Source: Aestuariispira ectoiniformans (GTDB taxonomy: Bacteria > Pseudomonadota > Alphaproteobacteria > UBA8366 > Aestuariispiraceae). From it: DNA of 64,000 bases. Made by a program: the position numbers and the translations under genes. Each line of letters opens with the position of its first letter. The stretch's first letter is position 1. The notes beneath the pieces are model-generated. The model ran no database searches and was not told where the DNA came from. It saw nothing but the letters and a program-made list of their open reading frames with translations. Of the stretch, positions 1 through 64,000 are shown one piece after another. The stretch lies in contig NZ_CP062788.1 of the NCBI RefSeq assembly GCF_025136295.1, positions 2,559,588 through 2,623,587 on the forward strand, given 5' to 3'.

Positions 1-113
1 CCCGGTGGGAATGGCAGGGAATCGACTGGGATGATTATCCGAATGCGAGGCGCTGGTTCGATGAATTGTCTGCGCGCCCGGCTGTTGAAAAAGGCATGAA
101 TGTCCCTTCTTGA
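1..113 (+). CDS. Glutathione S-transferase family protein, C-terminal fragment
   Basis: The reading frame is open from the window edge and ends at TGA 111-113, so only the last 36 or so residues are visible. They include WQGIDWDDYPNARRWFDEL followed by SARPAVEKGM, the helical tail typical of the C-terminal domain of bacterial glutathione S-transferases (YfcG/YghU type). Such proteins conjugate or reduce substrates with glutathione in the cytoplasm. The N-terminal thioredoxin-like domain lies outside the window, so the subfamily cannot be given. The tRNA-Ser gene follows about 100 bp downstream with its own promoter. Confidence 0.75.
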   Translation, partial: RWEWQGIDWDDYPNARRWFDELSARPAVEKGMNVPS

Positions 114-155
114 AGGGGCTGATCAATAAAATTAAATTTGTATGACGTAAGGCCA

Positions 156-184
156 TTGACAGGTACCGTTCTGATGGGTACTAA
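156..184 (+). promoter_or_regulatory. Predicted sigma-70 promoter of the tRNA-Ser gene
   Basis: TTGACA (156-161), a 17-base spacer and TACTAA (179-184) match the -35/-10 consensus with ideal spacing. The -10 box ends 32 bases before the mature tRNA start, which fits transcription of a short 5' leader. This is pattern recognition only; the start site has not been mapped. Confidence 0.6.
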
Positions 185-216
185 CGCGCCTGCACCGCGA
201 GAGCGGACGCCGCCAT

Positions 217-305
217 GGAGAGGTGGCAGAGTGGTAATGCAGCGGATTGCTAATCCGTCACGGTGTAACAGTCGTGCCCGGGTTCGAGTCCCGGTCTCTC
301 CGCCA
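217..305 (+). tRNA. tRNA-Ser(GCU), CCA encoded
   Basis: A complete class II tRNA folds by eye. The acceptor stem GGAGAGG pairs with TCTCTCC (one G-T wobble), then discriminator G302 and encoded CCA at 303-305. The anticodon stem GCGGA/TCCGT closes the loop TTGCTAA, giving anticodon GCT (249-251), which reads AGC/AGU serine codons. The extra arm is long, as expected for tRNA-Ser, and the T arm contains GGTTCGAGTCC. A promoter lies upstream and a terminator hairpin starts 7 bases after the CCA. Confidence 0.97.
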
Positions 306-311
306 GAATTC

Positions 312-353
312 AAGGGGTTAGCTACCATATCGTGGCTAACCCCTTATTCTTTC
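312..353 (+). terminator. Intrinsic terminator of tRNA-Ser
   Basis: AAGGGGTTAGC (312-322) pairs perfectly with GCTAACCCCTT (335-345), an 11-bp stem, followed by the T-rich ATTCTTT. Its place directly after the tRNA fits a factor-independent terminator. Confidence 0.85.
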
Positions 354-395
354 GCCAAATAGTTTGGCGCTCGGTTTTCAAATAGTTTGGCACTC
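353..395. repeat. Short palindrome overlapping a near-identical direct repeat
   Basis: CGCCAAATAGTTTGGCG (353-369) is a perfect 7-bp inverted repeat around TAG. Overlapping it, CAAATAGTTTGGCGCTC (356-372) recurs as CAAATAGTTTGGCACTC (379-395), 16 of 17 identical, offset by 23 bases. It sits between the tRNA-Ser terminator and the AraC gene. It could be a regulator-binding site for that gene or a relic of recombination beside a tRNA. No integrase is nearby. Confidence 0.5.
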
Positions 396-536
396 ATACG
401 TCGTAATCCGCTCGCTTCTGGCTTCCTACACCGCTAACCTCCTATTGACTGTATAGGCCGTAAGTATTTATCAAATATAAAAAATATGGTTTGTGTCTTC
501 GCTGGGTGGCTGTGGTGAGGACGCAGGGAGCGGGGA

Positions 537-1517
537 ATGATGGCGATGCAGGAAAAGACACCTGTTAAAAGTGACCGGCAAAATCATAATGTGTTTGCTC
601 TGGATCTGAGTGATGGGGAGCTGTTGGAGGTTCCCGGTGCCCGTGGCCGATTGGGTGTTTCCCGCTTTGACAGCGGGCTTATACTCTATCGCGGTGAATT
701 TGAGGTCTATGACGACTGCACGCTGGCCGTATCCCCGTCACTGTCGGAACCCTGGCTCGGTGTCAGTATGCATATTGTTGGCGAATCCCTTGTGCATCTT
801 CCCAATGGAACAAAGTTTCAGCGCAGGCCGCTCGAGGCCGTTATCGACAGATTCGATATGACAGGCACGTCATACCAACTGAAGGGCGGTCAGGTCATCC
901 GCCATGTTGCGGCCGTTATGCCGCTGAAGCCACTGCTTAAGAGGTTGGATCGCGAGTATGTCGACAAACTGGATTCATTCGTCGACATAGATCAAGAGGT
1001 TTGTAAGGCGGAACCAATTCCAACCACCAATCGCCTGCGTTCTTTGGCTTCGCGATTGTTCTATCCCCTTGCAGAGGGACCTGCGCGGCAGATCAGGCTG
1101 GAGGGACTGGCGAATCTATATTTCTCCGAGGGGGTTGATTGCTTTGCCCAGCGGGATGGCAAGGCATCGGTGGATGAGGCTATTGATTGGGAAAAAGCCG
1201 GGCTGGATAACATTTTCGAGCGTATTCACAACGAATTGCATTCGCCGTTGTCCGTGGCGCAATTGGCAATCTCTGTTGGTATGGCTGAAAGCCGCCTCAA
1301 TCAGCTTTTTATCCGGGAAACGGGCCTCCGTTGTTCAGATTATATCCGCCGCGAACGCATGAATACCGCACAGAGGATGCTGGGCCACGGAGGGAATACG
1401 GTGAAGGAGGTGGCTGCCTCTGTCGGATATAGTCACGTGAGCAATTTTACACGGGCCTATCGGGATACGTTTGGCGAAACCCCGTCGCGGGCCCTGAGGA
1501 GAGCCCCAGGCACCTAA
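537..1517 (+). CDS. AraC-family transcriptional regulator
   Basis: The protein has 326 residues. The last 100 or so form the AraC DNA-binding domain: a first helix-turn-helix around LSVAQLAISVGMAESRLNQL (about 237-258) and a second around VKEVAASVGYSHVSNFTRAY (about 287-308), followed by the canonical FGETPSRALR. The N-terminal 220 residues match no effector domain I can name by eye. Start 537 is preceded by GGGAG; ATG codons at 540 and 546 are alternatives. No co-directional partner is adjacent, so targets are unknown. AraC proteins are usually effector-dependent activators. Confidence 0.9.
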   Translation: MMAMQEKTPVKSDRQNHNVFALDLSDGELLEVPGARGRLGVSRFDSGLILYRGEFEVYDDCTLAVSPSLSEPWLGVSMHIVGESLVHLPNGTKFQRRPLEAVIDRFDMTGTSYQLKGGQVIRHVAAVMPLKPLLKRLDREYVDKLDSFVDIDQEVCKAEPIPTTNRLRSLASRLFYPLAEGPARQIRLEGLANLYFSEGVDCFAQRDGKASVDEAIDWEKAGLDNIFERIHNELHSPLSVAQLAISVGMAESRLNQLFIRETGLRCSDYIRRERMNTAQRMLGHGGNTVKEVAASVGYSHVSNFTRAYRDTFGETPSRALRRAPGT

Positions 1518-1706
1518 GGCAGCATGACAGCCGACAATGCGACTTATATGGGGTGGATGTCCCTATAAATAGTGAACTAACAAAAAATCTGCTATTCTTG
1601 TTTCAGGGCAAAAGGCCCGGTTTTGGAAAAGTCCTTTTCCGGAAACGTGTGTCCTAATGGATGCGTAATGGACTGGCACCGGGCGAAGATGCTGAAAAGG
1701 TGCAAA

Positions 1707-2336
1707 ATGGCAGAGAAAACGATACGAGAAGCTGTGGCCGTTTTTCATGACGCGGAAAGCCTGCGGAATGCGGCCGATGAACTAATGCTGCATGGGTTTG
1801 ATCGCTCTGACCTCAGCCTGCTGGCTCCCCATCGGGAGGTCGAACGCAAGCTTGGCCATATGTATGACAAGGTGAGCGATATCGAGGATGAGCCCCGTGT
1901 TGCGACCCAGGCCTATATCGGTACGGATTCCATTACCGAGGGGAAAGCCTTCGCCGTTGGCGGCCTGTTCTTTGTCGGGGCGGTTTCGGCCATGGGCGCT
2001 ATTGTTGCCTCTGGTGGTACGATTGCCGCCGCCTTGATTGGCGCGGCGACAGTCGGGGGAGCAGGAGGCGTCATAGGTGCCTTGCTCGCGCGTTTCCTGG
2101 GGAAAAACCAGGCAGATCTGCTGAATGATCAAATTGAGCACGGCGGAATCCTGCTTTGGGTCCACACCAAGGACGAAGAGCATGAGAAACGCGCCGTGGA
2201 AATCCTGTCCAAAACCTCCGCGATTGACGTGCACGTCCATGATATGCCCGCCGTGAAGGATATGGGGGCCATCTATGGCTATCTGGACTGGCTCGCCGGG
2301 GTGCCAAAGCCCAAGGACAAGCCCGCAGAAGCCTGA
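1707..2336 (+). CDS. Membrane-associated protein with an N-terminal stress-protein-like domain
   Basis: A 209-residue protein. The frame opens earlier, but AAAGG sits six bases before ATG 1707, and the conserved-looking part starts there. Residues 5-40 (EAVAVFHDAESLRNAADELM, then FDRSDLSLL) resemble the N-terminal fold of the general-stress-protein/DUF1269 type that senses or binds through a ferredoxin-like domain. Residues about 85-130 are a glycine/alanine-rich hydrophobic segment that could cross the membrane twice, in glycine-zipper style. The C-terminal part returns to a soluble alpha/beta pattern (GGILLWVHTKDEEHEKRAVE). Exact function is unknown. It converges on fumC. Confidence 0.7.
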   Translation: MAEKTIREAVAVFHDAESLRNAADELMLHGFDRSDLSLLAPHREVERKLGHMYDKVSDIEDEPRVATQAYIGTDSITEGKAFAVGGLFFVGAVSAMGAIVASGGTIAAALIGAATVGGAGGVIGALLARFLGKNQADLLNDQIEHGGILLWVHTKDEEHEKRAVEILSKTSAIDVHVHDMPAVKDMGAIYGYLDWLAGVPKPKDKPAEA

Positions 2337-2357
2337 TTGCGACACGGCTCACCTACG

Positions 2358-2387
2358 GGTTGGTCCGAAGACTATTTCGGACCAACC
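2358..2387. terminator. Perfect 12-bp hairpin between convergent genes
   Basis: GGTTGGTCCGAA (2358-2369), loop GACTAT, then TTCGGACCAACC (2376-2387). It lies between the stress-like gene (+) and fumC (-), and its right arm covers the last fumC codons. Neither side has a real T tract, so it may be a 3' stabiliser or a weak bidirectional terminator. Confidence 0.5.
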
Positions 2388-3763
2388 ATTTCGTCTGGCC
2401 GGACCCAGTCATCAAACTGCTCCTCAGTCAGCAGTCCAAGAGATAGCGCGGCTTCCTTCAAAGTCGTATTTTCCCCATGCGCCTTCTTGGCGATCTTTGC
2501 CGCGTTATCATAGCCGATATGCGGGTTCAGGGCGGTGACCAGCATAAGCGACTGTTCCATCAATTGGGCAATGCGTTTGCGGTTGGGCTGGATACCCCCA
2601 ACGCAGTTTTCGGTAAAACTGACGGCGGCGTCCGACAGCAATCGAACGGATTGCAGCAGGTTATAAATCATGACCGGCTTGAAGACATTAAGCTCGAAAT
2701 GACCATTGGACCCGGCAACGGTAATGGCCGTGTGGTTCCCCATGACCTGGGCACAGACCTGCGTCAGCGCCTCGCATTGGGTCGGGTTGACCTTGCCGGG
2801 CATGATTGATGACCCGGGTTCGTTGGCAGGCAGGATCAATTCGCCCAGGCCGCTGCGCGGGCCGCTTGCGAGAAAGCGGATGTCATTGGCAATTTTCATG
2901 CAACTGACGGCCAATACGTTCAACACTCCTGACGCTTCGACGATTGCATCATGTGCCGCGAGGGCTTCAAATTTATTGCGCGCACTGGTGAAGGGCAGAT
3001 TGGTGATTTCGGCGACGGTTTCTGCGAATTTCGCGGCAAAGTCCGGGGCTGCATTCAATCCGGTACCGACAGCCGTGCCGCCCTGGGCCAGTTCCGACAG
3101 ACGGGGCAGAATATTTTTTGTCCGTTCCAATCCGAGTTCAATTTGCCGGGCATAGCCGGAAAACTCCTGGCCCAGCGTGATCGGCGTTGCATCCTGTGTG
3201 TGTGTTCGCCCGATTTTCACGATATCTGCGAATTGTGCCGATTTGGCCTGTAACGCTAGGAGCAGCGTTTCAAGAGCGGGCAGGAGCCTGCGGTTCACTT
3301 CCTCCACTGCGGCGATGGACATTGCGGTAGGGAAGCTGTCATTGGAACTTTGTCCATAATTTACATGGTCATTCGGGTGGACGGGCGTTTTGCTTCCAAT
3401 CTTGCCACCGAGAATTTCGATGGCCCGGTTGGCGATGACCTCGTTGACATTCATGTTTGTCTGGGTGCCGGACCCGGTCTGCCAGACAACCAGAGGGAAA
3501 TGATCCAGCAAGGTGCCGTCAATTACCTCGTCTGCAGCCTGCACAATGGCATTTGCGATTTTCTGATCCAACTTGTCGAGCTTGGCATTGGCGAGGGCCG
3601 CGGCCTTTTTCTGGATGCCGAAGGCGCGGATCAACGGGGCGGGCATGCGCTCTGTACCAATTTTGAAATTCTGCAGGGATCTTTGCGTCTGCGCGCCCCA
3701 ATATCTGTCGGCGGGAACCTCTATATTGCCCATCGTGTCGGATTCCATGCGAGTATCGCTCAT
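2372..3763 (-). CDS. fumC: Class II fumarate hydratase
   Basis: A 463-residue enzyme of usual FumC length that converts fumarate to malate in the TCA cycle without an iron-sulfur cluster. The fumarase/aspartase signature [17 protein letters not shown] carries the catalytic serine loop. Other family blocks visible are [19 protein letters not shown], the [20 protein letters not shown] substrate region and [20 protein letters not shown]. Start 3763 (MSDTRMESD) is preferred over the upstream GTG at 3781 because AAAGG lies eight bases before it. It is transcribed alone; the 230-bp region upstream separates it from a divergent membrane-protein gene. Confidence 0.97.
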
Positions 3764-3995
3764 GCTCGTCACCTTTCTCACGCTTATGACCTATTTGAAA
3801 TTGGGCTTTGGCCGTCGCAATAAAAGTCTTCTCAGAAGAATTAATGGGCAGGACGGGAGAATATCTTATTTGCTTGTTTCTTTCGATGGAAGTTAGGCCT
3901 TGGATACCAAGGCATAGGTGTATCGCTGAAAATCGTGTAGAATCCGGTTCTTCGCAAAGAAGACGGCCCTGTGGCAAATTGCTTGAGTGAAGTTT

Positions 3996-4715
3996 ATGTC
4001 AACGCAGCCTGACACCATTACCCCATTGCAGAGGCGACTGGAGGTCGCGCTGTGGCTGACGGGTCTATATGTCTGCGTGGTAGCGGTTGCACCGTTCCTG
4101 CTTCAGGACGAACAGATGGCGCTTGCGGATTGGGGATATTATCTGACCGGCTTTATCGCACCGTTGGTCTTTGCCTGGATTGTCGCTGTGGTCTTCATGC
4201 AACGCCGCCAGTTGGAAATGCAGGGGGATGCCCTGGATCGGCTGCGCGCGGAAGTAAACAAGTCTGCTCTGGGCCAGCGAGAGTTAAGTGCCCAACAGGA
4301 GAGGATTTCGAAGATGTCCCTGCAGGCCGCGCGGGTTGCGGCTATTGAGGGGTTTGAGGCTCGTCTCGAAGGCAAAATGGCCCAGCTGTATAACAAGCAG
4401 ATGAATCTGGTGAATTACTTTATCCAATATGCGGTGAAGTCCCGACATGAATCGCTCGGCAAGGACCCGCATTGGGATCAGATTTGTGAGTTTTACAAAG
4501 ACTATCTGCCTGTTTTGACGGACGACGTCTGGGTAAAGCTGGACGAGGTATACCGGACGGTAGATTTTTATGACGACATGAACCGTCAGGCACAGGCCTA
4601 TGGAAAGGGTTACGTCATCAACGCCGACATGCGGAACAGGGGTTTTCAACTCCAGAAGCTGCGTGAGGCGACGCAGGGCTATGCAAAATCACAATCCCGC
4701 GTCACCGGTCCCTGA
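3996..4715 (+). CDS. Uncharacterised two-TM protein with cytoplasmic coiled coil
   Basis: About 239 residues from ATG 3996; a GTG at 3987 is an alternative and the Shine-Dalgarno sequence is weak. Two hydrophobic segments lie at about residues 17-36 and 49-68, then a charged stretch of about 70-125 (RRQLEMQGDALDRLRAEVNK and on) that looks like a coiled coil. The rest is soluble, with aromatic motifs such as QMNLVNYFIQYAV and HWDQICEFYKDYLPVL. I do not recognise a family. It is divergent from fumC and converges on speE with a 9-bp gap. Confidence 0.6.
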   Translation: MSTQPDTITPLQRRLEVALWLTGLYVCVVAVAPFLLQDEQMALADWGYYLTGFIAPLVFAWIVAVVFMQRRQLEMQGDALDRLRAEVNKSALGQRELSAQQERISKMSLQAARVAAIEGFEARLEGKMAQLYNKQMNLVNYFIQYAVKSRHESLGKDPHWDQICEFYKDYLPVLTDDVWVKLDEVYRTVDFYDDMNRQAQAYGKGYVINADMRNRGFQLQKLREATQGYAKSQSRVTGP

Positions 4716-4724
4716 CTTTTCGAA

Positions 4725-5609
4725 CTAAAACCCCAGTTGCGTGCGCCACCAGGTCGGCAGTGCAAAGGCTGCTGTGTGGACGGCCGCGTTATAATGTTTT
4801 CCGGTCAACTCACGGAAGGGATGCCGATAGTCGAAAGCATCCTTCGTATAGAGGAAAAAGCCGAACTCAGCGCCCGGATACATGGGGACAATGGACCGGT
4901 ATCCGGCAACATGCGGGAAGAAATTGCCGGACCGCATGATTTCAAGCAGGCCTTTTTCCTCTTCGCTGCTGGTTTCCTGCAGGAAGCGGATTTTGTCCCG
5001 GCCAACGAAAATGCTGTCGGAATCAATGCAAACGCCATCGTCGGCAAGCACCGCCACCAATTTGTCCAGAAAGGCCTGTTTGAACAGGCTGGCCGATGGG
5101 CCGACCGGCTCGGTAATGTCCAGGAAGATCAGGTCGAATTGTTTGCCCTGGTCCAGGGCTTCGGCCACATAGTTGGCTGCATCGTCGCAGACGAGGGTGA
5201 CGCGGGGGTCGTCGTAGTCGCCATTCACGGCAAGATATTCGTTGCTGATTTCAATGACGCGTCGGTCGATTTCCGCCATCACCACTTCCGATACATGGTC
5301 GTGAACCAACAGCTCCCGCAAAAGGCCGCCGTCGCCGCCACCGATAATCAGGGCGTTGAGGTTTTTGCGTTCGCGGCCCAGTACCGGAACATGGACGGCC
5401 ATTTCGTGATAAATGAATTCGTCAGCCTGGGATGCCTGGATCAGGCCATCCAGAACCAGGACACGGCCGAATTCGGCGTGATCGTATACTTCAATAAGCT
5501 GAAAGGGGCTTTGTTCGCGATGCAGCAGCTTCATGTCCAGCGCATGGGTGAATCCCATCTGCGGCTCTTCATGCCACCAGTTGGCAAAGTCTGATTTTGC
5601 ATCGGTCAT
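4725..5609 (-). CDS. speE: Polyamine aminopropyltransferase (spermidine synthase)
   Basis: A 294-residue enzyme transferring the aminopropyl group of decarboxylated S-adenosylmethionine to putrescine. It shows the S-adenosyl-binding loop ALIIGGGDGGLLREL (about 86-100), the QADEFIYHEM block that binds substrate, and FDLIFLDITEPVGPS, equivalent to the catalytic aspartate loop (D-x-T/S-D/E-P-x-G-P). Start 5609 follows GGAGAG. No speD-like decarboxylase is adjacent, so the source of the aminopropyl donor is not shown here. It is divergent from a LysR gene across about 230 bp. Confidence 0.95.
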   Translation of the reverse strand: MTDAKSDFANWWHEEPQMGFTHALDMKLLHREQSPFQLIEVYDHAEFGRVLVLDGLIQASQADEFIYHEMAVHVPVLGRERKNLNALIIGGGDGGLLRELLVHDHVSEVVMAEIDRRVIEISNEYLAVNGDYDDPRVTLVCDDAANYVAEALDQGKQFDLIFLDITEPVGPSASLFKQAFLDKLVAVLADDGVCIDSDSIFVGRDKIRFLQETSSEEEKGLLEIMRSGNFFPHVAGYRSIVPMYPGAEFGFFLYTKDAFDYRHPFRELTGKHYNAAVHTAAFALPTWWRTQLGF

Positions 5610-5841
5610 GTTTGAAACTCTCCAGCCTTACAATTCGATTTCTGCCTATAAACGCGATGGGGAGGTCTGTCACGCCGTTAAATGGCGGTGTCGTCTTTCA
5701 GTTGATCAGGGTTCACCTAATGTTTGGTTGGCAAACCGCGATGTTGAGCGCAAACTGTTTGGGTTGTTTGCAATCTGGACAGGTCAATGGCCTGTGCAGT
5801 GTGAGTATTGGTAACCGGTGGTCGCAGGAGGGGCGTTTGAT

Positions 5842-6750
5842 ATGCGACATATGCCGAGCTTGAGTGCGTTGCGGGCCTTTGAGGCCGCCGCCAGAAAGTT
5901 GAGCTTTCGCCGTGCTGCTGAAGAGTTGAATGTGACGCATTCCGCCATCAGTCATCAGGTCCGGGGGCTGGAAGAAGGCTTGGGCGTGGCACTGTTCGAC
6001 CGGTCCGCGCGATCGGTGACCCTGACCGAAGAAGGGGCCTTCTATTTCCCGATTGTCCGGGACGCCTTTGACCGCATTGCGGAGGGCACACGCTTTCTGA
6101 CGGCGTCAGGCGCGCCAGGCGTGTTGACAGTTCAGGTTTACATCACAGTTGCAATGCGGTGGCTGGTTCCGCGTCTGCATGATTTTCATCGCCTGGAGCC
6201 TGGCGTGCAGGTGCGGCTGTCGACGTCCTATCTGGATTGGGAATTTGACCGCAGTGACGCTGATGTTGCCATTCTCTTTGTCAGAAAACAGCAACGGGAC
6301 CTGCACTATGTGTCCCTGTTCGATGGCCTGCTGACACCGGTTTGCTCGCCGTCTCTCCTGGATGGGCGGAAGATGTTCGGCAAGGCTGAGGATTTGTCAG
6401 ACTTCAATCTTTTGCGTGTCTACACGGCCCCGGATGAATGGGATGACTGGCTTGAAGCGGCAGGGGTGCCGGAACTCGCCTCAAAGTCGGGGCCGACCTT
6501 CGACAGTTATATTCTGGCAATTCAGGCAGCAATCGAAGGGCAGGGGGTCGCCTTGGTCAATGGCCCGTGGGCGCGGGAGGATATCCGCGCCGGGCGGCTT
6601 GTTAAACCCATCGACCGGGAGCTGCGGTATCCCGGTGCCTGGTGCATGGTGTGCAAGCGGGAGCGTCGAAACGAACAGGCGATAAAACGATTCCAGAGCT
6701 GGCTTCTCTCTCAGGTCGATTGCGACCCGGACATTAACGATTTGCGGTAG
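5842..6750 (+). CDS. LysR-family regulator, GcvA-like
   Basis: A 302-residue protein. The N-terminal winged helix reads LSALRAFEAAARKLSFRRAA, then VTHSAISHQVRGLEEGLGV, the pattern typical of the GcvA subgroup. The remaining 200 residues form the periplasmic-binding-like effector domain. ATG 5842 is chosen over GTG 5818 because AGGAGGGG lies eight bases before it. LysR proteins usually act on a divergent neighbour, here speE, but speE is seldom under such control, so the target is open. The histidine kinase downstream starts 136 bp later. Confidence 0.9.
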   Translation: MRHMPSLSALRAFEAAARKLSFRRAAEELNVTHSAISHQVRGLEEGLGVALFDRSARSVTLTEEGAFYFPIVRDAFDRIAEGTRFLTASGAPGVLTVQVYITVAMRWLVPRLHDFHRLEPGVQVRLSTSYLDWEFDRSDADVAILFVRKQQRDLHYVSLFDGLLTPVCSPSLLDGRKMFGKAEDLSDFNLLRVYTAPDEWDDWLEAAGVPELASKSGPTFDSYILAIQAAIEGQGVALVNGPWAREDIRAGRLVKPIDRELRYPGAWCMVCKRERRNEQAIKRFQSWLLSQVDCDPDINDLR

Positions 6751-6885
6751 CTTTCAGCTAGTTGCAGCGGTATGGTGGTTGTAATGATGAATTCTTGTGG
6801 CCATAGCTGGTTCAATGTTGCCAAAGGCAATAGGTTTGCCTCTTAATGGGGCGCGTGCTGTTGGGAGGCGGTATTTAGAGGTGGT

Positions 6886-8736
6886 ATGTTTGGGTTGCTG
6901 AATTCCATTCGGGCAAAGCTGTTGGCCGTGGTCTTGCCGCTTATTGCAGTGAGCATGATTTCGCTTTTCGCATTGCTTGAATACGCCAGCTATAGCGCGG
7001 CGGTGGGCGACCTGAAACAGCGCCTTCAGCAAAACACCCAGGTCCAGGCCCTGGCGCTTTCCAGCCCTCTGTGGAACTACGATATCCGCGCCATCGATCC
7101 GATTCTTCTGGCACTGGAACAGGATCCCGATTTCCTTTACGTCAAAGTTTATGATGTGACCGGCGAGGAAGTATCGTCGCTTGCTGCCGAAGGTCTAAGC
7201 GACGTCAAAGCGGCCTTCACCAAGACTTTGCCAATTGTCTATTCGGCGATCGACCATGAGGAGATTATCGGTTCGGTTACCGTGGCACTGCATGGCGAAC
7301 GTATGCGCAGGGAGGTCATCGACCGGTTACAGCGCAACGCCCTGATTCTTGTCATCCTGATGGCTGTGATCGTGGCGGCGACGGTTTTGGCGACGGAACG
7401 GACAATCGGCTATCCCCTGCGGGAGTTGATGAATTCCATCGAACTGGTCAAGTCCAGTGATATCCGCACTCCTGTGCAGTGGTCTTCCACGGACGAACTG
7501 GGGGAGGTGGTAAAGGCGTATAACGAAATGTTGCGCCTGCAGGCTGCTGCGGAAAAGGGGATGCGCGAGAGTGAGGAGCGCGCGCGCGAATCAGAGGCGC
7601 GGCTGCGTGATGCGGTGAACTCCATGTCGGACGGCTTTGCCCTGTTCGACGCGGACGACGGCTTGATGCTTTACAACAAGAAATTCCTCCAGATGGTCCC
7701 GCGTGCTGCCGTGACGATCCATGAAGGCGTGACCTATGAGGACATCATCAGGGCCAGCGTCGCGGCCGGGCATTATCCCGTTGCCCAGGGCCGTGAAGAG
7801 GAATTTATCGCCGAATGCCTTGTGATGCATAGCTCCTACGCGGAACCGGCGACGGTCCGCCTGGACGACGGCAGATGGATTTTGTGTACGGAGCATGGAA
7901 CCAGCAGCGGCGGCACGGTGGCGGTTCGCACTGATATCACCGAGTTGAAACAGCGTGAGATCGAGTTGCAACTGGCCAAGGAAGAGGCCGACGCCGCAAA
8001 CCAGGCAAAGTCCCGATTCCTTGCCAATATGAGCCATGAATTGCGGACGCCTTTGAATGCAATCCTGGGGTTTTCCGACATTATCCGGCAGGAGATGTTG
8101 GGCATCGTAGGCCAGCCACGCTACAAGGAATACGCCGACGACATTCATGTCAGCGGGCGGCATCTGCTGGACCTGATCAACGATATTCTGGACGTGTCCA
8201 AGATTGAGGCCGGTGCTTTCCGGCCCAATGATGAAAACCTGGATGTAGACCGCATTATTGATGATTGTCTGCGCCTTGTTGAACAGAAGGCTTCCCGCAA
8301 GAAGCTGGTGCTGGAACGTGAGCTGCCGAAAGGGTTGCCACAGCTTAAAGCCGACGAGCGTGCGGTGAAGCAGGTGCTGTTGAACCTTGTGAGCAACGCA
8401 GTGAAGTTCACGCCGAGCGAAGGAACAATTACCGTCGGGGCGCATGTGAATGGAAATAGCGAGTTCCAGATCAGTGTGTCGGACACCGGGCTTGGTATGA
8501 ATGAACAGGATGTCGAACTTGTCATGCAACCCTTTGGCCGGTTGGACAGCCCCTGGACCCAGTCAGAGGAAGGCACGGGGCTGGGATTGCCCTTGTCCGA
8601 TATGTTGATGAAGGCGCATGACGGCGAATTGAGGATTGATTCCTGTCCCGGTGAAGGTACGACGGTCTATGCCGTTTTCCCGGAGAATCGTATCGTCCCT
8701 TTTGACGATAAGGCTGCAGCGGCACAGTCTGCCTGA
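6886..8736 (+). CDS. Membrane sensor histidine kinase (HAMP-PAS-HisKA-HATPase)
   Basis: 616 residues. TM1 is at about 12-34, a periplasmic loop of about 115 residues follows, and TM2 at about 150-170. Then come a HAMP linker (about 172-225), a PAS-like domain (about 245-355, beginning VNSMSDGFALFDADD), and HisKA with SHELRTPLNAILG, phospho-acceptor His about 384. The N box is NLVSNAVKFTP (about 500), with G1 DTGLGM and G2 GTGLGLPLS. All catalytic motifs are intact, so it should autophosphorylate. No receiver domain and no response regulator are adjacent, making it an orphan kinase. GAGGT precedes the start. Confidence 0.93.
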   Translation: MFGLLNSIRAKLLAVVLPLIAVSMISLFALLEYASYSAAVGDLKQRLQQNTQVQALALSSPLWNYDIRAIDPILLALEQDPDFLYVKVYDVTGEEVSSLAAEGLSDVKAAFTKTLPIVYSAIDHEEIIGSVTVALHGERMRREVIDRLQRNALILVILMAVIVAATVLATERTIGYPLRELMNSIELVKSSDIRTPVQWSSTDELGEVVKAYNEMLRLQAAAEKGMRESEERARESEARLRDAVNSMSDGFALFDADDGLMLYNKKFLQMVPRAAVTIHEGVTYEDIIRASVAAGHYPVAQGREEEFIAECLVMHSSYAEPATVRLDDGRWILCTEHGTSSGGTVAVRTDITELKQREIELQLAKEEADAANQAKSRFLANMSHELRTPLNAILGFSDIIRQEMLGIVGQPRYKEYADDIHVSGRHLLDLINDILDVSKIEAGAFRPNDENLDVDRIIDDCLRLVEQKASRKKLVLERELPKGLPQLKADERAVKQVLLNLVSNAVKFTPSEGTITVGAHVNGNSEFQISVSDTGLGMNEQDVELVMQPFGRLDSPWTQSEEGTGLGLPLSDMLMKAHDGELRIDSCPGEGTTVYAVFPENRIVPFDDKAAAAQSA

Positions 8737-8921
8737 TTTTTCCTAATGTCTGGACAACGTCTGGACGGAAAGATAGAAAGCTTTCCTTCGCGTGTGATGA
8801 GTTGACTCTTGGTATGTAAATTTGTCTACTGCCGGGGTAGGCCAGTAGGGTGCCTTGCCGTGTCAGAATGCAAGGCGGCCTTATCGCCCGGGGCTTGGTG
8901 TGTTGGTGAGGGTAAGGTCCC

Positions 8922-10772
8922 ATGACTTCTGCGGAATATCCGCAACCGATTAATATTGCTGAAGGGGCTCAGAACCGCAGCATGAAAGCGCGTTTGCGGC
9001 ATCTGTTCCGTGAGCGTGAACTGCTTGTGCGCAGCGAAGGAAAAGTCACCTTCATCAGGCTCAGTTCCCGCCTTCAAATGGGTGTGGCCGCGATCGCGGC
9101 TGCGGGGGTTCTTTGGGGGGCCGGGGCGACTGTCGGGGCGGTCTGGAAAAACTATCAGCTTCAGGCGCGTTATCAGGAAATTGCAGAAGCCAGGCAGGCC
9201 TATGATCAGGTACTGCGGCAATTGGCGTCATACCAGCAAAAGCTTGAGGGGTTGTCCGGCAAGTTGGCGAAACATGCCTCAAGCGTTGCCAGTGTAGAAG
9301 GTGAAAAGGCGACCGCATTCAGTACGGACATGCAGGCCTTTCTCTCCACCGGACGGGAACTGGAACTGACGCTGAACCAGGCGGCCATTGATATCGACGT
9401 GCCGGAAGAACTGGAATCGAAGGCGCTGATAACTCCGCGGCGGATGTTGCACGCGGAAATCAAACAGCTTGAAGGAAATCTGGAGGACGCAAACCGCCAG
9501 ATCAGGTCTCTGTCGACCCGTATTCAGGCAATGGACGCGACGATTGCCGCCCAGCATGCCGAGGTTGCGGAGCTTTCCGACAGCCGCAAGGAACTGGAAC
9601 AACGCGTGGTCGCCCTGACGGATGCGCTGTCGCGGTCGAAGGATAATGGCGCCCGGCTTATTTCGGAACTGGACCAGTTGAAAGGGCGAATACGGCAGGC
9701 CTCCCGGGAACGCAGCCAATTGAACCATGAAAAGTCCGGCCTGGAAGCGGATCTGGTGGCGGCAAAGTCGAAACTGTCTGACATGTTATCCCGTCAGGAA
9801 GAGGCAGAAGAACGGCTCTATGCCTTGAATCGCAAGATCGTGAATGCGGTGCCCGTGAAGGCCACTTACACGCCCAGCGACGATGAGGATGCCTTGGCCC
9901 GGATTGACCAGTTGGAACAGTTTGGCAATGGCCTGATCGTGTCGCTGGAAAAGACACGTGCGGAGGCTGATGCCGCCAATGATGCGATCAAGAAGGTTCT
10001 GGCTGGCCTTAACCGGGTCGCGGGCTATGTGCCGCAAACTCAGAAAACCCGGAAGTCACCACCCGAACGAGCCCTGGCGCTGTTGCAGGAAATCGAAAGT
10101 CTTCACGATACGCAGCTCCACCTTGTGGAGCGGTTGAACGAAAACACGGATGTAAACATCACCCAGGCCGAAGCAACTTTGGCCGATGCTGGTCTGGATG
10201 TGGATCGGATGTTGAATCTGGCTGGCGCGAACAGCGGGCAGGGTGGCCCGCTGGTGACCGACGAATTTGCCGACGGCAATGCAACCGATCTTGCGATGAA
10301 TGTGGCCGTTCTGGAAGCGAAGATTGATCGCTGGACGGCGCTGCAGGGCCTGTTGTCCTGTGTGCCGTTGATCCCGCCACTGCAATACTATCATGTGACC
10401 AGCAGCTTCGGCCCCAGGAAAGACCCGTTCACCGGTCGACGCGCCGTGCATGAGGGGATGGACATGGGGGCGGTTCCCGGCATGAAGGTCCGTGCAACCG
10501 CGCCGGGTGTTGTTACAAAGGCGGGGCGTGTATCCGGCTATGGTCGTTTGGTGGAAATTGACCACGGCTGTGGCATCAAAACACGCTATGGTCATCTGAA
10601 GAAGATATTGGTCAAAAAAGGCCAGAAAGTCGATCACCGTGCGGTTATAGGTAAGGTCGGAAGTACAGGCCGCAGCACTGGTCCTCACGTGCATTACGAA
10701 GTGCGTATCGGGGATAAACCAGTCAACCCGGCAACTTTCATCGAGGCAGGGCGTGATGTTTTCAAGGGGTAA
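8922..10772 (+). CDS. M23 family peptidoglycan endopeptidase with long coiled coil
   Basis: 616 residues: a cytoplasmic tail, one TM at about 51-75, a coiled-coil/low-complexity periplasmic region (about 80-340), a linker, then the LytM/M23 domain (about 490-605). Zinc ligands appear intact: H510 and D514 in HEGMDMG, and H589/H591 in GPHVHYEV, with YGHLKK between. M23 enzymes cleave peptide cross-bridges of the wall; inner-membrane coiled-coil forms can also act as scaffolds. The stop codon overlaps the start of the bactofilin gene, a pairing known to act in cell shape (Helicobacter csd1-ccmA). GGTAAGG lies before the start. Confidence 0.93.
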   Translation: MTSAEYPQPINIAEGAQNRSMKARLRHLFRERELLVRSEGKVTFIRLSSRLQMGVAAIAAAGVLWGAGATVGAVWKNYQLQARYQEIAEARQAYDQVLRQLASYQQKLEGLSGKLAKHASSVASVEGEKATAFSTDMQAFLSTGRELELTLNQAAIDIDVPEELESKALITPRRMLHAEIKQLEGNLEDANRQIRSLSTRIQAMDATIAAQHAEVAELSDSRKELEQRVVALTDALSRSKDNGARLISELDQLKGRIRQASRERSQLNHEKSGLEADLVAAKSKLSDMLSRQEEAEERLYALNRKIVNAVPVKATYTPSDDEDALARIDQLEQFGNGLIVSLEKTRAEADAANDAIKKVLAGLNRVAGYVPQTQKTRKSPPERALALLQEIESLHDTQLHLVERLNENTDVNITQAEATLADAGLDVDRMLNLAGANSGQGGPLVTDEFADGNATDLAMNVAVLEAKIDRWTALQGLLSCVPLIPPLQYYHVTSSFGPRKDPFTGRRAVHEGMDMGAVPGMKVRATAPGVVTKAGRVSGYGRLVEIDHGCGIKTRYGHLKKILVKKGQKVDHRAVIGKVGSTGRSTGPHVHYEVRIGDKPVNPATFIEAGRDVFKG

Positions 10773-11202
10773 ATCCAGAAAGTCTCAGTCAAAACCGGAG
10801 GCTGCAGCGCAAAATACAGCGGGGGCAACGCCGCTTTCAGTGTTGGCGCCAAACCTTCGGGTCGTGGGCAACCTGGAAAGTGAGGGAGACCTGCAGATAG
10901 ATGGCACCGTGGATGGGGACGTCCGCACCGTCAAACTGACTGTCGGCAAAAGTGCTGTTGTTAATGGCTCTATCTATGGCGAGGAAATCCGTATTGCAGG
11001 GACGGTGAACGGTGAGATTACCGCCCGCACAGTCATCCTCCTCGACAGTGCCAAAGTAACGGGCGATATCAATCATGACAGCCTCAGCATCGAAGCCGGA
11101 GCCTATGTCCAGGGCTTATGCAAACGTGTGGACGTTGAAGTCTTGAAGCCGCGCGACCTCAAACCCGTCGACCCGCCAGCCGGAAAAGACCAGGCCTCCT
11201 AA
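10756..11202 (+). CDS. Bactofilin
   Basis: About 148 residues. A short basic N-terminal tail precedes the beta-helix core: VLAPNLRVVGNLESEGDLQ, then repeated G-x-(V/I)-x-G hexads such as IDGTVDGDV, VNGSIYGEEI and IAGTVNGEI. Bactofilins polymerise without nucleotide into membrane-associated filaments that position wall enzymes. ATG 10756 (GTG 10753 alternative) lies inside the final codons of the M23 peptidase, so translation is probably coupled. That overlap supports the two proteins working together. The C-terminal tail is proline- and lysine-rich. Confidence 0.93.
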   Translation: MFSRGKSRKSQSKPEAAAQNTAGATPLSVLAPNLRVVGNLESEGDLQIDGTVDGDVRTVKLTVGKSAVVNGSIYGEEIRIAGTVNGEITARTVILLDSAKVTGDINHDSLSIEAGAYVQGLCKRVDVEVLKPRDLKPVDPPAGKDQAS

Positions 11203-11242
11203 GGCTGGCAGGTCTTTCAGGTTCAAGACTGGGCAGGGCGGG

Positions 11243-12250
11243 TTATTCCGCCAGGATGCGCCGGTAAAGCTCCGAGTCCACATTGCCGCCTGACAGGACG
11301 GCCACGACGGTTTCTCCCTGAATATCCACCTTGCCTGACAGGAGGGCAGCCAGCGCAACGGAACCGCCGGGCTCCACCACGACCTTGAGGTCGTTGAAGG
11401 CCACTTTCATCGCGTGGGCAACGTCTTCATCGGAAACCGATAAACCACCGGCAAGCAGTTGCTGGTTGATCGGAAAGGTCATCTCGCCTGGCATCGGTGA
11501 CAACAGGGCGTCGCAATAGGATCGTGCACTGGGCGCGTTGCCTTCCCGGGTGCCGCTTTTGAGGGACCGGGCGGTATCGTCGAAATCTTCCGGTTCGACG
11601 GCATAGACTGCGGCGTTCGGCATTTCGCTGTTCAGCGCCAGGGCTGTGCCTGCCACCAGTCCACCGCCACCGCAGGGAATTAGGACTTTAGACGGCGTAA
11701 CGCCAAGGTCGCGGCATTGATCGGCGATTTCCAGGCCGATGGTGCCCTGACCGGCAATGGTCGGCAAAGCATCATAAGGCTTGATCAGTGTGGAGCCTCT
11801 TTCCTCACTGATACGAATACCGATTTCCTCCCGGTCTTCGCTGTAGCGGTCATAGAGGATGACCTCTGCACCATAGGCGCGGGTATTGGCAATCTTGATG
11901 GCGGGGGCGTCCTTGGGCATGATAATGACAGCCGGGATGTCTGTTTCCCTGGCTGCTGCGGCGACACCCTGGGCATGGTTGCCGGATGAAAAGGCAACAA
12001 CGCCCTTTTTCCTCTGCCCGTCGTTAAGGCAGGCAATTGAATTCGTGGCTCCCCGGTATTTGAAGGACCCTGTTTTTTGCAGGCACTCAGGCTTCACCAG
12101 AAGCCTTGCGCCGAGGCGTTCATTCAATAAAGGGGCCTCAAGCAGAGGCGTAACCGTTGTCTTGCCCTTGATGCGTTGCGCGGCCTCGCGAACGTCGTCA
12201 ATGGTCGGCAGTCGCTGGCCGTTTACTGAGGTAGGGGGACAGAAATTCAT
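11243..12250 (-). CDS. PLP-dependent threonine/serine dehydratase family protein
   Basis: 335 residues, the length of single-domain dehydratases lacking the regulatory ACT domain of biosynthetic IlvA. The PLP lysine is K64 in TGSFKYRGA, and the phosphate-binding loop is CGGGGLVAG. The fold-type II family includes catabolic threonine dehydratase, serine racemase and threo-3-hydroxyaspartate ammonia-lyase; sequence by eye does not decide among these. Start 12250 (MNFCPPTS) follows TTGGAGG and lies 53 bp inside the 3' end of the upstream hydrolase gene, implying translational coupling. Confidence 0.88.
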   Translation of the reverse strand: MNFCPPTSVNGQRLPTIDDVREAAQRIKGKTTVTPLLEAPLLNERLGARLLVKPECLQKTGSFKYRGATNSIACLNDGQRKKGVVAFSSGNHAQGVAAAARETDIPAVIIMPKDAPAIKIANTRAYGAEVILYDRYSEDREEIGIRISEERGSTLIKPYDALPTIAGQGTIGLEIADQCRDLGVTPSKVLIPCGGGGLVAGTALALNSEMPNAAVYAVEPEDFDDTARSLKSGTREGNAPSARSYCDALLSPMPGEMTFPINQQLLAGGLSVSDEDVAHAMKVAFNDLKVVVEPGGSVALAALLSGKVDIQGETVVAVLSGGNVDSELYRRILAE

Positions 12251-13085
12251 CAAGAGCCTCCAAGGATACCTGTTCTTCCAGGCTGGGAACATGTCCCACG
12301 CCGGGAACGACTACCGCCTTCATATGGGGATTGTTTTCTTTCATCTTCTCGAAGGTATCGGCGGTTAGAATGTCCGACTTCTCTCCCCGAAAAGCAAGCG
12401 CGGGGATGTCCTTCAACGACCGGAAAAGCGCCCAGAGATCCGGTAGGGGCCGTTTTTCCTTGAGAGGGACCACGATATTGGTGTCCCAATCATAGTGAAG
12501 CAGGCCATCGTCTCCTTCCCGGAAGGTGTTTTCCGCCAGTCTTCGCCATTGTTCTTCCTCTGTGAAACCTGTCATGGCAAACATTGTTTTGATGGTTGCA
12601 ACAGCCTCATCCCAGTTTTTGATGGTCGGGGGATTGGAGAGATAGTCGATGATTCTCGCCATGCCATTGGGATTAATGTCGGGGCCGACGTCGTTGAGGA
12701 TGGCACCCGCCAGTGCGGTTGGCATGGCAGCCCCCATGCCCATGGCAAGCAGGCCGCCGAGTGAGGTGCCAATCACAACGACCTGGTGAATGTTCAACGC
12801 CGTGAGAAGGTGGCGGATATCATCCAGATAGACGGTCGGCTGATAGGTCATCGCGTCTTCGGCGTAGTCGGATTTTCCACGGCCGCGATAATCCGGACAG
12901 ATGACGCGATATCCCTGATCAGACAGGCGTGCGGCGACACGATGGAAATCCTTTGAGTTTCTGGCGAGGCCCCCAAGGCATAAAATGACCGCCCCCGGGT
13001 TTTCGCCGGTCTTGGGCGGATAGTCCCTGTAATAGAGTTTCAGGCCATCCTGGGCATGAAAATAGGCTTCGTGAAAATCCGTCAT
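12198..13085 (-). CDS. Alpha/beta hydrolase
   Basis: 295 residues of the alpha/beta-hydrolase fold. The nucleophile elbow is VVVIGTSLGGLLA with Ser108, the oxyanion region is VILCLGGLARN, and the catalytic His is about 265 in GVGHVPSLEEQ, with an Asp in the EKSDILTADT stretch. Substrate is not predictable; related proteins include esterases and ring-cleavage hydrolases. It is third in a four-gene minus-strand operon, 10 bp after the haloacid dehalogenase, and its 3' end overlaps the dehydratase gene. The ribosome site is weak. Confidence 0.88.
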   Translation of the reverse strand: MTDFHEAYFHAQDGLKLYYRDYPPKTGENPGAVILCLGGLARNSKDFHRVAARLSDQGYRVICPDYRGRGKSDYAEDAMTYQPTVYLDDIRHLLTALNIHQVVVIGTSLGGLLAMGMGAAMPTALAGAILNDVGPDINPNGMARIIDYLSNPPTIKNWDEAVATIKTMFAMTGFTEEEQWRRLAENTFREGDDGLLHYDWDTNIVVPLKEKRPLPDLWALFRSLKDIPALAFRGEKSDILTADTFEKMKENNPHMKAVVVPGVGHVPSLEEQVSLEALDEFLSPYLSKRPATADH

Positions 13086-13095
13086 GTCGTGAGTT

Positions 13096-13773
13096 CTACT
13101 TCAGGAGGGCAGGGAGATCGTGCAGGGAGGACAGGATGGCCTGCGGCTTGCCCGGCAGCCTTTCCGCCGTCTGGCCGAAACGGTTGATCCATACCACCTG
13201 ATAACCGAAATAGGCCGCGCCGGCGGCATCCCATGCATTGGACGACATAAAGCATATCTCCGATGGCGCGATATTCAGCTTGTCGACAGTCATCTGGTAA
13301 ACCCGTGGGTCGGGCTTGAAGATACCGACGTCACTGACGGAATGAATGCCATCCAGGAAATCGGATATCCCCGCTGATTTCACCGCCGCATTCAGCATAT
13401 CGGGTGATCCGTTTGACAGGATTACCGTTTTCAGCCCCATTTGCTGTAACTGGCTCAAGACGGTCGGAACTTCCTCATAGGCGCTTAACTCCCAGTAGAG
13501 CCCGAGCAATGTCTCCCGGATATGCGGGTCGTCAATTTCCACCGTCTCCATCGCGTAATCCAGGCCGTCCTGTGTGAGACGCCAGAAATCCTCATAAGCG
13601 CCCATGAGGCTGCGTAGCCAGGTATATTCGAGCTGTTTTTGACGCCATATCGCGGAAAGCCTGTCCGCCTTGTCGCCTAACATGTCCCGGCACGCCGCAG
13701 CGGCTGCATGAACGTCGAAAAGAGTGCCATAGGCATCAAAGACACATGCCTTGATGTTTGAGATTTCTGCCAT
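13096..13773 (-). CDS. Haloacid dehalogenase, type II
   Basis: 225 residues, the usual length of L-2-haloacid dehalogenases. Motif I ACVFDAYGTLFDVH carries nucleophile Asp13. WRQKQLEYTWLRSLMG is the typical cap-domain block, motif II is ILSNGSPDML, the lysine lies in IFKPDPRVYQ, and motif III is FMSSNAWDAAGA. These match enzymes that hydrolyse 2-haloalkanoic acids with inversion. Many genomes carry homologues with no known halo-substrate. The start is one base after the stop of the lytic transglycosylase, so the two are co-transcribed. Confidence 0.93.
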   Translation of the reverse strand: MAEISNIKACVFDAYGTLFDVHAAAAACRDMLGDKADRLSAIWRQKQLEYTWLRSLMGAYEDFWRLTQDGLDYAMETVEIDDPHIRETLLGLYWELSAYEEVPTVLSQLQQMGLKTVILSNGSPDMLNAAVKSAGISDFLDGIHSVSDVGIFKPDPRVYQMTVDKLNIAPSEICFMSSNAWDAAGAAYFGYQVVWINRFGQTAERLPGKPQAILSSLHDLPALLK

Positions 13774-13774
13774 G

Positions 13775-15790
13775 TCAGGGTTCGTCCGGTCGCTTGGGTG
13801 GTTTCGGGAAGGGGATGGTTTCGCCGGTCATGGTGCCAAGGGTCAGGGCGACATGCCGCCCTTTGAGCCGCTGCTGGTAGACGATGACGTTTTCCATCAC
13901 GCGCTGAACATAGTTGCGCGTTTCATTGAAGGGGATCATCTCGATCCAGTCGATTGCTTCCTCCAGTGACGTCCTGGGATCGCCGTAGTTTCTCATCCAT
14001 CGCTTGACCCGATGCGGACCCGCATTATAGCCGGCAAATGTCATGGGGAGGGACCCGTTGAATTTATCCATGAGGGTCACGAGGTATTGCTGTCCCAGGT
14101 GCAGATTATATTCAGGGTCCTGTGTCAGGCGTGACTTGTTGTAGGAGACCTGCGACACCCGCGCGATCCTTTTGGCGGTCGTGGGCATCAACTGCATCAG
14201 ACCAAGAGCACCGGCATGACTGTGCGCTTCAAGGTCAAAGGCGCTTTCCTGCCTTACCACGGCCATGACAACGGCAGGGTCCAACGGACGATAACGGTTT
14301 CGCGGCAGCGGGGGATAGCCGCTTTCCGTCAGGAAGACGTGATGCTGGCTTGCTTTCCGGGCTGTGTAGACGGCCAGGTCCGGGCGATCCAGATCGCGGG
14401 CGAGCTGTCCAATCTGGGTCAGGGTGGCGCGGTCTTCTGTGGTCTGGGCAAGGTATCTGACAAAGTTGCGGACAAGGTCATCGGCATTGGCTGCGGCGAG
14501 CATCCTGATGAGGCGGGGAAGCTCTGCTTCGTCGAAGTTTTTGCGCTCTGCGGCGGTCGGACGGTATTCGGCACTGATACGCGGCCGTTCCGCGTATGTC
14601 AGGTGATTGGCGGCCATTTGTCCGTAGAAACGGGTCGGGAACTGGGCGGCAATCCTGAACCAACTTGTCGCCTCCACCTTCTTGTTCTCAGCCAGGAGGG
14701 CACGCCCTGCCCAGTAGGCACCGCGTGATTTTGATATCGGATAGGAAACCGCGTCATACATTCTTGTGAAATGCTGATAGGCGCGCTCAGGTTCCTGCAG
14801 AAAGCGCAGGGCAACCCAGCCGGCAAACCATTCGGCCTCGGCGTAGGCGTAACCGCCCGTGGCCGTATGTTGCGCCGCAAGCCTGTAGGCCGTCGTGATC
14901 CGCCCTTCTTCAAGGGCCCAACGGGCAAGCCTTGCGCGTTCACGCCACCAGAGGCTTTCGTGGCCGGTCTGTACAGCCCGGGACTGCTGGAGCAGGTCGA
15001 TGGCCGCCTCATACATGCGTTTGTTGCGCCGCCAACGGACACGTTCGTAAATCAGGCCCGAATCCGTTTGCAGGGATTTGGGAACCTTTGCGATCAGACG
15101 GTCCACATTGCCGGAGCGATGGCGTAATGCAATCCGCGCGTCTGTAAGGGCGCTGATCTCCTTCGGTAGGTGCTGGGCCTGGCGTTTTCCCGCCGATGTC
15201 TTGCCCTCCCACAAAAGCCGCTCCAACCGTGCACGGTTATCGTCCTGTGTCATCCAGTGGCGATAATATTTGCGCAACGTCTTCTCGTCGCGGGGACTCA
15301 TGTCAATGTTGACCCAGCCACGGCGCAGTATGTGCTTGGCGCTGTCTGTGCGTCCTTTTTTGTCCAGGGCGCTGACATAGTGGAACAGGCCGTTTCCGGT
15401 CAGTGGCGGATTGTCTTTGAAGAACGCAATCAATGCGTCATCGGGTGTTTGACCGTCTATTCTTTCTTCTGCGCGCCGCTGCAGTATGTGAAGCAGGGGG
15501 TAGTCGGGATTATTTATGATGAAACGGCTGATTTCCGAAAAGCCTGCCGTGTTGCGGCGGTTCCGGTAATATTGCCATTGCAATGCTTTGAAGGGCAGCT
15601 TCTCAGCCGCGCGCCGGGCATGCCGGAAGGCGGCATTCCACTTGTTGTGCTCGGCAGCGCGAAAGGCGGTTTCATATTCGCTGCGGTCCTGCGTGGAAAG
15701 CGTGGCAGCCACAGCAGGTCCACCGCATAGTTGCGCCGCCACCATACCTGCCAATAAGACCGGTGCGGCGGCACGTGCGAAGACGCGCAT
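13775..15790 (-). CDS. Soluble-type lytic murein transglycosylase
   Basis: 671 residues, about the size of Slt70. A signal sequence (VFARAAAPVLLAGMVAAQL) precedes a long alpha-helical superhelix (about 30-500), then the SLT domain (about 510-640) with catalytic Glu in VVRQESAFDLEA and the blocks GALGLMQLMPTTAK and FAGYNAGPHRVKRW. It cleaves the MurNAc-GlcNAc bond in the periplasm, forming 1,6-anhydro ends. First gene of a minus-strand run with haloacid dehalogenase, hydrolase and dehydratase. That mix has no obvious single pathway and may only reflect compact packing. Confidence 0.94.
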   Translation of the reverse strand: MRVFARAAAPVLLAGMVAAQLCGGPAVAATLSTQDRSEYETAFRAAEHNKWNAAFRHARRAAEKLPFKALQWQYYRNRRNTAGFSEISRFIINNPDYPLLHILQRRAEERIDGQTPDDALIAFFKDNPPLTGNGLFHYVSALDKKGRTDSAKHILRRGWVNIDMSPRDEKTLRKYYRHWMTQDDNRARLERLLWEGKTSAGKRQAQHLPKEISALTDARIALRHRSGNVDRLIAKVPKSLQTDSGLIYERVRWRRNKRMYEAAIDLLQQSRAVQTGHESLWWRERARLARWALEEGRITTAYRLAAQHTATGGYAYAEAEWFAGWVALRFLQEPERAYQHFTRMYDAVSYPISKSRGAYWAGRALLAENKKVEATSWFRIAAQFPTRFYGQMAANHLTYAERPRISAEYRPTAAERKNFDEAELPRLIRMLAAANADDLVRNFVRYLAQTTEDRATLTQIGQLARDLDRPDLAVYTARKASQHHVFLTESGYPPLPRNRYRPLDPAVVMAVVRQESAFDLEAHSHAGALGLMQLMPTTAKRIARVSQVSYNKSRLTQDPEYNLHLGQQYLVTLMDKFNGSLPMTFAGYNAGPHRVKRWMRNYGDPRTSLEEAIDWIEMIPFNETRNYVQRVMENVIVYQQRLKGRHVALTLGTMTGETIPFPKPPKRPDEP

Positions 15791-16057
15791 ATATTTCGGT
15801 ATGCCGAAAATAGAAACCTCCCTTAACCGCTGCCGTCGCCAAGCCGACAGTATAAGTGTAAGTCGCCGCTGATTCCGCTACAAGGGGCAGCATACCCGCA
15901 AATGATAAAATACCATGATTAACAGATGATAAAATCACCTTGATTAAGCACCGTGCGCTTCTATTCGCTTGTGCTGACGCACGGCAGTTTGTATGTTCCG
16001 GCTTTGCTCGGTTTCGGGCGTTTCTTCAAGACTATATCGACCCAAAGGAGTCATCTA

Positions 16058-16951
16058 ATGCCTGCAATGTTTCATGGATCGCTCACAGCACTGATCACGC
16101 CGATGACGGCTGATGGCGCTGTTGACGAGAAGGCGTTCCAGAACTTCGTGCAGTGGCAGATTGATGAGGGTACACATGGTTTAGTTCCGGTGGGCACCAC
16201 CGGCGAATCTCCAACCCTCAGCCACGCGGAGCATGAACGCGTTATCGACCTTTGTCTTGAAGTCGCCAAATCGAAGAAACGCCCGGTTATTGCCGGTGCC
16301 GGTTCCAACAGCACGGCCGAGGCGATTTCCCTGACGCAGCACGCTGCCAAAGTAGGCGCGGATGCGGCCCTGGTTGTGACGCCTTATTACAACAAGCCGA
16401 CCCAGGAAGGCCTGTATCAGCATTTCAAGGCTGTCGCGCAGTCTGCCGATATTCCGATCTTCATCTACAATATTCCGGGCCGCAGTGTGATCGACATGTC
16501 GGTTGAGACCATGGCGCGTCTGGTCCGGGACTTCCCGAATATTGTCGGTGTTAAAGACGCAACGGCCGATCTTTCCCGCCCGTTGGAAACCCGTGTCGCG
16601 ATTGGCGATAAATTCTGCCAGCTTTCCGGCGAGGATGCGACTGTTGCCGCGTTCCTGGCGCAGGGTGGTCATGGCTGTATTTCCGTGTCGTCCAACGTTG
16701 CACCGGGGCTTTGTGCGAAACTGCATAACGCCTGGATGGAAAAAGACTGGGCGACTTTCGAGGAAGTCCGTGACCGGCTGCTGCCGGTTCACGAGGCAAT
16801 GTTCTGCGAAAGCTCGCCGGGTCCGGTGAAATATGCAGCCAGCCTGCTGGGGCTGTGTGGGCCTCTGGGCCGTCTGCCGGTTGTTGAGATTTCCGAAGGC
16901 AGCAAGGCAACGGTCAAGGCTGCTTTGGAAAAAGCCGGCCTGCTGTCCTAA
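16058..16951 (+). CDS. dapA: 4-hydroxy-tetrahydrodipicolinate synthase
   Basis: 297 residues. It condenses pyruvate with aspartate semialdehyde, the first committed step to diaminopimelate and lysine. GTTGE (46-50), the Schiff-base lysine K166 in VGVKDATAD, Tyr137 in IYNIPGRS, and YYNKPTQEGLY are present. The frame opens upstream, but ATG 16058 is preceded by AAAGGAG. smpB follows after 32 bp, an order common in alphaproteobacteria. The fold also covers related aldolases (for example hydroxyproline-pathway deaminases), but the motifs and the smpB neighbour favour DapA. Confidence 0.95.
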   Translation: MPAMFHGSLTALITPMTADGAVDEKAFQNFVQWQIDEGTHGLVPVGTTGESPTLSHAEHERVIDLCLEVAKSKKRPVIAGAGSNSTAEAISLTQHAAKVGADAALVVTPYYNKPTQEGLYQHFKAVAQSADIPIFIYNIPGRSVIDMSVETMARLVRDFPNIVGVKDATADLSRPLETRVAIGDKFCQLSGEDATVAAFLAQGGHGCISVSSNVAPGLCAKLHNAWMEKDWATFEEVRDRLLPVHEAMFCESSPGPVKYAASLLGLCGPLGRLPVVEISEGSKATVKAALEKAGLLS

Positions 16952-16983
16952 GCGGCAATAAAGTTCAGTATTTGGTGTAAGTC

Positions 16984-17484
16984 ATGGCGGGTAAGAACAA
17001 GAACGCAAAGAAAAAAGCTGCCTTGTTGGAGTCGGGTACGGTTGCGCGCAACCGCCGCGCCCGCCATGACTATGCCATTGAAGAAGAGATTGAAGCGGGG
17101 ATCGTCCTGACCGGGACGGAGGTCAAATCCCTTCGAAGCGGAACCTGCAGTCTGAGCGATGCCTATGCGGGTCCAAAAGACGGCGAGATCTGGCTGTTCA
17201 ACGTCTATATCGGTGAATATCCCCACGCCCATAAAAAACAGCAGCACGAACCGAAGCGACCGCGTAAGCTGCTTTTGCACAAGCGCGAGCAGAACAGGCT
17301 GCTTGGTGCGGTGAAAAGGGACGGGATGACGCTTGTGCCATTGGCGCTTTATTTCAACAAGCGCGGCATCCTGAAACTGTCTATCGGGCTTGCCAAAGGT
17401 AAAACGTCCGTCGACAAGCGTCAGACAATCAAGGAACGCGATTGGAAGCGCAGCCAGGGCCGCATTATGCGGGACCTGGGTTAG
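16984..17484 (+). CDS. smpB: SsrA-binding protein SmpB
   Basis: 166 residues, near the usual 150-160. Recognisable blocks are [31 protein letters not shown], and the C-terminal [11 protein letters not shown], the basic tail that enters the mRNA channel. SmpB delivers tmRNA to ribosomes stalled on mRNAs without stop codons. Its 3' end overlaps the convergent MocR-type gene by 4 bp. tmRNA itself is not in the window. The backup rescue factor predicted at 52960 would be controlled by this system. Confidence 0.97.
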
Positions 17485-18887
17485 GGCTCTATCCCCTCAG
17501 CGATGATTTTAACAAGCCGGTCCAGGCTTGCCTGCCAATGGGGATTGTTTTCAACAAAAGCATAGTTCAAACGGATGTAGTTCGGATAGAGATTGGATAC
17601 CGAAAACATTCTGCCGGGCGAGGTCGCGATACCGGCGGCTAATGCCTTCTCATATATCCGATATCCGTCGACTGCCTCCGGCAGTCGCAGCCAGCATAGG
17701 AAACCACCCGTCGGTTGGGTAAGGCAGCAGCCAAGATCCATCAAGGATGAAAGCGCATCGCGCAAGACGCAGAAGTTGCCTTTGTAATGCCGTCTGATTT
17801 TCCTCAGATGCTTCTGGTAAAGTCCGGCCTGCAGGAAATCAGTCACACCATCGCTGATCAGATTCACATTCCCCAGGTTTGCCATGATGAGGCTGCGTTC
17901 GATCCTGTCCTGATAGCGTCCCCCAGTGATCCAGCCCAATCTGAGCCTGGAATCAACGGATTTGGACAGGGATGACAGGCAGACAACCCGGCCGGAATTG
18001 TCCATGGAACGCAGGGTCGGAGGTATATCGCCAAAGCTGACATCGCTGTAGACGTCGTCTTCGATGATCGGCAGGTCGCCGGTCAGGGCGAGAAGCCGGC
18101 GGCGTGCGGCTTCCGGCATCGTGAACCCGGCGGGGTTATTAACTGTTGGCGCGGTCAGGACGGCCTTGACCGGCCACTGCCTCAACACGTCGGCCAGCGC
18201 ATCCAGATCCATCCCGTCGCGTGTGTTCGTCGGAACTTCTATGACTTTGAGGCCATGGGCTTCGAGGGAAAGCAACGTACCGAAATAGCAGGGAGACTCA
18301 ACCGCGATCACATCACCCGGTGCGGTCAGCGCCTGTAACGTCGCGGACAGGGCCTGTTGGGCACCCTGCGTTATCAGGATGTCTGAAGGCGGCTGGAATT
18401 CTCCTCTCAAGGCGTGTTGGCGCGCGATTGCCTGCCTCAACGTAAGGGAGGCGGCGGGCATGCGGTAATGGCTGATCTGGTGAACTTGTTGGCGGGCCTG
18501 GCGGGCAATAATCCGGTAGAGTTTGTCGACAGCAGGAAAATCGGTGCGGGGGTGGGCGGAGCCCATATGGACGAGATCCTTGCGGGAGGCGTCCCGGAGA
18601 ACGGACAGGATCAGTGATTGCGTGTCGACGTCCCGCGGCTCCAAACGCTCTGACTTGGCGAGTGGCGTTGTTAGTTGTTCTTCGACGATATAGCCGGACC
18701 GGGGCAGGGCCCGTATCGTTCCATTGGCTTCCAGCTCCTGATAGGCGCGTATGACGGTATTCAGGCTGACGGACATATGTTGCGCCATCTGGCGAAGCGA
18801 CGGTAGCTTGTCCCCAGGGTTCAGGATACCATGCTGATACTGTTCTTCGATTGCGCCAATAACCTTCTGATATTGCATGTCTGTCAA
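17481..18887 (-). CDS. MocR-type regulator (GntR winged helix fused to aminotransferase fold)
   Basis: 468 residues. N-terminal winged helix (about 1-75) with [20 protein letters not shown] and [16 protein letters not shown], then a class I aminotransferase-like domain with the PLP lysine in [18 protein letters not shown]. MocR proteins sense amino-acid or vitamin B6 ligands through PLP and usually regulate the divergent gene, here a DMT exporter starting 103 bp away. Two copies of TGTAYCTGT lie in that interval. The 3' end overlaps smpB by 4 bp. ATG 18878 is an alternative start. Confidence 0.93.
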
Positions 18888-18889
18888 TC

Positions 18890-18941
18890 TGTATCTGTCG
18901 ATTTGATGGAAACTGTTTCTTTTCAGGAATACTGTACCTGT
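18890..18941. promoter_or_regulatory. Direct repeats TGTAYCTGT, candidate MocR operator
   Basis: TGTATCTGT at 18890-18898 and TGTACCTGT at 18933-18941 are spaced 43 bases start to start, about four helical turns, in the MocR/DMT-transporter intergenic region. The first abuts the regulator start codon. Directly repeated half-sites are typical of MocR regulators. Binding here is inferred. Confidence 0.5.
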
Positions 18942-18989
18942 ATAGAACCGGATTCAACAAATGGAAGTTTTTCAGGGGAGCGTGAGCTC

Positions 18990-19886
18990 ATGTTGCAAAA
19001 GATGGCGCCAGGAATTTTCGTGCTTTTGTGGAGCACCGGTTTCATCGGTGCGAAATTCGGGCTGCCCTTTGCTGAGCCGCTGACCCTGTTGACGATACGC
19101 ATGGCGTTGAACCTTGTGGTTTTCGCCGCGTTCGCATGTCTGGTGGGGTCGAAAACGGTTCGGCCCCGCCAGGCCGGGCATGCCATGGTCGTAGGGGCGC
19201 TTATTCACGCGGTTTACCTGGGCGGAGTTTTCTGGGCGATCTCAAGGGGGATGCCTGCCGGATTGGCGGCCCTTGTGGTTGGCCTGCAGCCACTGGTCAC
19301 GGCCATCCTGTCGATCTTCTGGTTCCGGCAATATCTGTTGCCGGTGCAATGGGGCGGTATGCTGCTGGGTTTTGGCGGTGTGTTTCTGGTTCTCAGCGGC
19401 CGGTTTGACTGGTCCATGCTCAGCGGAGAACTGTTCTGGCCGGTCGCGGTATGCGTCAGCTCCCTTTTTGCGATCACCATTGGTGCTATGTATCAGAAAC
19501 GCTTTTGCGGGAATGTCGATTTGGTCTGGGGGGCCTTCTGGCAGTATTTTGCAGCCCTGGTTGTCTTGGCACCAATTGCTTATACGACCGAAAGCATGCA
19601 TGTGAACTGGACGCCGACCTTTATTGCAACCATGGGGTGGCTGGTTCTCGTTCTGTCTTTTGCTGCGATTTTGTTGCTGATGTATCTCGTGCGCCATGGC
19701 GACGCATCCAAGGTCGCCTCTCTGTTCTATCTGGTGCCGCCACTGGCCGCGCTGGAGGCGTTCGTTCTCTTTGATGAGCGTTTCGGTTTGATTGGTGCTG
19801 CGGGGTTTGCCGTGACCGCGGTCGGCGTCTATCTGGTGATGCGTCCGCCGCGTCGCCGGGTTGTTGTGGTCGGTGGGGCTGATTGA
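18990..19886 (+). CDS. DMT-superfamily (EamA) transporter
   Basis: 298 residues with about ten hydrophobic segments in two EamA repeats. The first starts FVLLWSTGFIGAKFGLPFAE, and the C-terminal half has ASLFYLVPPLAALEAFVLFDE, the family hallmark. Proteins of this type export amino acids, threonine/homoserine-like compounds or other small metabolites from the cytoplasm. ATG 18990 is used because GGGGAG and GAG precede it. The divergent MocR gene is the likely regulator. Its substrate may be an amino acid, given the neighbouring amino-acid genes, but this is inference. Confidence 0.88.
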   Translation: MLQKMAPGIFVLLWSTGFIGAKFGLPFAEPLTLLTIRMALNLVVFAAFACLVGSKTVRPRQAGHAMVVGALIHAVYLGGVFWAISRGMPAGLAALVVGLQPLVTAILSIFWFRQYLLPVQWGGMLLGFGGVFLVLSGRFDWSMLSGELFWPVAVCVSSLFAITIGAMYQKRFCGNVDLVWGAFWQYFAALVVLAPIAYTTESMHVNWTPTFIATMGWLVLVLSFAAILLLMYLVRHGDASKVASLFYLVPPLAALEAFVLFDERFGLIGAAGFAVTAVGVYLVMRPPRRRVVVVGGAD

Positions 19887-19897
19887 TTACCCCACCG
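19871..19897. terminator. Hairpin at the 3' end of the DMT transporter gene
   Basis: CGGTGGGG (19871-19878) pairs with CCCCACCG (19890-19897) around an 11-base loop that contains the stop codon of the transporter gene. There is no T tract, so it is a weak terminator or 3' stabiliser between convergent genes. Confidence 0.35.
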
Positions 19898-19913
19898 ATC
19901 CCGGAAACCGCAT

Positions 19914-21182
19914 TTAATTGAAGCGTGCGATGCTGAAGGCATCAATATTCACGGACGGTGCCTGACCGCTGGCCAGGTCGGCGATTACCTGGCCCGTGCC
20001 TGCGGCCTGCGTCAGCCCGAGATGCCCGTGGCCGAATGCGAAGAATGCGTTTTTGTGTATGGGGGAGGCACCGATGACCGCAAGGCTGTCAGGGGTGGAC
20101 GGGCGATGCCCCATCCATTCCTTGGCACCTTCCTCCTGAAGGTCGGGTAGATAACGCTGGCCCAACTTCAAAAGAGCCTTGGAGCGTTTGAAATTCGCCG
20201 GTGCATCGAGACCGGCAAATTCGGCTGCCCCGCCGATGCGCAGCCCGATGTCGAGGTGAGACAAGGCAAAGTGGCCTTCCGCGGACATAATCGGATGGTT
20301 CAGGCGGACGCCGGGATTGGGAAGCGTGGTGTTATAGCCGCGTTCGCTTTCCAGCAGAACTTTGCTTCCCAGTTTCCTGGCAAGCGTCTTGGACCATGCT
20401 CCGGCAGCGACGACGACCTTATCAAAGAAGATTTCCCGGCCATCTGCGCAACGCACGGCGATCGGGACATTCTGGTTGAAGGTGAAGTCCAGCGCCTGTC
20501 CGGAAATGATCTCACCGCCCAGCGACAGGAAATGATCCGCAAGGCGCGTCGCGATCCGCGCCGGGTCCGACACGCGGGCATAGCTTGGGCAGTAGACGGC
20601 ATGCTTGAAGATCGGTGCCAGGTCCGGTTCCCGCTCGTGCAATTGCTCTGGCGTTAGCGGTTCGAAAGGAACACCGCGTTTGCGGTAGAGGTTCCAATAG
20701 GCTTCGTCACCCTTGTAGGCGGCCTCTGTCTCATAGACCGTGATATTCCCGGTCCAATGTATTTCATTGTGAAGGCCGGCCTCCTTGGAGATGTCCTTCC
20801 AGCTATCGGTTGTCAGCTCCATAAGCGCCGCCGCCGCCGTGGAGGTCCGCTCCACCTGATCCCAGTTGCCCGCCCGCATGAAGCGCCATAGCCAGGGCAC
20901 AAGAGCGGGGAGGTGGGACCAACGTATGGCAAGTGGTCCCAATGGGTCCAATAGCCAGCCCGGTACATGCTTGATGATGCCGGGCATGGCCATGGGCACG
21001 ACTTCCGATACAGCCAGGCAACCGGCATTGCCGAAGCTTGCCTCCTGGCCGGGTTGACCCCGTTCCAGGATTTGCACATTAAAGCCGGCCTTTTTCAGGT
21101 GGATCGCGCATTGAATGCCGACGATGCCGCCACCAATGACCAGTGCCTTTTGTGTCTGTTCAGTTGCCTGACTGTTTGTCAT
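19914..21182 (-). CDS. FAD-dependent D-amino-acid dehydrogenase (DadA-like)
   Basis: 422 residues. The dinucleotide site ALVIGGGIVGIQCAIHL is at the N-terminus, followed by ERGQPGQEASFGNAG, typical of DadA and D-hydroxyproline dehydrogenases. The C-terminal block GHRPSTPDSLAVIGAS and HGHLGLTQAAGTG is the FAD-binding end of the DAO fold. It oxidises D-amino acids to imino acids and passes electrons to the respiratory chain. As last gene of the operon with KGSA dehydrogenase and a hydroxyproline-family enzyme, a cis-4-hydroxy-D-proline substrate is plausible. It is not proven by sequence. Confidence 0.88.
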   Translation of the reverse strand: MTNSQATEQTQKALVIGGGIVGIQCAIHLKKAGFNVQILERGQPGQEASFGNAGCLAVSEVVPMAMPGIIKHVPGWLLDPLGPLAIRWSHLPALVPWLWRFMRAGNWDQVERTSTAAAALMELTTDSWKDISKEAGLHNEIHWTGNITVYETEAAYKGDEAYWNLYRKRGVPFEPLTPEQLHEREPDLAPIFKHAVYCPSYARVSDPARIATRLADHFLSLGGEIISGQALDFTFNQNVPIAVRCADGREIFFDKVVVAAGAWSKTLARKLGSKVLLESERGYNTTLPNPGVRLNHPIMSAEGHFALSHLDIGLRIGGAAEFAGLDAPANFKRSKALLKLGQRYLPDLQEEGAKEWMGHRPSTPDSLAVIGASPIHKNAFFAFGHGHLGLTQAAGTGQVIADLASGQAPSVNIDAFSIARFN

Positions 21183-21213
21183 TTCGTAATCGTTGCCCTG
21201 TTGGATATTGTTC

Positions 21214-22653
21214 TTAGCCGAATGTATAAGCGGTTTTCACCGTTGTGAAAAACTCCGCAGCATAACGACCTTGTTCGCGACTGCCAAAGCTTGATCCTTT
21301 CCGGCCACCGAATGGCACGTGATAGTCAACACCGGCGGTCGGCAGGTTTACCATCACCATGCCTGCCTTGGCATTAGCCTTGTAATGTCGTGCATATTTC
21401 AAGGACGTCGTGCAGATGCCGGACGATAGACCAAATTCAGTGTCGTTGGCCAGATACAAAGCCTGTTCATAGTCTTTTGCCTTGACGACACTGGCGACCG
21501 GCCCGAAGACTTCCTCCTGGTTGATGCGCATGCCGTTTTCGGTTTCGGTAAACAGGGCGGGTTGCAGATAGAAACCGTCCTTGCTGCGTTCCAGGCGATC
21601 CCCGCCGAAGGCCAGCGTCGCGCCTTCGGCTTTGGCAATGTTGATATAGTCCAGATCCTGGGTAAGTTGGCGTTCGTCCACAACGGGCCCAATATGCGTA
21701 CCCTCTGCCAGGGCGTCGTCCACTTTCAGGCCCTGGAGTTTTCCGATGACGGCGTCGACGAAACGGTCGTGGATGCCTTCTGTCACGATCAGGCGGGAGG
21801 AGGCGGTGCAGCGCTGTCCGGTGGAGAAGAAGGCGCCATTGACGGCACAGTCGACCGCGATGTCCAGATCGGCATCGTCCAACACGACCAGCGGGTTCTT
21901 GCCGCCCATTTCCATCTGGAATTTCGCCATGCGGGCGGCGCATTTGGCCGCGATCTGACTGCCGGTTGCGACCGAGCCGGTGAAGGTAACACCATCGATC
22001 CGGCGGTCGGTGACGATTTTCTCGCCGACGACCGAACCGCGTCCCATGACCAGGTTGAAGACACCGGTGGGCAGGCCGGACCGGGAAAGGATTTCGGCAA
22101 TCGCCCAGGCACAGCCCGGAACCAGGTCTGCCGGTTTGAAAACGACCGTGTTGCCATAGCAAAGGGCAGGGGCAATCTTCCAGGCCGGAATGGCAATGGG
22201 GAAGTTCCAGGGCGTGATGATGCCGACAGTGCCCAGGGCCTCACGGGTGACGTCCACCTCGACACCGGGGCGAACAGAGGCGAGGTGGTCGCCTGTCAGG
22301 CGCAGGGCCTCACCGGCAAAGAATTTGAAAATCTGACCGGCGCGGGCTGCTTCGCCAATACCCTCGGGCAGGGTTTTGCCTTCTTCCCGGGCAAGCAGAC
22401 GACCAAGTTCTTCCTTACGCGCCAGGATTTCATTGCCGACGAAATCCAGAATGTCATGGCGTTGTTGCGGCGTGGATTGTGACCACTGATCCTGTGCGAT
22501 AGCCGCGGCGGCGATGGCGTCTTCGACATCCTGCTCGGTGGCGCGGGCATACTGGCCGACGATGTCGGATGTGTCGGACGGGTTGATATTGGAATTGCTG
22601 TCCACAGACGTGCGGAACTCGCCGGCGATATAGTTGCCAAACTGCTGCATCAT
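21214..22653 (-). CDS. Aldehyde dehydrogenase, alpha-ketoglutarate semialdehyde (2,5-dioxovalerate) type
   Basis: 479 residues. The catalytic Cys lies in [16 protein letters not shown], the general-base Glu in [13 protein letters not shown], and the NAD site in FTGSVATGS. The Cys block is the form seen in alpha-ketoglutarate semialdehyde dehydrogenases, which finish hydroxyproline, glucarate or pentose degradation by making 2-oxoglutarate. The frame begins ATGATG, preceded by TAGGAGAGA; the second ATG (22650) has the better spacing. It lies between the dehydrogenase and the dehydratase genes in one operon, favouring a hydroxyproline role. Confidence 0.88.
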
Positions 22654-22673
22654 TCTCTCCTAAGTCTTTAGAT

Positions 22674-23690
22674 TTATTTCAGAAGAAAGCCTTTGGCCAA
22701 AGGGTCTTCGGCCTCGATGGTGAACTGGGAGCGGCCTGTGTAATAGGACTGTCCGCTGACGCGGGCGCGGACTGCGGGAAAGTCACCGCAGCGTGTTTCT
22801 TCGGCTATTTCGCCCGTGAAGAGGCAGCCGGTAACGCTCTCGAACAGGCGTTGTTGACCGGGTTTTATCTGACCGCGCTTGGCCTGGGCGGCGATGCGTG
22901 CGGTGACGCCGGAGCCGGTCGGGCTGCGATCCACCTGGGCATCGGCGAAAACGCATATATTCGCGGTTGGCTCTGCACTGAATTCGTCATTGCCGTCGGT
23001 CAGGATCGTGCCATAGAGGAAGGCAAGGTCGGGATCATCCGGGTGGTGCAGGGGAATCTGGGCTTTGACTGCTTCGGTGACTTCTGTTGCTGCATCGACA
23101 AGATCCCGTGTGCGGGACTTTCGGACGTCGAGGCCGAAGGTGTCGGCAGGGGCAAGGGCATAAAAGGCACCGCCATAGGCGATATCCACCTCCACCGGTC
23201 CGTAGGTTGGTGTTGCCGCCAGACGGCTCAGGGCAAAGGCGAAAGCGGGGACACTGTCAAAGGAGACCTGTCCGGGAACGCCCTTTTCGACCTGAACATG
23301 CGCACGGACCAGACCGCAGGGGCATTCGATGTTGACGGTGGTTACCGGTTCGACGACCGGGACGAGGCCCTTGTCAATGGCATAGCGCCCCAAGGCGATG
23401 GTCGCGTGGCCGCACATTGTGCTGTAACCCTCGTTATGGGTGAACAGCACAGCCAGATGCGCCTCCGGATGGGATGGGGGCACGGGGATTACGCCATACA
23501 TGTCGTAATGGCCGCGGGGCTCGAACATGAGGGCCTTGCGGAAGTGATCCAGATTGTCGCGAACATAGCGCCGCTTTGCCAGAATGCTGCCCCCCGGAAT
23601 GTCGGGATATCCGGTTTCGATGATGCGAACCGGCTCCCCGCCGGTATGCATTTCCACAGTTTCAAAGACCGGCCATTCCTTGTCTGCCAT
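22674..23690 (-). CDS. Proline racemase family, likely trans-3-hydroxy-L-proline dehydratase
   Basis: 338 residues from ATG 23690 (GGGAG upstream). The first catalytic position is Cys93 in GYSTMCGHATIALGR. The second is Thr258 in DRSPTGSGVTARI, where racemases and 4-hydroxyproline epimerases have a second Cys. The Cys/Thr pair is the known hallmark of trans-3-hydroxy-L-proline dehydratase (as in the human enzyme), which yields pyrroline-2-carboxylate. The neighbours, a D-amino-acid dehydrogenase and KGSA dehydrogenase, belong instead to 4-hydroxyproline breakdown. No pyrroline-2-carboxylate reductase or hydroxyproline deaminase is next to it. It is first in the operon. Confidence 0.88.
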   Translation of the reverse strand: MADKEWPVFETVEMHTGGEPVRIIETGYPDIPGGSILAKRRYVRDNLDHFRKALMFEPRGHYDMYGVIPVPPSHPEAHLAVLFTHNEGYSTMCGHATIALGRYAIDKGLVPVVEPVTTVNIECPCGLVRAHVQVEKGVPGQVSFDSVPAFAFALSRLAATPTYGPVEVDIAYGGAFYALAPADTFGLDVRKSRTRDLVDAATEVTEAVKAQIPLHHPDDPDLAFLYGTILTDGNDEFSAEPTANICVFADAQVDRSPTGSGVTARIAAQAKRGQIKPGQQRLFESVTGCLFTGEIAEETRCGDFPAVRARVSGQSYYTGRSQFTIEAEDPLAKGFLLK

Positions 23691-23801
23691 TCCCGGCACA
23701 CTCCCAATCAAATTGCATAGAAAGCTCGTTGTGACTCCCATCCTCAATCGACGACGGGCATTTGCGATTTCTAACAGAGTTCAGCTCGAAAAAAAAGACA
23801 C

Positions 23802-23831
23802 TTGTATATTGGATACAATATTCACTATGAT
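23802..23831 (+). promoter_or_regulatory. ABC transporter promoter overlapped by a palindromic operator
   Basis: TTGTAT (23802-23807), ATTGG, ATACAA (23813-23818) is a perfect 6-bp inverted repeat. TTGTAT also serves as a -35 with TATGAT (23826-23831) as -10 at 18-base spacing, for the substrate-binding-protein gene. A similar palindrome core, TGTATACA, lies before the GntR/FCD gene at 29630. FCD-type GntR proteins commonly bind such short palindromes. A repressor on this site would block the -35. The regulator is inferred. Confidence 0.55.
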
Positions 23832-23837
23832 GCTAGC

Positions 23838-23860
23838 CACCACTGATATATCAGATGGTG
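23838..23860. promoter_or_regulatory. Second palindrome in the leader of the ABC transporter operon
   Basis: CTGATATATCAG (23843-23854) is a perfect 12-bp palindrome, flanked by CACCA (23838-23842) and TGGTG (23856-23860), which also pair. It lies just downstream of the predicted -10 and about 37 bp before the start codon. It could be a second operator or an RNA hairpin in the 5' untranslated region. Confidence 0.4.
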
Positions 23861-23896
23861 ATGTGGTCTTAAGAATGAAAATCAAGGGAGGCGACA

Positions 23897-24724
23897 ATGA
23901 GAAAGACTTTGAAAACTCTTGGGGGAATTACCGCATTTGCTGTGCTGGCTGTCTCGGCGGCAGGCAGTGCGCAGGCGGACAAATTAGACGATATTATTGA
24001 TTCAGGTGAACTGCGTTGCAGTGTCACTCTGGATTTTCCGCCGATTGGATATAGGGATCAGAACAACGAGCCGGCTGGTTTTGATGTCGAATACTGCAAG
24101 GACATGGCCAAGGCCCTTGGCGTGGATGCAGTGATCGTCGACACACCTTTCCCGGACCGTATTCCGGCCCTGGTTTCCAACCGTGCGGACATTTCCATTG
24201 CCAGTGCATCCGATACGCTGGAGCGGGCAAAGACGGTGGCCTTTTCGGTGCCGTATATTGCCTATACCAACCGGGTCGTGACCCGCAAAGATACCGGGAT
24301 TCAGAATTTTGACGATCTGAAAGGCCGTAAGGTCGGGGGTGTTTCCGGTACTACGCCGGAGCAGAATTTCCTGGAGCACTATAAAAACTGGGGCAATTCG
24401 GGGGGCGATTATGTGTCCTACCAGTCGGATTCGGATCAGTATCTGGCATTGGCGCAGGGCAAGATCGACGCCTTTGTGACCGCATCGACAACGGCGGCAA
24501 CGCTGATGAACAGTGGCAAATACAAAGACTTTGCGGCTGTGGGCGAGGCACCGTTCCCCGTCGATATCTGCGGCATCATGGTGAACCGTCATGAATATGG
24601 CTTGCTGAACTGGGTGAACCTGTTTGTGAACCGTCAGGTTCGTAGCGGTCGCTATCAGGAACTGTATGAACAGTTTGTCGGTGGTGAAGCGCCGAAACTG
24701 GCGGTGTCGGGCGTCTATTACTAA
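23897..24724 (+). CDS. Amino-acid ABC transporter, periplasmic substrate-binding protein
   Basis: 275 residues. A signal peptide ends near AGSAQA (about 27), followed by the family 3 solute-binding fold: GELRCSVTLDFPPIGYRDQN, then EPAGFDVEYCKDMAKALGV and RADISIASASDTLERAK. These proteins bind polar amino acids in the periplasm. GGGAGGCGACA precedes the start. It is first of a four-gene ABC operon divergent from the hydroxyproline-type operon, so the ligand may be a hydroxyproline or proline-like amino acid. Sequence alone does not fix that. Confidence 0.94.
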   Translation: MRKTLKTLGGITAFAVLAVSAAGSAQADKLDDIIDSGELRCSVTLDFPPIGYRDQNNEPAGFDVEYCKDMAKALGVDAVIVDTPFPDRIPALVSNRADISIASASDTLERAKTVAFSVPYIAYTNRVVTRKDTGIQNFDDLKGRKVGGVSGTTPEQNFLEHYKNWGNSGGDYVSYQSDSDQYLALAQGKIDAFVTASTTAATLMNSGKYKDFAAVGEAPFPVDICGIMVNRHEYGLLNWVNLFVNRQVRSGRYQELYEQFVGGEAPKLAVSGVYY

Positions 24725-24739
24725 GCCCTGTTGTATCGG

Positions 24740-24765
24740 GGGAGAGGGGCTTTTGCCCTTCTCCC
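24740..24765 (+). terminator. Intercistronic stem-loop after the substrate-binding-protein gene
   Basis: GGGAGAGGGGC (24740-24750), loop TTTT, GCCCTTCTCCC (24755-24765); ten Watson-Crick pairs and one G-T. There is no T tract after it. Such hairpins behind binding-protein genes often protect upstream mRNA so that binding protein is made in excess over permease. Confidence 0.6.
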
Positions 24766-24801
24766 TCAAATATCACTCCTTCGAATGAGGAGAGCGTTTC
24801 C

Positions 24802-25464
24802 GTGATTGACTATTCCTTTCACTGGGGGCCGGTCTGGAAGGCGATGCCCGCCTTGCTAAAGGGCGCGCAAATCACTTTGGAAATTACGGTTTTGTCGATG
24901 ATTATCGGCACAATCCTGGCCGTCTTCCATGCCCTGGGACGGCAGTCGAAGAATAAGACTGTTTACGGCCTTGCCACTGGTTGGGTCGAACTGGCCCGTA
25001 ATACGCCGAGCCTGTTCCAGATGTATATGGCCTATTTCGGCCTGGGCACTATTGGGCTGCATCTGGATTCTTATACGGCGGTCCTATCTGCCCTGGCTTT
25101 CAACAATGCCGGTTATCTGGCGGAAGTGCTGCGAGGCGGTTTCAATGCAGTGCCCAAGACACAGATGGCGGCGGCGCGATCACTGGGTATGAACCCGTTT
25201 CAGGCCTATTCCCGCGTTATACTGCCCCAGGTTTTCCGCGTTGTTTTCTATCCGGCGACAAACCAGATGATGTGGGCACTGTTGAATTCGTCCCTGGGCA
25301 TGATTGTCGGGTTGAAGGAATTGACGGGGGCCACGGCCTTCCAGCAGTCGCTGACCTTCCGGTCCTTCGAATTCTTCTTTGCAGCGGCCGTCATGTATTA
25401 CGTGATCGCGAAGATCGTCACTATGGGTGCGCGTCTGGCCGCACGCCGGTTGTTCCGGGGGTAG
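24802..25464 (+). CDS. Amino-acid ABC transporter permease 1
   Basis: 220 residues with about five TM helices and the HisM/GlnP permease pattern: ELARNTPSLFQMYMAYFGLG near the N-terminal third, then EVLRGGFNAVPKTQMAAARSLGM, the EAA loop that docks on the ATPase. Start is GTG 24802, with GAGGAGAG upstream; this is the best-placed start. The second permease begins 5 bp after its stop. Confidence 0.93.
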   Translation: MIDYSFHWGPVWKAMPALLKGAQITLEITVLSMIIGTILAVFHALGRQSKNKTVYGLATGWVELARNTPSLFQMYMAYFGLGTIGLHLDSYTAVLSALAFNNAGYLAEVLRGGFNAVPKTQMAAARSLGMNPFQAYSRVILPQVFRVVFYPATNQMMWALLNSSLGMIVGLKELTGATAFQQSLTFRSFEFFFAAAVMYYVIAKIVTMGARLAARRLFRG

Positions 25465-25468
25465 GGCG

Positions 25469-26119
25469 ATGTATTCAGGTTTAAGTTTCAATGATCTCTA
25501 CTATATGGCGGAAGGTGCCGGGCGAACGGTTTACCTCGCGATCTGGTCCATCACGCTTGGTACGGCCCTTGGCCTGTTGCTTGGCTGGATACGGGCAAAG
25601 ACGGCGCGTAACCCGATCGGCAATCTTCTCTTGGCGGGTTATCTGGACATTTTCCGCAGTATTCCGCTCATCATTCAGTTCATCCTGTTTAACAGCATTG
25701 CCGCTGTGGTCGGTGTTCCGATGGACCCCGTGACCTCCGGCATCGTCGTTCTGACTTTGTATATGGGCGCCTACTGCGCGGAAATCGTCCGTGGTGGTTA
25801 TGATGCGGTGCCGCTGCCGACGCGCCGGGCAGGGCGGTCGCTGGGCATGACCTATTGGCAGGATTTACGCTATGTGGTGCTGCCTTTGGGCCTGCGGACG
25901 ATCTTTCCGGCCTGGATCGGGTTGGTGGTCGGTGTCGTCAAGGATACTGCACTCGTTGCCGTTCTTGGTTATATCGAGCTGCTGCGTGCCTCCCAGATCG
26001 TGATTACCCGTACCCAGGAACCGATTCTGGTCCTCAGCGGGGTTGGCATTTTCTATTTCGCGATCTGCTTCCCGATTTCCCAATACAGTAAACGCCTTGA
26101 GCGGAGAATGGCGATATGA
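25469..26119 (+). CDS. Amino-acid ABC transporter permease 2
   Basis: 216 residues from ATG 25469. The open frame runs further upstream, but that part overlaps permease 1 and lacks family similarity. DIFRSIPLIIQFILFNSIA and the EAA loop EIVRGGYDAVPLPTRRAGRS LGM are typical of the polar amino-acid permease family. It pairs with permease 1 to form the membrane channel. Its TGA overlaps the ATG of the ATPase gene by 4 bp (ATGA). Confidence 0.93.
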   Translation: MYSGLSFNDLYYMAEGAGRTVYLAIWSITLGTALGLLLGWIRAKTARNPIGNLLLAGYLDIFRSIPLIIQFILFNSIAAVVGVPMDPVTSGIVVLTLYMGAYCAEIVRGGYDAVPLPTRRAGRSLGMTYWQDLRYVVLPLGLRTIFPAWIGLVVGVVKDTALVAVLGYIELLRASQIVITRTQEPILVLSGVGIFYFAICFPISQYSKRLERRMAI

Positions 26120-26838
26120 TCTCCATTGAGAATGTAAATAAATCCTTTGGTTCCCTGAATGTCCTGACCGGCATCGATCTGGAAGTCCATAAGGGGGAGG
26201 TGCTGAGCCTGATTGGGCCCAGCGGTTCCGGAAAATCCACATTACTACAGTGCATTAACGGCCTGGAACCGATCCAGGGCGGCAAAATTGTGGTGGATGG
26301 AATTTCCGTTCACGACAAGAAGACCGATCTGAACAAGCTGCGCCGGCATATCGGCATTGTTTTCCAGCAGTGGAATGCCTTTCCCCACCTGACAGCGCTT
26401 GAGAATGTTGCGCTGGCGCCGCGTGTCGTCCTCAAGGTCAGCCGGAAGGAAGCGCTGGAGCGGGCGCGTGCGCAGTTGGACAAGGTCGGATTGGGGGACA
26501 AGGCCGATGTCTTCCCATCACGTCTGTCCGGTGGACAGCAGCAGCGTCTGGCGATTGCACGCGCGTTGGCCATGGACCCGGATTATATGCTGTTCGACGA
26601 GGTGACATCCGCCCTGGACCCGGAACTGGTTGGTGAGGTTCTCGACACCCTTCGCATGTTGCAGCGCGATGGCATGACCATGATTGTGGTCACCCATGAG
26701 ATTCCTTTCGCCCGCGATGTATCTGACCGGGTGGCCTTCTTCCATTCCGGTGTCATCTGTGAACTGGGCGCGCCGGATCAGGTGATTGATAATCCGCAGG
26801 ATGAGAAAACAAAGAAATTTCTTCGCAATATCAATTGA
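26116..26838 (+). CDS. Amino-acid ABC transporter ATP-binding protein
   Basis: 240 residues, the standard size for GlnQ/HisP-type ATPases. Walker A is IGPSGSGKSTLLQCI, the Q-loop is GIVFQQWNAFPHLTALENV, the signature is RLSGGQQQRLAIARAL, Walker B is YMLFDEVTSALDPE, and the H-loop is VVTHEIPFA. All motifs are intact. It energises uptake by the preceding permeases. ATGA overlap with permease 2 implies coupled translation. A strong terminator follows. Confidence 0.96.
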   Translation: MISIENVNKSFGSLNVLTGIDLEVHKGEVLSLIGPSGSGKSTLLQCINGLEPIQGGKIVVDGISVHDKKTDLNKLRRHIGIVFQQWNAFPHLTALENVALAPRVVLKVSRKEALERARAQLDKVGLGDKADVFPSRLSGGQQQRLAIARALAMDPDYMLFDEVTSALDPELVGEVLDTLRMLQRDGMTMIVVTHEIPFARDVSDRVAFFHSGVICELGAPDQVIDNPQDEKTKKFLRNIN

Positions 26839-26877
26839 TTAAAAGTAACTCCTGGTACCCAAAGATACTTCCGACTT

Positions 26878-26914
26878 TCCCGGGCGAGGTGCTCACCGCC
26901 CGGGACTTTTTTTA
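26878..26914 (+). terminator. Intrinsic terminator of the ABC operon
   Basis: TCCCGGGCG (26878-26886) pairs perfectly with CGCCCGGGA (26897-26905), followed by CTTTTTTTAT. The loop includes the stop codon of the convergent MocR gene, so the hairpin may serve both strands, but the T tract lies only on the plus side. Confidence 0.88.
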
Positions 26915-28281
26915 TCCAGAATTTGTTGCAGAGCACATGCGGCCTGATCGGCCATGTCGGTGGGGACATTCGTGAAATTGAGTAACAGGCCGGAGCCCGT
27001 ATAGTTGTCGCTGGAGCCGCGACTGACAAAATCCGCGGCGAGGCCCTGATCATAGGACGCTTTGGACAAAGCACGGTCGTCTGTGCCGGGCGGCAGCATC
27101 GCCATGATATGCATGCCGCCCTGACAAAGATCCATGGTCAGAGAGGGGCAATGCTGTATCAGCGCATCATGCAGCGCCTGACGACGTTCGCCATAAAGCT
27201 TTCTCATGCGTTTGATATGGCGGGCGAAAAAGCCTTCGGCCATGAAGGTCGCGACGGTGGACTGTATCAGGGGGGAAGGCGGCGGCAGAAGCAGGTCGGC
27301 GATGCTTCTCATCCGGTCAACCATGTGAACCGGCACAACGAGATAGGCTATACGCAGCCCCGAAAACAAAACCTTGCTGAATGTCCCTGCGAAGAATACG
27401 CGGTCCTGACTGTCCAGGCTTTTCAGGGCGGGCAGGGGCGGACCGGTGTAACGGAACTCGCTGTCATAATCGTCTTCAAGGATGTAGGCATCGGCCTGAC
27501 CGGCCCAGGCGAGAAGCTCCTGTCGGCGCGGAACGGGCATTGTCACGGTCGTTGGAAAATGATGGGTCGGTGTCACCAGGGCCAGTCTGGCGTCCGGTGC
27601 CTGGGCACAGGCAAGCGCGATTTGCAGGCCTTCATGGTCAACGGACACCGGTGTGACTTTGCCTCCCAGCCGCTTGATGGCATCTATTGCGCGAAAATAT
27701 CCCGGGTCCTCCATCCAGACCTTATCATCCTTGTTCAGGATCGCCTGACAGACCATGGTTATTGACGCCTGATAACCGGCGGTAATGAAAATCTGGTCGG
27801 GCAGGCAGGAGATTCCGCGTGATAGTTTCAGATAGCCGGCGATTGCGGTCCGCAAAGGCCAGAAGCCAATGGGATCCTGATGGTCCAGGTTGGCAATGGG
27901 GAGTTGCCGTGCCATGCGCCCCGCAATTCGGGCCCAGCTCTTTCGCGGGAAGGCATCAAGGGCAGGCAAGCCCATCTGAAAGAGGCCCGGTTTGCCGGCA
28001 ATGAAGGTCTGGTGGGGAAGTGAAGTCTCCTGCGGAGGGCTTGCGGCGGGTTCCGTGGTTTGTGCGGTCAGATTGTGGGGAACAAATGTGCCCGCGGTGC
28101 TGCGCGTTTCCAGGTATCCTTCGGCGATAAGTAACTGGTAGGCATGATCGACCGTACCCCGTGCGATCCCTAACTGACTGGCATAGCTGCGGGCGGAGGG
28201 AAGACGCCCGCCCGACGGAAGATGCCCCGTCAAAATCTCATCCCTGATACGGCTGTATATGTCGCGGTAGGTAGGTTGCAT
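26893..28281 (-). CDS. MocR-type regulator (GntR-aminotransferase fusion)
   Basis: About 462 residues from ATG 28281; an in-frame TTG at 28299 is less likely. Winged helix about 1-75 (LPSGGRLPSARSYASQLGI, GTVDHAYQLLIAEGYLETR), then a class I aminotransferase domain with EDDYDSEFRY and the PLP lysine in FFAGTFSKVLFSGLRIAYL. It is divergent from an AhpD-like gene across about 130 bp holding a near-perfect 22-bp palindrome, the expected arrangement for a MocR regulator and its target. It is not a PdxR: no pdx genes are near. Confidence 0.93.
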   Translation of the reverse strand: MQPTYRDIYSRIRDEILTGHLPSGGRLPSARSYASQLGIARGTVDHAYQLLIAEGYLETRSTAGTFVPHNLTAQTTEPAASPPQETSLPHQTFIAGKPGLFQMGLPALDAFPRKSWARIAGRMARQLPIANLDHQDPIGFWPLRTAIAGYLKLSRGISCLPDQIFITAGYQASITMVCQAILNKDDKVWMEDPGYFRAIDAIKRLGGKVTPVSVDHEGLQIALACAQAPDARLALVTPTHHFPTTVTMPVPRRQELLAWAGQADAYILEDDYDSEFRYTGPPLPALKSLDSQDRVFFAGTFSKVLFSGLRIAYLVVPVHMVDRMRSIADLLLPPPSPLIQSTVATFMAEGFFARHIKRMRKLYGERRQALHDALIQHCPSLTMDLCQGGMHIMAMLPPGTDDRALSKASYDQGLAADFVSRGSSDNYTGSGLLLNFTNVPTDMADQAACALQQILDKKSPGR

Positions 28282-28329
28282 GCTGTCGGTCCGGATCAAA
28301 CTTCAATTGGCATAGTATTTAATGCAAAA

Positions 28330-28351
28330 ATTGGATCATTTAAATGGTCCA
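28330..28351. promoter_or_regulatory. Near-perfect 22-bp palindrome, candidate MocR operator
   Basis: The left arm TTGGATCATTT (28330-28340) and right arm AAATGGTCCAA (28341-28351) are reverse complements but for one base. TTGGAT could act as -35 with TATACC (28352-28357) at 16 bp for the AhpD-like gene, so binding would alter that promoter. The regulator assignment to the divergent MocR gene is inferred from position. Confidence 0.55.
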
Positions 28352-28413
28352 ATATACCCTTATGTCTTGGTCGAACATTTTTGAATTTTGACAATGTCCA
28401 AAGGAATACTGCC

Positions 28414-28884
28414 ATGCAGGACCGTATTGACCGCAATGCCTTCTATGCCTTGCAACCCGAATTGCCCAAGGCCCTTATCAGGCTTGGACAGCTTGGGGTC
28501 GAGGCCGGACTGGAGAAAACGTTGGTTGAACTTGTGAAAATCCGTGCGTCTCAACTGAACGGCTGTGCCTTCTGCCTGCACATGCATTTGGCCGATGCGC
28601 GGAAATATGGGGAGGATCAGGAGCGCCTTGATGTTTTGGCTGCCTGGAGGGAAGTTCCCTGTTTCAGTGAGCGCGAACGTGCGGCCCTGACCTGGACCGA
28701 GGCTTTGACACAGGTTGCGGAAGATGGAGTTTCCGATGATGCCTTTTCTCAGGTGAGAGCGCAGTTTAATGATGCGGAACTTGCCGGGCTAACCTCGGCA
28801 ATTGTTGCGATTAATGGTTGGAACCGCATTGCGGTCGGCTTTCAATTTTCGCCTGATGTGAAGCAGTTGCAGGCCGCAGAATAA
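28414..28884 (+). CDS. Carboxymuconolactone decarboxylase/AhpD-family protein
   Basis: 156 residues. The AhpD core is VELVKIRASQLNGCAFCLHM, with redox pair Cys51/Cys54 and His58 in CAFCLHMH, then ARKYGEDQERLDVLAAWRE. Proteins with this CxxC act as peroxidase-like thiol reductants rather than as true decarboxylases. ATG 28414 follows AAGGA. Control by the divergent MocR protein is likely. The role, perhaps peroxide or aldehyde stress, is not set by sequence. Confidence 0.9.
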   Translation: MQDRIDRNAFYALQPELPKALIRLGQLGVEAGLEKTLVELVKIRASQLNGCAFCLHMHLADARKYGEDQERLDVLAAWREVPCFSERERAALTWTEALTQVAEDGVSDDAFSQVRAQFNDAELAGLTSAIVAINGWNRIAVGFQFSPDVKQLQAAE

Positions 28885-28923
28885 TCGCTGTGGCAGGACG
28901 CCTGGAACTCGGTTGCGGGCGTC

Positions 28924-29583
28924 CTATTCCTTGTCGTGTTTTTCCGCGAGGTAGGCGACCAGGGAACGGCCTGCATTTAGAATGTGGTCTTCCAGCAGCT
29001 TGCAGACTTCTTCTTTCTTGCCCTCCCGGCACAGGCGCAGCATTTCGCGGTGTTCATCCTGCGCACGCCGGACGCCGTCCGTGAATTGCAATTGCATGCG
29101 CGTATAGCGGTCGACCTTTTGTCCTAGGCTGTTGATAATTGCCATTGTTTGCGCGCGATCAGCCTTTTCAAACAGACAATTGTGGAACATGCGGTTCAAC
29201 GCACCCCATTGTGCAACATCGCCCTCCGCCAAAGCTTTGTCATAGTCGTCCAGAGTTTTCTCTGCACTGTCGAAGTCCGCTTCCGTGAGGCGTGGAAGGG
29301 CCGTTGCCAGGAGTTTGGGCTCCAGAGCCGCACGAATTTCGAAAAGCTCTTCCACTTCCTTGAGCGATAGTGAGGCGACGACCGCGCTTCTATGGGCCTG
29401 GGAAATGATAAGGCCTTCTGCCTCCAACTGGCGTAGGGCTTCGCGGACGGGGATACGGCTTACATCATACTTCTTGGCGATGGCATCCTGGCGAAGTTGC
29501 TCGCCTTCGGGGATGTCGCCATTCAGGATGGCCTCCCGGAGAACTTCCACCAATCCCTCCGCCACGGTCTGACGCTTGAACAT
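28924..29583 (-). CDS. GntR-family regulator, FadR/FCD subfamily
   Basis: 219 residues from ATG 29583, which has AGGTGG before it; the upstream open frame (to 29769) lacks family similarity. Winged helix about 1-75 with EQLRQDAIAKKYDVSRIPVR and EALRQLEAEGLI, then an all-helical FCD ligand domain with metal-binding-type Asp/His positions (ALNRMFHNCLFEKADR, EDHILNAGRSL). These repressors respond to organic or amino acids. Palindrome TGTATACA lies about 47 bp before its start, suggesting self-control, and a related palindrome lies at the ABC promoter 4.8 kb away. Confidence 0.92.
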   Translation of the reverse strand: MFKRQTVAEGLVEVLREAILNGDIPEGEQLRQDAIAKKYDVSRIPVREALRQLEAEGLIISQAHRSAVVASLSLKEVEELFEIRAALEPKLLATALPRLTEADFDSAEKTLDDYDKALAEGDVAQWGALNRMFHNCLFEKADRAQTMAIINSLGQKVDRYTRMQLQFTDGVRRAQDEHREMLRLCREGKKEEVCKLLEDHILNAGRSLVAYLAEKHDKE

Positions 29584-29629
29584 ACCCACCTGGATCCTTT
29601 CACATAGAAATGCGCTTGTTGTGGAAAAC

Positions 29630-29637
29630 TGTATACA
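29630..29637. promoter_or_regulatory. TGTATACA palindrome upstream of the GntR/FCD gene
   Basis: TGTATACA is a perfect 8-bp palindrome in ACTGTATACAATTT, 47 bases before the GntR start codon. It shares the GTATNNNATAC-like half-sites of the site at 23802. It fits an autoregulatory operator, but this is inference from one short match. Confidence 0.4.
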
Positions 29638-29799
29638 ATTTTGAACTCCCGAAGGCCAGCCCTTGAGGCGGTGTTGACTTGTCTTGCGGATGTCTTGGAT
29701 TTTATCAAATTTTTCAGCCATTTCGTCTACGTATATAAATATTGAGGCTGAATTCACTTCCCGGCACAATTTCGAATGTAAAAGTGTAGGTGAGCCGGG

Positions 29800-30390
29800 A
29801 TGAAACGGAACAGCAAACTAAGCAGATTTTTTGGCTTGAAGCGATTGGCCCAGGATGACAGTGGGGCGACGCTGGCTGAATTCGCGCTGGTTGCGCCGGT
29901 TCTGGCCTATCTGATCCTCGGCTCCTTTGAATTTGGTGCCATCATGCTGACCAATACCCTGATGGAAGGGGGCCTGCGGGAAGCATCGCGTTACGGCATC
30001 ACCGGCCGGGAGGAGAGCGGCGAAGACCGCTTGACCACCATTCGCAATATCATCGACGAACATACGCTCGGGCTCGTTAACATGGATGATGCCAAGATTG
30101 ATGTGCGCGTCTACGACAAGTTCGGTTCCATCGGCGATGGCGAACCGTATATCGATGGCAATGGCGACGGCGACTATACGCCGGGCGAAAGCTTCAGCGA
30201 CCAGAACGGTAATGGAGTCTGGGATGCCGACGTGGGACAGCAAGGCGCTGGTGAGGATGACGATGTAGTTCTGTACAGTATTGAATATGACTGGCCGATC
30301 ATGACGCCAGCAATCGGGAAAATTATCGGCAAGGACGGCAAGTTCCCTTTGAAAGCGTCGATTGCGGTAAGGAACGAGCCATGGGAATGA
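29800..30390 (+). CDS. TadE-like pseudopilin with calcium-binding-type loops
   Basis: 196 residues. After a basic tail, GATLAEFALVAPVLAYLIL (about 22-40) is the TadE signature and membrane anchor, with Glu27 as in type IVb pilins. A charged insert at about 118-141 reads DGNGDGDYTPGE then SDQNGNGVWDADVG, two Asp/Asn-Gly loops of the calcium-binding (EF-hand or thrombospondin type 3) sort. TadE/F proteins are minor pilins of tight-adherence pili. It overlaps the next TadE-like gene by 10 bp. No tad secretion ATPase or Flp pilin is in the window. Confidence 0.88.
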   Translation: MKRNSKLSRFFGLKRLAQDDSGATLAEFALVAPVLAYLILGSFEFGAIMLTNTLMEGGLREASRYGITGREESGEDRLTTIRNIIDEHTLGLVNMDDAKIDVRVYDKFGSIGDGEPYIDGNGDGDYTPGESFSDQNGNGVWDADVGQQGAGEDDDVVLYSIEYDWPIMTPAIGKIIGKDGKFPLKASIAVRNEPWE

Positions 30391-30965
30391 GGATGAACCT
30401 GTTTTCCCGGATGTCATCTGTGCTCCGCCGGTTTGCGCACAACACTCGTGGCGTTGCGTCAATCGAGCTTGCCATTGCAATGCCTATCATGCTGACGCTG
30501 CTGCTTTCGGCGATGGAAATGACGCGCTATGTCATCATCCACCAGAAGGTTGAGCGTACGGCGGCGTCTATTGCCGACCTGGTTGCCCGTGAAGAGGTCA
30601 TGACGGAGACAAAACTGTCCGATGTCTTCGAAATCACGGAGCAGATGCTGTCACCCTTCCAGAATGAAGCGGGGACGCTTGTCATCGTTTCCTCTGTTAC
30701 CCAGGACACAAACCAGAACCCGGAAGTGAGCTGGCAGCGAAGCTGGGGCGGGGGCAATGTCGGCAGCAAGATTGGCAGCGAGGGAGGGGATGCTACACTT
30801 CCAGGCGATATGACCATCAAGGATGGTGACAATGTAATCGCCGCCGAAGTTTACTATGATTTCAAACCGGTCTTTATGCCGGATATTCTGGGGGCCAATA
30901 CGATATACAAACGTGCGGTGTATCGTCCGCGTTTCTCCAGCCTCGCTTCGATCCTCAATAACTAG
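30381..30965 (+). CDS. TadE-family protein
   Basis: 194 residues. A short basic tail leads into GVASIELAIAMPIMLTLLLS (about 24-43), a TadE-like anchor, with Glu at about position 29 and EMTRYVIIHQKVERTAASIA, typical of TadE/TadF/TadG-like proteins. AAGGA lies before ATG 30381, which is inside the end of the preceding gene, so expression is coupled. The two probably act together as minor pilins or cell-surface proteins. It converges on a FemAB-like gene. Confidence 0.85.
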   Translation: MGMRMNLFSRMSSVLRRFAHNTRGVASIELAIAMPIMLTLLLSAMEMTRYVIIHQKVERTAASIADLVAREEVMTETKLSDVFEITEQMLSPFQNEAGTLVIVSSVTQDTNQNPEVSWQRSWGGGNVGSKIGSEGGDATLPGDMTIKDGDNVIAAEVYYDFKPVFMPDILGANTIYKRAVYRPRFSSLASILNN

Positions 30966-31003
30966 AGAATTGTTGTCATCTTGTCGGGCCGACTGGATAT
31001 TGG

Positions 31004-31921
31004 TTAGATATACGTACCAACCAACGTATAGCTGGCCCCGCCCATCCTCGATTTGAAATGGGCGATGCCGGGCGCGTTGATCGGGTCCACCCCGCCAAGG
31101 TCCAGGGAGGTGAAACCCATCTCCTTCAATCCAAGCAGCGCTTCCCATAACAGGCGGTTGGTCGTGTGCAGGCTGCGTCCGTCATCCGAGGTCCAGGCCA
31201 CCTGGTAGGTCGCACTTTGCCCATGCAGCAAGAATAACACGCCGCTAATGGTCACGCCCTTGTGCCGTGCGGTCACCGTGAAGGTTTTCTCCGGCGGAAT
31301 ATCGGCCAGAATGGCGGCGGAGGGACCAGTAAAGCGCGCCATGTCCCTGTGCTGCTCGTACTGGTCCAGGAGCCAGTCGAAATCCGACCCGAAATGGATT
31401 TCCAGATTGGCCCGTTCCGCCTTATTCAATTGGTTGCGCCATTTCGGATGCAACTGGCTGCGCAAGTCGTCGGCCGAATGGGTAAGGTCTATCCAATAGG
31501 TTTGATATCCTGCAAACAGACGCAGTAGACCGCTATTTGACAGGAAATGCTTGGCTTCGCTGCTGTCTGGCAACTCCGGTTGAATGGAAAGCCATAGCCC
31601 TTTTCTCAGGGGATAGCGTGTTTTTATCTCAGTTAGAATGCCGGTGACTGTATCTGGCGGCAAGGTATGAGCATATAGCGGCCCCCTGAGTATCCGAATG
31701 GACCGAAGCCCAAGGATGTGGGGCTTTATAAAAGCCTGAACGAGGCCAACAGCCTTTGTTCCGTTGCGGATCAGCGCCCGATCGAGCGACATCCCCTGGG
31801 CCTTTGCTGCCGCCCGTCCAAAATCCCAATCCTGAAGGGGATTGCTGTATTGAATTTCGGCCAGGGTCTGCTCCCATTCCTCACGATTGACGTCATTCCA
31901 ATCGAGACGGGTCTCAGTCAT
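31004..31921 (-). CDS. FemAB/GNAT-type aminoacyl- or acyltransferase
   Basis: About 305 residues from ATG 31921 (GTG 31933 alternative; the ribosome site is weak in both). The tandem GNAT fold resembles the FemAB/BioF2 class: LQDWDFGRAAAKAQGM at the N-terminus, HPKWRNQLNKAERANLEIHF mid-protein, and the C-terminal LLWEALLGLKEMGFTSLDLG followed by GGVDPINAPGIAHFKSRMGG, which matches family members that use aminoacyl-tRNA or acyl-CoA to modify peptidoglycan, exopolysaccharide or small molecules. Its acceptor is unknown. There is no cell-wall operon beside it. Confidence 0.82.
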   Translation of the reverse strand: MTETRLDWNDVNREEWEQTLAEIQYSNPLQDWDFGRAAAKAQGMSLDRALIRNGTKAVGLVQAFIKPHILGLRSIRILRGPLYAHTLPPDTVTGILTEIKTRYPLRKGLWLSIQPELPDSSEAKHFLSNSGLLRLFAGYQTYWIDLTHSADDLRSQLHPKWRNQLNKAERANLEIHFGSDFDWLLDQYEQHRDMARFTGPSAAILADIPPEKTFTVTARHKGVTISGVLFLLHGQSATYQVAWTSDDGRSLHTTNRLLWEALLGLKEMGFTSLDLGGVDPINAPGIAHFKSRMGGASYTLVGTYI

Positions 31922-32011
31922 CACACAGTCCACTCTGTCATGTCTGGTGGATCGGATTCCTGGCGGGCCATCCTGCTGCTCCTCAATGGCTGCAAAACGC
32001 TTGAGCCTTAT

Positions 32012-32506
32012 TTATACCTCATTTTCCAATTTCGAGGCTATGCCCAGCCGGGGTATTTCAATTTTCGGGCAGCGGTTCATCACCACTTTGCATCCTGACG
32101 CCTCGGCTTTTTCCGCAGCCGCTTCGTTGACGACCCCCAATTGCATCCAGATCGTGCGGACATTCACGGCGATTGCCTGGTCGACAATTGGTTCGACCGC
32201 ATCGGAAGCGCGGAAGATATCCACCATATCAATGGGAATGGGGATTTCCGCCAATGTTGCATAGACCGTTTCACCCAGGATTTCCTTCCCCGCATGCCCC
32301 GGATTGACCGGGATAACGTTGTAACCGAAATCCTTCAGAAAACGCATGACTTCAAAGCTGGGGCGTGCCGGGTTGGCGCTTGCCCCGACGATGGCTATGA
32401 CCTGTGTCTCTTCCAGAATGCCTCGAAGAAATCCGTCTGCGTAGAAATCGCGGTCGTGGTCCCGGTCCACGCCTGTATCCCGTATTGTATCGTGCGGCAT
32501 GGTCAT
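32012..32506 (-). CDS. CoA-binding (Rossmann) domain protein
   Basis: 164 residues. The succinyl-CoA-synthetase-type CoA-binding fold is visible: VIAIVGASANPARPSFEVMR, then GYNVIPVNPGHAGKEILGE and VDIFRASDAVEP. WMQLGVVNEAAAEKAEASG and VMNRCPKIEI complete the family pattern. Such YccU-like proteins are widespread and of unknown exact role. The ATG at 32506 follows AGGACCGG; ATG 32500 is an alternative. It lies 90 bp before the FemAB-like gene on the same strand. Confidence 0.9.
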   Translation of the reverse strand: MTMPHDTIRDTGVDRDHDRDFYADGFLRGILEETQVIAIVGASANPARPSFEVMRFLKDFGYNVIPVNPGHAGKEILGETVYATLAEIPIPIDMVDIFRASDAVEPIVDQAIAVNVRTIWMQLGVVNEAAAEKAEASGCKVVMNRCPKIEIPRLGIASKLENEV

Positions 32507-32746
32507 TCACCGGTCCTGAGTAGTTGGCGGTTCCCTATAGCGGCCTGGCTCAGCGTAATGTAGGTATTCAATCTGTTCGATGTCAGATGGGCAACCTTGT
32601 ACGTGTCCCTAAGAGGGAGTGCCGGTTCCAGGCTATTGGGGGCTGTTGTCATTTCATTTCTGCTCTATAGTTCCCTGTAATAGAACAAACTAATGCAAAT
32701 TGTTCCGGGTGGGAATATGGCGTCGCAGAAATTGGGGAACAGGGTA

Positions 32747-33181
32747 ATGTCAGATAGAAAACCGCTGATCACGCAGGAAGAATTCGAAGTAATCCGTGAT
32801 CAGGATGCACCTTTCACGGAATATTATGGGTTTGTCACGGAAGAGATCAGCCATGGCGGATGTGTGGTTCGCCTGCCGTATGACCTGAAACATGTACGTC
32901 CGGGGGGGACCATCTGCGGTCCCGCAATGTTCGCATTGGCTGACTATTCCATGTGGCTGGCGGTTCTGAGTGCCGTCGGGAAGGTCCCGTTGGCTGTGAC
33001 GACCAATATGAATATCAACTTCCTGCGTAAGCCACGGGAAACGGATCTTCTCTGCCATACCCGTCTGATCAAGCTGGGCAAGCGATTGGCGGTAGGCGAC
33101 ATGACAATCATCGCCGAGGGGGATGTAGAGCCCTGTGCGCATGTAACGGGCACCTATTCCGTGCCACCGAACAGGGACTAG
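32747..33181 (+). CDS. PaaI-type hot-dog thioesterase
   Basis: 144 residues from ATG 32747, which has GGGGA eight bases before it; ATG 32717 after GGTGGG is a fair alternative. The hot-dog core shows HVRPGGTICGPAMFALADYS (substrate helix with Asp in ALADY) and AVTTNMNINFLRKPRE, typical of PaaI/YbgC-like acyl-CoA thioesterases. They hydrolyse acyl- or phenylacetyl-CoA. It is a single gene with an AT-rich region downstream leading to rplM. Confidence 0.88.
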   Translation: MSDRKPLITQEEFEVIRDQDAPFTEYYGFVTEEISHGGCVVRLPYDLKHVRPGGTICGPAMFALADYSMWLAVLSAVGKVPLAVTTNMNINFLRKPRETDLLCHTRLIKLGKRLAVGDMTIIAEGDVEPCAHVTGTYSVPPNRD

Positions 33182-33241
33182 GTGATGGCGATAGTGCCGT
33201 TATACGGTGAAAAATAAGCGAATTTAGAGGGTAATATTTGC

Positions 33242-33255
33242 GGTATTATAATACC
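33242..33255. promoter_or_regulatory. 14-bp palindrome containing TATAAT, upstream of rplM
   Basis: GGTATTATAATACC is a perfect palindrome with a -10-like TATAAT at 33247-33252 in an AT-rich stretch. It may be a promoter element for rplM-rpsI or a binding site. No good -35 was found upstream, so the call is weak. Confidence 0.3.
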
Positions 33256-33327
33256 AAAATTATAAGCCTTTGAATTTGTTATGTTATTTTGAATCAAAAC
33301 TGATTGACTGTAACTTCGGCTTCCCAT

Positions 33328-33380
33328 AAAACTCGCTCCGCAAGGTGATGATCTCAATCTCACCGCCGAGTTTTCTTTTT
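33328..33380 (+). terminator. Hairpin plus T tract just upstream of rplM (terminator or attenuator)
   Basis: AAAACTCG (33328-33335) pairs with CGAGTTTT (33367-33374); GGTGA (33344-33348) pairs inside with TCACC (33360-33364). The stem is followed by CTTTTTT. It ends about 30 bases before the rplM start codon. It may end transcripts from the thioesterase gene or act as a leader attenuator for rplM-rpsI. TTGACT (33304) with ATAAAA (33326) could be a promoter, but transcripts starting there would lack the 5' arm. Confidence 0.55.
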
Positions 33381-33409
33381 TAACCACTAAGCCGAGGATA
33401 CGAGAAGGC

Positions 33410-33871
33410 ATGAAAACCTACTCGATGAAGGCCAGCGAGATCGATAAGAAGTGGATTCTGATCGACGCAGAAGGTCTCGTATTGGGCCGCTTGGCCGCAG
33501 AGGTCGCTAAGATCCTGCGTGGCAAGCACAAAGCCACCTACACACCGAACATGGATTGCGGCGACAACGTGATCATCGTCAATGCGGAAAAGGTTGCTCT
33601 GACCGGCCGCAAGCTGACGGACAAGAAGTTCTACTGGCACACCGGTCACCCGGGCGGCATCAAATCCCGCACCATGGGTCAGATTCTGGAAGGCCGCTTC
33701 CCGGAGCGCGCGATCCAGAAAGCCGTTGAACGCATGGTCCCGCGCGGCCCGCTGGGTCGTCAGCAGATGAAAAACCTGCGTGTCTATGCCGGTGCTGAGC
33801 ACCCGCATGAAGCACAGTCGCCGGAAGTGCTGGATCTCGCCAGCCGCAACGCAAAGAATAAGCGGAGCTAA
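33410..33871 (+). CDS. rplM: 50S ribosomal protein L13
   Basis: 153 residues, standard L13 plus short alphaproteobacterial ends. Clear blocks are [39 protein letters not shown] and [20 protein letters not shown], with [14 protein letters not shown] near the C-terminus. L13 is an early-assembly protein of the large subunit. It forms an operon with rpsI two bases downstream. In E. coli L13 represses its own mRNA through the leader; the hairpin upstream here is a possible counterpart. Confidence 0.98.
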
Positions 33872-33873
33872 TC

Positions 33874-34362
33874 ATGGCTGAAGAAACCATTAAGGATCTG
33901 TCCCAGCTGGGTGACGCAGTTGCCTCCCAGGGTGGTGAATTGGCAGCGGCTCCGGCTGAACCGAAAATCGACGAGCTGGGCCGCGCTTATGCGACCGGCA
34001 AGCGTAAAAACGCTGTCGCTCGTGTCTGGATCAAGCCGGGTAGCGGTAAAGTGGTCGTCAACGGCCGCGAACTGAACACCTACTTTGCTCGTCCGGTTCT
34101 GCAGATGATCATTCAGCAGCCGTTCGAAAAAGCAGAGCGTTCCGGTCAGTTCGACGTGATGGCTACTGTTACCGGTGGCGGTCTGTCCGGTCAGGCCGGT
34201 GCCGTTCGTCACGGTATCTCCAAGGCTCTGGTCAACTACGAACCGGCTCTGCGCCCGGTCCTGAAGGCCGTTGGCTTCCTGACCCGCGACAGCCGTGTCG
34301 TCGAACGTAAAAAATACGGCCGCAAGAAAGCTCGCCGTAGCTTCCAGTTCTCCAAGCGTTAA
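33874..34362 (+). CDS. rpsI: 30S ribosomal protein S9
   Basis: 162 residues. A 35-residue acidic/alanine-rich N-terminal extension, common in alphaproteobacteria, precedes [40 protein letters not shown], and the invariant C-terminal tail [17 protein letters not shown], whose last Arg contacts the P-site tRNA. It is co-transcribed with rplM and followed by a strong terminator. Confidence 0.98.
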
Positions 34363-34392
34363 TCGCCGGACGAACGAAGCAACGTTCTTTGG

Positions 34393-34424
34393 AAAGGCCG
34401 CCTCCGGGCGGCCTTTTCTTTTTG
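34393..34424 (+). terminator. Intrinsic terminator of rplM-rpsI
   Basis: AAAGGCCGCC (34393-34402), loop TCCG, GGCGGCCTTT (34407-34416), then TCTTTTTG. A 10-bp perfect stem with a T tract, 30 bases after the rpsI stop codon. Confidence 0.92.
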
Positions 34425-34501
34425 TGTGTTATATTTTTGGGTGAATGAGGGAAGAGGATGAGGAAACTGTTAGAAACAGGCTGGTTCTGTTGGGCGTCAG
34501 T

Positions 34502-35404
34502 TCATTCGTGGTATGTCATGGTATCAAAATACTTTGCGGCTTCCTGAACAAAGGTCCGAATCCGTTCCAGTTGCCGGCCGCTGCTGTTGTACAAAAGGGA
34601 TAGCGGGCTGCTGCCGATTGTGAAATCGGATAGAAGGGGCATGAGCCGTCCCTTGCGGATATCTTCCGCCACATCCAGATAGGATTTGAAGGCAATCCCT
34701 TTACCTTCTGCGGCCCAACAACGGATCATTTCACCATTGTTGGAGGCACGGTCCCCACTGACTTTCACTTCCTGAATACCGTCTCCATCGGCAAAGGGCC
34801 AACGGTCCATGGGCGTGCGATCCCGCAACAGGATGAGGCAGTTGTGGTGGAGCAGGTCTTTCGGTGTTGCGGGTTCTCCATGTTTTTCCAGATAGGCGGG
34901 GGATGCGCAGGGTGTCCGCCAGTTATCCAGCAGCTTCCGGGCGATCATGCTGCTGTCATTGAGCATCCCATAACGGAAAGCGAAATCGAAGCCATCGCCT
35001 GTCAGGTCAACGGGTTGATCGCTGAGGACAAGGTCTACGGTGACGCATGGGTGGCGGTAGATGAAATTGTCGGCCAACTTGCGAATATGATGATGCCCCA
35101 GGTCGTTAGGGGCACTGATGCGCAGGTGACCACGAATATCGCCCTGCTGTGCGGCGAGGTCGGAGACCAGTTGGTCAACCTCCGGCAAAACACGTTGGCA
35201 GCTTTGAAGAAAGGTCTCGCCTGCGGGCGTCAGCGACATGGAACGGGTGGAGCGCACCAACAATGGCGCGCGCAGATAGTCCTCCAGGTTTTTCAGCCGT
35301 TGGGTGGCGCTGGCAGGTGACAGGCCCAGCTCCCGTGCGGCCCCGGCGAGGCTCTGGTGTGAGAGGATGCTCACAAACAGTTTCATATCGGAAATCAGGT
35401 CCAT
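34502..35404 (-). CDS. LysR-family regulator
   Basis: 300 residues. The winged helix is MKLFVSILSHQSLAGAAREL then SPASATQRLKNLEDYLRAPL, followed by LVRSTRSMSLTPAGETFL; the rest is the effector-binding domain (LRISAPNDLGHHHIRKLAD). It is the AaeR/DsdC-like subgroup that often controls a divergent oxidoreductase. Here the old-yellow-enzyme gene starts 113 bp away on the other strand and is the likely target. Confidence 0.92.
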   Translation of the reverse strand: MDLISDMKLFVSILSHQSLAGAARELGLSPASATQRLKNLEDYLRAPLLVRSTRSMSLTPAGETFLQSCQRVLPEVDQLVSDLAAQQGDIRGHLRISAPNDLGHHHIRKLADNFIYRHPCVTVDLVLSDQPVDLTGDGFDFAFRYGMLNDSSMIARKLLDNWRTPCASPAYLEKHGEPATPKDLLHHNCLILLRDRTPMDRWPFADGDGIQEVKVSGDRASNNGEMIRCWAAEGKGIAFKSYLDVAEDIRKGRLMPLLSDFTIGSSPLSLLYNSSGRQLERIRTFVQEAAKYFDTMTYHE

Positions 35405-35517
35405 GTCATTTCCAATTATTTAGATATCGTGAATTCATAAGACAATATTATACGTATTATTTTAATTAGAGAAATCGACGAATGTTGCGTGGTCCAAATT
35501 TCCAGGAGGAATGATCC

Positions 35518-36612
35518 ATGACGGCTCAACTTTTGTTTTCTTCTCACTCGGTGGGTGCGATTTCGGCGCAGAACCGTATTGTGATGGCACCGATGACCCG
35601 CGCCCGTAGCAGTCAGCCGGGCGACATCCCCAACGCCATGATGGCGGAATATTACGCACAGCGCGCAAGTGCAGGCATGATCGTGACGGAGGCGACACAG
35701 ATTTCCCGCCAGGGACAGGGATACAGCTTCACACCCGGTATCTACAGCGAGGAACAAATCGAAGGCTGGAGGAAAGTTACCGAAGCTGTCCACGCAAAAG
35801 GCGGGAAGATCGTTCTACAGCTCTGGCATGTGGGTCGTATGTCTCACGAAAGTTTCCATGATGACGGCAAGCCGGTCGCGCCCTCCGCACTGGCACCGAA
35901 TGCGCAGGTCTGGGTGGTTAATCCGCAAACAGGCGAGGGAGAGATGCTCGATTGCCCCGTGCCGCGCGCCCTGACCTTGCAGGAGATCGACGCGATCATT
36001 GGTGATTTCCGGCAAGCTGCCCGAAACGCAATGGATGCCGGTTTCGACGGCGTCGAAATCCACGGGGCCAACGGCTACCTGATAGATCAGTTCCTGCGCC
36101 GTACGGCCAATATCCGCAAGGATGCTTATGGTGGTTCAATAGAGAACCGTCTGCGTTTCCTGCGCGAAGTGGTGGATGCGGTTGCTGATGTTGCCGGACC
36201 GTCCCGCACGGGCATTCGACTGGCGCCCTATATCACACAACGTGGCATGAACGATGACCAGATTATCGAGACGATCCTGCAAGCCGCCCGGTATCTGGAT
36301 CAGGCGAAACTTGCCTATCTGCACCTGGTTGAGGCGGATTGGGATGATGCTCCTATCGTGCCGGAGAGCTTCCGCCATGACCTGCGGGCAGCCTATTCGG
36401 GGACGATTATTGTTGCGGGCAACTATGATCAGTCAAAGGCGGAACGTATCGTTGCGGATGGATTGGCTGATATGGCGGCCTTTGGGCGTCCGTTTATTGC
36501 CAACCCCGACCTGCCGCGCCGATTTCACGATGGGCTGCCTTTGAGCGCATTTGACGGTTCGACATTATTCGGCGGAGACGCCCATGGATATACGGACTAT
36601 GGGGAGGCGTGA
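35518..36612 (+). CDS. Old yellow enzyme family alkene reductase
   Basis: 364 residues, FMN-dependent TIM barrel. IVMAPMTRARSSQPGDIPNA at the N-terminus, QLWHVGRMSH, the substrate-binding His/Asn pair in GVEIHGANGYLIDQFL, and NRKDAYGG-like IRKDAYGGSIENRLRFL are all present, so it belongs to the NemA/OYE class that reduces activated double bonds, N-ethylmaleimide or nitrate esters with NAD(P)H. GGAGGA precedes the start. Control by the divergent LysR gene is likely. The physiological substrate is not known. Confidence 0.93.
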   Translation: MTAQLLFSSHSVGAISAQNRIVMAPMTRARSSQPGDIPNAMMAEYYAQRASAGMIVTEATQISRQGQGYSFTPGIYSEEQIEGWRKVTEAVHAKGGKIVLQLWHVGRMSHESFHDDGKPVAPSALAPNAQVWVVNPQTGEGEMLDCPVPRALTLQEIDAIIGDFRQAARNAMDAGFDGVEIHGANGYLIDQFLRRTANIRKDAYGGSIENRLRFLREVVDAVADVAGPSRTGIRLAPYITQRGMNDDQIIETILQAARYLDQAKLAYLHLVEADWDDAPIVPESFRHDLRAAYSGTIIVAGNYDQSKAERIVADGLADMAAFGRPFIANPDLPRRFHDGLPLSAFDGSTLFGGDAHGYTDYGEA

Positions 36613-36644
36613 GGAGGTGAGGGGGCAAAATGCCCCCTCATGCC

Positions 36645-37655
36645 TTACCAGCCTTCGACAACCAATTTGCCGACCATGCTGCCGCTTTCCACTTTTTCAT
36701 GGGCGGTTTTCAAGGTTGCTGCATCAATCGGGGACAGGGTTTCTGCAAGCGTTGATTTCAGCTTGCCGTCGTTCAGAAGTCTGGATGCCTCGTTGAGAAG
36801 CTGGCGTTGTTTATCCATGTCATCTGTCTGGAACAGGGAACGGGTGAACATCAACTCCCAGTGGACTGTGATGCTTTTCAGCTTGAACGGCATAATATTC
36901 AGATTGTCCGGGTCATCGATCACGGCGATATGGCCTTGCGGCGCGATGATTTCCGGATAGGTAGGCAGGTGCGTCTCCGTTGCGGTCAGGGTGGCGATAT
37001 AGTCCACTTGTGGCATGCCAACACGGGTCAGTTCCTCGCCGAGGGGCTTGCGATGGTCGATCACATGATGTGCCCCCATCTTTTCCACCCAATTGCGGGT
37101 CTCATCGCGAGAGGCTGTGGCGATGACCGTCAGGTCCGTGAGCTGGCGGGCCAGTTGGATCATGATTGAGCCTACGCCGCCAGCGCCACCGACGACCAGG
37201 AGGCTTTTGCCTTTGCTGTTTTCTGCTGTGAGGCCAAAGCGGTGAAACAGGATTTCCCAGGCCGTGATGGTGGTCAGCGGCAGGGCGGCTGCCTCTGCAT
37301 CGGTCAAAGATGCAGGTTTATGACCGACAAGGCGTTCATCGACCAACTGGTATTCTGCGTTGCTGCCGTCACGATTGATTGCACCGGCGTAAAAGACGTC
37401 GTCGCCCGGCTTGAAATGCTCGACGGCATCGCCGACGGCTTCAACCTGGCCGACCGCGTCCCAACCCAGAATGCGCGGTGTTTCAAGTTGGCCGTCGATT
37501 CGGCTGCGGACTTTGGTGTCGACGGGGTTTACGGAAACCGCGCGGACCTTGATCAGAAGGTCGCGTGGCCCGGGGACTGGTTTGTCTGCTTCGAACTCGA
37601 AAAGGCTTTCTTCGTGGGAAATTGGATGTGCCTGAAGGGCGCCGATCGCTTTCAT
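36645..37655 (-). CDS. Zinc-independent alcohol dehydrogenase/quinone oxidoreductase-like protein
   Basis: 336 residues from ATG 37655 with GGAG upstream. MDR-superfamily fold: [46 protein letters not shown], and the NADPH site [18 protein letters not shown]. The structural-zinc cysteines are absent, as in the ZADH/quinone reductase branch. It is divergent from an HxlR regulator across about 120 bp, a common pairing for electrophile or quinone stress genes. Confidence 0.9.
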
Positions 37656-37776
37656 GATACTATTGCTCCATATTCTTGTCGCTGGTGTCGGAGCCATTCA
37701 GATTGTACATATAAGCAACGGGCGCAAGAACGCACAATTTTGTCCGATAGGCACAACAAGGAGCCTAGGTAACCAA

Positions 37777-38154
37777 ATGGATACTGTGAAAAAACTCAAT
37801 CGGCATGAGCGTTACGATGGTCCGGCCTGTCCGGTTGCCGCGACATTGGAACTGATTGACGGCAAGTGGAAGGGATCGATCCTGTTCCATCTGCTGGGTG
37901 GAACGCTGCGCTTTAACGAATTGCGTCGTTTTATGTGCAATGTCTCCCATCGTGTCATTACCAAACAGCTTCGCGACCTTGAAGAAGCTGGCCTTGTGCA
38001 TCGCGAGGTCTACCCAGAGGTACCGCCACGGGTTGAATATAGCCTCACGCCCCTGGGTCGGTCGTTGGAGCCGGTTATCCGCAGCCTCGAAGACTGGGGG
38101 GCAGACCTTTTGGGGCGTGACCGTCCAATTTCATCGGAACGGGCAGCGGAATAG
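37777..38154 (+). CDS. HxlR-family transcriptional regulator
   Basis: 125 residues from ATG 37777 with AGGT and AAGGAG upstream; the longer open frame (from 37654) overlaps the divergent gene. Winged helix HxlR core: [60 protein letters not shown] and [13 protein letters not shown]. The Cys in GPACPVAA is the conserved redox-sensing position of several HxlR proteins. Likely target: the divergent oxidoreductase. Confidence 0.93.
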
Positions 38155-38184
38155 GGAAGGGGGCCCCTCCCTATCCAATGTTTT
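38151..38184 (+). terminator. Possible terminator between HxlR and mdeB
   Basis: ATAGGGA (38151-38157) pairs with TCCCTAT (38168-38174), with inner G-C pairs, and TGTTTTCTTT follows after five bases. It overlaps the HxlR stop codon and sits between convergent genes. The gap before the T tract makes it uncertain. Confidence 0.4.
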
Positions 38185-38186
38185 CT

Positions 38187-40586
38187 TTAGAGAGCTTTGA
38201 GATAGCGAACCGGGCGACCGGGCGCGACGGCATTCACCGCGTGGGCGATGGCGTTGGCATCTATCCCGTGATGTGCGTGCAGGTCCGTGAGGGTGCCGGA
38301 CTGCCCGAAATGTTCCACCCCCAACGGCTTGACCCGGTGGCCATAGACCGAACCCAGCCAGCTTAACGTCGTGTGATGCCCGTCCAGGACGGTCACAAGG
38401 CCTGCATCGCGGGGAACCTGTGACAGCAGGCGTTCGATATGACTTTGCGCATGGACTTTGCCACGCTGGCGGGCACGTTCGGCGGCATGCCATCCGGCTG
38501 TCAACCGGTCGGCGGATGTGATTGCCAGCAGGGCGACCCCGCGGCGGTCTTCGCCAACCAGCCCCGTTGCTTCTATGGCGTTGGGGGCGACGGCGCCGGT
38601 GAAGGCAATCACCGCCTCGCAGGCAGGCCCCGGCGGGCGCAGCCAATAAGCGCCATCGACGATGTCCCGTTCCATGGCAGGGGTGATGTCTCGTGAAATC
38701 TGCTCCACAGGGCGTGTGGACAGGCGCAGGTAGACCGAGCCGCCTTTCTCGTCGCGCAGCCAGTTATCCTCGCTGGCCGGGTCTTCACCATCCCGCTGCA
38801 TATAATCAAAGGCCCAGCGCATGATGACGGCCAGTTCGTCCACATGGGCCGGTTCGAAATAGGCCAGGCCGTCTTGGGCCATGCCGATCAAGGGCGTGCC
38901 GATGGACTGATGTGCACCACCTTCCGGGGCCAGCGTGACGCCGGACGGAGTTGCAACCAGCATGAAACGCGCATCCTGATAGCAGGCGTAATTCAACGCA
39001 TCGAGGCCGCGCGCGATGAAAGGGTCATAAAGTGTGCCCACAGGAAACAGCCGTTCCCCGAACACTGAGTGAGACAGGCCTGCCGCCGCCAGCAGGGTGA
39101 AGAGATTGTTTTCCGCAATGCCCAGTTCCATATGCTGGCCGCCGGGCCGCATCTCCCATTTCTGGGCAGAGGGGATTTTCTCATCCTTGAATGTGTCGGC
39201 GAAGGTTTCATGCGCGAACAAACCTCGCCTGTTGATCCAGCCGCCCAGGTTGGTGGAGACGGAAACATCCGGCGAGGTGGTTAAGATTCGGGAGGAGAGG
39301 TCGCTGTCGGCGCGGCTCAACTCCATCATGATCTTGCCGAAGCCTTCTTGCGTGGAGGCGGTTTTGCCGACCGAAAAGGCGAGTTTCTCGGGAACGTCGA
39401 CTTTGTCGGCCTGAAAGCGTCGCGCCCCTTTGGCGTTGAACGGAGCCTTGTCGAGGAAGCTCTGCAACTTCGCAGCGGTGTTTTGAGCGCCTTCGAGGGG
39501 TTCCCACTCCCGACCATGTCCGACACGGCAGCTTTCGCGCAGGGTTTCCATCTGATCCGGTGTCATCAGCCCGGCATGGTTATCCTTATGTCCTGCCAGC
39601 GGCAGGCCAAAGCCCTTGATCGTATAGGCAATGAAACAGGTCGGTCTGTCGTGGTCTATTGACCGGAAGGTTTCAGTCAGAAGACGCAGGTCGTGACCGC
39701 CCAGATTGGTCATGAGCGCTTCCAGCGCGTCGTCGCTGTGTCTGCCGATCAGTTCAAGGGCTGCATTGTCGCCGGCGAAATCTTCTTCCATACGTTTGCG
39801 CCATCCGGCAGCGCCCTGGAAGGTGAGTGCGGAATAAAGCTGGTTCGGGCAGTTGTCGATCCACTGGCGCAGCTTTTCGCCACCCGGTTCCCTGAAGGCC
39901 TCCTGTTGAAGATAGCCATGTTTCAGGACAACAACGTCCCAACCGCAGGCCTCGAAAATACGCATGAAGCGTTCGTTCAGGCCCTCGCGGATGACACCGT
40001 CGAGGCTCTGGCGGTTATAGTCGATAATCCACCAGCAATTGCGCAGGTTGTTCTTGTAGCCTTCGATCAGGGCCTCATAGATATTGCCCTCATCCAGTTC
40101 AGCATCACCGACAAGGGCGACCATGCGGCCTTCAGGCATTTCCTTCGACCAGTCTTTTGCCCGGATAAAGTCCTGGACCAGGCTGGCAAAGGCCGTCAGG
40201 GCCACGCCCATGCCGACGGAACCCGTGGAAAAATCCACATCGTCGACGTCTTTTGTCCGGCTGGGATAGGACTGTGCGCCGCCGAAGGACCGGAAGTTTT
40301 CCAGGTTCTCCCGGGACTGGTTGCCCAGCAGATACTGGATTGCGTGAAAGACCGGGGAGGCATGGGGTTTTACCGCAACACGGTCTTCCGGCCTCAATAC
40401 ATCGAAATACAGGGACGTCATGATGCTGGTCAGCGATGCGCAGGAGGCCTGGTGCCCGCCGACCTTGAGCCCATCGGTCTTTTCGCGCAGGACGTTTGCA
40501 TTATGGATCGTCCAAGAGGATAGCCAACGTACCCGTTCTTCCAAGTCGGTAAGAATGGAAATATCGGTTTTGCGGTTCGTTGCCAT
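38187..40586 (-). CDS. mdeB: MdeB-like 2-oxoacid dehydrogenase E1 (transketolase-like)
   Basis: 799 residues, shorter than AceE (about 890). The thiamine-diphosphate motif is LVGDAELDEGNIYEA with IIDYNRQSLDG; other AceE-type blocks are LKVGGHQASCASL and PGGQHMELGIAENN. It follows mdeA by 39 bp on the same strand, with a divergent Lrp gene beyond. This matches the Pseudomonas putida mdeR-mdeA-mdeB locus, where MdeB is reported as the E1 that oxidises 2-oxobutyrate made by methionine gamma-lyase. No E2/E3 genes are adjacent. Confidence 0.88.
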   Translation of the reverse strand: MATNRKTDISILTDLEERVRWLSSWTIHNANVLREKTDGLKVGGHQASCASLTSIMTSLYFDVLRPEDRVAVKPHASPVFHAIQYLLGNQSRENLENFRSFGGAQSYPSRTKDVDDVDFSTGSVGMGVALTAFASLVQDFIRAKDWSKEMPEGRMVALVGDAELDEGNIYEALIEGYKNNLRNCWWIIDYNRQSLDGVIREGLNERFMRIFEACGWDVVVLKHGYLQQEAFREPGGEKLRQWIDNCPNQLYSALTFQGAAGWRKRMEEDFAGDNAALELIGRHSDDALEALMTNLGGHDLRLLTETFRSIDHDRPTCFIAYTIKGFGLPLAGHKDNHAGLMTPDQMETLRESCRVGHGREWEPLEGAQNTAAKLQSFLDKAPFNAKGARRFQADKVDVPEKLAFSVGKTASTQEGFGKIMMELSRADSDLSSRILTTSPDVSVSTNLGGWINRRGLFAHETFADTFKDEKIPSAQKWEMRPGGQHMELGIAENNLFTLLAAAGLSHSVFGERLFPVGTLYDPFIARGLDALNYACYQDARFMLVATPSGVTLAPEGGAHQSIGTPLIGMAQDGLAYFEPAHVDELAVIMRWAFDYMQRDGEDPASEDNWLRDEKGGSVYLRLSTRPVEQISRDITPAMERDIVDGAYWLRPPGPACEAVIAFTGAVAPNAIEATGLVGEDRRGVALLAITSADRLTAGWHAAERARQRGKVHAQSHIERLLSQVPRDAGLVTVLDGHHTTLSWLGSVYGHRVKPLGVEHFGQSGTLTDLHAHHGIDANAIAHAVNAVAPGRPVRYLKAL

Positions 40587-40625
40587 TATTGTTTCCTCCT
40601 GGTGACCCCTGTTATTTCGGTTTTC

Positions 40626-41840
40626 TTATGCTGCTTTGGCCTGGCCGGGTGACAGTTTGTCGAGAGCCTGGACTAGATCATTGATGATATCATCCGGCTT
40701 TTCCAGACCAACAGACAATCGGATCAGGCCGTCGGTAATGCCATGTTCCAGGCGTTCTTCCGGCTCATAGGTGGAATGGGTCATGCTGGCCGGATGCTGG
40801 ATCAATGTTTCAGCGTCGCCCAGGCTGACGGCGCGTTTGATCAGGTTCAGGGCATTCATCATTTTGATGCCGTCTTCCAGATCGCCTTTCAGTTCAAAGG
40901 CGATCATGCCGCCGAACTGAGACATCTGCTTCTTCGCCAGTTCGTGCTGGGCGAAGCTTTCCAGGCCGGGGAAATAGACATTGCCGACCATGGGATGGGC
41001 GTCCAGTGCACGGGCGACCATATCAGCCGTTTCGCAATGGCGGTCCATCCGGATATGTAGGGTTTTCAGGCCGCGCATGATCAGCATGGCATTCATTGGC
41101 GACAGAACGGCACCGGTCATGTCTTTCAGGCCAACCAGGCGGACCTGCATAATGTCGTCGGCAGATCCGACAACGGCACCGGCAACCAGGTCCCCATGGC
41201 CACCCAGATATTTGGTGGCGGAATGAACCACCAGATCCGCCCCCAGGTCGATCGGGCGCGTCAGGTAAGGGGTGGCATAGGTATTGTCGACAACGACGCG
41301 GGCACCCTTGGTATGGGCGATTTTGCTGATCTCTTCGATATCGACCAGCCGCATATTCGGATTGGCCGGGGTTTCGAAGTAGACGATCTTCGTATCATCG
41401 GACATGGCCGCGCTCAGGTTTGCCGGGTCGCTCATATCCACATGGGTGATCTTGATGCCGAATTTGGTCAGACCGTGGCGCATGAACGCAAAGGTGCAGC
41501 CATAGAGCGTCTTGTCGACGATGATCTCGTCACCTGGGGCAATGAATGTCCAAAGCGTGGCGGTGATCGCACCCATGCCGGAGGCCGTGGACAAACCGGC
41601 CTCTGCGTTTTCAAGCGAGGCAAGGCGGCGTTCCAGAAGGTCCAGTGTCGGGTTTGAAATCCGGGTGTAGAAATGGCCCGCCCGTTCACCGGCAAACATT
41701 TCCGCGCCGGCTTCCGCCGTTTCAAAGGCGAAGGTGGAGGTCATATGAATCGGCGGCGTCAAAGCGCCTTCGTTTTCCTGCGCATCATACCCTGTATGGA
41801 TCGCACGCGTTTCAAAACCCAGATTATCGTCATGTGTCAT
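40626..41840 (-). CDS. mdeA: L-methionine gamma-lyase
   Basis: 404 residues from ATG 41840 (GGAGG upstream); the open frame extends to 42011 but that part is unrelated. It is a Cys/Met-metabolism PLP enzyme: PLP lysine K210 in HSATKYLGGHGDLVAG, and Cys115 in LYGCTFAFMRHG. A Cys at this place (Cys116 in P. putida) separates methionine gamma-lyase from cystathionine gamma-lyases and O-succinylhomoserine sulfhydrylases. It splits methionine into methanethiol, ammonia and 2-oxobutyrate. MdeB next to it and the divergent MdeR-like gene support this. Confidence 0.92.
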   Translation of the reverse strand: MTHDDNLGFETRAIHTGYDAQENEGALTPPIHMTSTFAFETAEAGAEMFAGERAGHFYTRISNPTLDLLERRLASLENAEAGLSTASGMGAITATLWTFIAPGDEIIVDKTLYGCTFAFMRHGLTKFGIKITHVDMSDPANLSAAMSDDTKIVYFETPANPNMRLVDIEEISKIAHTKGARVVVDNTYATPYLTRPIDLGADLVVHSATKYLGGHGDLVAGAVVGSADDIMQVRLVGLKDMTGAVLSPMNAMLIMRGLKTLHIRMDRHCETADMVARALDAHPMVGNVYFPGLESFAQHELAKKQMSQFGGMIAFELKGDLEDGIKMMNALNLIKRAVSLGDAETLIQHPASMTHSTYEPEERLEHGITDGLIRLSVGLEKPDDIINDLVQALDKLSPGQAKAA

Positions 41841-41941
41841 TGGAAGTCGCCTCCGGCAGTCTTTGTTTTTCATCTCTATTGGAATTTTATCGCAAAGGCG
41901 GCGCAATTGGTTTGCGAAGTGGAGGCTGATATGGGTAAATA

Positions 41942-41958
41942 TTGGCAGATATTGCCAA
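41942..41958. promoter_or_regulatory. TTGGCA-N5-TGCCAA palindrome, candidate MdeR operator
   Basis: TTGGCAGATATTGCCAA is a perfect 6-bp inverted repeat in the mdeA-mdeR intergenic region, 15 bases before mdeR. Lrp/AsnC proteins bind such palindromic AT-centred sites. A role in both genes' control is inferred from place. Confidence 0.5.
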
Positions 41959-41972
41959 CATAGGGCATGGAA

Positions 41973-42434
41973 ATGGATCAAACAGATCGCCGGATCGTCC
42001 GGGAATTGCAAAAAAATGCGCGGCTGACCAATAATGAGTTGGCGGAGCGGGTGAACTTGTCACCGTCGCCATGCCTGCGCCGGGTACGAAACCTGGAGCG
42101 CGAGGGTGTCCTACAGGGCTATACGGCGATTATCGATTATGAGAAATACGGTCTGCCGATCAGTGTCTTCGTCTCTGTCAAACTCCACGAACATTCCGAG
42201 GAGAGCGTCCAGGCCTTTGAGGCGTCGGTGAAGGACGTTGATGAAATATTGGAATGTTATCTGATGGCGGGATCACAAGACTATATGCTGCATATCGTAA
42301 CACCCAGCCTGAAGGCCTATGAGCGCTTTATGAAAGAGACTCTGCACCGTATCCCCGGCATATCGGCAATCGAATCCAATTTCGCTATTGGGGTGGTCAA
42401 GCGCGCACACGATCTGCCGAGCCTGAGTTCATGA
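41973..42434 (+). CDS. mdeR: Lrp/AsnC-family regulator, MdeR-like
   Basis: 153 residues from ATG 41973 (AGGG at suitable spacing); ATG 41967 is an alternative. Helix-turn-helix: TDRRIVRELQKNARLTNNEL then LSPSPCLRRVRNLEREG, followed by the RAM ligand-binding domain with SKDVDEI-like VKDVDEILECYLMAGSQDYM. In P. putida the divergent mdeR product activates mdeAB in response to methionine. The same divergent layout here makes the assignment likely. A palindrome lies just upstream. Confidence 0.9.
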   Translation: MDQTDRRIVRELQKNARLTNNELAERVNLSPSPCLRRVRNLEREGVLQGYTAIIDYEKYGLPISVFVSVKLHEHSEESVQAFEASVKDVDEILECYLMAGSQDYMLHIVTPSLKAYERFMKETLHRIPGISAIESNFAIGVVKRAHDLPSLSS

Positions 42435-42468
42435 AGAAGTGGCCCCGCCTGAGGCAGGGCCATATCCT

Positions 42469-43068
42469 TTACTGAACGGCATAGACCTGTCCGGTCTGTA
42501 ATCCTTCAACGCTTTTGGCGTAGGCGCGGGCAGCTTTGGCGGCCGGTACAGGTTCAAAGCCACGGAAGTATGGGGCGTAATTGGGCAGCGCCTCAGTGAT
42601 GACGCCGGGGCTAACGGTGTTGATGCGCAGACCGCGTGGCATCTCAATGGCAGCCGACCTGGCGAAGGAATCAACCGCACCATTCACCATGGCAGCGGAG
42701 CTGCCATAGCGTATTGGATCATGGGACAGGATACCGGTGGTCAGGGTGAATGACCCGTTATCAGTAATATAGTCGCGACCGATCAGGACCAGGTTGACCT
42801 GTCCCATCAGCTTGTTGCGGATGCCAATTTCATACTTCTCCGCGTCCATCTCCTCGAAGGCACCAAAGTGGACCGCGCCTGTTGCGCTGACGAGCGCGTC
42901 GAATTCGCCAACAGAGGACAGTGCAGACCGGATGGAGGCGGGGTCGGTGACGTCGATGGCGAGGTCTTTGCCGTTTCGTCCTGCCTGGATGATGTCATGG
43001 CGTTCGCCAAGGTCCGCCACGACGGCTTTACCGATTGTGCCGCTGGCTCCGACAAGGATGATTTTCAT
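42469..43068 (-). CDS. Short-chain dehydrogenase family protein lacking the YxxxK pair
   Basis: 199 residues. The dinucleotide motif MKIILVGASGTIGKAVVADL and GLRINTVSPGVI are typical of SDRs. Where catalytic Tyr-x3-Lys is expected, the protein has AAMVNGAVDSFARSAA, so the Lys position is Asn and the Tyr position Ala. A branch of short SDR proteins has this NGA(V/L)-type motif, so it is a family trait rather than decay, and catalysis, if any, is not by the usual mechanism. It is divergent from a LysR gene about 105 bp away. Confidence 0.88.
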   Translation of the reverse strand: MKIILVGASGTIGKAVVADLGERHDIIQAGRNGKDLAIDVTDPASIRSALSSVGEFDALVSATGAVHFGAFEEMDAEKYEIGIRNKLMGQVNLVLIGRDYITDNGSFTLTTGILSHDPIRYGSSAAMVNGAVDSFARSAAIEMPRGLRINTVSPGVITEALPNYAPYFRGFEPVPAAKAARAYAKSVEGLQTGQVYAVQ

Positions 43069-43173
43069 GGCTCAAGTCCCTTTCATTTGCTGTTGGTCGC
43101 TCTCTGAAAGAGAAATTATTGTTTCTTGTCGAAAAGATAAGGCACTATGTTGTGAACCAATTGTTCACACTGG

Positions 43174-44073
43174 ATGGCCAATATGCATCAGCTTGAACTC
43201 ATGGCGACTTTCTCCAAAGTCGTGGAAGAGGGGAGCTTTACCAAGGCGGCACAGGCGTTGAACTGCTCCAAGGCGCATGTCAGCCAGCAGGTTTCACGGC
43301 TGGAAGAAGGCCTTGGCGTGCAGCTTCTGTTCAGGAGTACCCGCAAGCTCAGCCTGACTGAGGCGGGCGAGACCTATTTGCGGTTCTGCCAGCAGATTGT
43401 CGAAACGGCCGATGAGGCGGGGCAGGCGTTGGAAAGCCTGCAAGGGGATGTAACTGGCACGATCCGCATTTCAACCCCGGTCTCGTTTGGAGAGGTTTTC
43501 CTCAACGATATCGTTCTGGCCTTTGCCGAAGAGCATCCCCGTACCCGGATTGAACTGGATCTGGATAATCGCATTCGGGATCTGAAAGAAGACAACATTG
43601 ATGTGGCAATCAGGACAAGCACGCATCTGGATTTCGATCTTGTGGCAATCCCAGTCGGTTCCTGGCGGGAGGTTCTATGCGCAAGCCCGGATTATGTGAA
43701 GCGGAACGGTGTGCCGGAAAGCCCGACTGACCTCTATCGTTTTACCTGTCTGGTGAACAGTCACTTCCAGAATAGTACCATCTGGCGGTTTGAGCAGGGC
43801 GAGGATTTCATCAATGCGCCAATTGACGGGCGCCTGGCGATCAACAACTTCATACTGCTGAAGCAGGCCGTGCAGGCGGGGGCCGGGATTGCCCGGCTGC
43901 CATCCTATCTTGCAAAGCAGGAATTGGAGCGGGGAGAACTGGTTCCCTTACTGGAAGATTTCCAGACCGGCGAATATCCGATCTATGTCGTCTATGCCTA
44001 TCAAAAGGCTATTCCATTGAAAGTCCGGCGGTTCGTTGACTTTGTCAGGACCTGGTTCGAAACGGAATATTGA
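43174..44073 (+). CDS. LysR-family regulator
   Basis: 299 residues from ATG 43174 (or 43183). Winged helix: LELMATFSKVVEEGSFTKAA, LNCSKAHVSQQVSRLEEGLG, LFRSTRKLSLTEAG; effector domain follows (GTIRISTPVSFGEVFLNDIV, LDFDLVAIPVGSWREVLC). It belongs to the large AaeR-like branch. The divergent SDR gene is its likely target. It converges on the EAL-domain gene with a 9-bp gap. Confidence 0.92.
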   Translation: MANMHQLELMATFSKVVEEGSFTKAAQALNCSKAHVSQQVSRLEEGLGVQLLFRSTRKLSLTEAGETYLRFCQQIVETADEAGQALESLQGDVTGTIRISTPVSFGEVFLNDIVLAFAEEHPRTRIELDLDNRIRDLKEDNIDVAIRTSTHLDFDLVAIPVGSWREVLCASPDYVKRNGVPESPTDLYRFTCLVNSHFQNSTIWRFEQGEDFINAPIDGRLAINNFILLKQAVQAGAGIARLPSYLAKQELERGELVPLLEDFQTGEYPIYVVYAYQKAIPLKVRRFVDFVRTWFETEY

Positions 44074-44082
44074 CGATGCGTC

Positions 44083-45381
44083 CTAGTGGGCGGGAACCTC
44101 AAACCGGTTGAATTCCTCCAACGGCATGGGCTTGCCGTAATAGAAACCTTGTCCCAGGTGAACGCCAACATCATTGACGAGGCAACGGGCCTGTTCCGCA
44201 GTTTCAATCCCCTCGGCAATGACTGTCAGGCCCAGCGCCTTGCCCATATCGTTAATGGACTTCGTAAAGCGGACGTCCCGTTCTTTCCCCGGTAATCGGC
44301 GAATGAATTCCCGGTCAATTTTCATGATATCCAAGGGGATATCGGTAAGCGTTGCCAGGGTGCTGTAACCGGTGCCGAAATCATCCAGCGCTGTTCTGCT
44401 GCCCACATCCCGGAAATGTTCCAGTTGGGCAATCACGACATCGGTGCGGCTGACCAGTTGGGATTCTGTAATCTCCAGCTCAATCCGGTCGGGGTCGATA
44501 TTCTCGGCTTTGGTGACCTGCGCAAGGCAGTCCGGCACATAGCCGCCAGAAATGCAGGACGGCGACAGGTTGATGCCCACACGAAATTCAGGGCCGCTGC
44601 TCTTCATTTTTCCCATGTCGCGGCAAACCTGCTTGATCACCCAGGGTGTGATTTGATGGATGACACCGATGTTTTCCGCGCGTGGAATAAAGACATTCGG
44701 CGGCACCATACCCAAGTCATCGCTGTGCCAGCGTAGCAGAGCCTCGGCCCCGGACATTTCTCCCGTCACCAGATTGACCCGTGGTTGATAGACCACAAAG
44801 AACTCGTTCTTGTTGACGGCATTCATAAGATGTTGGTCGATGTCGTAATATTGCGCGATCAGCTCTTTGGACTGGGAGGTGAAAACATGGATTTGTTGGA
44901 CGCTTGGCTCGCTCTTGGCGATTTGTATGAAAGAGGTGTGGAACCGGGCGATATCCGCAATATCGCAATCGAGGCCAAGACTGCCGGGATATTCCAGAAT
45001 GTAGGCTTTCAGGATCAGGTCAAAAACACGCCCGTCCGGCGTTGTATAGGGTTCGTTCAACCGATGAATCAGATCTTCTGCGAAGCGGCCCAGGCGGGAC
45101 GGGTCGTGCTCCGGGATAACAGCTGTGATTTCCGCAAGGGTGCGCCCGATAACAGCAGTTTCGGGAAAATAGTCTGCGAGGCGCTGGCTTAGGGAAGTGA
45201 GGAGCCAGCGGATATCAGCGGGGGAAAGGGTGCTGCGCGCATTGAAGAGAGGCTCAAGGTCAATGGCGAAAATGTGGAAACCGGACAAGTTTCCCTGCTG
45301 GACTGATTGATGTAAGGCCGAAAGGTGCTCGAGAAAGGAATCTCTGGTCAACAGACCGGTTTCATGGTCAACACGCTGCAT
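44083..45381 (-). CDS. Cyclic-di-GMP phosphodiesterase (EAL) with degenerate GGDEF domain
   Basis: 432 residues. The C-terminal EAL domain (about 190-425) has AEALLRWHSD, ELEITESQLV, TALDDFGTGYSTLATL and VIAEGIETAEQA, with all metal-binding acidic residues, so it should hydrolyse c-di-GMP. The N-terminal 170 residues have the GGDEF fold outline (FHIFAIDLEPLFNARSTL, then VIGRTLAEITAVIPEH), but the GG(D/E)EF signature is missing, so it is a regulatory relic. No membrane segment or signal peptide is visible; it acts in the cytoplasm. FlgE at the window end is compatible with control of motility. Confidence 0.92.
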   Translation of the reverse strand: MQRVDHETGLLTRDSFLEHLSALHQSVQQGNLSGFHIFAIDLEPLFNARSTLSPADIRWLLTSLSQRLADYFPETAVIGRTLAEITAVIPEHDPSRLGRFAEDLIHRLNEPYTTPDGRVFDLILKAYILEYPGSLGLDCDIADIARFHTSFIQIAKSEPSVQQIHVFTSQSKELIAQYYDIDQHLMNAVNKNEFFVVYQPRVNLVTGEMSGAEALLRWHSDDLGMVPPNVFIPRAENIGVIHQITPWVIKQVCRDMGKMKSSGPEFRVGINLSPSCISGGYVPDCLAQVTKAENIDPDRIELEITESQLVSRTDVVIAQLEHFRDVGSRTALDDFGTGYSTLATLTDIPLDIMKIDREFIRRLPGKERDVRFTKSINDMGKALGLTVIAEGIETAEQARCLVNDVGVHLGQGFYYGKPMPLEEFNRFEVPAH

Positions 45382-45471
45382 TTGAACCCCACGGAGAATT
45401 GATTGAGATGACTTTAGTCCCGGGGTGTAAAGAAACGGTTAAATAGCAGCGTGTTGACCGGCTTTTATTGG

Positions 45472-46665
45472 TTACTCGAAGATCGCCCAATAGCCGTATC
45501 CAACAATCAATCCCGGTACGGCACTGTAAAGGGTCGCGATGAAGGCCGCGCGCGGTGCAAGCGCAATTGCCGGGAAGAGCGCATCACCATCGTTGCTGAT
45601 TGCATTGGCCAGTTGTGCCGACATCGGGATGAGGCCATTGACGTACAGGGTGGTTACCACGACTTGCGGGCCGCATCCGGGCAGGAAACCGAGCAGCAGC
45701 CCTACCAATGGCATTGCCGGTGCCCAGAGACTGAAGAGGGCTTTTAGATCAATGCCGGAGAAGTGGAGGCCGAGTTCATATGTCAGGAAGGCCAGGACGA
45801 CCCAGGCAGTGACAAAGTTGGTGTCACCCGCAACCTTGTCGATGATGGTGGCCTGTGTCGTGCCCCGAAGGCAGCCATCCTGCGGGGCGACATTCTGTGA
45901 CAGGCTCTCTGCGGGTGTTAGTGCCCACATGGCGACGCAAACCACACTGCCCAGCGCACCTAGCCACAGACTGGGAGAAGGGGCTGCCGATATGGACAGG
46001 TATTTGTCTATATCCACCTGGAAAGCTGTCAGGATACCCAAGACAGAGCCAGGCAGCAGCAAGGTGATCCAAATCGGTTTCAGGTAGTCGCCGGGGGATT
46101 TTGAACCGGTGGCAGAAATGGTTGACTGGTTGCTAGCGGTGGGGGACTGGCGCAGGAAGTCAGGGCCGTGCAGCTTGTCTACGACGATGCCGGTAATGGT
46201 GCCGACGACAAAACCGAGAGCGAAGATAGCGAGACTGGTGGAAGGGGCCTGTGCCAGTAAAAGGAAGGCCGCATCGCCCATTGTGGCGGTCAGCACCGCA
46301 AGCACGGCGCCGAAAGTAATTTTCCCGCGTACATATTGAGTGACGACAACAATTGCCCCGCCACATCCGGGCAGGGCCCCCAGGAAGGCGGCAACAGGAA
46401 CCTGCCACCTTTGATTCTTTGTCAGCATGTTGCTTAGGTCAACGCCAAGCCATTTCTCCACGCCGTAGTAGAGGGCCAGTGTCATGGCGACGAAGGTGGT
46501 TACCTGGATATAGGCGTCCGCGAGAGCGGCAAGGACGATCTGGCGCGCCTCCACCGATTGGGATGCAATCAGGCCAACAAGGGCTGCCACCAGCGACATC
46601 CAGAGAATTCTTTTCTGAAGGTGTTTCGCCGACCAGTTCCAGGCATTGAGTGCAACGGTTGTCAT
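45472..46665 (-). CDS. Putative manganese/metal exporter, ten-TM family
   Basis: 397 residues from ATG 46665. Two homologous halves carry ALPGCGGAIVVVTQYVRGKI with ATMGDAAFLLLAQAP, and FLPGCGPQVVVTTLYVNGLI with SNDGDALFPAIALAP, the paired PGCG and GDA motifs of the family often annotated as putative manganese transporter (related to ArsP-type permeases). The conserved Cys/Asp pairs could bind metal. A Fur-like box sits 16-34 bases upstream of the start codon, so metal-dependent control is likely. Substrate is not proven. Confidence 0.85.
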   Translation of the reverse strand: MTTVALNAWNWSAKHLQKRILWMSLVAALVGLIASQSVEARQIVLAALADAYIQVTTFVAMTLALYYGVEKWLGVDLSNMLTKNQRWQVPVAAFLGALPGCGGAIVVVTQYVRGKITFGAVLAVLTATMGDAAFLLLAQAPSTSLAIFALGFVVGTITGIVVDKLHGPDFLRQSPTASNQSTISATGSKSPGDYLKPIWITLLLPGSVLGILTAFQVDIDKYLSISAAPSPSLWLGALGSVVCVAMWALTPAESLSQNVAPQDGCLRGTTQATIIDKVAGDTNFVTAWVVLAFLTYELGLHFSGIDLKALFSLWAPAMPLVGLLLGFLPGCGPQVVVTTLYVNGLIPMSAQLANAISNDGDALFPAIALAPRAAFIATLYSAVPGLIVGYGYWAIFE

Positions 46666-46680
46666 GGCATTCTCTATATG

Positions 46681-46699
46681 CAAATAAGAATCACTATTA
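46681..46699 (-). promoter_or_regulatory. Fur/Mur-like box upstream of the metal exporter
   Basis: CAAATAAGAATCACTATTA (plus strand) matches 12 of 16 bases of the Fur consensus core AATGATAATCATTATC. It lies just upstream of the exporter start codon. In alphaproteobacteria Fur homologues often respond to manganese (Mur), which suits the predicted gene function. Confidence 0.5.
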
Positions 46700-46850
46700 A
46701 TAAAATATAGTACACAGATCGCTTATGTTAAAGACGGTTTTTTGACTAACAGTTATCTAATTTATCGAATTGACCGGGGGGACTTACACCAAAACAGTTG
46801 AGCCTTGCGCAGTCGCATGCCACAGTCGGCGCAAACGAATTGGGGGGAAT

Positions 46851-47360
46851 ATGAAAGAACATTTTCAACGCTTTGCCCGCTATAACATCTGGGCAAACAA
46901 CCGGCTGTTTGATGCTGTCAACGCATTGCCGGATGAAGAGTATTTCCGGGATTTATACGGCTTCTTCGGTTCAATCCATGGAACCTTGAACCATATTCTG
47001 GTCGGTGACCGGGCGTGGTTGAGGCGGATGGAAGGCGAGGGGCCGGTTGTTCAGTCCCTTGATCAGGAACTATACGCCGACCTGCCGACGTTGCGTGAAG
47101 CGCGTCAGCAGGAGGATAAACGCATCCAAAGTCTGGTTGAGACTACAGATGCACAGGGATTTGACCGGATTGTGTCTTACCGCAATATGGCTGGCGAGGC
47201 GCATGCCTATCCACTATCCATGCTGCTGACCCATTTATTCAACCACCACACCCATCACCGGGGACAGGTACATCAGATGCTGAGCCAACTGGGGCAAAAT
47301 CCGCCGCCCCTGGACCTGATCTATTTCATGATTGAGGAAACTGCGGTGGCAGGGGAATGA
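46851..47360 (+). CDS. DinB-family metal-dependent protein
   Basis: 169 residues from ATG 46851 with TTGGGGGGAA before it; the open frame begins at 46770. Four-helix DinB fold: HFQRFARYNIWANNRLFDAV, then SIHGTLNHILVGDRAWLRRM with the first His ligand, and HLFNHHTHHRGQVHQML with the other His ligands. DinB/YfiT-like proteins are metal-dependent hydrolases or thiol (bacillithiol, mycothiol) transferases; alphaproteobacterial partners are unknown. Its 3' end overlaps the convergent LysR gene by 40 bp. Confidence 0.88.
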   Translation: MKEHFQRFARYNIWANNRLFDAVNALPDEEYFRDLYGFFGSIHGTLNHILVGDRAWLRRMEGEGPVVQSLDQELYADLPTLREARQQEDKRIQSLVETTDAQGFDRIVSYRNMAGEAHAYPLSMLLTHLFNHHTHHRGQVHQMLSQLGQNPPPLDLIYFMIEETAVAGE

Positions 47361-48265
47361 TCCCTGACCTGTGTCCTTAGCCAGTCCTTGAAGACACACA
47401 CTTTCGGATCGTCACAGCGGTCCTGTTCATGGATGATGTAGTAAGCACGTCCGGGGTTCAAACTCTGGGGGTGGATTTTAACGAGCTGTCCTGTGGCAAG
47501 GCCGTCGGCGATCGTGTGCATTGGCAGCAGGCCAATCCCGAGACCCGCCCGTACCGCCTCGATCAACATGAAGAAATGCTCAAAGCTGTGGCCGTCCTCT
47601 GGTTCTGTTTCAAGGCCCGCCGCATTGAACCAGGCGCGCCAGCTTCCGGGGCGTGTGCTGTGGTGCAGCAAGGGGAAGTCCCGGATTACCTCAAGGGGTA
47701 GGGGCACGCTCTCCGCAGCCAGATACTCTGCTGCAGCCACAGGCACCAAGGTTTCTTCCATCAGTTTTTCTGCTGCCAGACCCGGCCAGTTGCCGTCGCC
47801 GAAAAAGAGGCCCAGGTCAATTTGTCCGCCATGAAGGTCCGGTTCGCGATTGGGGGTGGCGAAGTTCACCTCCAGGGTTTTCAAGCGAATACGGATTTCC
47901 GGATGGCCTTCCTGAAACTGCGGCAGACGCGGGATCAGCCAGCGTTCCGCCAACGTCGGCAGCGCGCCGATGGTCAGGTCGCCGCCATGTCCACCATGGG
48001 CCAACAGATCAACCGTGGCCGCCTCCATGCGGTCGAGGGCGGCAGAGAGGGGTGGAAGATAGGCCCGGCCTGCCTCTGTCAACTGCAGGCGTTTTCTGAC
48101 GCGATCGAACAGGGGTATCCCCAAATAGCTTTCCAGTCCGGCAACCTGTTGGCTGATTGCTCCGGGGGTGACGCACAGATCGTCTGCGGCCTTGGAAAAA
48201 CTTCCCAGCCTTGCCGCGGCTTCGAAGGCGCGTAGGGCATTAAGCGGTGGTGTGCTTTTTCTCAT
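47321..48265 (-). CDS. LysR-family regulator, GcvA-like
   Basis: 314 residues. PPLNALRAFEAAARLGSFSK then VTPGAISQQVAGLESYLGIP is the GcvA-type winged helix; the effector domain follows (GDLTIGALPTLAERWLIPRL). It is divergent from a VOC protein gene, 98 bp away. The 3' end runs 40 bp into the opposing DinB gene. LysR control of the VOC gene is likely. Confidence 0.92.
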   Translation of the reverse strand: MRKSTPPLNALRAFEAAARLGSFSKAADDLCVTPGAISQQVAGLESYLGIPLFDRVRKRLQLTEAGRAYLPPLSAALDRMEAATVDLLAHGGHGGDLTIGALPTLAERWLIPRLPQFQEGHPEIRIRLKTLEVNFATPNREPDLHGGQIDLGLFFGDGNWPGLAAEKLMEETLVPVAAAEYLAAESVPLPLEVIRDFPLLHHSTRPGSWRAWFNAAGLETEPEDGHSFEHFFMLIEAVRAGLGIGLLPMHTIADGLATGQLVKIHPQSLNPGRAYYIIHEQDRCDDPKVCVFKDWLRTQVRDHSPATAVSSIMK

Positions 48266-48363
48266 TTAGAAAAACTATCGAAAATAGGAAAATATCTGGT
48301 TTGATAACTTAAAAGACGGAGTTTATCTAACAATAAAGAGAAACTTGGATTAGGATTGATGCA

Positions 48364-48786
48364 ATGGCAATGCCTCCCTTTCATTTAGCTTTTCCCATTC
48401 GTGACCTGGAGGAGACCCGCCGGTTCTATGTGGACCTTGTTGGTTGCACGGTCGGTCGGGAAGCTGAAAAATGGATCGACTTCGACTTTTTCGGCCACCA
48501 GATTTCCGCCCATGTGAAACCGGATGAGTGCGATCTCGCTAAAACCAACGAGGTTGACGGCGATAACGTCCCGGTCCGGCATTTCGGGGCAGTCCTGCCC
48601 TGGGACAAATGGGAGGCGCTGGCGGAAGTCTTTCGTGAGGCGGGGGTCGCATTCCTGATCGGCCCGCGCGTTCGTTTTGAAGGCGAGCCAGGCGAACAGG
48701 GAACCTTCTTTGTCCGTGATCCATCCGGAAACGGTCTTGAATTTAAGTCATTCAGAAACCCGGAAAGCCTTTTTGCGACTGAATAA
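48364..48786 (+). CDS. VOC-family (glyoxalase/bleomycin resistance/dioxygenase fold) protein
   Basis: 140 residues, one VOC domain pair: [20 protein letters not shown] (metal-type His8), [16 protein letters not shown], and the C-terminal [16 protein letters not shown] with the last metal Glu. These fold members are glyoxalase I, ring-cleaving dioxygenases or antibiotic-binding proteins; the product is undetermined. AGGA precedes the start. It is divergent from the LysR gene. Confidence 0.88.
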
Positions 48787-48843
48787 GGCCTTTTGAATCC
48801 GGCTGGACTATGGCTGTAATGGGGGATCAGGAAAGGATCCCCC

Positions 48844-49107
48844 ATGGCACCCAAAAACCGCGAAGAAATTCATGAAGCAAAGGAAAAAGACGCCAAGCTC
48901 GACCTGGCAGAACTGGGTAAGGCCGGTGGCTTTATGGGCGGTGGTAATGCCGAGGCCGCAACGGAACGCAATAAAGAGCTGATGAAGCAGGCGGAAGAGG
49001 GATACCAGGGGACGATTTCAGGGCCATGGGGCAAGCGTTTTCTGCTCCTGTTCCTGGCTGTGCTAGGTGTTTTTCTCGTTGTCCGTATCCTGAGCGGGTA
49101 TGAATGA
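48844..49107 (+). CDS. Small single-TM membrane protein, unknown
   Basis: 87 residues. A charged N-terminal half (EEIHEAKEKDAKLDLAEL, then AATERNKELMKQAEEG) is followed by one hydrophobic helix at about 64-83 (GKRFLLLFLAVLGVFLVVRI). AGGAAAGGA is an excellent ribosome site. It has no family I recognise. It is separate from argC by about 90 bp containing a hairpin. The likely topology is a cytoplasmic N-terminus with the tail in the membrane. Confidence 0.72.
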   Translation: MAPKNREEIHEAKEKDAKLDLAELGKAGGFMGGGNAEAATERNKELMKQAEEGYQGTISGPWGKRFLLLFLAVLGVFLVVRILSGYE

Positions 49108-49143
49108 CCTTTTTTGTTTTGCCAAAGATGCTTATAACCTCAG

Positions 49144-49165
49144 AGGCCGCCTTGCGCGGCCTTTA
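49144..49165 (+). terminator. Hairpin between the small membrane protein and argC
   Basis: AGGCCGC (49144-49150), loop CTTGC, GCGGCCT (49156-49162), then TTTACG. The stem is strong but the T tract short, so it is a likely but modest terminator. Confidence 0.5.
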
Positions 49166-49198
49166 CGTTCTGAATTTGTATGACAAACGGTGAGAGAA

Positions 49199-50263
49199 AT
49201 GACGACGCAACAGAAAATACGGATCGGCGTGTTGGGTGCCAGCGGTTATACCGGTGCCGAACTGCTCCGACTGCTGCACAATCATCCCAACGCAGAAATC
49301 GCGTTTCTCACCGCAAACCGATATGCCGGTCAGACAATGGCGGATGTGTTTCCGCATCTGGCCTTTATGGACCTGCCGAAGCTGATTTCCATTGAGGAAG
49401 CGGATTGGAGCCAGGCGGATGTGATTTTCTGTGGCCTGCCGCATGGCACGACCCAGGAAGTGATCTCTAAAGTCATGGCCGAAGCGCCGGATAAAAAGAT
49501 CGTCGATCTGTCTGCCGATTTCCGGCTGGCGGACCTGGACACCTATGCGGAATGGTATGGTCATGCCCATCAGGCACCAGACCTGCAGGCCGAGGCGGTT
49601 TACGGTCTGACAGAAATTCACCGGGCCGATATTGCCAAGGCGCGCCTGATCGGCAACCCGGGGTGTTATACTACGACCTCTCAGCTTCCCCTGATTCCGC
49701 TGATCGAAGCGGGGCTGATCGAGGCAGACGGCATCATTATCGATGCCAAGTCCGGCGTGACCGGCGCAGGCCGCGCGGAAAAGCAGGCAAACCTGCATGC
49801 GGAAATCTCGGAAGGTATTCACGCCTATGCGATTGCCAAGCATCGCCATGCCTGTGAGATCGAACAGGAGATTATCCGCGCCAATGGCGGCAAGGACGTT
49901 CGTGTCTGCTTTACGCCGCATCTGATGCCGATGAACCGCGGTATTCTGGCAACCTGCTATGTGACGCTGGCTGGTGGTGCGAAGTCTCATGAGGACCTGC
50001 ATGAATGCCTGTCCAAACGCTATGGCGATGAGCCCTTTGTTCATGTCACGCCGCTGGGTGAGGCCCCTGCCACGCGTCATGTGCGCGGAACCAACCAATG
50101 CCGGATCGGCGTGTTTGCTGACCGTGTGCCGGGGCGGGCGATCCTGGTATCGGTGACGGACAACCTTGTTAAAGGTGCATCCGGTCAGGCGATCCAGAAT
50201 ATGAACGTGATGTGCGGTCTGCCGGAAACGGCCGGCCTGGATCTCGTGGCAATGTTCCCATAA
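49199..50263 (+). CDS. argC: N-acetyl-gamma-glutamyl-phosphate reductase
   Basis: 354 residues, the usual type 1 ArgC size. It reduces acetylglutamyl phosphate with NADPH in arginine synthesis. N-terminal GVLGASGYTGAELLRLL (NADPH site), catalytic Cys156 in IGNPGCYTTTSQLPLIPL, and the C-terminal His in ATRHVRGTNQC are visible. ATG 49199 follows GGTGAGAGAA; GTG 49190 is less likely. Co-directional with the nucleotidyltransferase gene 12 bp downstream. Confidence 0.97.
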   Translation: MTTQQKIRIGVLGASGYTGAELLRLLHNHPNAEIAFLTANRYAGQTMADVFPHLAFMDLPKLISIEEADWSQADVIFCGLPHGTTQEVISKVMAEAPDKKIVDLSADFRLADLDTYAEWYGHAHQAPDLQAEAVYGLTEIHRADIAKARLIGNPGCYTTTSQLPLIPLIEAGLIEADGIIIDAKSGVTGAGRAEKQANLHAEISEGIHAYAIAKHRHACEIEQEIIRANGGKDVRVCFTPHLMPMNRGILATCYVTLAGGAKSHEDLHECLSKRYGDEPFVHVTPLGEAPATRHVRGTNQCRIGVFADRVPGRAILVSVTDNLVKGASGQAIQNMNVMCGLPETAGLDLVAMFP

Positions 50264-50275
50264 GAGCGGGGGACC

Positions 50276-50869
50276 ATGGAGCATACGGAACAGCTTCGTG
50301 ATCTTGTAATGGCGGACCCCTGGCGGGTCCGCTGTTTGTCTGTACTTCGGGACGTCATGCCGGATGTCTGGATCGGCGCCGGTTTCGTCAGAAACCTGGT
50401 CTGGGACTGGCTGGGAGGGCCGATACGGCTTCCGCTGGATGACGTTGATATTGTCTATTTCGACCGTCAGGATATCGACGAGGCGACGGAAAAGACCTTT
50501 GAAACTGTATTGAGAAACGCGGCCCCGGACATTCCGTGGTCGGTCAAAAATCAGGCGCGTATGCATCTGAAGCATGGCGACGATCCCTATCGGGATCTGG
50601 TCGATGGTCTTGGGCACTGGCTTGAGACGGCTACTACGGTATCCGTGCGGTTTGATGGGCAAAACCAGATGGAGATTCTGGGCCCCTATGGACTGCAGGA
50701 CCTTATGGCCGGTATTTTGAGACCGACGGCGTCCGGCTACCAGCGCCTTGGTCATTTGCGACGGCGGGCCGAAGACAAGGGCTGGTTACGCCGTTGGCCG
50801 CATGTAAAGTTTTTGTCGGACGATCCCGCCATGTCCCTGTCACCTTTTAAGGTTAAAGTGCCACTATGA
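50276..50869 (+). CDS. Nucleotidyltransferase family 6-like protein
   Basis: 197 residues, whole length matching the PF06042-type (DUF925) nucleotidyltransferase-like family: VWIGAGFVRNLVWDWLGG, then LPLDDVDIVYFDRQDI with acidic residues where metal would be bound, WSVKNQARMHLKHGDDPYRD and WLETATTVSVRFD. The family has a polymerase-beta-like fold but no known substrate. It overlaps the following phosphatase gene by 4 bp (ATGA). Confidence 0.85.
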   Translation: MEHTEQLRDLVMADPWRVRCLSVLRDVMPDVWIGAGFVRNLVWDWLGGPIRLPLDDVDIVYFDRQDIDEATEKTFETVLRNAAPDIPWSVKNQARMHLKHGDDPYRDLVDGLGHWLETATTVSVRFDGQNQMEILGPYGLQDLMAGILRPTASGYQRLGHLRRRAEDKGWLRRWPHVKFLSDDPAMSLSPFKVKVPL

Positions 50870-51450
50870 TAACAGCGCGACCATTTTATTATCTTCGTCA
50901 CGGTGAAACGGACTGGAACCGTGAAGGCCGTATGCAGGGCAGTGCGGATATTCCCCTCAATGAGACCGGGATGGCACAGGCCGAACGCGCACGTGACCTG
51001 CTGAAGGGTATCGAGATTAGCCGTATTGTCTGCAGTCCGCTGCAGCGTGCACGACAGACGGCTGAAATCGTCAATCGTGAATTGCAATTGCCGATCACCT
51101 ATATCGACAATCTGCGCGAGGCGCATTTTGGCGTGCAGGAGGGGACTATGATGGGCGACTGGTTCCATCAATGGCGCCTCGGTGCGGATATTGAAGAGGC
51201 CGAACCCTGCGATGTTTTCATTGAACGGTCGCGTCGTGCCATCAACGAAGCGATCGAAGAAGGTGAGGGGACGCCGCTTATCGTTGCCCATGGCGCGGTC
51301 TACTGGGCAGTAAAGCGGTATTGCCGTGTTTTCGATGATATTCCCCTGCCGAACAGTGTTCCTGTTTTTCATGAGCCCATCGGGCGTCGCAATCTGCCCT
51401 GGCGGGCGAAATTCCTTGAAGAGGCAGAAACGGAAACTATCCCGGTTTAG
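50866..51450 (+). CDS. Histidine phosphatase (phosphoglycerate-mutase-like)
   Basis: 194 residues. RHG motif YYLRHGETDWNREGRMQGSA with catalytic His12, then VCSPLQRARQTAEIV and the second catalytic His in VAHGAVYW. Substrates of this branch are phosphoglycerate, sugar phosphates or alpha-ribazole phosphate; none is indicated. ATGA overlap with the upstream gene suggests co-translation. murI begins 92 bp later. Confidence 0.92.
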   Translation: MITARPFYYLRHGETDWNREGRMQGSADIPLNETGMAQAERARDLLKGIEISRIVCSPLQRARQTAEIVNRELQLPITYIDNLREAHFGVQEGTMMGDWFHQWRLGADIEEAEPCDVFIERSRRAINEAIEEGEGTPLIVAHGAVYWAVKRYCRVFDDIPLPNSVPVFHEPIGRRNLPWRAKFLEEAETETIPV

Positions 51451-51542
51451 GCGCCTCACTGGTCCTGAATAGCCTAACTGCCGCCTCATTTCAGCCTGAA
51501 TCACGGTGCGATAATTCTCGCAGTGAATGTGAGGAGAGTGTA

Positions 51543-52376
51543 ATGATCGGGGTGTATGATTCAGGTTCTGGCGGACTGACGGTTTTACGAGCCTTGCGCC
51601 GTGCCTTGCCGCAAGTCGACTTTGTCTATTTTGGTGACCATGCCTTCGCTCCCTATGGGGAAAAGGACTTGGGCAACCTCTATGACCGGGGCTGCCATAG
51701 CGTTGATTTCCTGTTCCGTCAGGGATGCTCGCTCGTGGTGGTTGCCTGCAATACTTCTGCGGCGACTGTACTGCGGCCCATTCAGCAGAACTGGTTGGCT
51801 GAAAGGCATCCTGACAAGCGTGTGCTGGGTGTCTTTGTCCCGTTGATTGAACAAATCACCGGGGTCGCATGGAGTCAGAAGAAACCGCGGCCTGCCCCCA
51901 GAAAAACGGTCGCTGTTTTCGCAACAGCGCGAACGGTTTCCTGCAATGCGTTGGGGGAGGAAGTATTCCGCCGGGCACGTGGCGTTCATCTGGTGCCGCA
52001 AAGCTGTCCGGCCCTGGCTGCGGCCATAGAAGACGATGCCTGTCCCGATGTGTTGGACAGCCTGGTTGCCACCTATGTCAGGCGGCTACAGCGGCAATGT
52101 CGCGACAATCTGGATGAAGTTGTGTTGGGCTGCACCCATTATCCGCTGGTCAGTGAAATGTTTCGCCGTCATCTTACTGCCAACACAGTAGTCTTGAGCC
52201 AGCCGGATATCGTGGCGCACAGTCTGGAAAATTATATCCGCCGCAATACAACTCTCGGGCTGGTGAGTGAGGGAAAGGGCGAACTGACCTGTTTCACATC
52301 CGGAGACCCCAGACGGGCCCATAGGGCAGCTCGTCGCTTTCTCGGCCAGGACCTGTCTTTCGGGCAGGCGGCCTAA
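51543..52376 (+). CDS. murI: Glutamate racemase
   Basis: 277 residues. It supplies D-glutamate for peptidoglycan. The two catalytic cysteines are Cys69 in VVVACNTSAAT and Cys197 in VLGCTHYPLVSE; the N-terminal GVYDSGSGGLTVLRAL is normal. YFGDHAFAPYGEKD differs slightly from the usual YFGDTARxPYG, within family variation. GAGGAGAG precedes the start. Confidence 0.94.
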   Translation: MIGVYDSGSGGLTVLRALRRALPQVDFVYFGDHAFAPYGEKDLGNLYDRGCHSVDFLFRQGCSLVVVACNTSAATVLRPIQQNWLAERHPDKRVLGVFVPLIEQITGVAWSQKKPRPAPRKTVAVFATARTVSCNALGEEVFRRARGVHLVPQSCPALAAAIEDDACPDVLDSLVATYVRRLQRQCRDNLDEVVLGCTHYPLVSEMFRRHLTANTVVLSQPDIVAHSLENYIRRNTTLGLVSEGKGELTCFTSGDPRRAHRAARRFLGQDLSFGQAA

Positions 52377-52438
52377 CCGGGTGACGAAAACAGTAACTGA
52401 GGCTATAACCCATTAGTTTTGCAACTTGGGACATGGTT

Positions 52439-52963
52439 ATGCCGAAGAATATCCTGCCTTTCGAAGAATTTTCGCCGATTATCCATGAAACGGCCTTTGT
52501 CGCGCCCTCGGCGGATATAATCGGAAATGTGGAAGTCGGGGCGGATAGCGGGATCTGGTATGGCTGTGTCCTGCGCGGTGATGTGAATGAAATCCGCATT
52601 GGCGCGCGCACAAATATCCAGGATGGTACGATCATCCATGTGGCAACCCATGGTCAGGGTACTTATATCGGTGACGACGTATCCGTCGGGCATATGGCGA
52701 TTATCCACGCCTGTACTCTGGAAAGCGGTTCTTTCGTCGGGATGAAGGCCTGCGTCATGGACGGTGCTCTTGTCGAAAGCGGGGCGATGGTTGCTGCCGG
52801 TGCGCTGGTGCCACCTGGCCGTGTTGTGAAATCCGGCGAGCTATGGGCCGGCGTGCCTGCAAAGGCGATACGCGAATTGGGCGCGCAGGACAAACAGATG
52901 ATGGAATGGACTGCACCCCACTATGTTACATTGGCAAAGCGTCACAAGGAGAGCCAGACATGA
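52439..52963 (+). CDS. Gamma-class carbonic anhydrase-like protein
   Basis: 174 residues from ATG 52439; ATG 52433 is too near GGGA. Left-handed beta-helix hexads run through the protein (ADIIGNVEVGADSGIWYGCV). Zinc His ligands are visible as H67 in GTIIHVATHG, and H85/H90 in SVGHMAIIHACTL. CamH/YrdA-type. These hydrate CO2 or have unknown roles. Its last base overlaps the ATG of the small ArfA-like gene (ATGA), so both are made from one mRNA. Confidence 0.93.
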   Translation: MPKNILPFEEFSPIIHETAFVAPSADIIGNVEVGADSGIWYGCVLRGDVNEIRIGARTNIQDGTIIHVATHGQGTYIGDDVSVGHMAIIHACTLESGSFVGMKACVMDGALVESGAMVAAGALVPPGRVVKSGELWAGVPAKAIRELGAQDKQMMEWTAPHYVTLAKRHKESQT

Positions 52964-53199
52964 GAAAAAGAAAGTCGCCAAAACGGCGAAGTATGGAAGC
53001 AGTTGTGCTGCAGCATTTCAAACCAAAGCGCAAACCCTCCCTTAAGGTCTACAGTCGCAAGGCGAAACATGGCAAAGCCTCCCGAAAGTGGGAGGCTTTC
53101 GATTTTTTGGTAAGGGCTGTGGCTTTATTGTCCGCCTACCGCATTGGGAAAATAGGCCGTGATCGTTGTTCCTTCGCCCTGTTTGCTGGCAACCGTTAA
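52960..53199 (+). CDS. Probable ArfA-like alternative ribosome-rescue factor, encoded without a stop codon before its terminator
   Basis: The 79-codon frame starts MRKRKSPKRRSMEAVVLQHF and continues KPKRKPSLKVYSRKAKHG, then ASRKWEAF. E. coli ArfA has, in this order, a basic N-terminal part, an IEALL segment, then SYMRKGKHG and NWEAS; the Y-x-RK-x-KHG and WEA pieces align here. ArfA brings RF2 to ribosomes stalled at mRNA ends. The first in-frame stop is at 53197-53199, but an intrinsic terminator occupies 53074-53108, about codons 39-50, so normal transcripts should lack a stop. The tail beyond is hydrophobic (FLVRAVALLSAY), as in unstable full-length ArfA. AAGGAGAG gives a strong ribosome site and ATGA couples it to carbonic anhydrase. 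The homology is judged by eye. Confidence 0.72.
   Translation: MRKRKSPKRRSMEAVVLQHFKPKRKPSLKVYSRKAKHGKASRKWEAFDFLVRAVALLSAYRIGKIGRDRCSFALFAGNR
53074..53108 (+). terminator. Intrinsic terminator inside the ArfA-like reading frame
   Basis: AAAGCCTCCC (53074-53083), loop GAAAGT, GGGAGGCTTT (53090-53099), then CGATTTTTTGG. A 10-bp perfect stem followed by six T. It falls within the open frame, ahead of the stop codon at 53197. Confidence 0.88.
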
Positions 53200-54786
53200 C
53201 TTGCCTCCCTGTAATTCCACAAACTGCTTGGCAAGCGGCAGGCCGAGGCCGGTTCCTTCTGATTTCTTGGAAAGATAGTCGGTTTCGACCTGGCCGAAGA
53301 GGGACAGTGCGACCGCGATATCCTCTTTGCTCATGCCGATCCCCGTGTCGGTGACAGATATTTTCAGGGCGCTGTGGGTGGCTTCCAACTGGATTGTAAC
53401 GGTGCCGCCCGGAGAAAATTTAATCGCGTTGTGAACCAGATTGGTCAGGGTCTGTCGTATGCGCAGATGATCCAGTTGGACAATGGGAAAGTCCTGGGGA
53501 TTGATCTGCAGTTTCAGGGTTACGGATTCAATCTGCGCTTTTATTGCCAGCTCCTCCAGCACCTCATGGGCAACTGCCGGAAGATTGCAGTCTGATATAT
53601 CCAGTTCAAGCTTGCCTGTCTCGATCCGTGAGAGGTCGAGAATCTCGTTGATCAGGTGCAGCAGATGCTGCCCGCTTTTTCGAATATGAGAGGCATAGTC
53701 TCGATATTTCTCCGGGATCTTTCCGTGGATTTCCTCATCCATCATTTCCGCGAAACCCAGAATTGCATTGAGAGGGGTGCGTAACTCATGGCTCATATTC
53801 GCCAGGAAAGTCGATTTTGCCCTATTCGCACGCTCTGCCTCGTCGCGGGCCTGGCGGAGTTGTTCCTGGTAGCTTTTGCGACGCGTAATATCTTCCGCGA
53901 CCGTTACAAAATAGTCCGGGTTTCCGTGACTATCCCGGACAAGCGTTACGGTGACCAGGCACCAGATGATCCGATTACTGGCCGCAACATAACGTTTTTC
54001 CAAGGTATAGCTGTGTAGGCCGGGTGGGGAGGAAAGGGCGCGCTCCATGGCCTCCCTGCTTTTGTCCCAGTCGGCGGGGAAGGTGATATCGCGTACGGAC
54101 ATGACTTGCAGGTCGCCGGTACTGTACTCAAGCATGTCGCAGAGCTTCTGATTGGCGAGTTTCAGGTCGCCATTCGTCTCGATGTAAGCGATGCCAACGC
54201 CTGCATTGTCAAAGGTCGCCTGGATCTGTTGTTGCTGTTCGGTAAGTTGTTTTTCGGCAAGGCGGTGTTCCAACTCGGCCGCGGCGCGCACCGCGACAAT
54301 CTGCAATACGGTATTCAGCAGGGTCGTATTGCCAAGTGGTTCGCTGTTGATAAGGGAAATCAGGCCAAGTATCTCACCTTGGGAATTCCACAAAGGCACG
54401 CCGATGTAGGAAGCCGCCCCCATATCGGCCAGCATCCTGTCGTTGGGAAAATGCTCCTGGATATTCGTTGGATAGCAACAGATGTTTTGATTGCTGACGG
54501 ACTCGCAGGGTGTTCCGGCCAAAGAATAGGTTATGGGTGGCAGAACGTCGTTTCCCCGGACCAGGGCAATAGTTTCAACATCGGTCGGGGGAGTTCCGAT
54601 TGCCCTGCCGATCAGGGCGTATCGGACATTCAATGTTGATGTGAGATACAGGCAAAGCGCGGTCAGGAAATCTCCCTCGCTTTCCTTCCAGCCGCGCTGT
54701 GCGATGAAATAAAGCGTCCGGTCAATGATCTCCCGATCACTTTCGTTGTTTGTTGCGGTTAACCCCGATTTGTTCTTCTGGCCCAT
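53125..54786 (-). CDS. Soluble sensor histidine kinase (GAF-PAS-HisKA-HATPase)
   Basis: About 553 residues from ATG 54786 (TTG 54789 alternative). No TM helix is apparent. A GAF-like domain (about 45-175, with YIGVPLWNSQGEILGLISLI), a PAS domain with PAC (about 180-300), HisKA with NMSHELRTPLNAILG (His about 330), N box NLVHNAIKFSPGG, G1 DTGIGMSKE, and G2 GTGLGLPLAKQF are in order. All ATPase and phospho-acceptor motifs are intact. There is no neighbouring response regulator. Its 3' end overlaps, on the opposite strand, the read-through portion of the ArfA-like frame. Confidence 0.93.
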   Translation of the reverse strand: MGQKNKSGLTATNNESDREIIDRTLYFIAQRGWKESEGDFLTALCLYLTSTLNVRYALIGRAIGTPPTDVETIALVRGNDVLPPITYSLAGTPCESVSNQNICCYPTNIQEHFPNDRMLADMGAASYIGVPLWNSQGEILGLISLINSEPLGNTTLLNTVLQIVAVRAAAELEHRLAEKQLTEQQQQIQATFDNAGVGIAYIETNGDLKLANQKLCDMLEYSTGDLQVMSVRDITFPADWDKSREAMERALSSPPGLHSYTLEKRYVAASNRIIWCLVTVTLVRDSHGNPDYFVTVAEDITRRKSYQEQLRQARDEAERANRAKSTFLANMSHELRTPLNAILGFAEMMDEEIHGKIPEKYRDYASHIRKSGQHLLHLINEILDLSRIETGKLELDISDCNLPAVAHEVLEELAIKAQIESVTLKLQINPQDFPIVQLDHLRIRQTLTNLVHNAIKFSPGGTVTIQLEATHSALKISVTDTGIGMSKEDIAVALSLFGQVETDYLSKKSEGTGLGLPLAKQFVELQGGKLTVASKQGEGTTITAYFPNAVGGQ

Positions 54787-54894
54787 CAAGACGCGACAGT
54801 TTCATCCCACGAAATACGCGTATCAGTCCGCGCTTCTAGCAAGATACTAGAAAATAATAGTAGCCTATCTTCCTATCGAAGGGAATAAACCAGC

Positions 54895-54914
54895 CGGGGC
54901 CGGATGATGCCCCG
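54895..54914 (-). terminator. Hairpin after phaC
   Basis: CGGGGC (54895-54900), loop of 8, GCCCCG (54909-54914), directly past the phaC stop codon when read on the minus strand. A T-rich stretch follows only after a gap, so it is a weak terminator candidate. Confidence 0.35.
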
Positions 54915-54919
54915 TCTGT

Positions 54920-56725
54920 CTATTCCGTTCGCATTTTTACAAAGCTTCCAGGTGCATCTTCCAGAACCTTCAGCTTTCCGTCGCCGGGTTGCCGGGCGGT
55001 CACTTTCGTACCGGCCTTTCTGGCAATCCATTTTTGCCACTCAGGCCACCAGGACCCGCTGTGTTCCTTGGCTGTTGCAAGCCATTCATCAGGAGTTTTC
55101 GGTGACCTCGTATTGGTCCAATAGCCATACTTTATCTTGTCACCCGGTGGGTTGATGACCCCCGCGATATGGCCGGACCCGGCAAGCACGAACTTGTTGT
55201 TACCCCGGTAGGTGGATATCGCGCGGTAAGTCGCTTCCCAGGGGGCGATATGGTCTTCGCGTGTGGACAGGATAAACGTTGGTATCTCTATCTTACGCAG
55301 ATCAATCGGTTCGCCGAGAAGTTCGATTTCCCCCGGTTTTATCAGCCTGTTCTCCTGGTACATATTCCGCAGGTAAAAACTGTGCATGGCGGCTGGCATG
55401 CGGGTGGAATCGGAATTCCAGTAAAGCAGGTCAAAGGGAAACGGCTGCCGTCCCATCAGATAATTGTTCACGACAAAAGACCAGATCAGGTCGTTGGCGC
55501 GGAGCATGTTGAACGTGGTCGCCATTTCGCTGCCGTCGAGATAACCGCGCTCATGCATCAGATGCTCGAGATGCTCCAGTTGTTCCTCATCGATGAAAAT
55601 CGACAGCTCACCGGCATCTTCAAAATCGACCATCGTGGTGAAGAAGGTCGCTGATTTTATGCGCTTGTCGTCCTTTGCGGCCATATAGGCAAGCGTCGCG
55701 GACAGGAGGGTTCCGCCGAGGCAATAACCGATCGCGTTGACTTCCGTTTCCCCGGTCGCCTTTTCGATGGCATCCAGGGCCGCAAAGGGGCCGTCGAGCA
55801 TATAATCTTCGAAGGTCTTGTTCGCGAGGTTTCTGTCCGGATTGACCCAGGAAATGATAAAGACCGTATGGCCCTGGCTGACGGCCCAACGAATGAAGGA
55901 GTTCTTTTCTTTCAGGTCCAGGATGTAGAATTTGTTGATCCAGGGAGGCACGATCAGCAGGGGGCGTTTGTAAACCTGCTCTGTCGTCGGGGTATATTGG
56001 ATCAGTTGCATCAGCTCGTTCTGATAGACAACCTTGCCCGGTGTCGTTGCTATATTCACGCCAACCTCGAAGGCTTCGGGATCGGTCATTGATATCTTGA
56101 GACGGCCTTTGCCCCGGTCGATGTCATTAAGCAGATTTTGCAGGCCGTTGACGAGATTTTCACCACGGCTGTCCAGTGTTTCCTTGAGTGCCGTAGGGTT
56201 TGTCATCAGGAAATTGGTTGGCGCCAGCGCATGAGCAAACTGATTGGTATAAAATTCGACTTTCTTGGCGTGCTTCTCATCCAATCCTTCCAGGTCATGG
56301 ACCGATTCCTGCAAGAAGCGGGCAGTAAGCAGGTAGGACTGTTTGATGAAATCAAAAAGCGTGTTCTGCTCCCAGGTCTCATCCTTGAAGCGCTTGTCGC
56401 CCTGATCCGGTTCTATGACAGGTCCCGTTTCGTCGCCGAACATGCGTTGAGTGGTGGTTTGCCAGAGGGCCATATAATCCTGCCAAAAGCGCCCCTGAGC
56501 CTCCATGAGCGTCTGCGGATTTGTCAGCATGGCCTGCGTCATGTGGAAGAAGGCCTGCCCGATATTCAGCGGGTCTGGGTGGCCGGTTGCCGCATTTTGG
56601 CCGCTTTGCTGGTGTTCAAGGAAGTTAGCAACCAGTTGCTGACTGCGTTCGGCGACGTCAGACATCATATGGGTCCATTCGACCGGGTCAGGCCAGGTAT
56701 CCCGGGAGTTATTTTGTTCGCTCAT
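54920..56725 (-). CDS. phaC: Class I polyhydroxyalkanoate synthase
   Basis: 601 residues from ATG 56725 with AAGGGAG upstream. The lipase-like box is IGYCLGGTLLS with catalytic Cys335; the catalytic Asp is in LSTREDHIAPW and the His in AGSGHIAGVINPPG. Length and the W-rich N-terminal part (FWQDYMALWQTTTQRMFG) fit class I synthases that polymerise 3-hydroxybutyryl-CoA into storage granules. No phaA/phaB or phasin gene is adjacent, as is common in Rhodospirillales. Confidence 0.95.
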   Translation of the reverse strand: MSEQNNSRDTWPDPVEWTHMMSDVAERSQQLVANFLEHQQSGQNAATGHPDPLNIGQAFFHMTQAMLTNPQTLMEAQGRFWQDYMALWQTTTQRMFGDETGPVIEPDQGDKRFKDETWEQNTLFDFIKQSYLLTARFLQESVHDLEGLDEKHAKKVEFYTNQFAHALAPTNFLMTNPTALKETLDSRGENLVNGLQNLLNDIDRGKGRLKISMTDPEAFEVGVNIATTPGKVVYQNELMQLIQYTPTTEQVYKRPLLIVPPWINKFYILDLKEKNSFIRWAVSQGHTVFIISWVNPDRNLANKTFEDYMLDGPFAALDAIEKATGETEVNAIGYCLGGTLLSATLAYMAAKDDKRIKSATFFTTMVDFEDAGELSIFIDEEQLEHLEHLMHERGYLDGSEMATTFNMLRANDLIWSFVVNNYLMGRQPFPFDLLYWNSDSTRMPAAMHSFYLRNMYQENRLIKPGEIELLGEPIDLRKIEIPTFILSTREDHIAPWEATYRAISTYRGNNKFVLAGSGHIAGVINPPGDKIKYGYWTNTRSPKTPDEWLATAKEHSGSWWPEWQKWIARKAGTKVTARQPGDGKLKVLEDAPGSFVKMRTE

Positions 56726-56962
56726 GCACATCTCCCTTCCAATCACTGTATCCTAAGCATTTAGAGTAGAATGCTATTTCCCATATTCAAAGGAAGAAAA
56801 TTGACGTGTATATGACAGTCTGGCCTGAGTGTGATGAGAATATAGCAAGTGTGTTGCGGCAAGGGCGGCGCTTGCCTATGATGCGCCGTCGAATGAATGG
56901 GGGTTGGCCAGGGCTGTGCTATGTCCCAACTACCAACACAGTTCTTTTGAAGCGGGATCGAA

Positions 56963-57940
56963 ATGGTGTCTGATTATAAGAAAGTTCTAGCCTGCGTCGG
57001 ATTGGCCCTGATGGTGCAGGGATGTGAGACATCCGAATGGATCTCGAAAGCAAATCCAACCAATTGGTTTGAAGACGAAAAAGAAAAACCGGCGAAGGAT
57101 GCGGAAGCCAAGACCGTGCCGGGTGAAGGCGAAGACTTTCCTGCAATCGGATCGGTGCCCGAACGTCCGCAGACACCGGACATCAAGGAAGACTATGAAG
57201 AGCTGAAATCCGGCCTGATCGCGGACATGGAAAATGCTCATCATACGGACCAGGTGATTCGTAGCGGTACCTATCCTGAGCGCTCGTTGCAGGGGTCGAC
57301 GTCAAACCTCGTTGGTCAGGCGGAACAGACTCCGGAGGAACCGCCGGTTGCGTCGTCGGTGAAGCCCGCGCCGTCTGCAGTTGAGCCGACACAGGCACCT
57401 GCCGTCGTTGCCGCCGGTCCGGTTCGTGAACAGCCACAGCCTGCACCGTCCGCCGAGCCTCTGGCCTCCGCGTCCTCGCCGCAAAAGGCAATGACGCCGC
57501 CGCCCAGCCCGGAACCCAGCGCCCGCACCAGTGCCGCGCAACCCCAGGTCGCGCAGGCAGAACCACAAGCTGCCGTTGCCGGTAAACATGTGGCCAATAT
57601 CTATTTTGGTGATGGGCAGACCCAGTTGTCCTCCCATGACCGCGAGGTTGTCGGCCAGATCGTGGCGCTTTACCGCGAACAGAACGGTAAAGGCATCAAG
57701 GTGGTCGGCCACTCGAGTTCCTCGGCTGGCACCAAGAACAAGACCCGTGCCGGGCTTGTGAATTTCAAAGTCAGCCTGGACCGCGCCAGTGCGGTTGCCG
57801 CCGAACTGGTACGCCGTGGCGTGCCCAAGTCGGTGATCCAGGTAGATGCCCGTGGTGAAGCTCAGCCGCTTTACACTGGCAACACCAAACAGGCCCAGGC
57901 CTACAACCGTCGCGCAGAAGTTTTCATCCTGTATAAGTAA
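56963..57940 (+). CDS. OmpA-domain lipoprotein with Pro/Ala-rich linker
   Basis: 325 residues. A type II signal ends in ALMVQGC with Cys21 as lipidated residue. Residues 40-110 are charged, 115-205 form a Pro/Ala/Ser-rich linker (PEEPPVASSVKPAPSAVEP and on) that could span periplasm, and 206-325 is an OmpA-like peptidoglycan-binding domain (KVVGHSSSSAGTK, NFKVSLDRASAVAAELVRRG). It would tether outer membrane to wall. GCGGGA precedes the start. The next gene, alaC, begins 40 bp later. Confidence 0.9.
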   Translation: MVSDYKKVLACVGLALMVQGCETSEWISKANPTNWFEDEKEKPAKDAEAKTVPGEGEDFPAIGSVPERPQTPDIKEDYEELKSGLIADMENAHHTDQVIRSGTYPERSLQGSTSNLVGQAEQTPEEPPVASSVKPAPSAVEPTQAPAVVAAGPVREQPQPAPSAEPLASASSPQKAMTPPPSPEPSARTSAAQPQVAQAEPQAAVAGKHVANIYFGDGQTQLSSHDREVVGQIVALYREQNGKGIKVVGHSSSSAGTKNKTRAGLVNFKVSLDRASAVAAELVRRGVPKSVIQVDARGEAQPLYTGNTKQAQAYNRRAEVFILYK

Positions 57941-57979
57941 ATAACCTGATCGTCCCGCCGATCGTCGAAAGTAGTTACC

Positions 57980-59206
57980 ATGATCGAAGCATTTCACCGC
58001 ATCAAGCGTTTGCCACCCTATGTCTTTGCTGAAGTAAACAAGCTTAAGGCGGACGCGCGAGCGAGGGGCGACGACATTATCGACTTTGGCATGGGAAACC
58101 CGGACATGCCCACGCCACAGCATATCGTCGACAAGATGATCGAAGCTGTGCAGAATCCGAAGACCCATCGCTATTCCACCAGTCGTGGCATCCCGGGATT
58201 GCGCAAGGCGCTGGCTGGCTATTACGAGCGGCGTTTCAATGTGACGCTCGATCCGGACAGGGAAGTGATTGCGACCTTGGGGTCGAAAGAGGGACTGGCG
58301 AACCTTGCCCAGGCGATTACCAGCCCGGGTGATATCGTCTTGGCGCCCAATCCCTGTTATCCGATCCATTCCTTCGGTTTCATCATTGCCGGAGGCGCGG
58401 TGCGTCATATGCCTGCCTGTGGCGGCGACAACAGCTTCCAGGAAGACTTCATGCGCGAAATGGTGCGTGCGGTGAAGCATTCCATTCCCAAACCGCTGGC
58501 GGTTGTTCTGAACTTCCCGCAAAACCCGACGGCGCAATGCGTGGATTTGGATTTCTATGAAGAGGTTGTGGATTTCTGCAAATACCACGGTATCTACATT
58601 CTGTCGGATATTGCCTATTCCGAAATCTATTTCGATGAGAACAATCCGCCGCCGTCGGTTCTGCAGGTCAAAGGCGCACGCGATATTGCCGTTGAATTCA
58701 CGTCACTGTCCAAAACCTATAACATGCCGGGCTGGCGTGTCGGTTTTGCAGCCGGTAATGAAACGCTGATCGCGGCGTTGGCACGGATCAAATCCTATGT
58801 GGACTATGGCGCGTTTACGCCTATTCAGGTGGCGGCAACCGCAGCCCTGAATGGTCCGCAGGACTGCGTGGAGGAAATCCGCGCCGTATACAAGGAACGC
58901 CGTGACGTTCTTTGTGATGGTCTGGCTCGTGCGGGTTGGGAAGTGCCTAAACCCGAGGCGACGATGTTTGTCTGGGCGCCTTTGCCGGAGCAGTTTAAGG
59001 AAATGGGGTCTCTTGAATTTTCCAAGCTTCTGTTGCAGGAAGCGAAAGTGGCTGTGGCGCCGGGCGTCGGTTTTGGCGAATACGGTGACGGCCATGTTCG
59101 ATTGGGGCTGGTGGAAAACCTACACCGTACACGCCAGGCCTTGCGCAATATCCGCGACTTTTTGGGTGGAGGTAATATGAAACTGTCGAAAGACGCGGAG
59201 GCTTGA
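57980..59206 (+). CDS. alaC: Class I aminotransferase, alanine (AlaC)-type
   Basis: 408 residues. N-terminal RIKRLPPYVFAEVNKLKADA, then IDFGMGNPDMPTP, PNPCYPIHSFGFIIAGG, PLAVVLNFPQNPTAQ, and the PLP lysine K245 in SLSKTYNMPGWRVGFAAG are typical of alphaproteobacterial AlaC/LL-diaminopimelate-aminotransferase-like enzymes upstream of hom. It is thought to make alanine from pyruvate and glutamate. Its TGA overlaps the ATG of hom by one base, so the two are translationally coupled. Confidence 0.93.
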   Translation: MIEAFHRIKRLPPYVFAEVNKLKADARARGDDIIDFGMGNPDMPTPQHIVDKMIEAVQNPKTHRYSTSRGIPGLRKALAGYYERRFNVTLDPDREVIATLGSKEGLANLAQAITSPGDIVLAPNPCYPIHSFGFIIAGGAVRHMPACGGDNSFQEDFMREMVRAVKHSIPKPLAVVLNFPQNPTAQCVDLDFYEEVVDFCKYHGIYILSDIAYSEIYFDENNPPPSVLQVKGARDIAVEFTSLSKTYNMPGWRVGFAAGNETLIAALARIKSYVDYGAFTPIQVAATAALNGPQDCVEEIRAVYKERRDVLCDGLARAGWEVPKPEATMFVWAPLPEQFKEMGSLEFSKLLLQEAKVAVAPGVGFGEYGDGHVRLGLVENLHRTRQALRNIRDFLGGGNMKLSKDAEA

Positions 59207-60516
59207 TGATGGCTGACGCTGGTAAACCGTTCAAGATAGCGATTGCCGGGCTGGGAACAGTCGGGGTCGGTACGATCAAGCTTTTGGAACAGCAGGCCTC
59301 CATCCTGCAAAATCGTACCGGGCGAGCCTTGGAAATCGTGGCCGTTTCGGCCCGTGACCGTAACCGTGACCGGGGTTGTGATCTCGGTGGTTACAAATGG
59401 TATGACGACCCGGTCGAGATGGCGCGCAGCGAAGAAGCCGATGTTTTCGTTGAACTGATCGGCGGCAGCGACGGACCGGCAAAGGCAAGCTGTGAGGCAG
59501 CCCTTGCGTCCGGTAAGCATGTGGTTACGGCCAATAAGGCTCTGGTGGCGCATCACGGGCATGAGCTGGCGGAAGTCGCGGAAGCCAAAGGCCTGGGGTT
59601 GGCTTACGAGGCGGCCGTAGCGGGCGGCATCCCCGTGGTCAAGGCCATTAGGGAAGGGTTGTCGGGCAATCGGATTTCTTCATTGCACGGCATTCTGAAC
59701 GGCACCTGTAACTACATTCTGACGACCATGCGCGAGACCGGGCGAAGCTTTGACGATGTTCTCGCGGAAGCGCAGGAACTCGGCTATGCCGAAGCGGACC
59801 CGACATTCGATGTCGACGGTATTGACGCCGCGCATAAGCTGTCGATTCTTGCCAGCCTCGCGTTCGGTGCAAAAATTGATTTCAATAGTGTTTATGTTGA
59901 AGGTATCCGACGGATCACGCCGACCGATATCGACTATGCAAATGAACTGGGTTTCAAGTTCAAGCTGCTAGGTATTGCGGAAGATTGTGGCAATGGTATC
60001 TTCCAGCGGGTGCATCCGGTCATGGTACCGATGGATGTTCCGATCGCATCTGTTGAAGGTGTGTTCAATGCTGTTGTGACCGAGGGTGATTTTGTCGGCA
60101 CGACAGTGCTGGAAGGGCGTGGCGCAGGCGGCGGGCCGACGGCGTCGGCGGTTGTAGCAGATATCGTTGATATTGCCTGTGGCCGGATTGTGTCGGTCTT
60201 TGGAATGCCGGCGGCGCAATTGGCGGAAAAAGCTACTTTGCCGATGGATAGCCATATCGGCGCTTACTATGTTCGGTTGGTTGTTGTGGACAAACCGGGC
60301 GTAATGGCCGATATCACTGCAGCCTTGCGCGATGCGGAAGTTTCGCTGGAAGCAGTATTACAACGTGGCCGTGATCCCGGTGCGCCGGTTTCGGTGGTTC
60401 TTACCACCCATGAGACCAGTGAGGCATCTATCCGGCAGGCGCTGGAACAGATTGAGAGAATGGATGCGGTCAAAGAGCCTGCGTGTTTTATCCGTATAGA
60501 GCGGTTTCAAGATTAA
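59206..60516 (+). CDS. hom: Homoserine dehydrogenase
   Basis: 436 residues from ATG 59206 (TTG 59203 in frame, ATG 59209 alternative). NAD(P) site IAGLGTVGVGTIKLL, catalytic region KPGLV-like ANKALVAHHG with AAVAGGIPVVKAIREGLSGN, RISSLHGILNGTCNYIL, then a C-terminal ACT domain (about 350-430: YVRLVVVDKPGVMADITAAL) for threonine feedback. It converts aspartate semialdehyde to homoserine. glpX follows by 36 bp. Confidence 0.96.
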   Translation: MMADAGKPFKIAIAGLGTVGVGTIKLLEQQASILQNRTGRALEIVAVSARDRNRDRGCDLGGYKWYDDPVEMARSEEADVFVELIGGSDGPAKASCEAALASGKHVVTANKALVAHHGHELAEVAEAKGLGLAYEAAVAGGIPVVKAIREGLSGNRISSLHGILNGTCNYILTTMRETGRSFDDVLAEAQELGYAEADPTFDVDGIDAAHKLSILASLAFGAKIDFNSVYVEGIRRITPTDIDYANELGFKFKLLGIAEDCGNGIFQRVHPVMVPMDVPIASVEGVFNAVVTEGDFVGTTVLEGRGAGGGPTASAVVADIVDIACGRIVSVFGMPAAQLAEKATLPMDSHIGAYYVRLVVVDKPGVMADITAALRDAEVSLEAVLQRGRDPGAPVSVVLTTHETSEASIRQALEQIERMDAVKEPACFIRIERFQD

Positions 60517-60552
60517 GGGCATCAGACCCGATCGTAGAGGGACAAGTCTGAA

Positions 60553-61524
60553 ATGAGCATTGAAGAACGTAACTTGGCACTGGAAGCCGCGCGCGTAACC
60601 GAAGCGGCGGCACTGGCTGCTTCCCGTTGGATGGGCCGCGGTGATGAAAAGGCAGCGGACCAGGCTGCAGTTGATGGTATGCGTACGGCGCTGAATGCGT
60701 TGGACATCAGCGGTACCGTCGTGATCGGCGAAGGGGAACGGGACGAAGCACCGATGCTCTATATCGGTGAAACGGTCGGCAGCGGTAAAGGCCCGAAGCT
60801 GGATATCGCGCTGGACCCGCTCGAAGGCACCACGATTACCGCAAAGGGCGGCCAGAACGCCTTGGCCGTTATCGCGATGGCGGAAGAGGGTAACTTCCTG
60901 AACGCGCCTGACGTCTACATGGACAAGATCGCCGTCGGTGGCGGTCTTCCGGAAGGGGTTGTTGATCTGGACGCAACGCCGCAGGAAAATCTGACGAGCG
61001 TCGCCAAAGCCAAAGGCAAGGACATCTCCGACCTTCTGGTTTGCATTCTGGACCGTCCGCGTCATGCCGACCTGATCCAGGCTGTCCGTGATGCCGGTGC
61101 CCGTATCCTTCTTATCGGTGACGGCGACGTCTCCGGTGTGATTGCGACGGCAGAGCCGGACAGCGGCGTTGATATCTACATGGGTAGCGGGGGGGCACCG
61201 GAAGGCGTTCTGGCAGCGGCTGCTCTTCGCTGCATCGGTGGCCAGATTCAGGGCCGCCTGTTGTTCCGCAACGATGACGAACGCGCGCGTGCTGCAAAAT
61301 GGGGTATCGAAGACCTCGACAAGAAATACAGCCTGCATGACATGGCGTCCGGCGACGTGATGTTCGCGGCAACCGGTGTGACCGATGGTGCAATGCTGCG
61401 CGGTGTTCGTGTCTATGCTGACCGGGCAACCACACACACGCTGGTCATGCGTTCGAAATCCGGCACGGTCCGTAAGATTGAAGCCATTCATAACTTCAAT
61501 CGTAAAACCTGGCTCAACTGGTAA
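60553..61524 (+). CDS. glpX: Class II fructose-1,6-bisphosphatase
   Basis: 323 residues. GMRTALNALDISGTVVIGEG with the ERDEAPMLYIGE metal-binding block, then DIALDPLEGTTITAKGG (88-100), and GDGDVSGVIATAEPDSGVD are GlpX hallmarks. It dephosphorylates fructose 1,6-bisphosphate in gluconeogenesis. In alphaproteobacteria it commonly follows hom and precedes recJ, as here; recJ begins 21 bp on. Confidence 0.97.
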   Translation: MSIEERNLALEAARVTEAAALAASRWMGRGDEKAADQAAVDGMRTALNALDISGTVVIGEGERDEAPMLYIGETVGSGKGPKLDIALDPLEGTTITAKGGQNALAVIAMAEEGNFLNAPDVYMDKIAVGGGLPEGVVDLDATPQENLTSVAKAKGKDISDLLVCILDRPRHADLIQAVRDAGARILLIGDGDVSGVIATAEPDSGVDIYMGSGGAPEGVLAAAALRCIGGQIQGRLLFRNDDERARAAKWGIEDLDKKYSLHDMASGDVMFAATGVTDGAMLRGVRVYADRATTHTLVMRSKSGTVRKIEAIHNFNRKTWLNW

Positions 61525-61545
61525 GACAATACTGGTTGGCTTGGG

Positions 61546-63327
61546 ATGAGTGACGGAGCTGCATTTTTGGATGTAGAGCGATCTGCCGGCGGTAAACGTT
61601 GGGAATTGCGTAGCTCTAATGAACGTGAAGCGCTGGCTGTTTGCCAGCGTTTTGCGCTTCCGGATGCTGTTGCCCGCATCCTGGTGTCCCGTGGCATCGG
61701 GATGGACGAAACAGACGTCTTTCTGAACCCGTCTCTGAAGGCGCAGTTGCCTGACCCATTTCATCTGCGCGATATGGATGCGGGCGTGTCACGCCTGATT
61801 ACGGCGATTGATGCCGGAGAGAAAATTGCTGTTTTCGGTGATTATGACGTGGACGGGGCCACATCTTCCTCCGTCTTGGCGCGTTTTTTTGACGCCTTGG
61901 GTCATCCCATCCAGGTTTATATTCCCGACCGAATGAAGGAAGGCTATGGCCCCAATCTTCCGGCGCTGTTGAAGCTGAAGGAAGAGGGGGTGTCGGTCGT
62001 CATTACCGTCGACTGCGGGATTACGGCGTTTGATGCGCTGGAAGGCGCCGCGGACGCCGGGCTGGACGTGGTCGTGGTCGATCATCATGTGGCCGAACCG
62101 CGATTGCCAAAAGCCGCTGCCGTCATCAATCCGAACCGTCTGGATGACAATAGTCCACATGGGCATATGGCGGCGGTAGGCGTTACATTTCTGGTGATTG
62201 TTGCCCTGAACAAGATGCTGCGGGAGAAGGGGTATTTTGACAACCGGCCTGCGCCTGACCTTCGTCTGCTTCTGGATCTGGTTGCCTTGGGAACGGTTTG
62301 TGACGTGGTTCCTTTGATCGGAGTGAACCGGGCATTTGTCACGCAGGGGCTGAAAGTTCTGGCGCAACGCAGAAACGCCGGTCTGGCCGCACTGGCGGAT
62401 GTGTCTGGCGTGGACCGCTATCCAGAGGCCTATCATCTGGGGTTCCAGATGGGGCCACGTGTGAATGCGGGTGGACGCGTCGGCGAGGCGGGACTTGGCG
62501 CGCGCCTTCTTTCGACGAATGATCCAAAGGAAGCGCAGGCGATTGCCCAACGCCTGGATGAATTCAACCGCGACCGTAAGGAAATCGAAGCCGCTTGCCT
62601 GGAACAGGCGATTGAGCAGGTGGAAAACCGGGGCATGCGGGATGGTCTCGTATATGCGGCTTCTGATGGCTGGCACCCCGGGGTGATCGGGATTGTCGCG
62701 GGCCGTCTGAAAGAACGCTACAACCGCCCGGCCTGTGTTGTTGCCTTTGAAAACGGGATGGGCAAAGGGTCAGGACGCTCGATTGAAGGCGTAGACCTTG
62801 GTGCCGCTGTCATTGCCGCGGGCCAGGCTGGACTTCTGGAGAATGGCGGCGGGCATAAAATGGCGGCGGGCTTTACTGTTGCTGAAGCCAACAGCGACGC
62901 CTTCCACGACTATCTGACGGAACGTATAAGCAGCCAGATTTCTGCCGAAGGCATTGTCCCCAGCCTGAAACTGGATGGTGCGATTGCCGTGTCGGGGGCA
63001 ACCGTTTCCCTTATCCAGGCGCTTGAGAAATTGGGACCGTTCGGGGCAGGCAACCCGACGCCGCGTTTTGCCATCAAGGATGCACGAATTGAACGCGCCG
63101 ATGTTGTCGGGACGGACCATGTCCGCTGTCAGATTGTCAGCGGCGGCGGTACTACACGTCTGAAGGCCATCGCGTTCCGCTGCGCCGACCAGCCCTTGGG
63201 AGATCTGTTGTTGTCCGCACGGTCAGGCACACCTGTCCATGTTGCAGGAAAACTGCAAATCGACACATGGCAGGGAAGAGAAGCGGCGCAGCTAATCATT
63301 GATGATGCTGCAGCCGCCATCGGTTAA
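61546..63327 (+). CDS. recJ: Single-stranded-DNA exonuclease RecJ
   Basis: 593 residues. DHH-family motifs: I VFGDYDVDGATSSSVLARFF (about 97-116), II ITVDCGITAFDA, III VVDHHVAEPRLPKAAAVINP (about 176), and the DHHA1 GxxxxAxG region ENGGGHKMAAGFTVAEA. It degrades ssDNA 5'-3' in recombinational and mismatch repair. ATG 61546 lies 21 bp after glpX, so likely co-transcribed. It converges on flgE. Confidence 0.97.
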   Translation: MSDGAAFLDVERSAGGKRWELRSSNEREALAVCQRFALPDAVARILVSRGIGMDETDVFLNPSLKAQLPDPFHLRDMDAGVSRLITAIDAGEKIAVFGDYDVDGATSSSVLARFFDALGHPIQVYIPDRMKEGYGPNLPALLKLKEEGVSVVITVDCGITAFDALEGAADAGLDVVVVDHHVAEPRLPKAAAVINPNRLDDNSPHGHMAAVGVTFLVIVALNKMLREKGYFDNRPAPDLRLLLDLVALGTVCDVVPLIGVNRAFVTQGLKVLAQRRNAGLAALADVSGVDRYPEAYHLGFQMGPRVNAGGRVGEAGLGARLLSTNDPKEAQAIAQRLDEFNRDRKEIEAACLEQAIEQVENRGMRDGLVYAASDGWHPGVIGIVAGRLKERYNRPACVVAFENGMGKGSGRSIEGVDLGAAVIAAGQAGLLENGGGHKMAAGFTVAEANSDAFHDYLTERISSQISAEGIVPSLKLDGAIAVSGATVSLIQALEKLGPFGAGNPTPRFAIKDARIERADVVGTDHVRCQIVSGGGTTRLKAIAFRCADQPLGDLLLSARSGTPVHVAGKLQIDTWQGREAAQLIIDDAAAAIG

Positions 63328-63335
63328 TCCTACTT

Positions 63336-64000
63336 CTACTTCAGTTGCGTCGCCGTTTGGGACATCTCGTCGATCGTTCGAAGGGATGTTGCTGCGGATG
63401 AATAGGCACGCTGCGTCTGGATCATCAGTGAGACCTCATCTGTCAGGTTTGTCGCGGATGCTTCATAAGCCCCTCCGGTAATCGCAACACGGGTTGTCTG
63501 GTCCGGTCGGTAGAGGCTGATATCGCCGGACTCCTCTGTAACGGCGAAATGTGTATTGGATACCCGATCCAACAGGTTTTCAGCGCGAACATCTGCGACC
63601 GCCAGCATCGCAATCGGTCGGGACAATCCATTGGAGAAGGCCCCCTGCACAATACCGTCGTTGTCTACGCTGACATCCATAAGAAAGCCTTCCTCGATGC
63701 CGTTGCTGTCAACACTGCGCAGTTCAAATCCGCCGGCGTATTGGGTAATGCCGCTAAGATCGACGGACACCGTATTACTTGCACCGGCAGGAGTGGTCCA
63801 GCTAGCGGAAACGTCCACGTCATCGCCCAGAACTGTGCCGCCCGCCGTTGTCATCACGGGGTTCAAGCCGGTTGAATCGAAAGTGACAGAGATTGGAAAA
63901 TCCGCGGCTGCAGGTGAGGTGATCGTGCCATCGGTGGAGTTGATGTTAAGATCCCAGGTATTGGCCGCCGTTTTTGTCCAGTTGAACGTCATATTCTGTT
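63336..64000 (-). CDS. flgE: Flagellar hook protein FlgE, C-terminal part (cut by window edge)
   Basis: The frame is open to the edge; the last about 220 residues are seen. NLTDEVSLMIQTQRAYSSAA then SLRTIDEMSQTATQLK is the conserved C-terminal helix of FlgE/FlgG-type axial proteins; YAGGFELRSVDSNGIEEGFL and GIVQGAFSNGLSRPIAML match the FlgE D1 domain, which distinguishes it from FlgG. It forms the hook outside the outer membrane. Its start and any flg neighbours lie beyond the window. Confidence 0.88.
   Translation of the reverse strand, partial: QNMTFNWTKTAANTWDLNINSTDGTITSPAAADFPISVTFDSTGLNPVMTTAGGTVLGDDVDVSASWTTPAGASNTVSVDLSGITQYAGGFELRSVDSNGIEEGFLMDVSVDNDGIVQGAFSNGLSRPIAMLAVADVRAENLLDRVSNTHFAVTEESGDISLYRPDQTTRVAITGGAYEASATNLTDEVSLMIQTQRAYSSAATSLRTIDEMSQTATQLK

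Follow-up and report, generated by a model that had tools for sequence, protein, structure and literature searches.

A putative trans-3-hydroxyproline dehydratase operon as a probable part of a scattered hydroxyproline regulon in Aestuariispira ectoiniformans

The stretch of 64,000 nucleotides of the A. ectoiniformans genome analyzed here (hereafter, the window) very likely carries one part of a scattered regulon for 3- and 4-hydroxyproline, in which a putative trans-3-hydroxy-L-proline dehydratase (t3HypD) shares its operon with two probable enzymes of 4-hydroxyproline breakdown. The other 4-hydroxyproline enzymes lie elsewhere in the genome behind the same control site, and thus, this odd operon appears to be part of an ordinary scattered pathway. 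This reading starts from features directly observed in the DNA, i.e., the gene content, the catalytic residues, the orthology, and a palindrome common to the promoters.

The first gene of the operon (22674..23690, minus strand) is a genuine ORF of 338 aa that encodes a member of the proline racemase superfamily, matching PF05544 (proline racemase family) at 353 bits. Numbered from MADKEW, the protein has Cys93 at the first catalytic position (motif MCGH) and Thr258 at the second (motif DRSPTGSG). The earlier note had taken this pair to fit a t3HypD and not a racemase/epimerase with two Cys, and our alignments, the conservation, and the fold ranking agree with it. In the phmmer alignment to 7qpo, Cys93 and Thr258 fall on chain positions 125 and 294, which would be Cys104 and Thr273 of human L3HYPDH after subtracting a 21-residue offset, a value consistent with the residue numbers in PMC9309405. 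Both residues are kept in 80/80 close homologous loci (that of Aestuariispira insulae and 79 loci of the genome collection, after omission of one duplicate), so the pair is no coincidence; as these loci are the best 80 among 139 relatives recovered by means of two peptide patterns, 58-72% identical to the window t3HypD, their agreement shows conservation inside the subfamily. A relative from genome G017 (37% identity to the window t3HypD) was dropped from the t3HypD count, having Gly in place of Thr258.

The AlphaFold2 model of the protein (25-sequence alignment, mean pLDDT 90) places Cys93 immediately before helix 94-106 and Thr258 immediately before helix 259-271; a ligand carboxylate that bridges the N-termini of two opposing helices has been described (PMC4113996). 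When this model was searched with Foldseek, the six best solved matches were chains of the Thermococcus litoralis and human t3HypDs. The best of six NCBIfam models was NF045511 (trans-3-hydroxy-L-proline dehydratase), with 348.9 bits against a cut-off of 540 that is an annotation threshold and not a biochemical criterion, and therefore, our assignment of the enzyme type draws on the residues and the fold and not on equivalog membership. The protein has the proline racemase fold, one catalytic Cys, and a Thr replacing the second Cys, as in the Cys/Thr t3HypDs; with Thr258 at the second site, it has neither the two Cys nor the Ser/Cys of 4-hydroxyproline epimerases (4HypE) and proline racemases. 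Sequence, fold ranking, and conservation thus support a Cys/Thr dehydratase over a two-Cys epimerase, and the gene very probably encodes a t3HypD, as predicted from its sequence.

Human L3HYPDH (7qpo) shares with the window enzyme the fold, the Cys/Thr pair, and 58% identity over the Foldseek alignment, and its redox-disulphide residue Cys137 has an equivalent, Cys123; the window enzyme differs in being bacterial and in lying in an operon with 4-hydroxyproline enzymes. The T. litoralis t3HypD (6r76) also has the fold and the pair (MCGH and DRSPTGTG in the alignment), but it is archaeal and has no Cys123 equivalent. In the human enzyme, Cys137 and Cys104 form a disulphide with a role in redox regulation (PMC9309405), and by analogy the Cys123 conserved in the window t3HypD might possibly act in a bacterial redox switch. 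A literature search combining bacterial L3HYPDH and disulfide found nothing relevant. The Cys123 position is occupied by Cys in 32 of the 80 homologues, by Ala in 46, and by Val in 2.

The second gene of the operon (21214..22653, minus strand) encodes an aldehyde dehydrogenase (ALDH; PF00171) that is probably an alpha-ketoglutaric semialdehyde (KGSA) dehydrogenase: its best NCBIfam model is NF042993 (KGSADH; 533 bits against a cut-off of 770), and it has orthologues that are 75-76% identical in four Kiloniella hydroxyproline (hyp) clusters and 68-69% identical beside the deaminase in A. insulae (G001) and genome G012. A PDB search with this protein at 1e-100 gave no match. The third gene (19914..21182, minus strand) encodes a DadA-like FAD-dependent D-amino-acid dehydrogenase of the DAO family (PF01266), below the cut-off of its best NCBIfam model. 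It shares 42% identity with the flavoenzyme of the Sinorhizobium meliloti hyp cluster, and its orthologues adjoin 4HypE in Kiloniella, Sneathiellales, Thalassospira, and G012, suggesting that it is probably a cis-4-hydroxy-D-proline dehydrogenase. The two activities that the earlier note had assigned to these genes thus hold at the family level. As that note had also observed, the operon contains neither a pyrroline-2-carboxylate reductase nor a hydroxyproline deaminase. The DapA-family gene of the window (15953..16951) was rejected as deaminase; it lies beside a gene that we take, by eye, to be smpB, has an 81% orthologue beside the t3HypD-DAO pair of A. insulae, and looks like a housekeeping dapA.

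The operon diverges from genes for an amino-acid ABC transporter, all on the plus strand, that encode a substrate-binding protein (23897..24724; 55% identity to that of the S. meliloti hyp cluster), two permeases (24802..25464 and 25427..26119; 54% and 49% to S. meliloti), and an ATPase (26116..26838; 70% to S. meliloti). The transporter resembles S. meliloti HypMNPQ, presented as the hydroxyproline importer of that species in PMC5343134. A MocR-type (GntR-aminotransferase) regulator gene and a divergent DMT/EamA-like transporter gene, the latter below the cut-offs of its models, adjoin the operon (17481..19886), and a second MocR-type gene (26893..28299) is over the cut-off of the PdxR model.

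The 4.36 Mb genome, a single contig (C1), holds three members of the proline racemase superfamily. One of them (C1:3704194-3705165) is of the Cys/Cys type, passes the 4-hydroxyproline epimerase model NF010578 (599 against 376 bits), and shares 73% identity with the S. meliloti 4HypE. It is adjoined by a DHDPS-family gene, the deaminase candidate, the pair spanning C1:3704194-3706118, and within the surrounding 18 kb, a tblastn search using the reference proteins detected no DAO or ALDH gene. This 3.70 Mb locus complements the window operon: the genome contains the trans-4-hydroxyproline gene set of epimerase, DAO-family enzyme, DHDPS-family deaminase, and KGSA dehydrogenase, with the 4HypE assigned over cut-off and the window DAO and ALDH at family level. 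The earlier note had supposed that either the missing enzymes are elsewhere or the route differs, and had proposed a genome search for epimerase, deaminase, and reductase. The first two were located at 3.70 Mb, and with the reductase candidate discussed below, the data support the former supposition; the latter, though conceivable, is not needed.

The two loci are linked by their promoters. Between the divergent operons of the window lies an operator-like palindrome, ATTGGATACAAT (23808..23819, plus strand), and the t3HypD/transporter intergenic region and the deaminase-4HypE promoter at 3.70 Mb have in common the 14-mer ATTGGATACAATAT. Its first 13 bases, ATTGGATACAATA, which include that palindrome, occur in two exact copies in the genome, only at these two promoters; one mismatch brings in four further places, the reversed control giving 1. 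A second palindrome, ACTGTATACAAT (29628..29639, plus strand), is found about 45 bp upstream of the start of a GntR/FCD regulator gene (28924..29583, minus strand; start re-read as ATG at 29583, the mechanical ORF extending to 29769), and autoregulation is possible. The profile of this regulator and its relatives beside hyp genes make it the probable controller of the regulon. Such relatives are 46-49% identical in Kiloniella, Sneathiellales, and Thalassospira and 37% in G012, and others at 43-48% were found in unrelated contexts too. Three plasmid relatives (Sinorhizobium medicae, Azospirillum, and Mesorhizobium; of 459 matching records) had no annotated hydroxyproline genes nearby in a gene table that is incomplete. 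We infer that the regulator binds the palindrome. The half-sites TTGT/ACAA agree with the TKGT/ACMA motif given for the FadR subfamily in PMC6608401, so the site type is ordinary; the Streptomyces coelicolor HypR motif in that same paper differs from the palindrome described here.

Allowing one mismatch, ATTGTATACAAT was found in 14/39 hyp promoter regions, at 10 of 17 loci, counts to be read knowing that the pattern was picked after inspection of the window, that the regions were hand-picked, some after the sites were known, and that related species are not independent. Of the 15 matches in the 17 loci, 14 fall inside the chosen regions; 59 permuted palindromes of matched composition averaged 0.05 there, with at most 1 for any of them, and the 72 other t3HypD loci (1.14 Mb) contain no match to ATTGTATACAAT. 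The 25 regions without a match at one mismatch include four from A. insulae/G002, four from S. meliloti, two from a third locus (1.21 Mb), and the promoters of t3HypD in Thalassospira and in a Sneathiellales MAG. Related palindromes lie ahead of hydroxyproline genes in Kiloniella, Thalassospira, the Sneathiellales MAG, and G012, where the site requires two mismatches. With 24% identity between the window GntR and the GntR of the S. meliloti hyp cluster, and no palindrome in the S. meliloti regions, the regulon does not belong to the S. meliloti HypR type. No description of this palindrome with hydroxyproline genes was found in the open-licence literature, and RegPrecise may well record one.

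One of the one-mismatch copies of the 13-mer precedes a different GntR/FCD gene, which is next to an allantoinase-like gene (393 against 425 bits), suggesting that related regulators may use like sites; the palindrome may therefore not be specific to hydroxyproline genes. Two more copies are within ORFs, namely the end of an AmiR/ANTAR-type ORF and an ORF with no Pfam match beside a DgcA-type racemase. The copy at C1:3665468 is followed, after about 24 bp, by an M24 peptidase gene with a re-read start (L126 260-1477), whose product has a creatinase/prolidase N-terminal domain and Xaa-Pro dipeptidase as best NCBIfam model (153 against 630 bits). It is possibly a hydrolase of hydroxyproline peptides and a further regulon member, and we do not count on this site for the regulon.

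The neighborhoods of relatives were surveyed in 81 loci, window included, by tblastn with reference proteins and, in selected loci, choice of ORFs by codon composition, since longest-ORF calling failed in GC-rich loci, where antisense ORFs won. A flavoenzyme of the window type accompanies t3HypD in at least 8, and a Cys/Cys-type 4HypE in at least 7, of the 80 non-window loci, several stretches ending at contig ends; 72/80 have no DAO of the window type within the stretch examined. In four Kiloniella loci (L025, L026, L028, and L030), the order is GntR, t3HypD, ALDH, DAO, 4HypE. Kiloniella thus has, like A. ectoiniformans, the GntR, a Cys/Thr t3HypD, a DAO (43-45%), a Cys/Cys-type 4HypE (72-73% to that of A. 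ectoiniformans), and the same palindrome, but its 4HypE is inside the cluster, and no deaminase was seen within the stretch examined. The Sneathiellales MAG has GntR, a cis-3-hydroxy-L-proline dehydratase (638 against 500 bits), t3HypD, an unknown protein, a DHDPS-family gene, DAO, 4HypE, and an amidohydrolase; the unknown protein (L019 4353-5612) has 419 aa and no Pfam match at E up to 1e-10. In Thalassospira, t3HypD faces GntR, 4HypE, DAO, and a DHDPS-family gene.

The order to which A. ectoiniformans belongs was surveyed in 43 genomes, its own included. Three of them have a t3HypD match at E up to 1e-60, one of which is not Cys/Thr, and the searches recovered 4HypE at 1e-90 in 4, ALDH at 1e-180 in 8, and the deaminase at 1e-70 in 3; the flavoenzyme query matches 36/43 at 1e-70, a threshold at which it is uninformative. 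G012 has a single cluster in which GntR faces substrate-binding protein, permeases, ATPase, deaminase (with one in-frame TGA inside the match), ALDH, DAO, 4HypE, and t3HypD, the last being of the Ser/Thr type (640 against 550 bits) and replacing the Cys/Thr type. In A. insulae, the set is spread over three loci, i.e., t3HypD-DAO, 4HypE, and ABC-deaminase-ALDH. The hydroxyproline parts travel as a set that is partitioned differently among relatives. Genome G002 (L128) has an 84% orthologue of 4HypE and neither the deaminase (1e-70) nor the ALDH (1e-180) of the set; its 4HypE may have another role.

Other neighborhoods have contents of their own. Three loci of marine Rhodospirillaceae/Alphaproteobacteria (L020, L021, and L022) have t3HypD beside sarcosine-oxidase-type subunits, and an MttB-family methyltransferase and a DMGDH-like demethylase are also near it in L021 and L022, hinting that 3-hydroxyproline is broken down there in a methylated (betaine) form. 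A 278-aa protein (L031 7138-7974 and relatives), which by eye we take to be isocitrate-lyase/PEP-mutase-like, is present in 55/85 loci searched and lies just upstream of t3HypD in 12 loci with position given (Mesorhizobium and kin).

The third superfamily member of the genome raises the question of whether 4-hydroxyproline is degraded only via its locus at 1.21 Mb (L005 4708-9391), the window flavoenzyme and ALDH serving another substrate. This locus has a complete-looking set, in which a Ser/Cys protein accompanies an ABC transporter, a DHDPS-family gene, a DAO, and an ALDH. However, its proteins match the window and the hyp clusters of relatives poorly (DAO 33-38%, ALDH 26-37%), the Ser/Cys protein reaches the cut-off of none of the five listed models, and its two promoter regions examined are among those without the palindrome, so that we regard this possibility as improbable. 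The Ser/Cys gene is followed there by two genes that, by eye, are presumably SDR-like.

It is also very unlikely that the t3HypD candidate of the window is, in spite of its Thr258, a 4-hydroxyproline epimerase, whether true or bifunctional, which would make this a 4-hydroxyproline operon short only of the deaminase. Promiscuous members of the superfamily exist, and a Ser/Cys member epimerises (PMC4113996), but the Thr is invariant in the close homologues, the genome has the separate Cys/Cys 4HypE over cut-off, and a window-type protein and a 4HypE occur in the same cluster in Kiloniella, the Sneathiellales MAG, and Thalassospira, where their roles look divided. The Cys/Thr dehydratase is thus the assignment retained below.

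The final step for trans-3-hydroxyproline, the reductase, is the least certain and the weak point of the proposed pathway. The search for this enzyme gave one OCD-type candidate and, for the Ldh_2 type, no member in the genome. There are four OCD-family proteins, and three of them pass their own curated models as ornithine cyclodeaminase (NF005762, 579 against 350 bits), EutC (489 against 472), and BhcD (567 against 500) and were rejected as dedicated reductases, including the ornithine cyclodeaminase, whose gene adjoins that of the 3.70 Mb 4HypE. One half reaction of an ornithine cyclodeaminase is the reduction of pyrroline-2-carboxylate, and on that chemistry, this enzyme could conceivably serve as a stand-in. 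The fourth protein (C1:791704-792666) is the candidate; its best model is NF004793 (pyrroline/piperideine-2-carboxylate reductase), at a sub-cut-off 275 against 322 bits. Its gene is unlinked and lies at none of the six sites that match the 13-mer with at most one mismatch, and a search of A. insulae at E up to 1e-60 gave no match to the protein; A. insulae has a different member of the reductase family (37% identical) that passes the cut-off at 445 bits.

This weak point leaves room for a route without reductase, in which the flavoenzyme would oxidise 5-amino-2-oxovalerate (pyrroline-2-carboxylate in its open form) at the C5 amine, giving alpha-ketoglutarate semialdehyde, which the ALDH would convert to 2-oxoglutarate, making the operon complete for trans-3-hydroxyproline. 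The operon has exactly t3HypD, flavoenzyme, and ALDH, the only reductase candidate is sub-cut-off, and A. insulae keeps t3HypD and flavoenzyme together away from its 4-hydroxyproline genes. Nevertheless, orthologues of the flavoenzyme and ALDH are grouped with 4HypE and deaminase in G012, Thalassospira and the Sneathiellales MAG likewise combine the flavoenzyme with both, a relative of the flavoenzyme occurs in the hyp cluster of S. meliloti, and A. insulae does have a reductase-family member over cut-off, and we consider such a route highly improbable. Its elaboration, in which the t3HypD would in addition be redox-gated via Cys93-Cys123, as proposed for the human enzyme, is extremely improbable.

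The pSymB hyp region of S. meliloti (annotated in strain ml21) contains the same kinds of genes, i.e., t3HypD, 4HypE, flavoenzyme, ABC transporter, DHDPS-family, and ALDH genes. It differs in that its own t3HypD is of the Ser/Thr type (30% to that of the window), its ALDH (28%) and its regulator belong to other lineages, an Ldh-family oxidoreductase and an aconitase X are present as well, and it is a single cluster, whereas the A. ectoiniformans set is split. The genes for 4HypE and t3HypD are reported to be adjacent in several species using both compounds, and pathways may be distributed over several transcription units (PMC4113996). Hydroxyproline clusters often serve the trans-4, cis-3, and trans-3 compounds, according to PMC5144071, and according to PMC5343134, the organization of the hyp operon varies and hypR is autoregulated in 32/46 genomes. 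The combination of pathways is thus already known and is rearranged here, this instance being what is new; our literature search on hydroxyproline in Aestuariispira found no paper.

In the scattered regulon that we propose, the ABC transporter would import hydroxyprolines, and the Cys/Thr enzyme would dehydrate trans-3-hydroxy-L-proline to delta1-pyrroline-2-carboxylate. Cys93 would be the sole base, taking the alpha-proton, and Thr258 should not act as a second base, and therefore, no epimerisation is expected. The unlinked candidate reductase might then convert delta1-pyrroline-2-carboxylate to L-proline. For trans-4-hydroxyproline, the 3.70 Mb epimerase would yield cis-4-hydroxy-D-proline, the window flavoenzyme would oxidise this to the imino acid, the 3.70 Mb DHDPS-family deaminase would convert the latter to alpha-ketoglutarate semialdehyde, and the window aldehyde dehydrogenase would produce 2-oxoglutarate. 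The GntR/FCD protein probably represses both loci via the common palindrome.

The apparently incomplete operon of the window would thus be explained by the regulon, with the four 4-hydroxyproline steps distributed over two loci under one promoter palindrome. For this part of the Alphaproteobacteria, the palindrome offers a GntR site of hydroxyproline genes that is open to direct testing, and the window t3HypD, close to the human enzyme down to its second redox cysteine, would make a convenient bacterial model.
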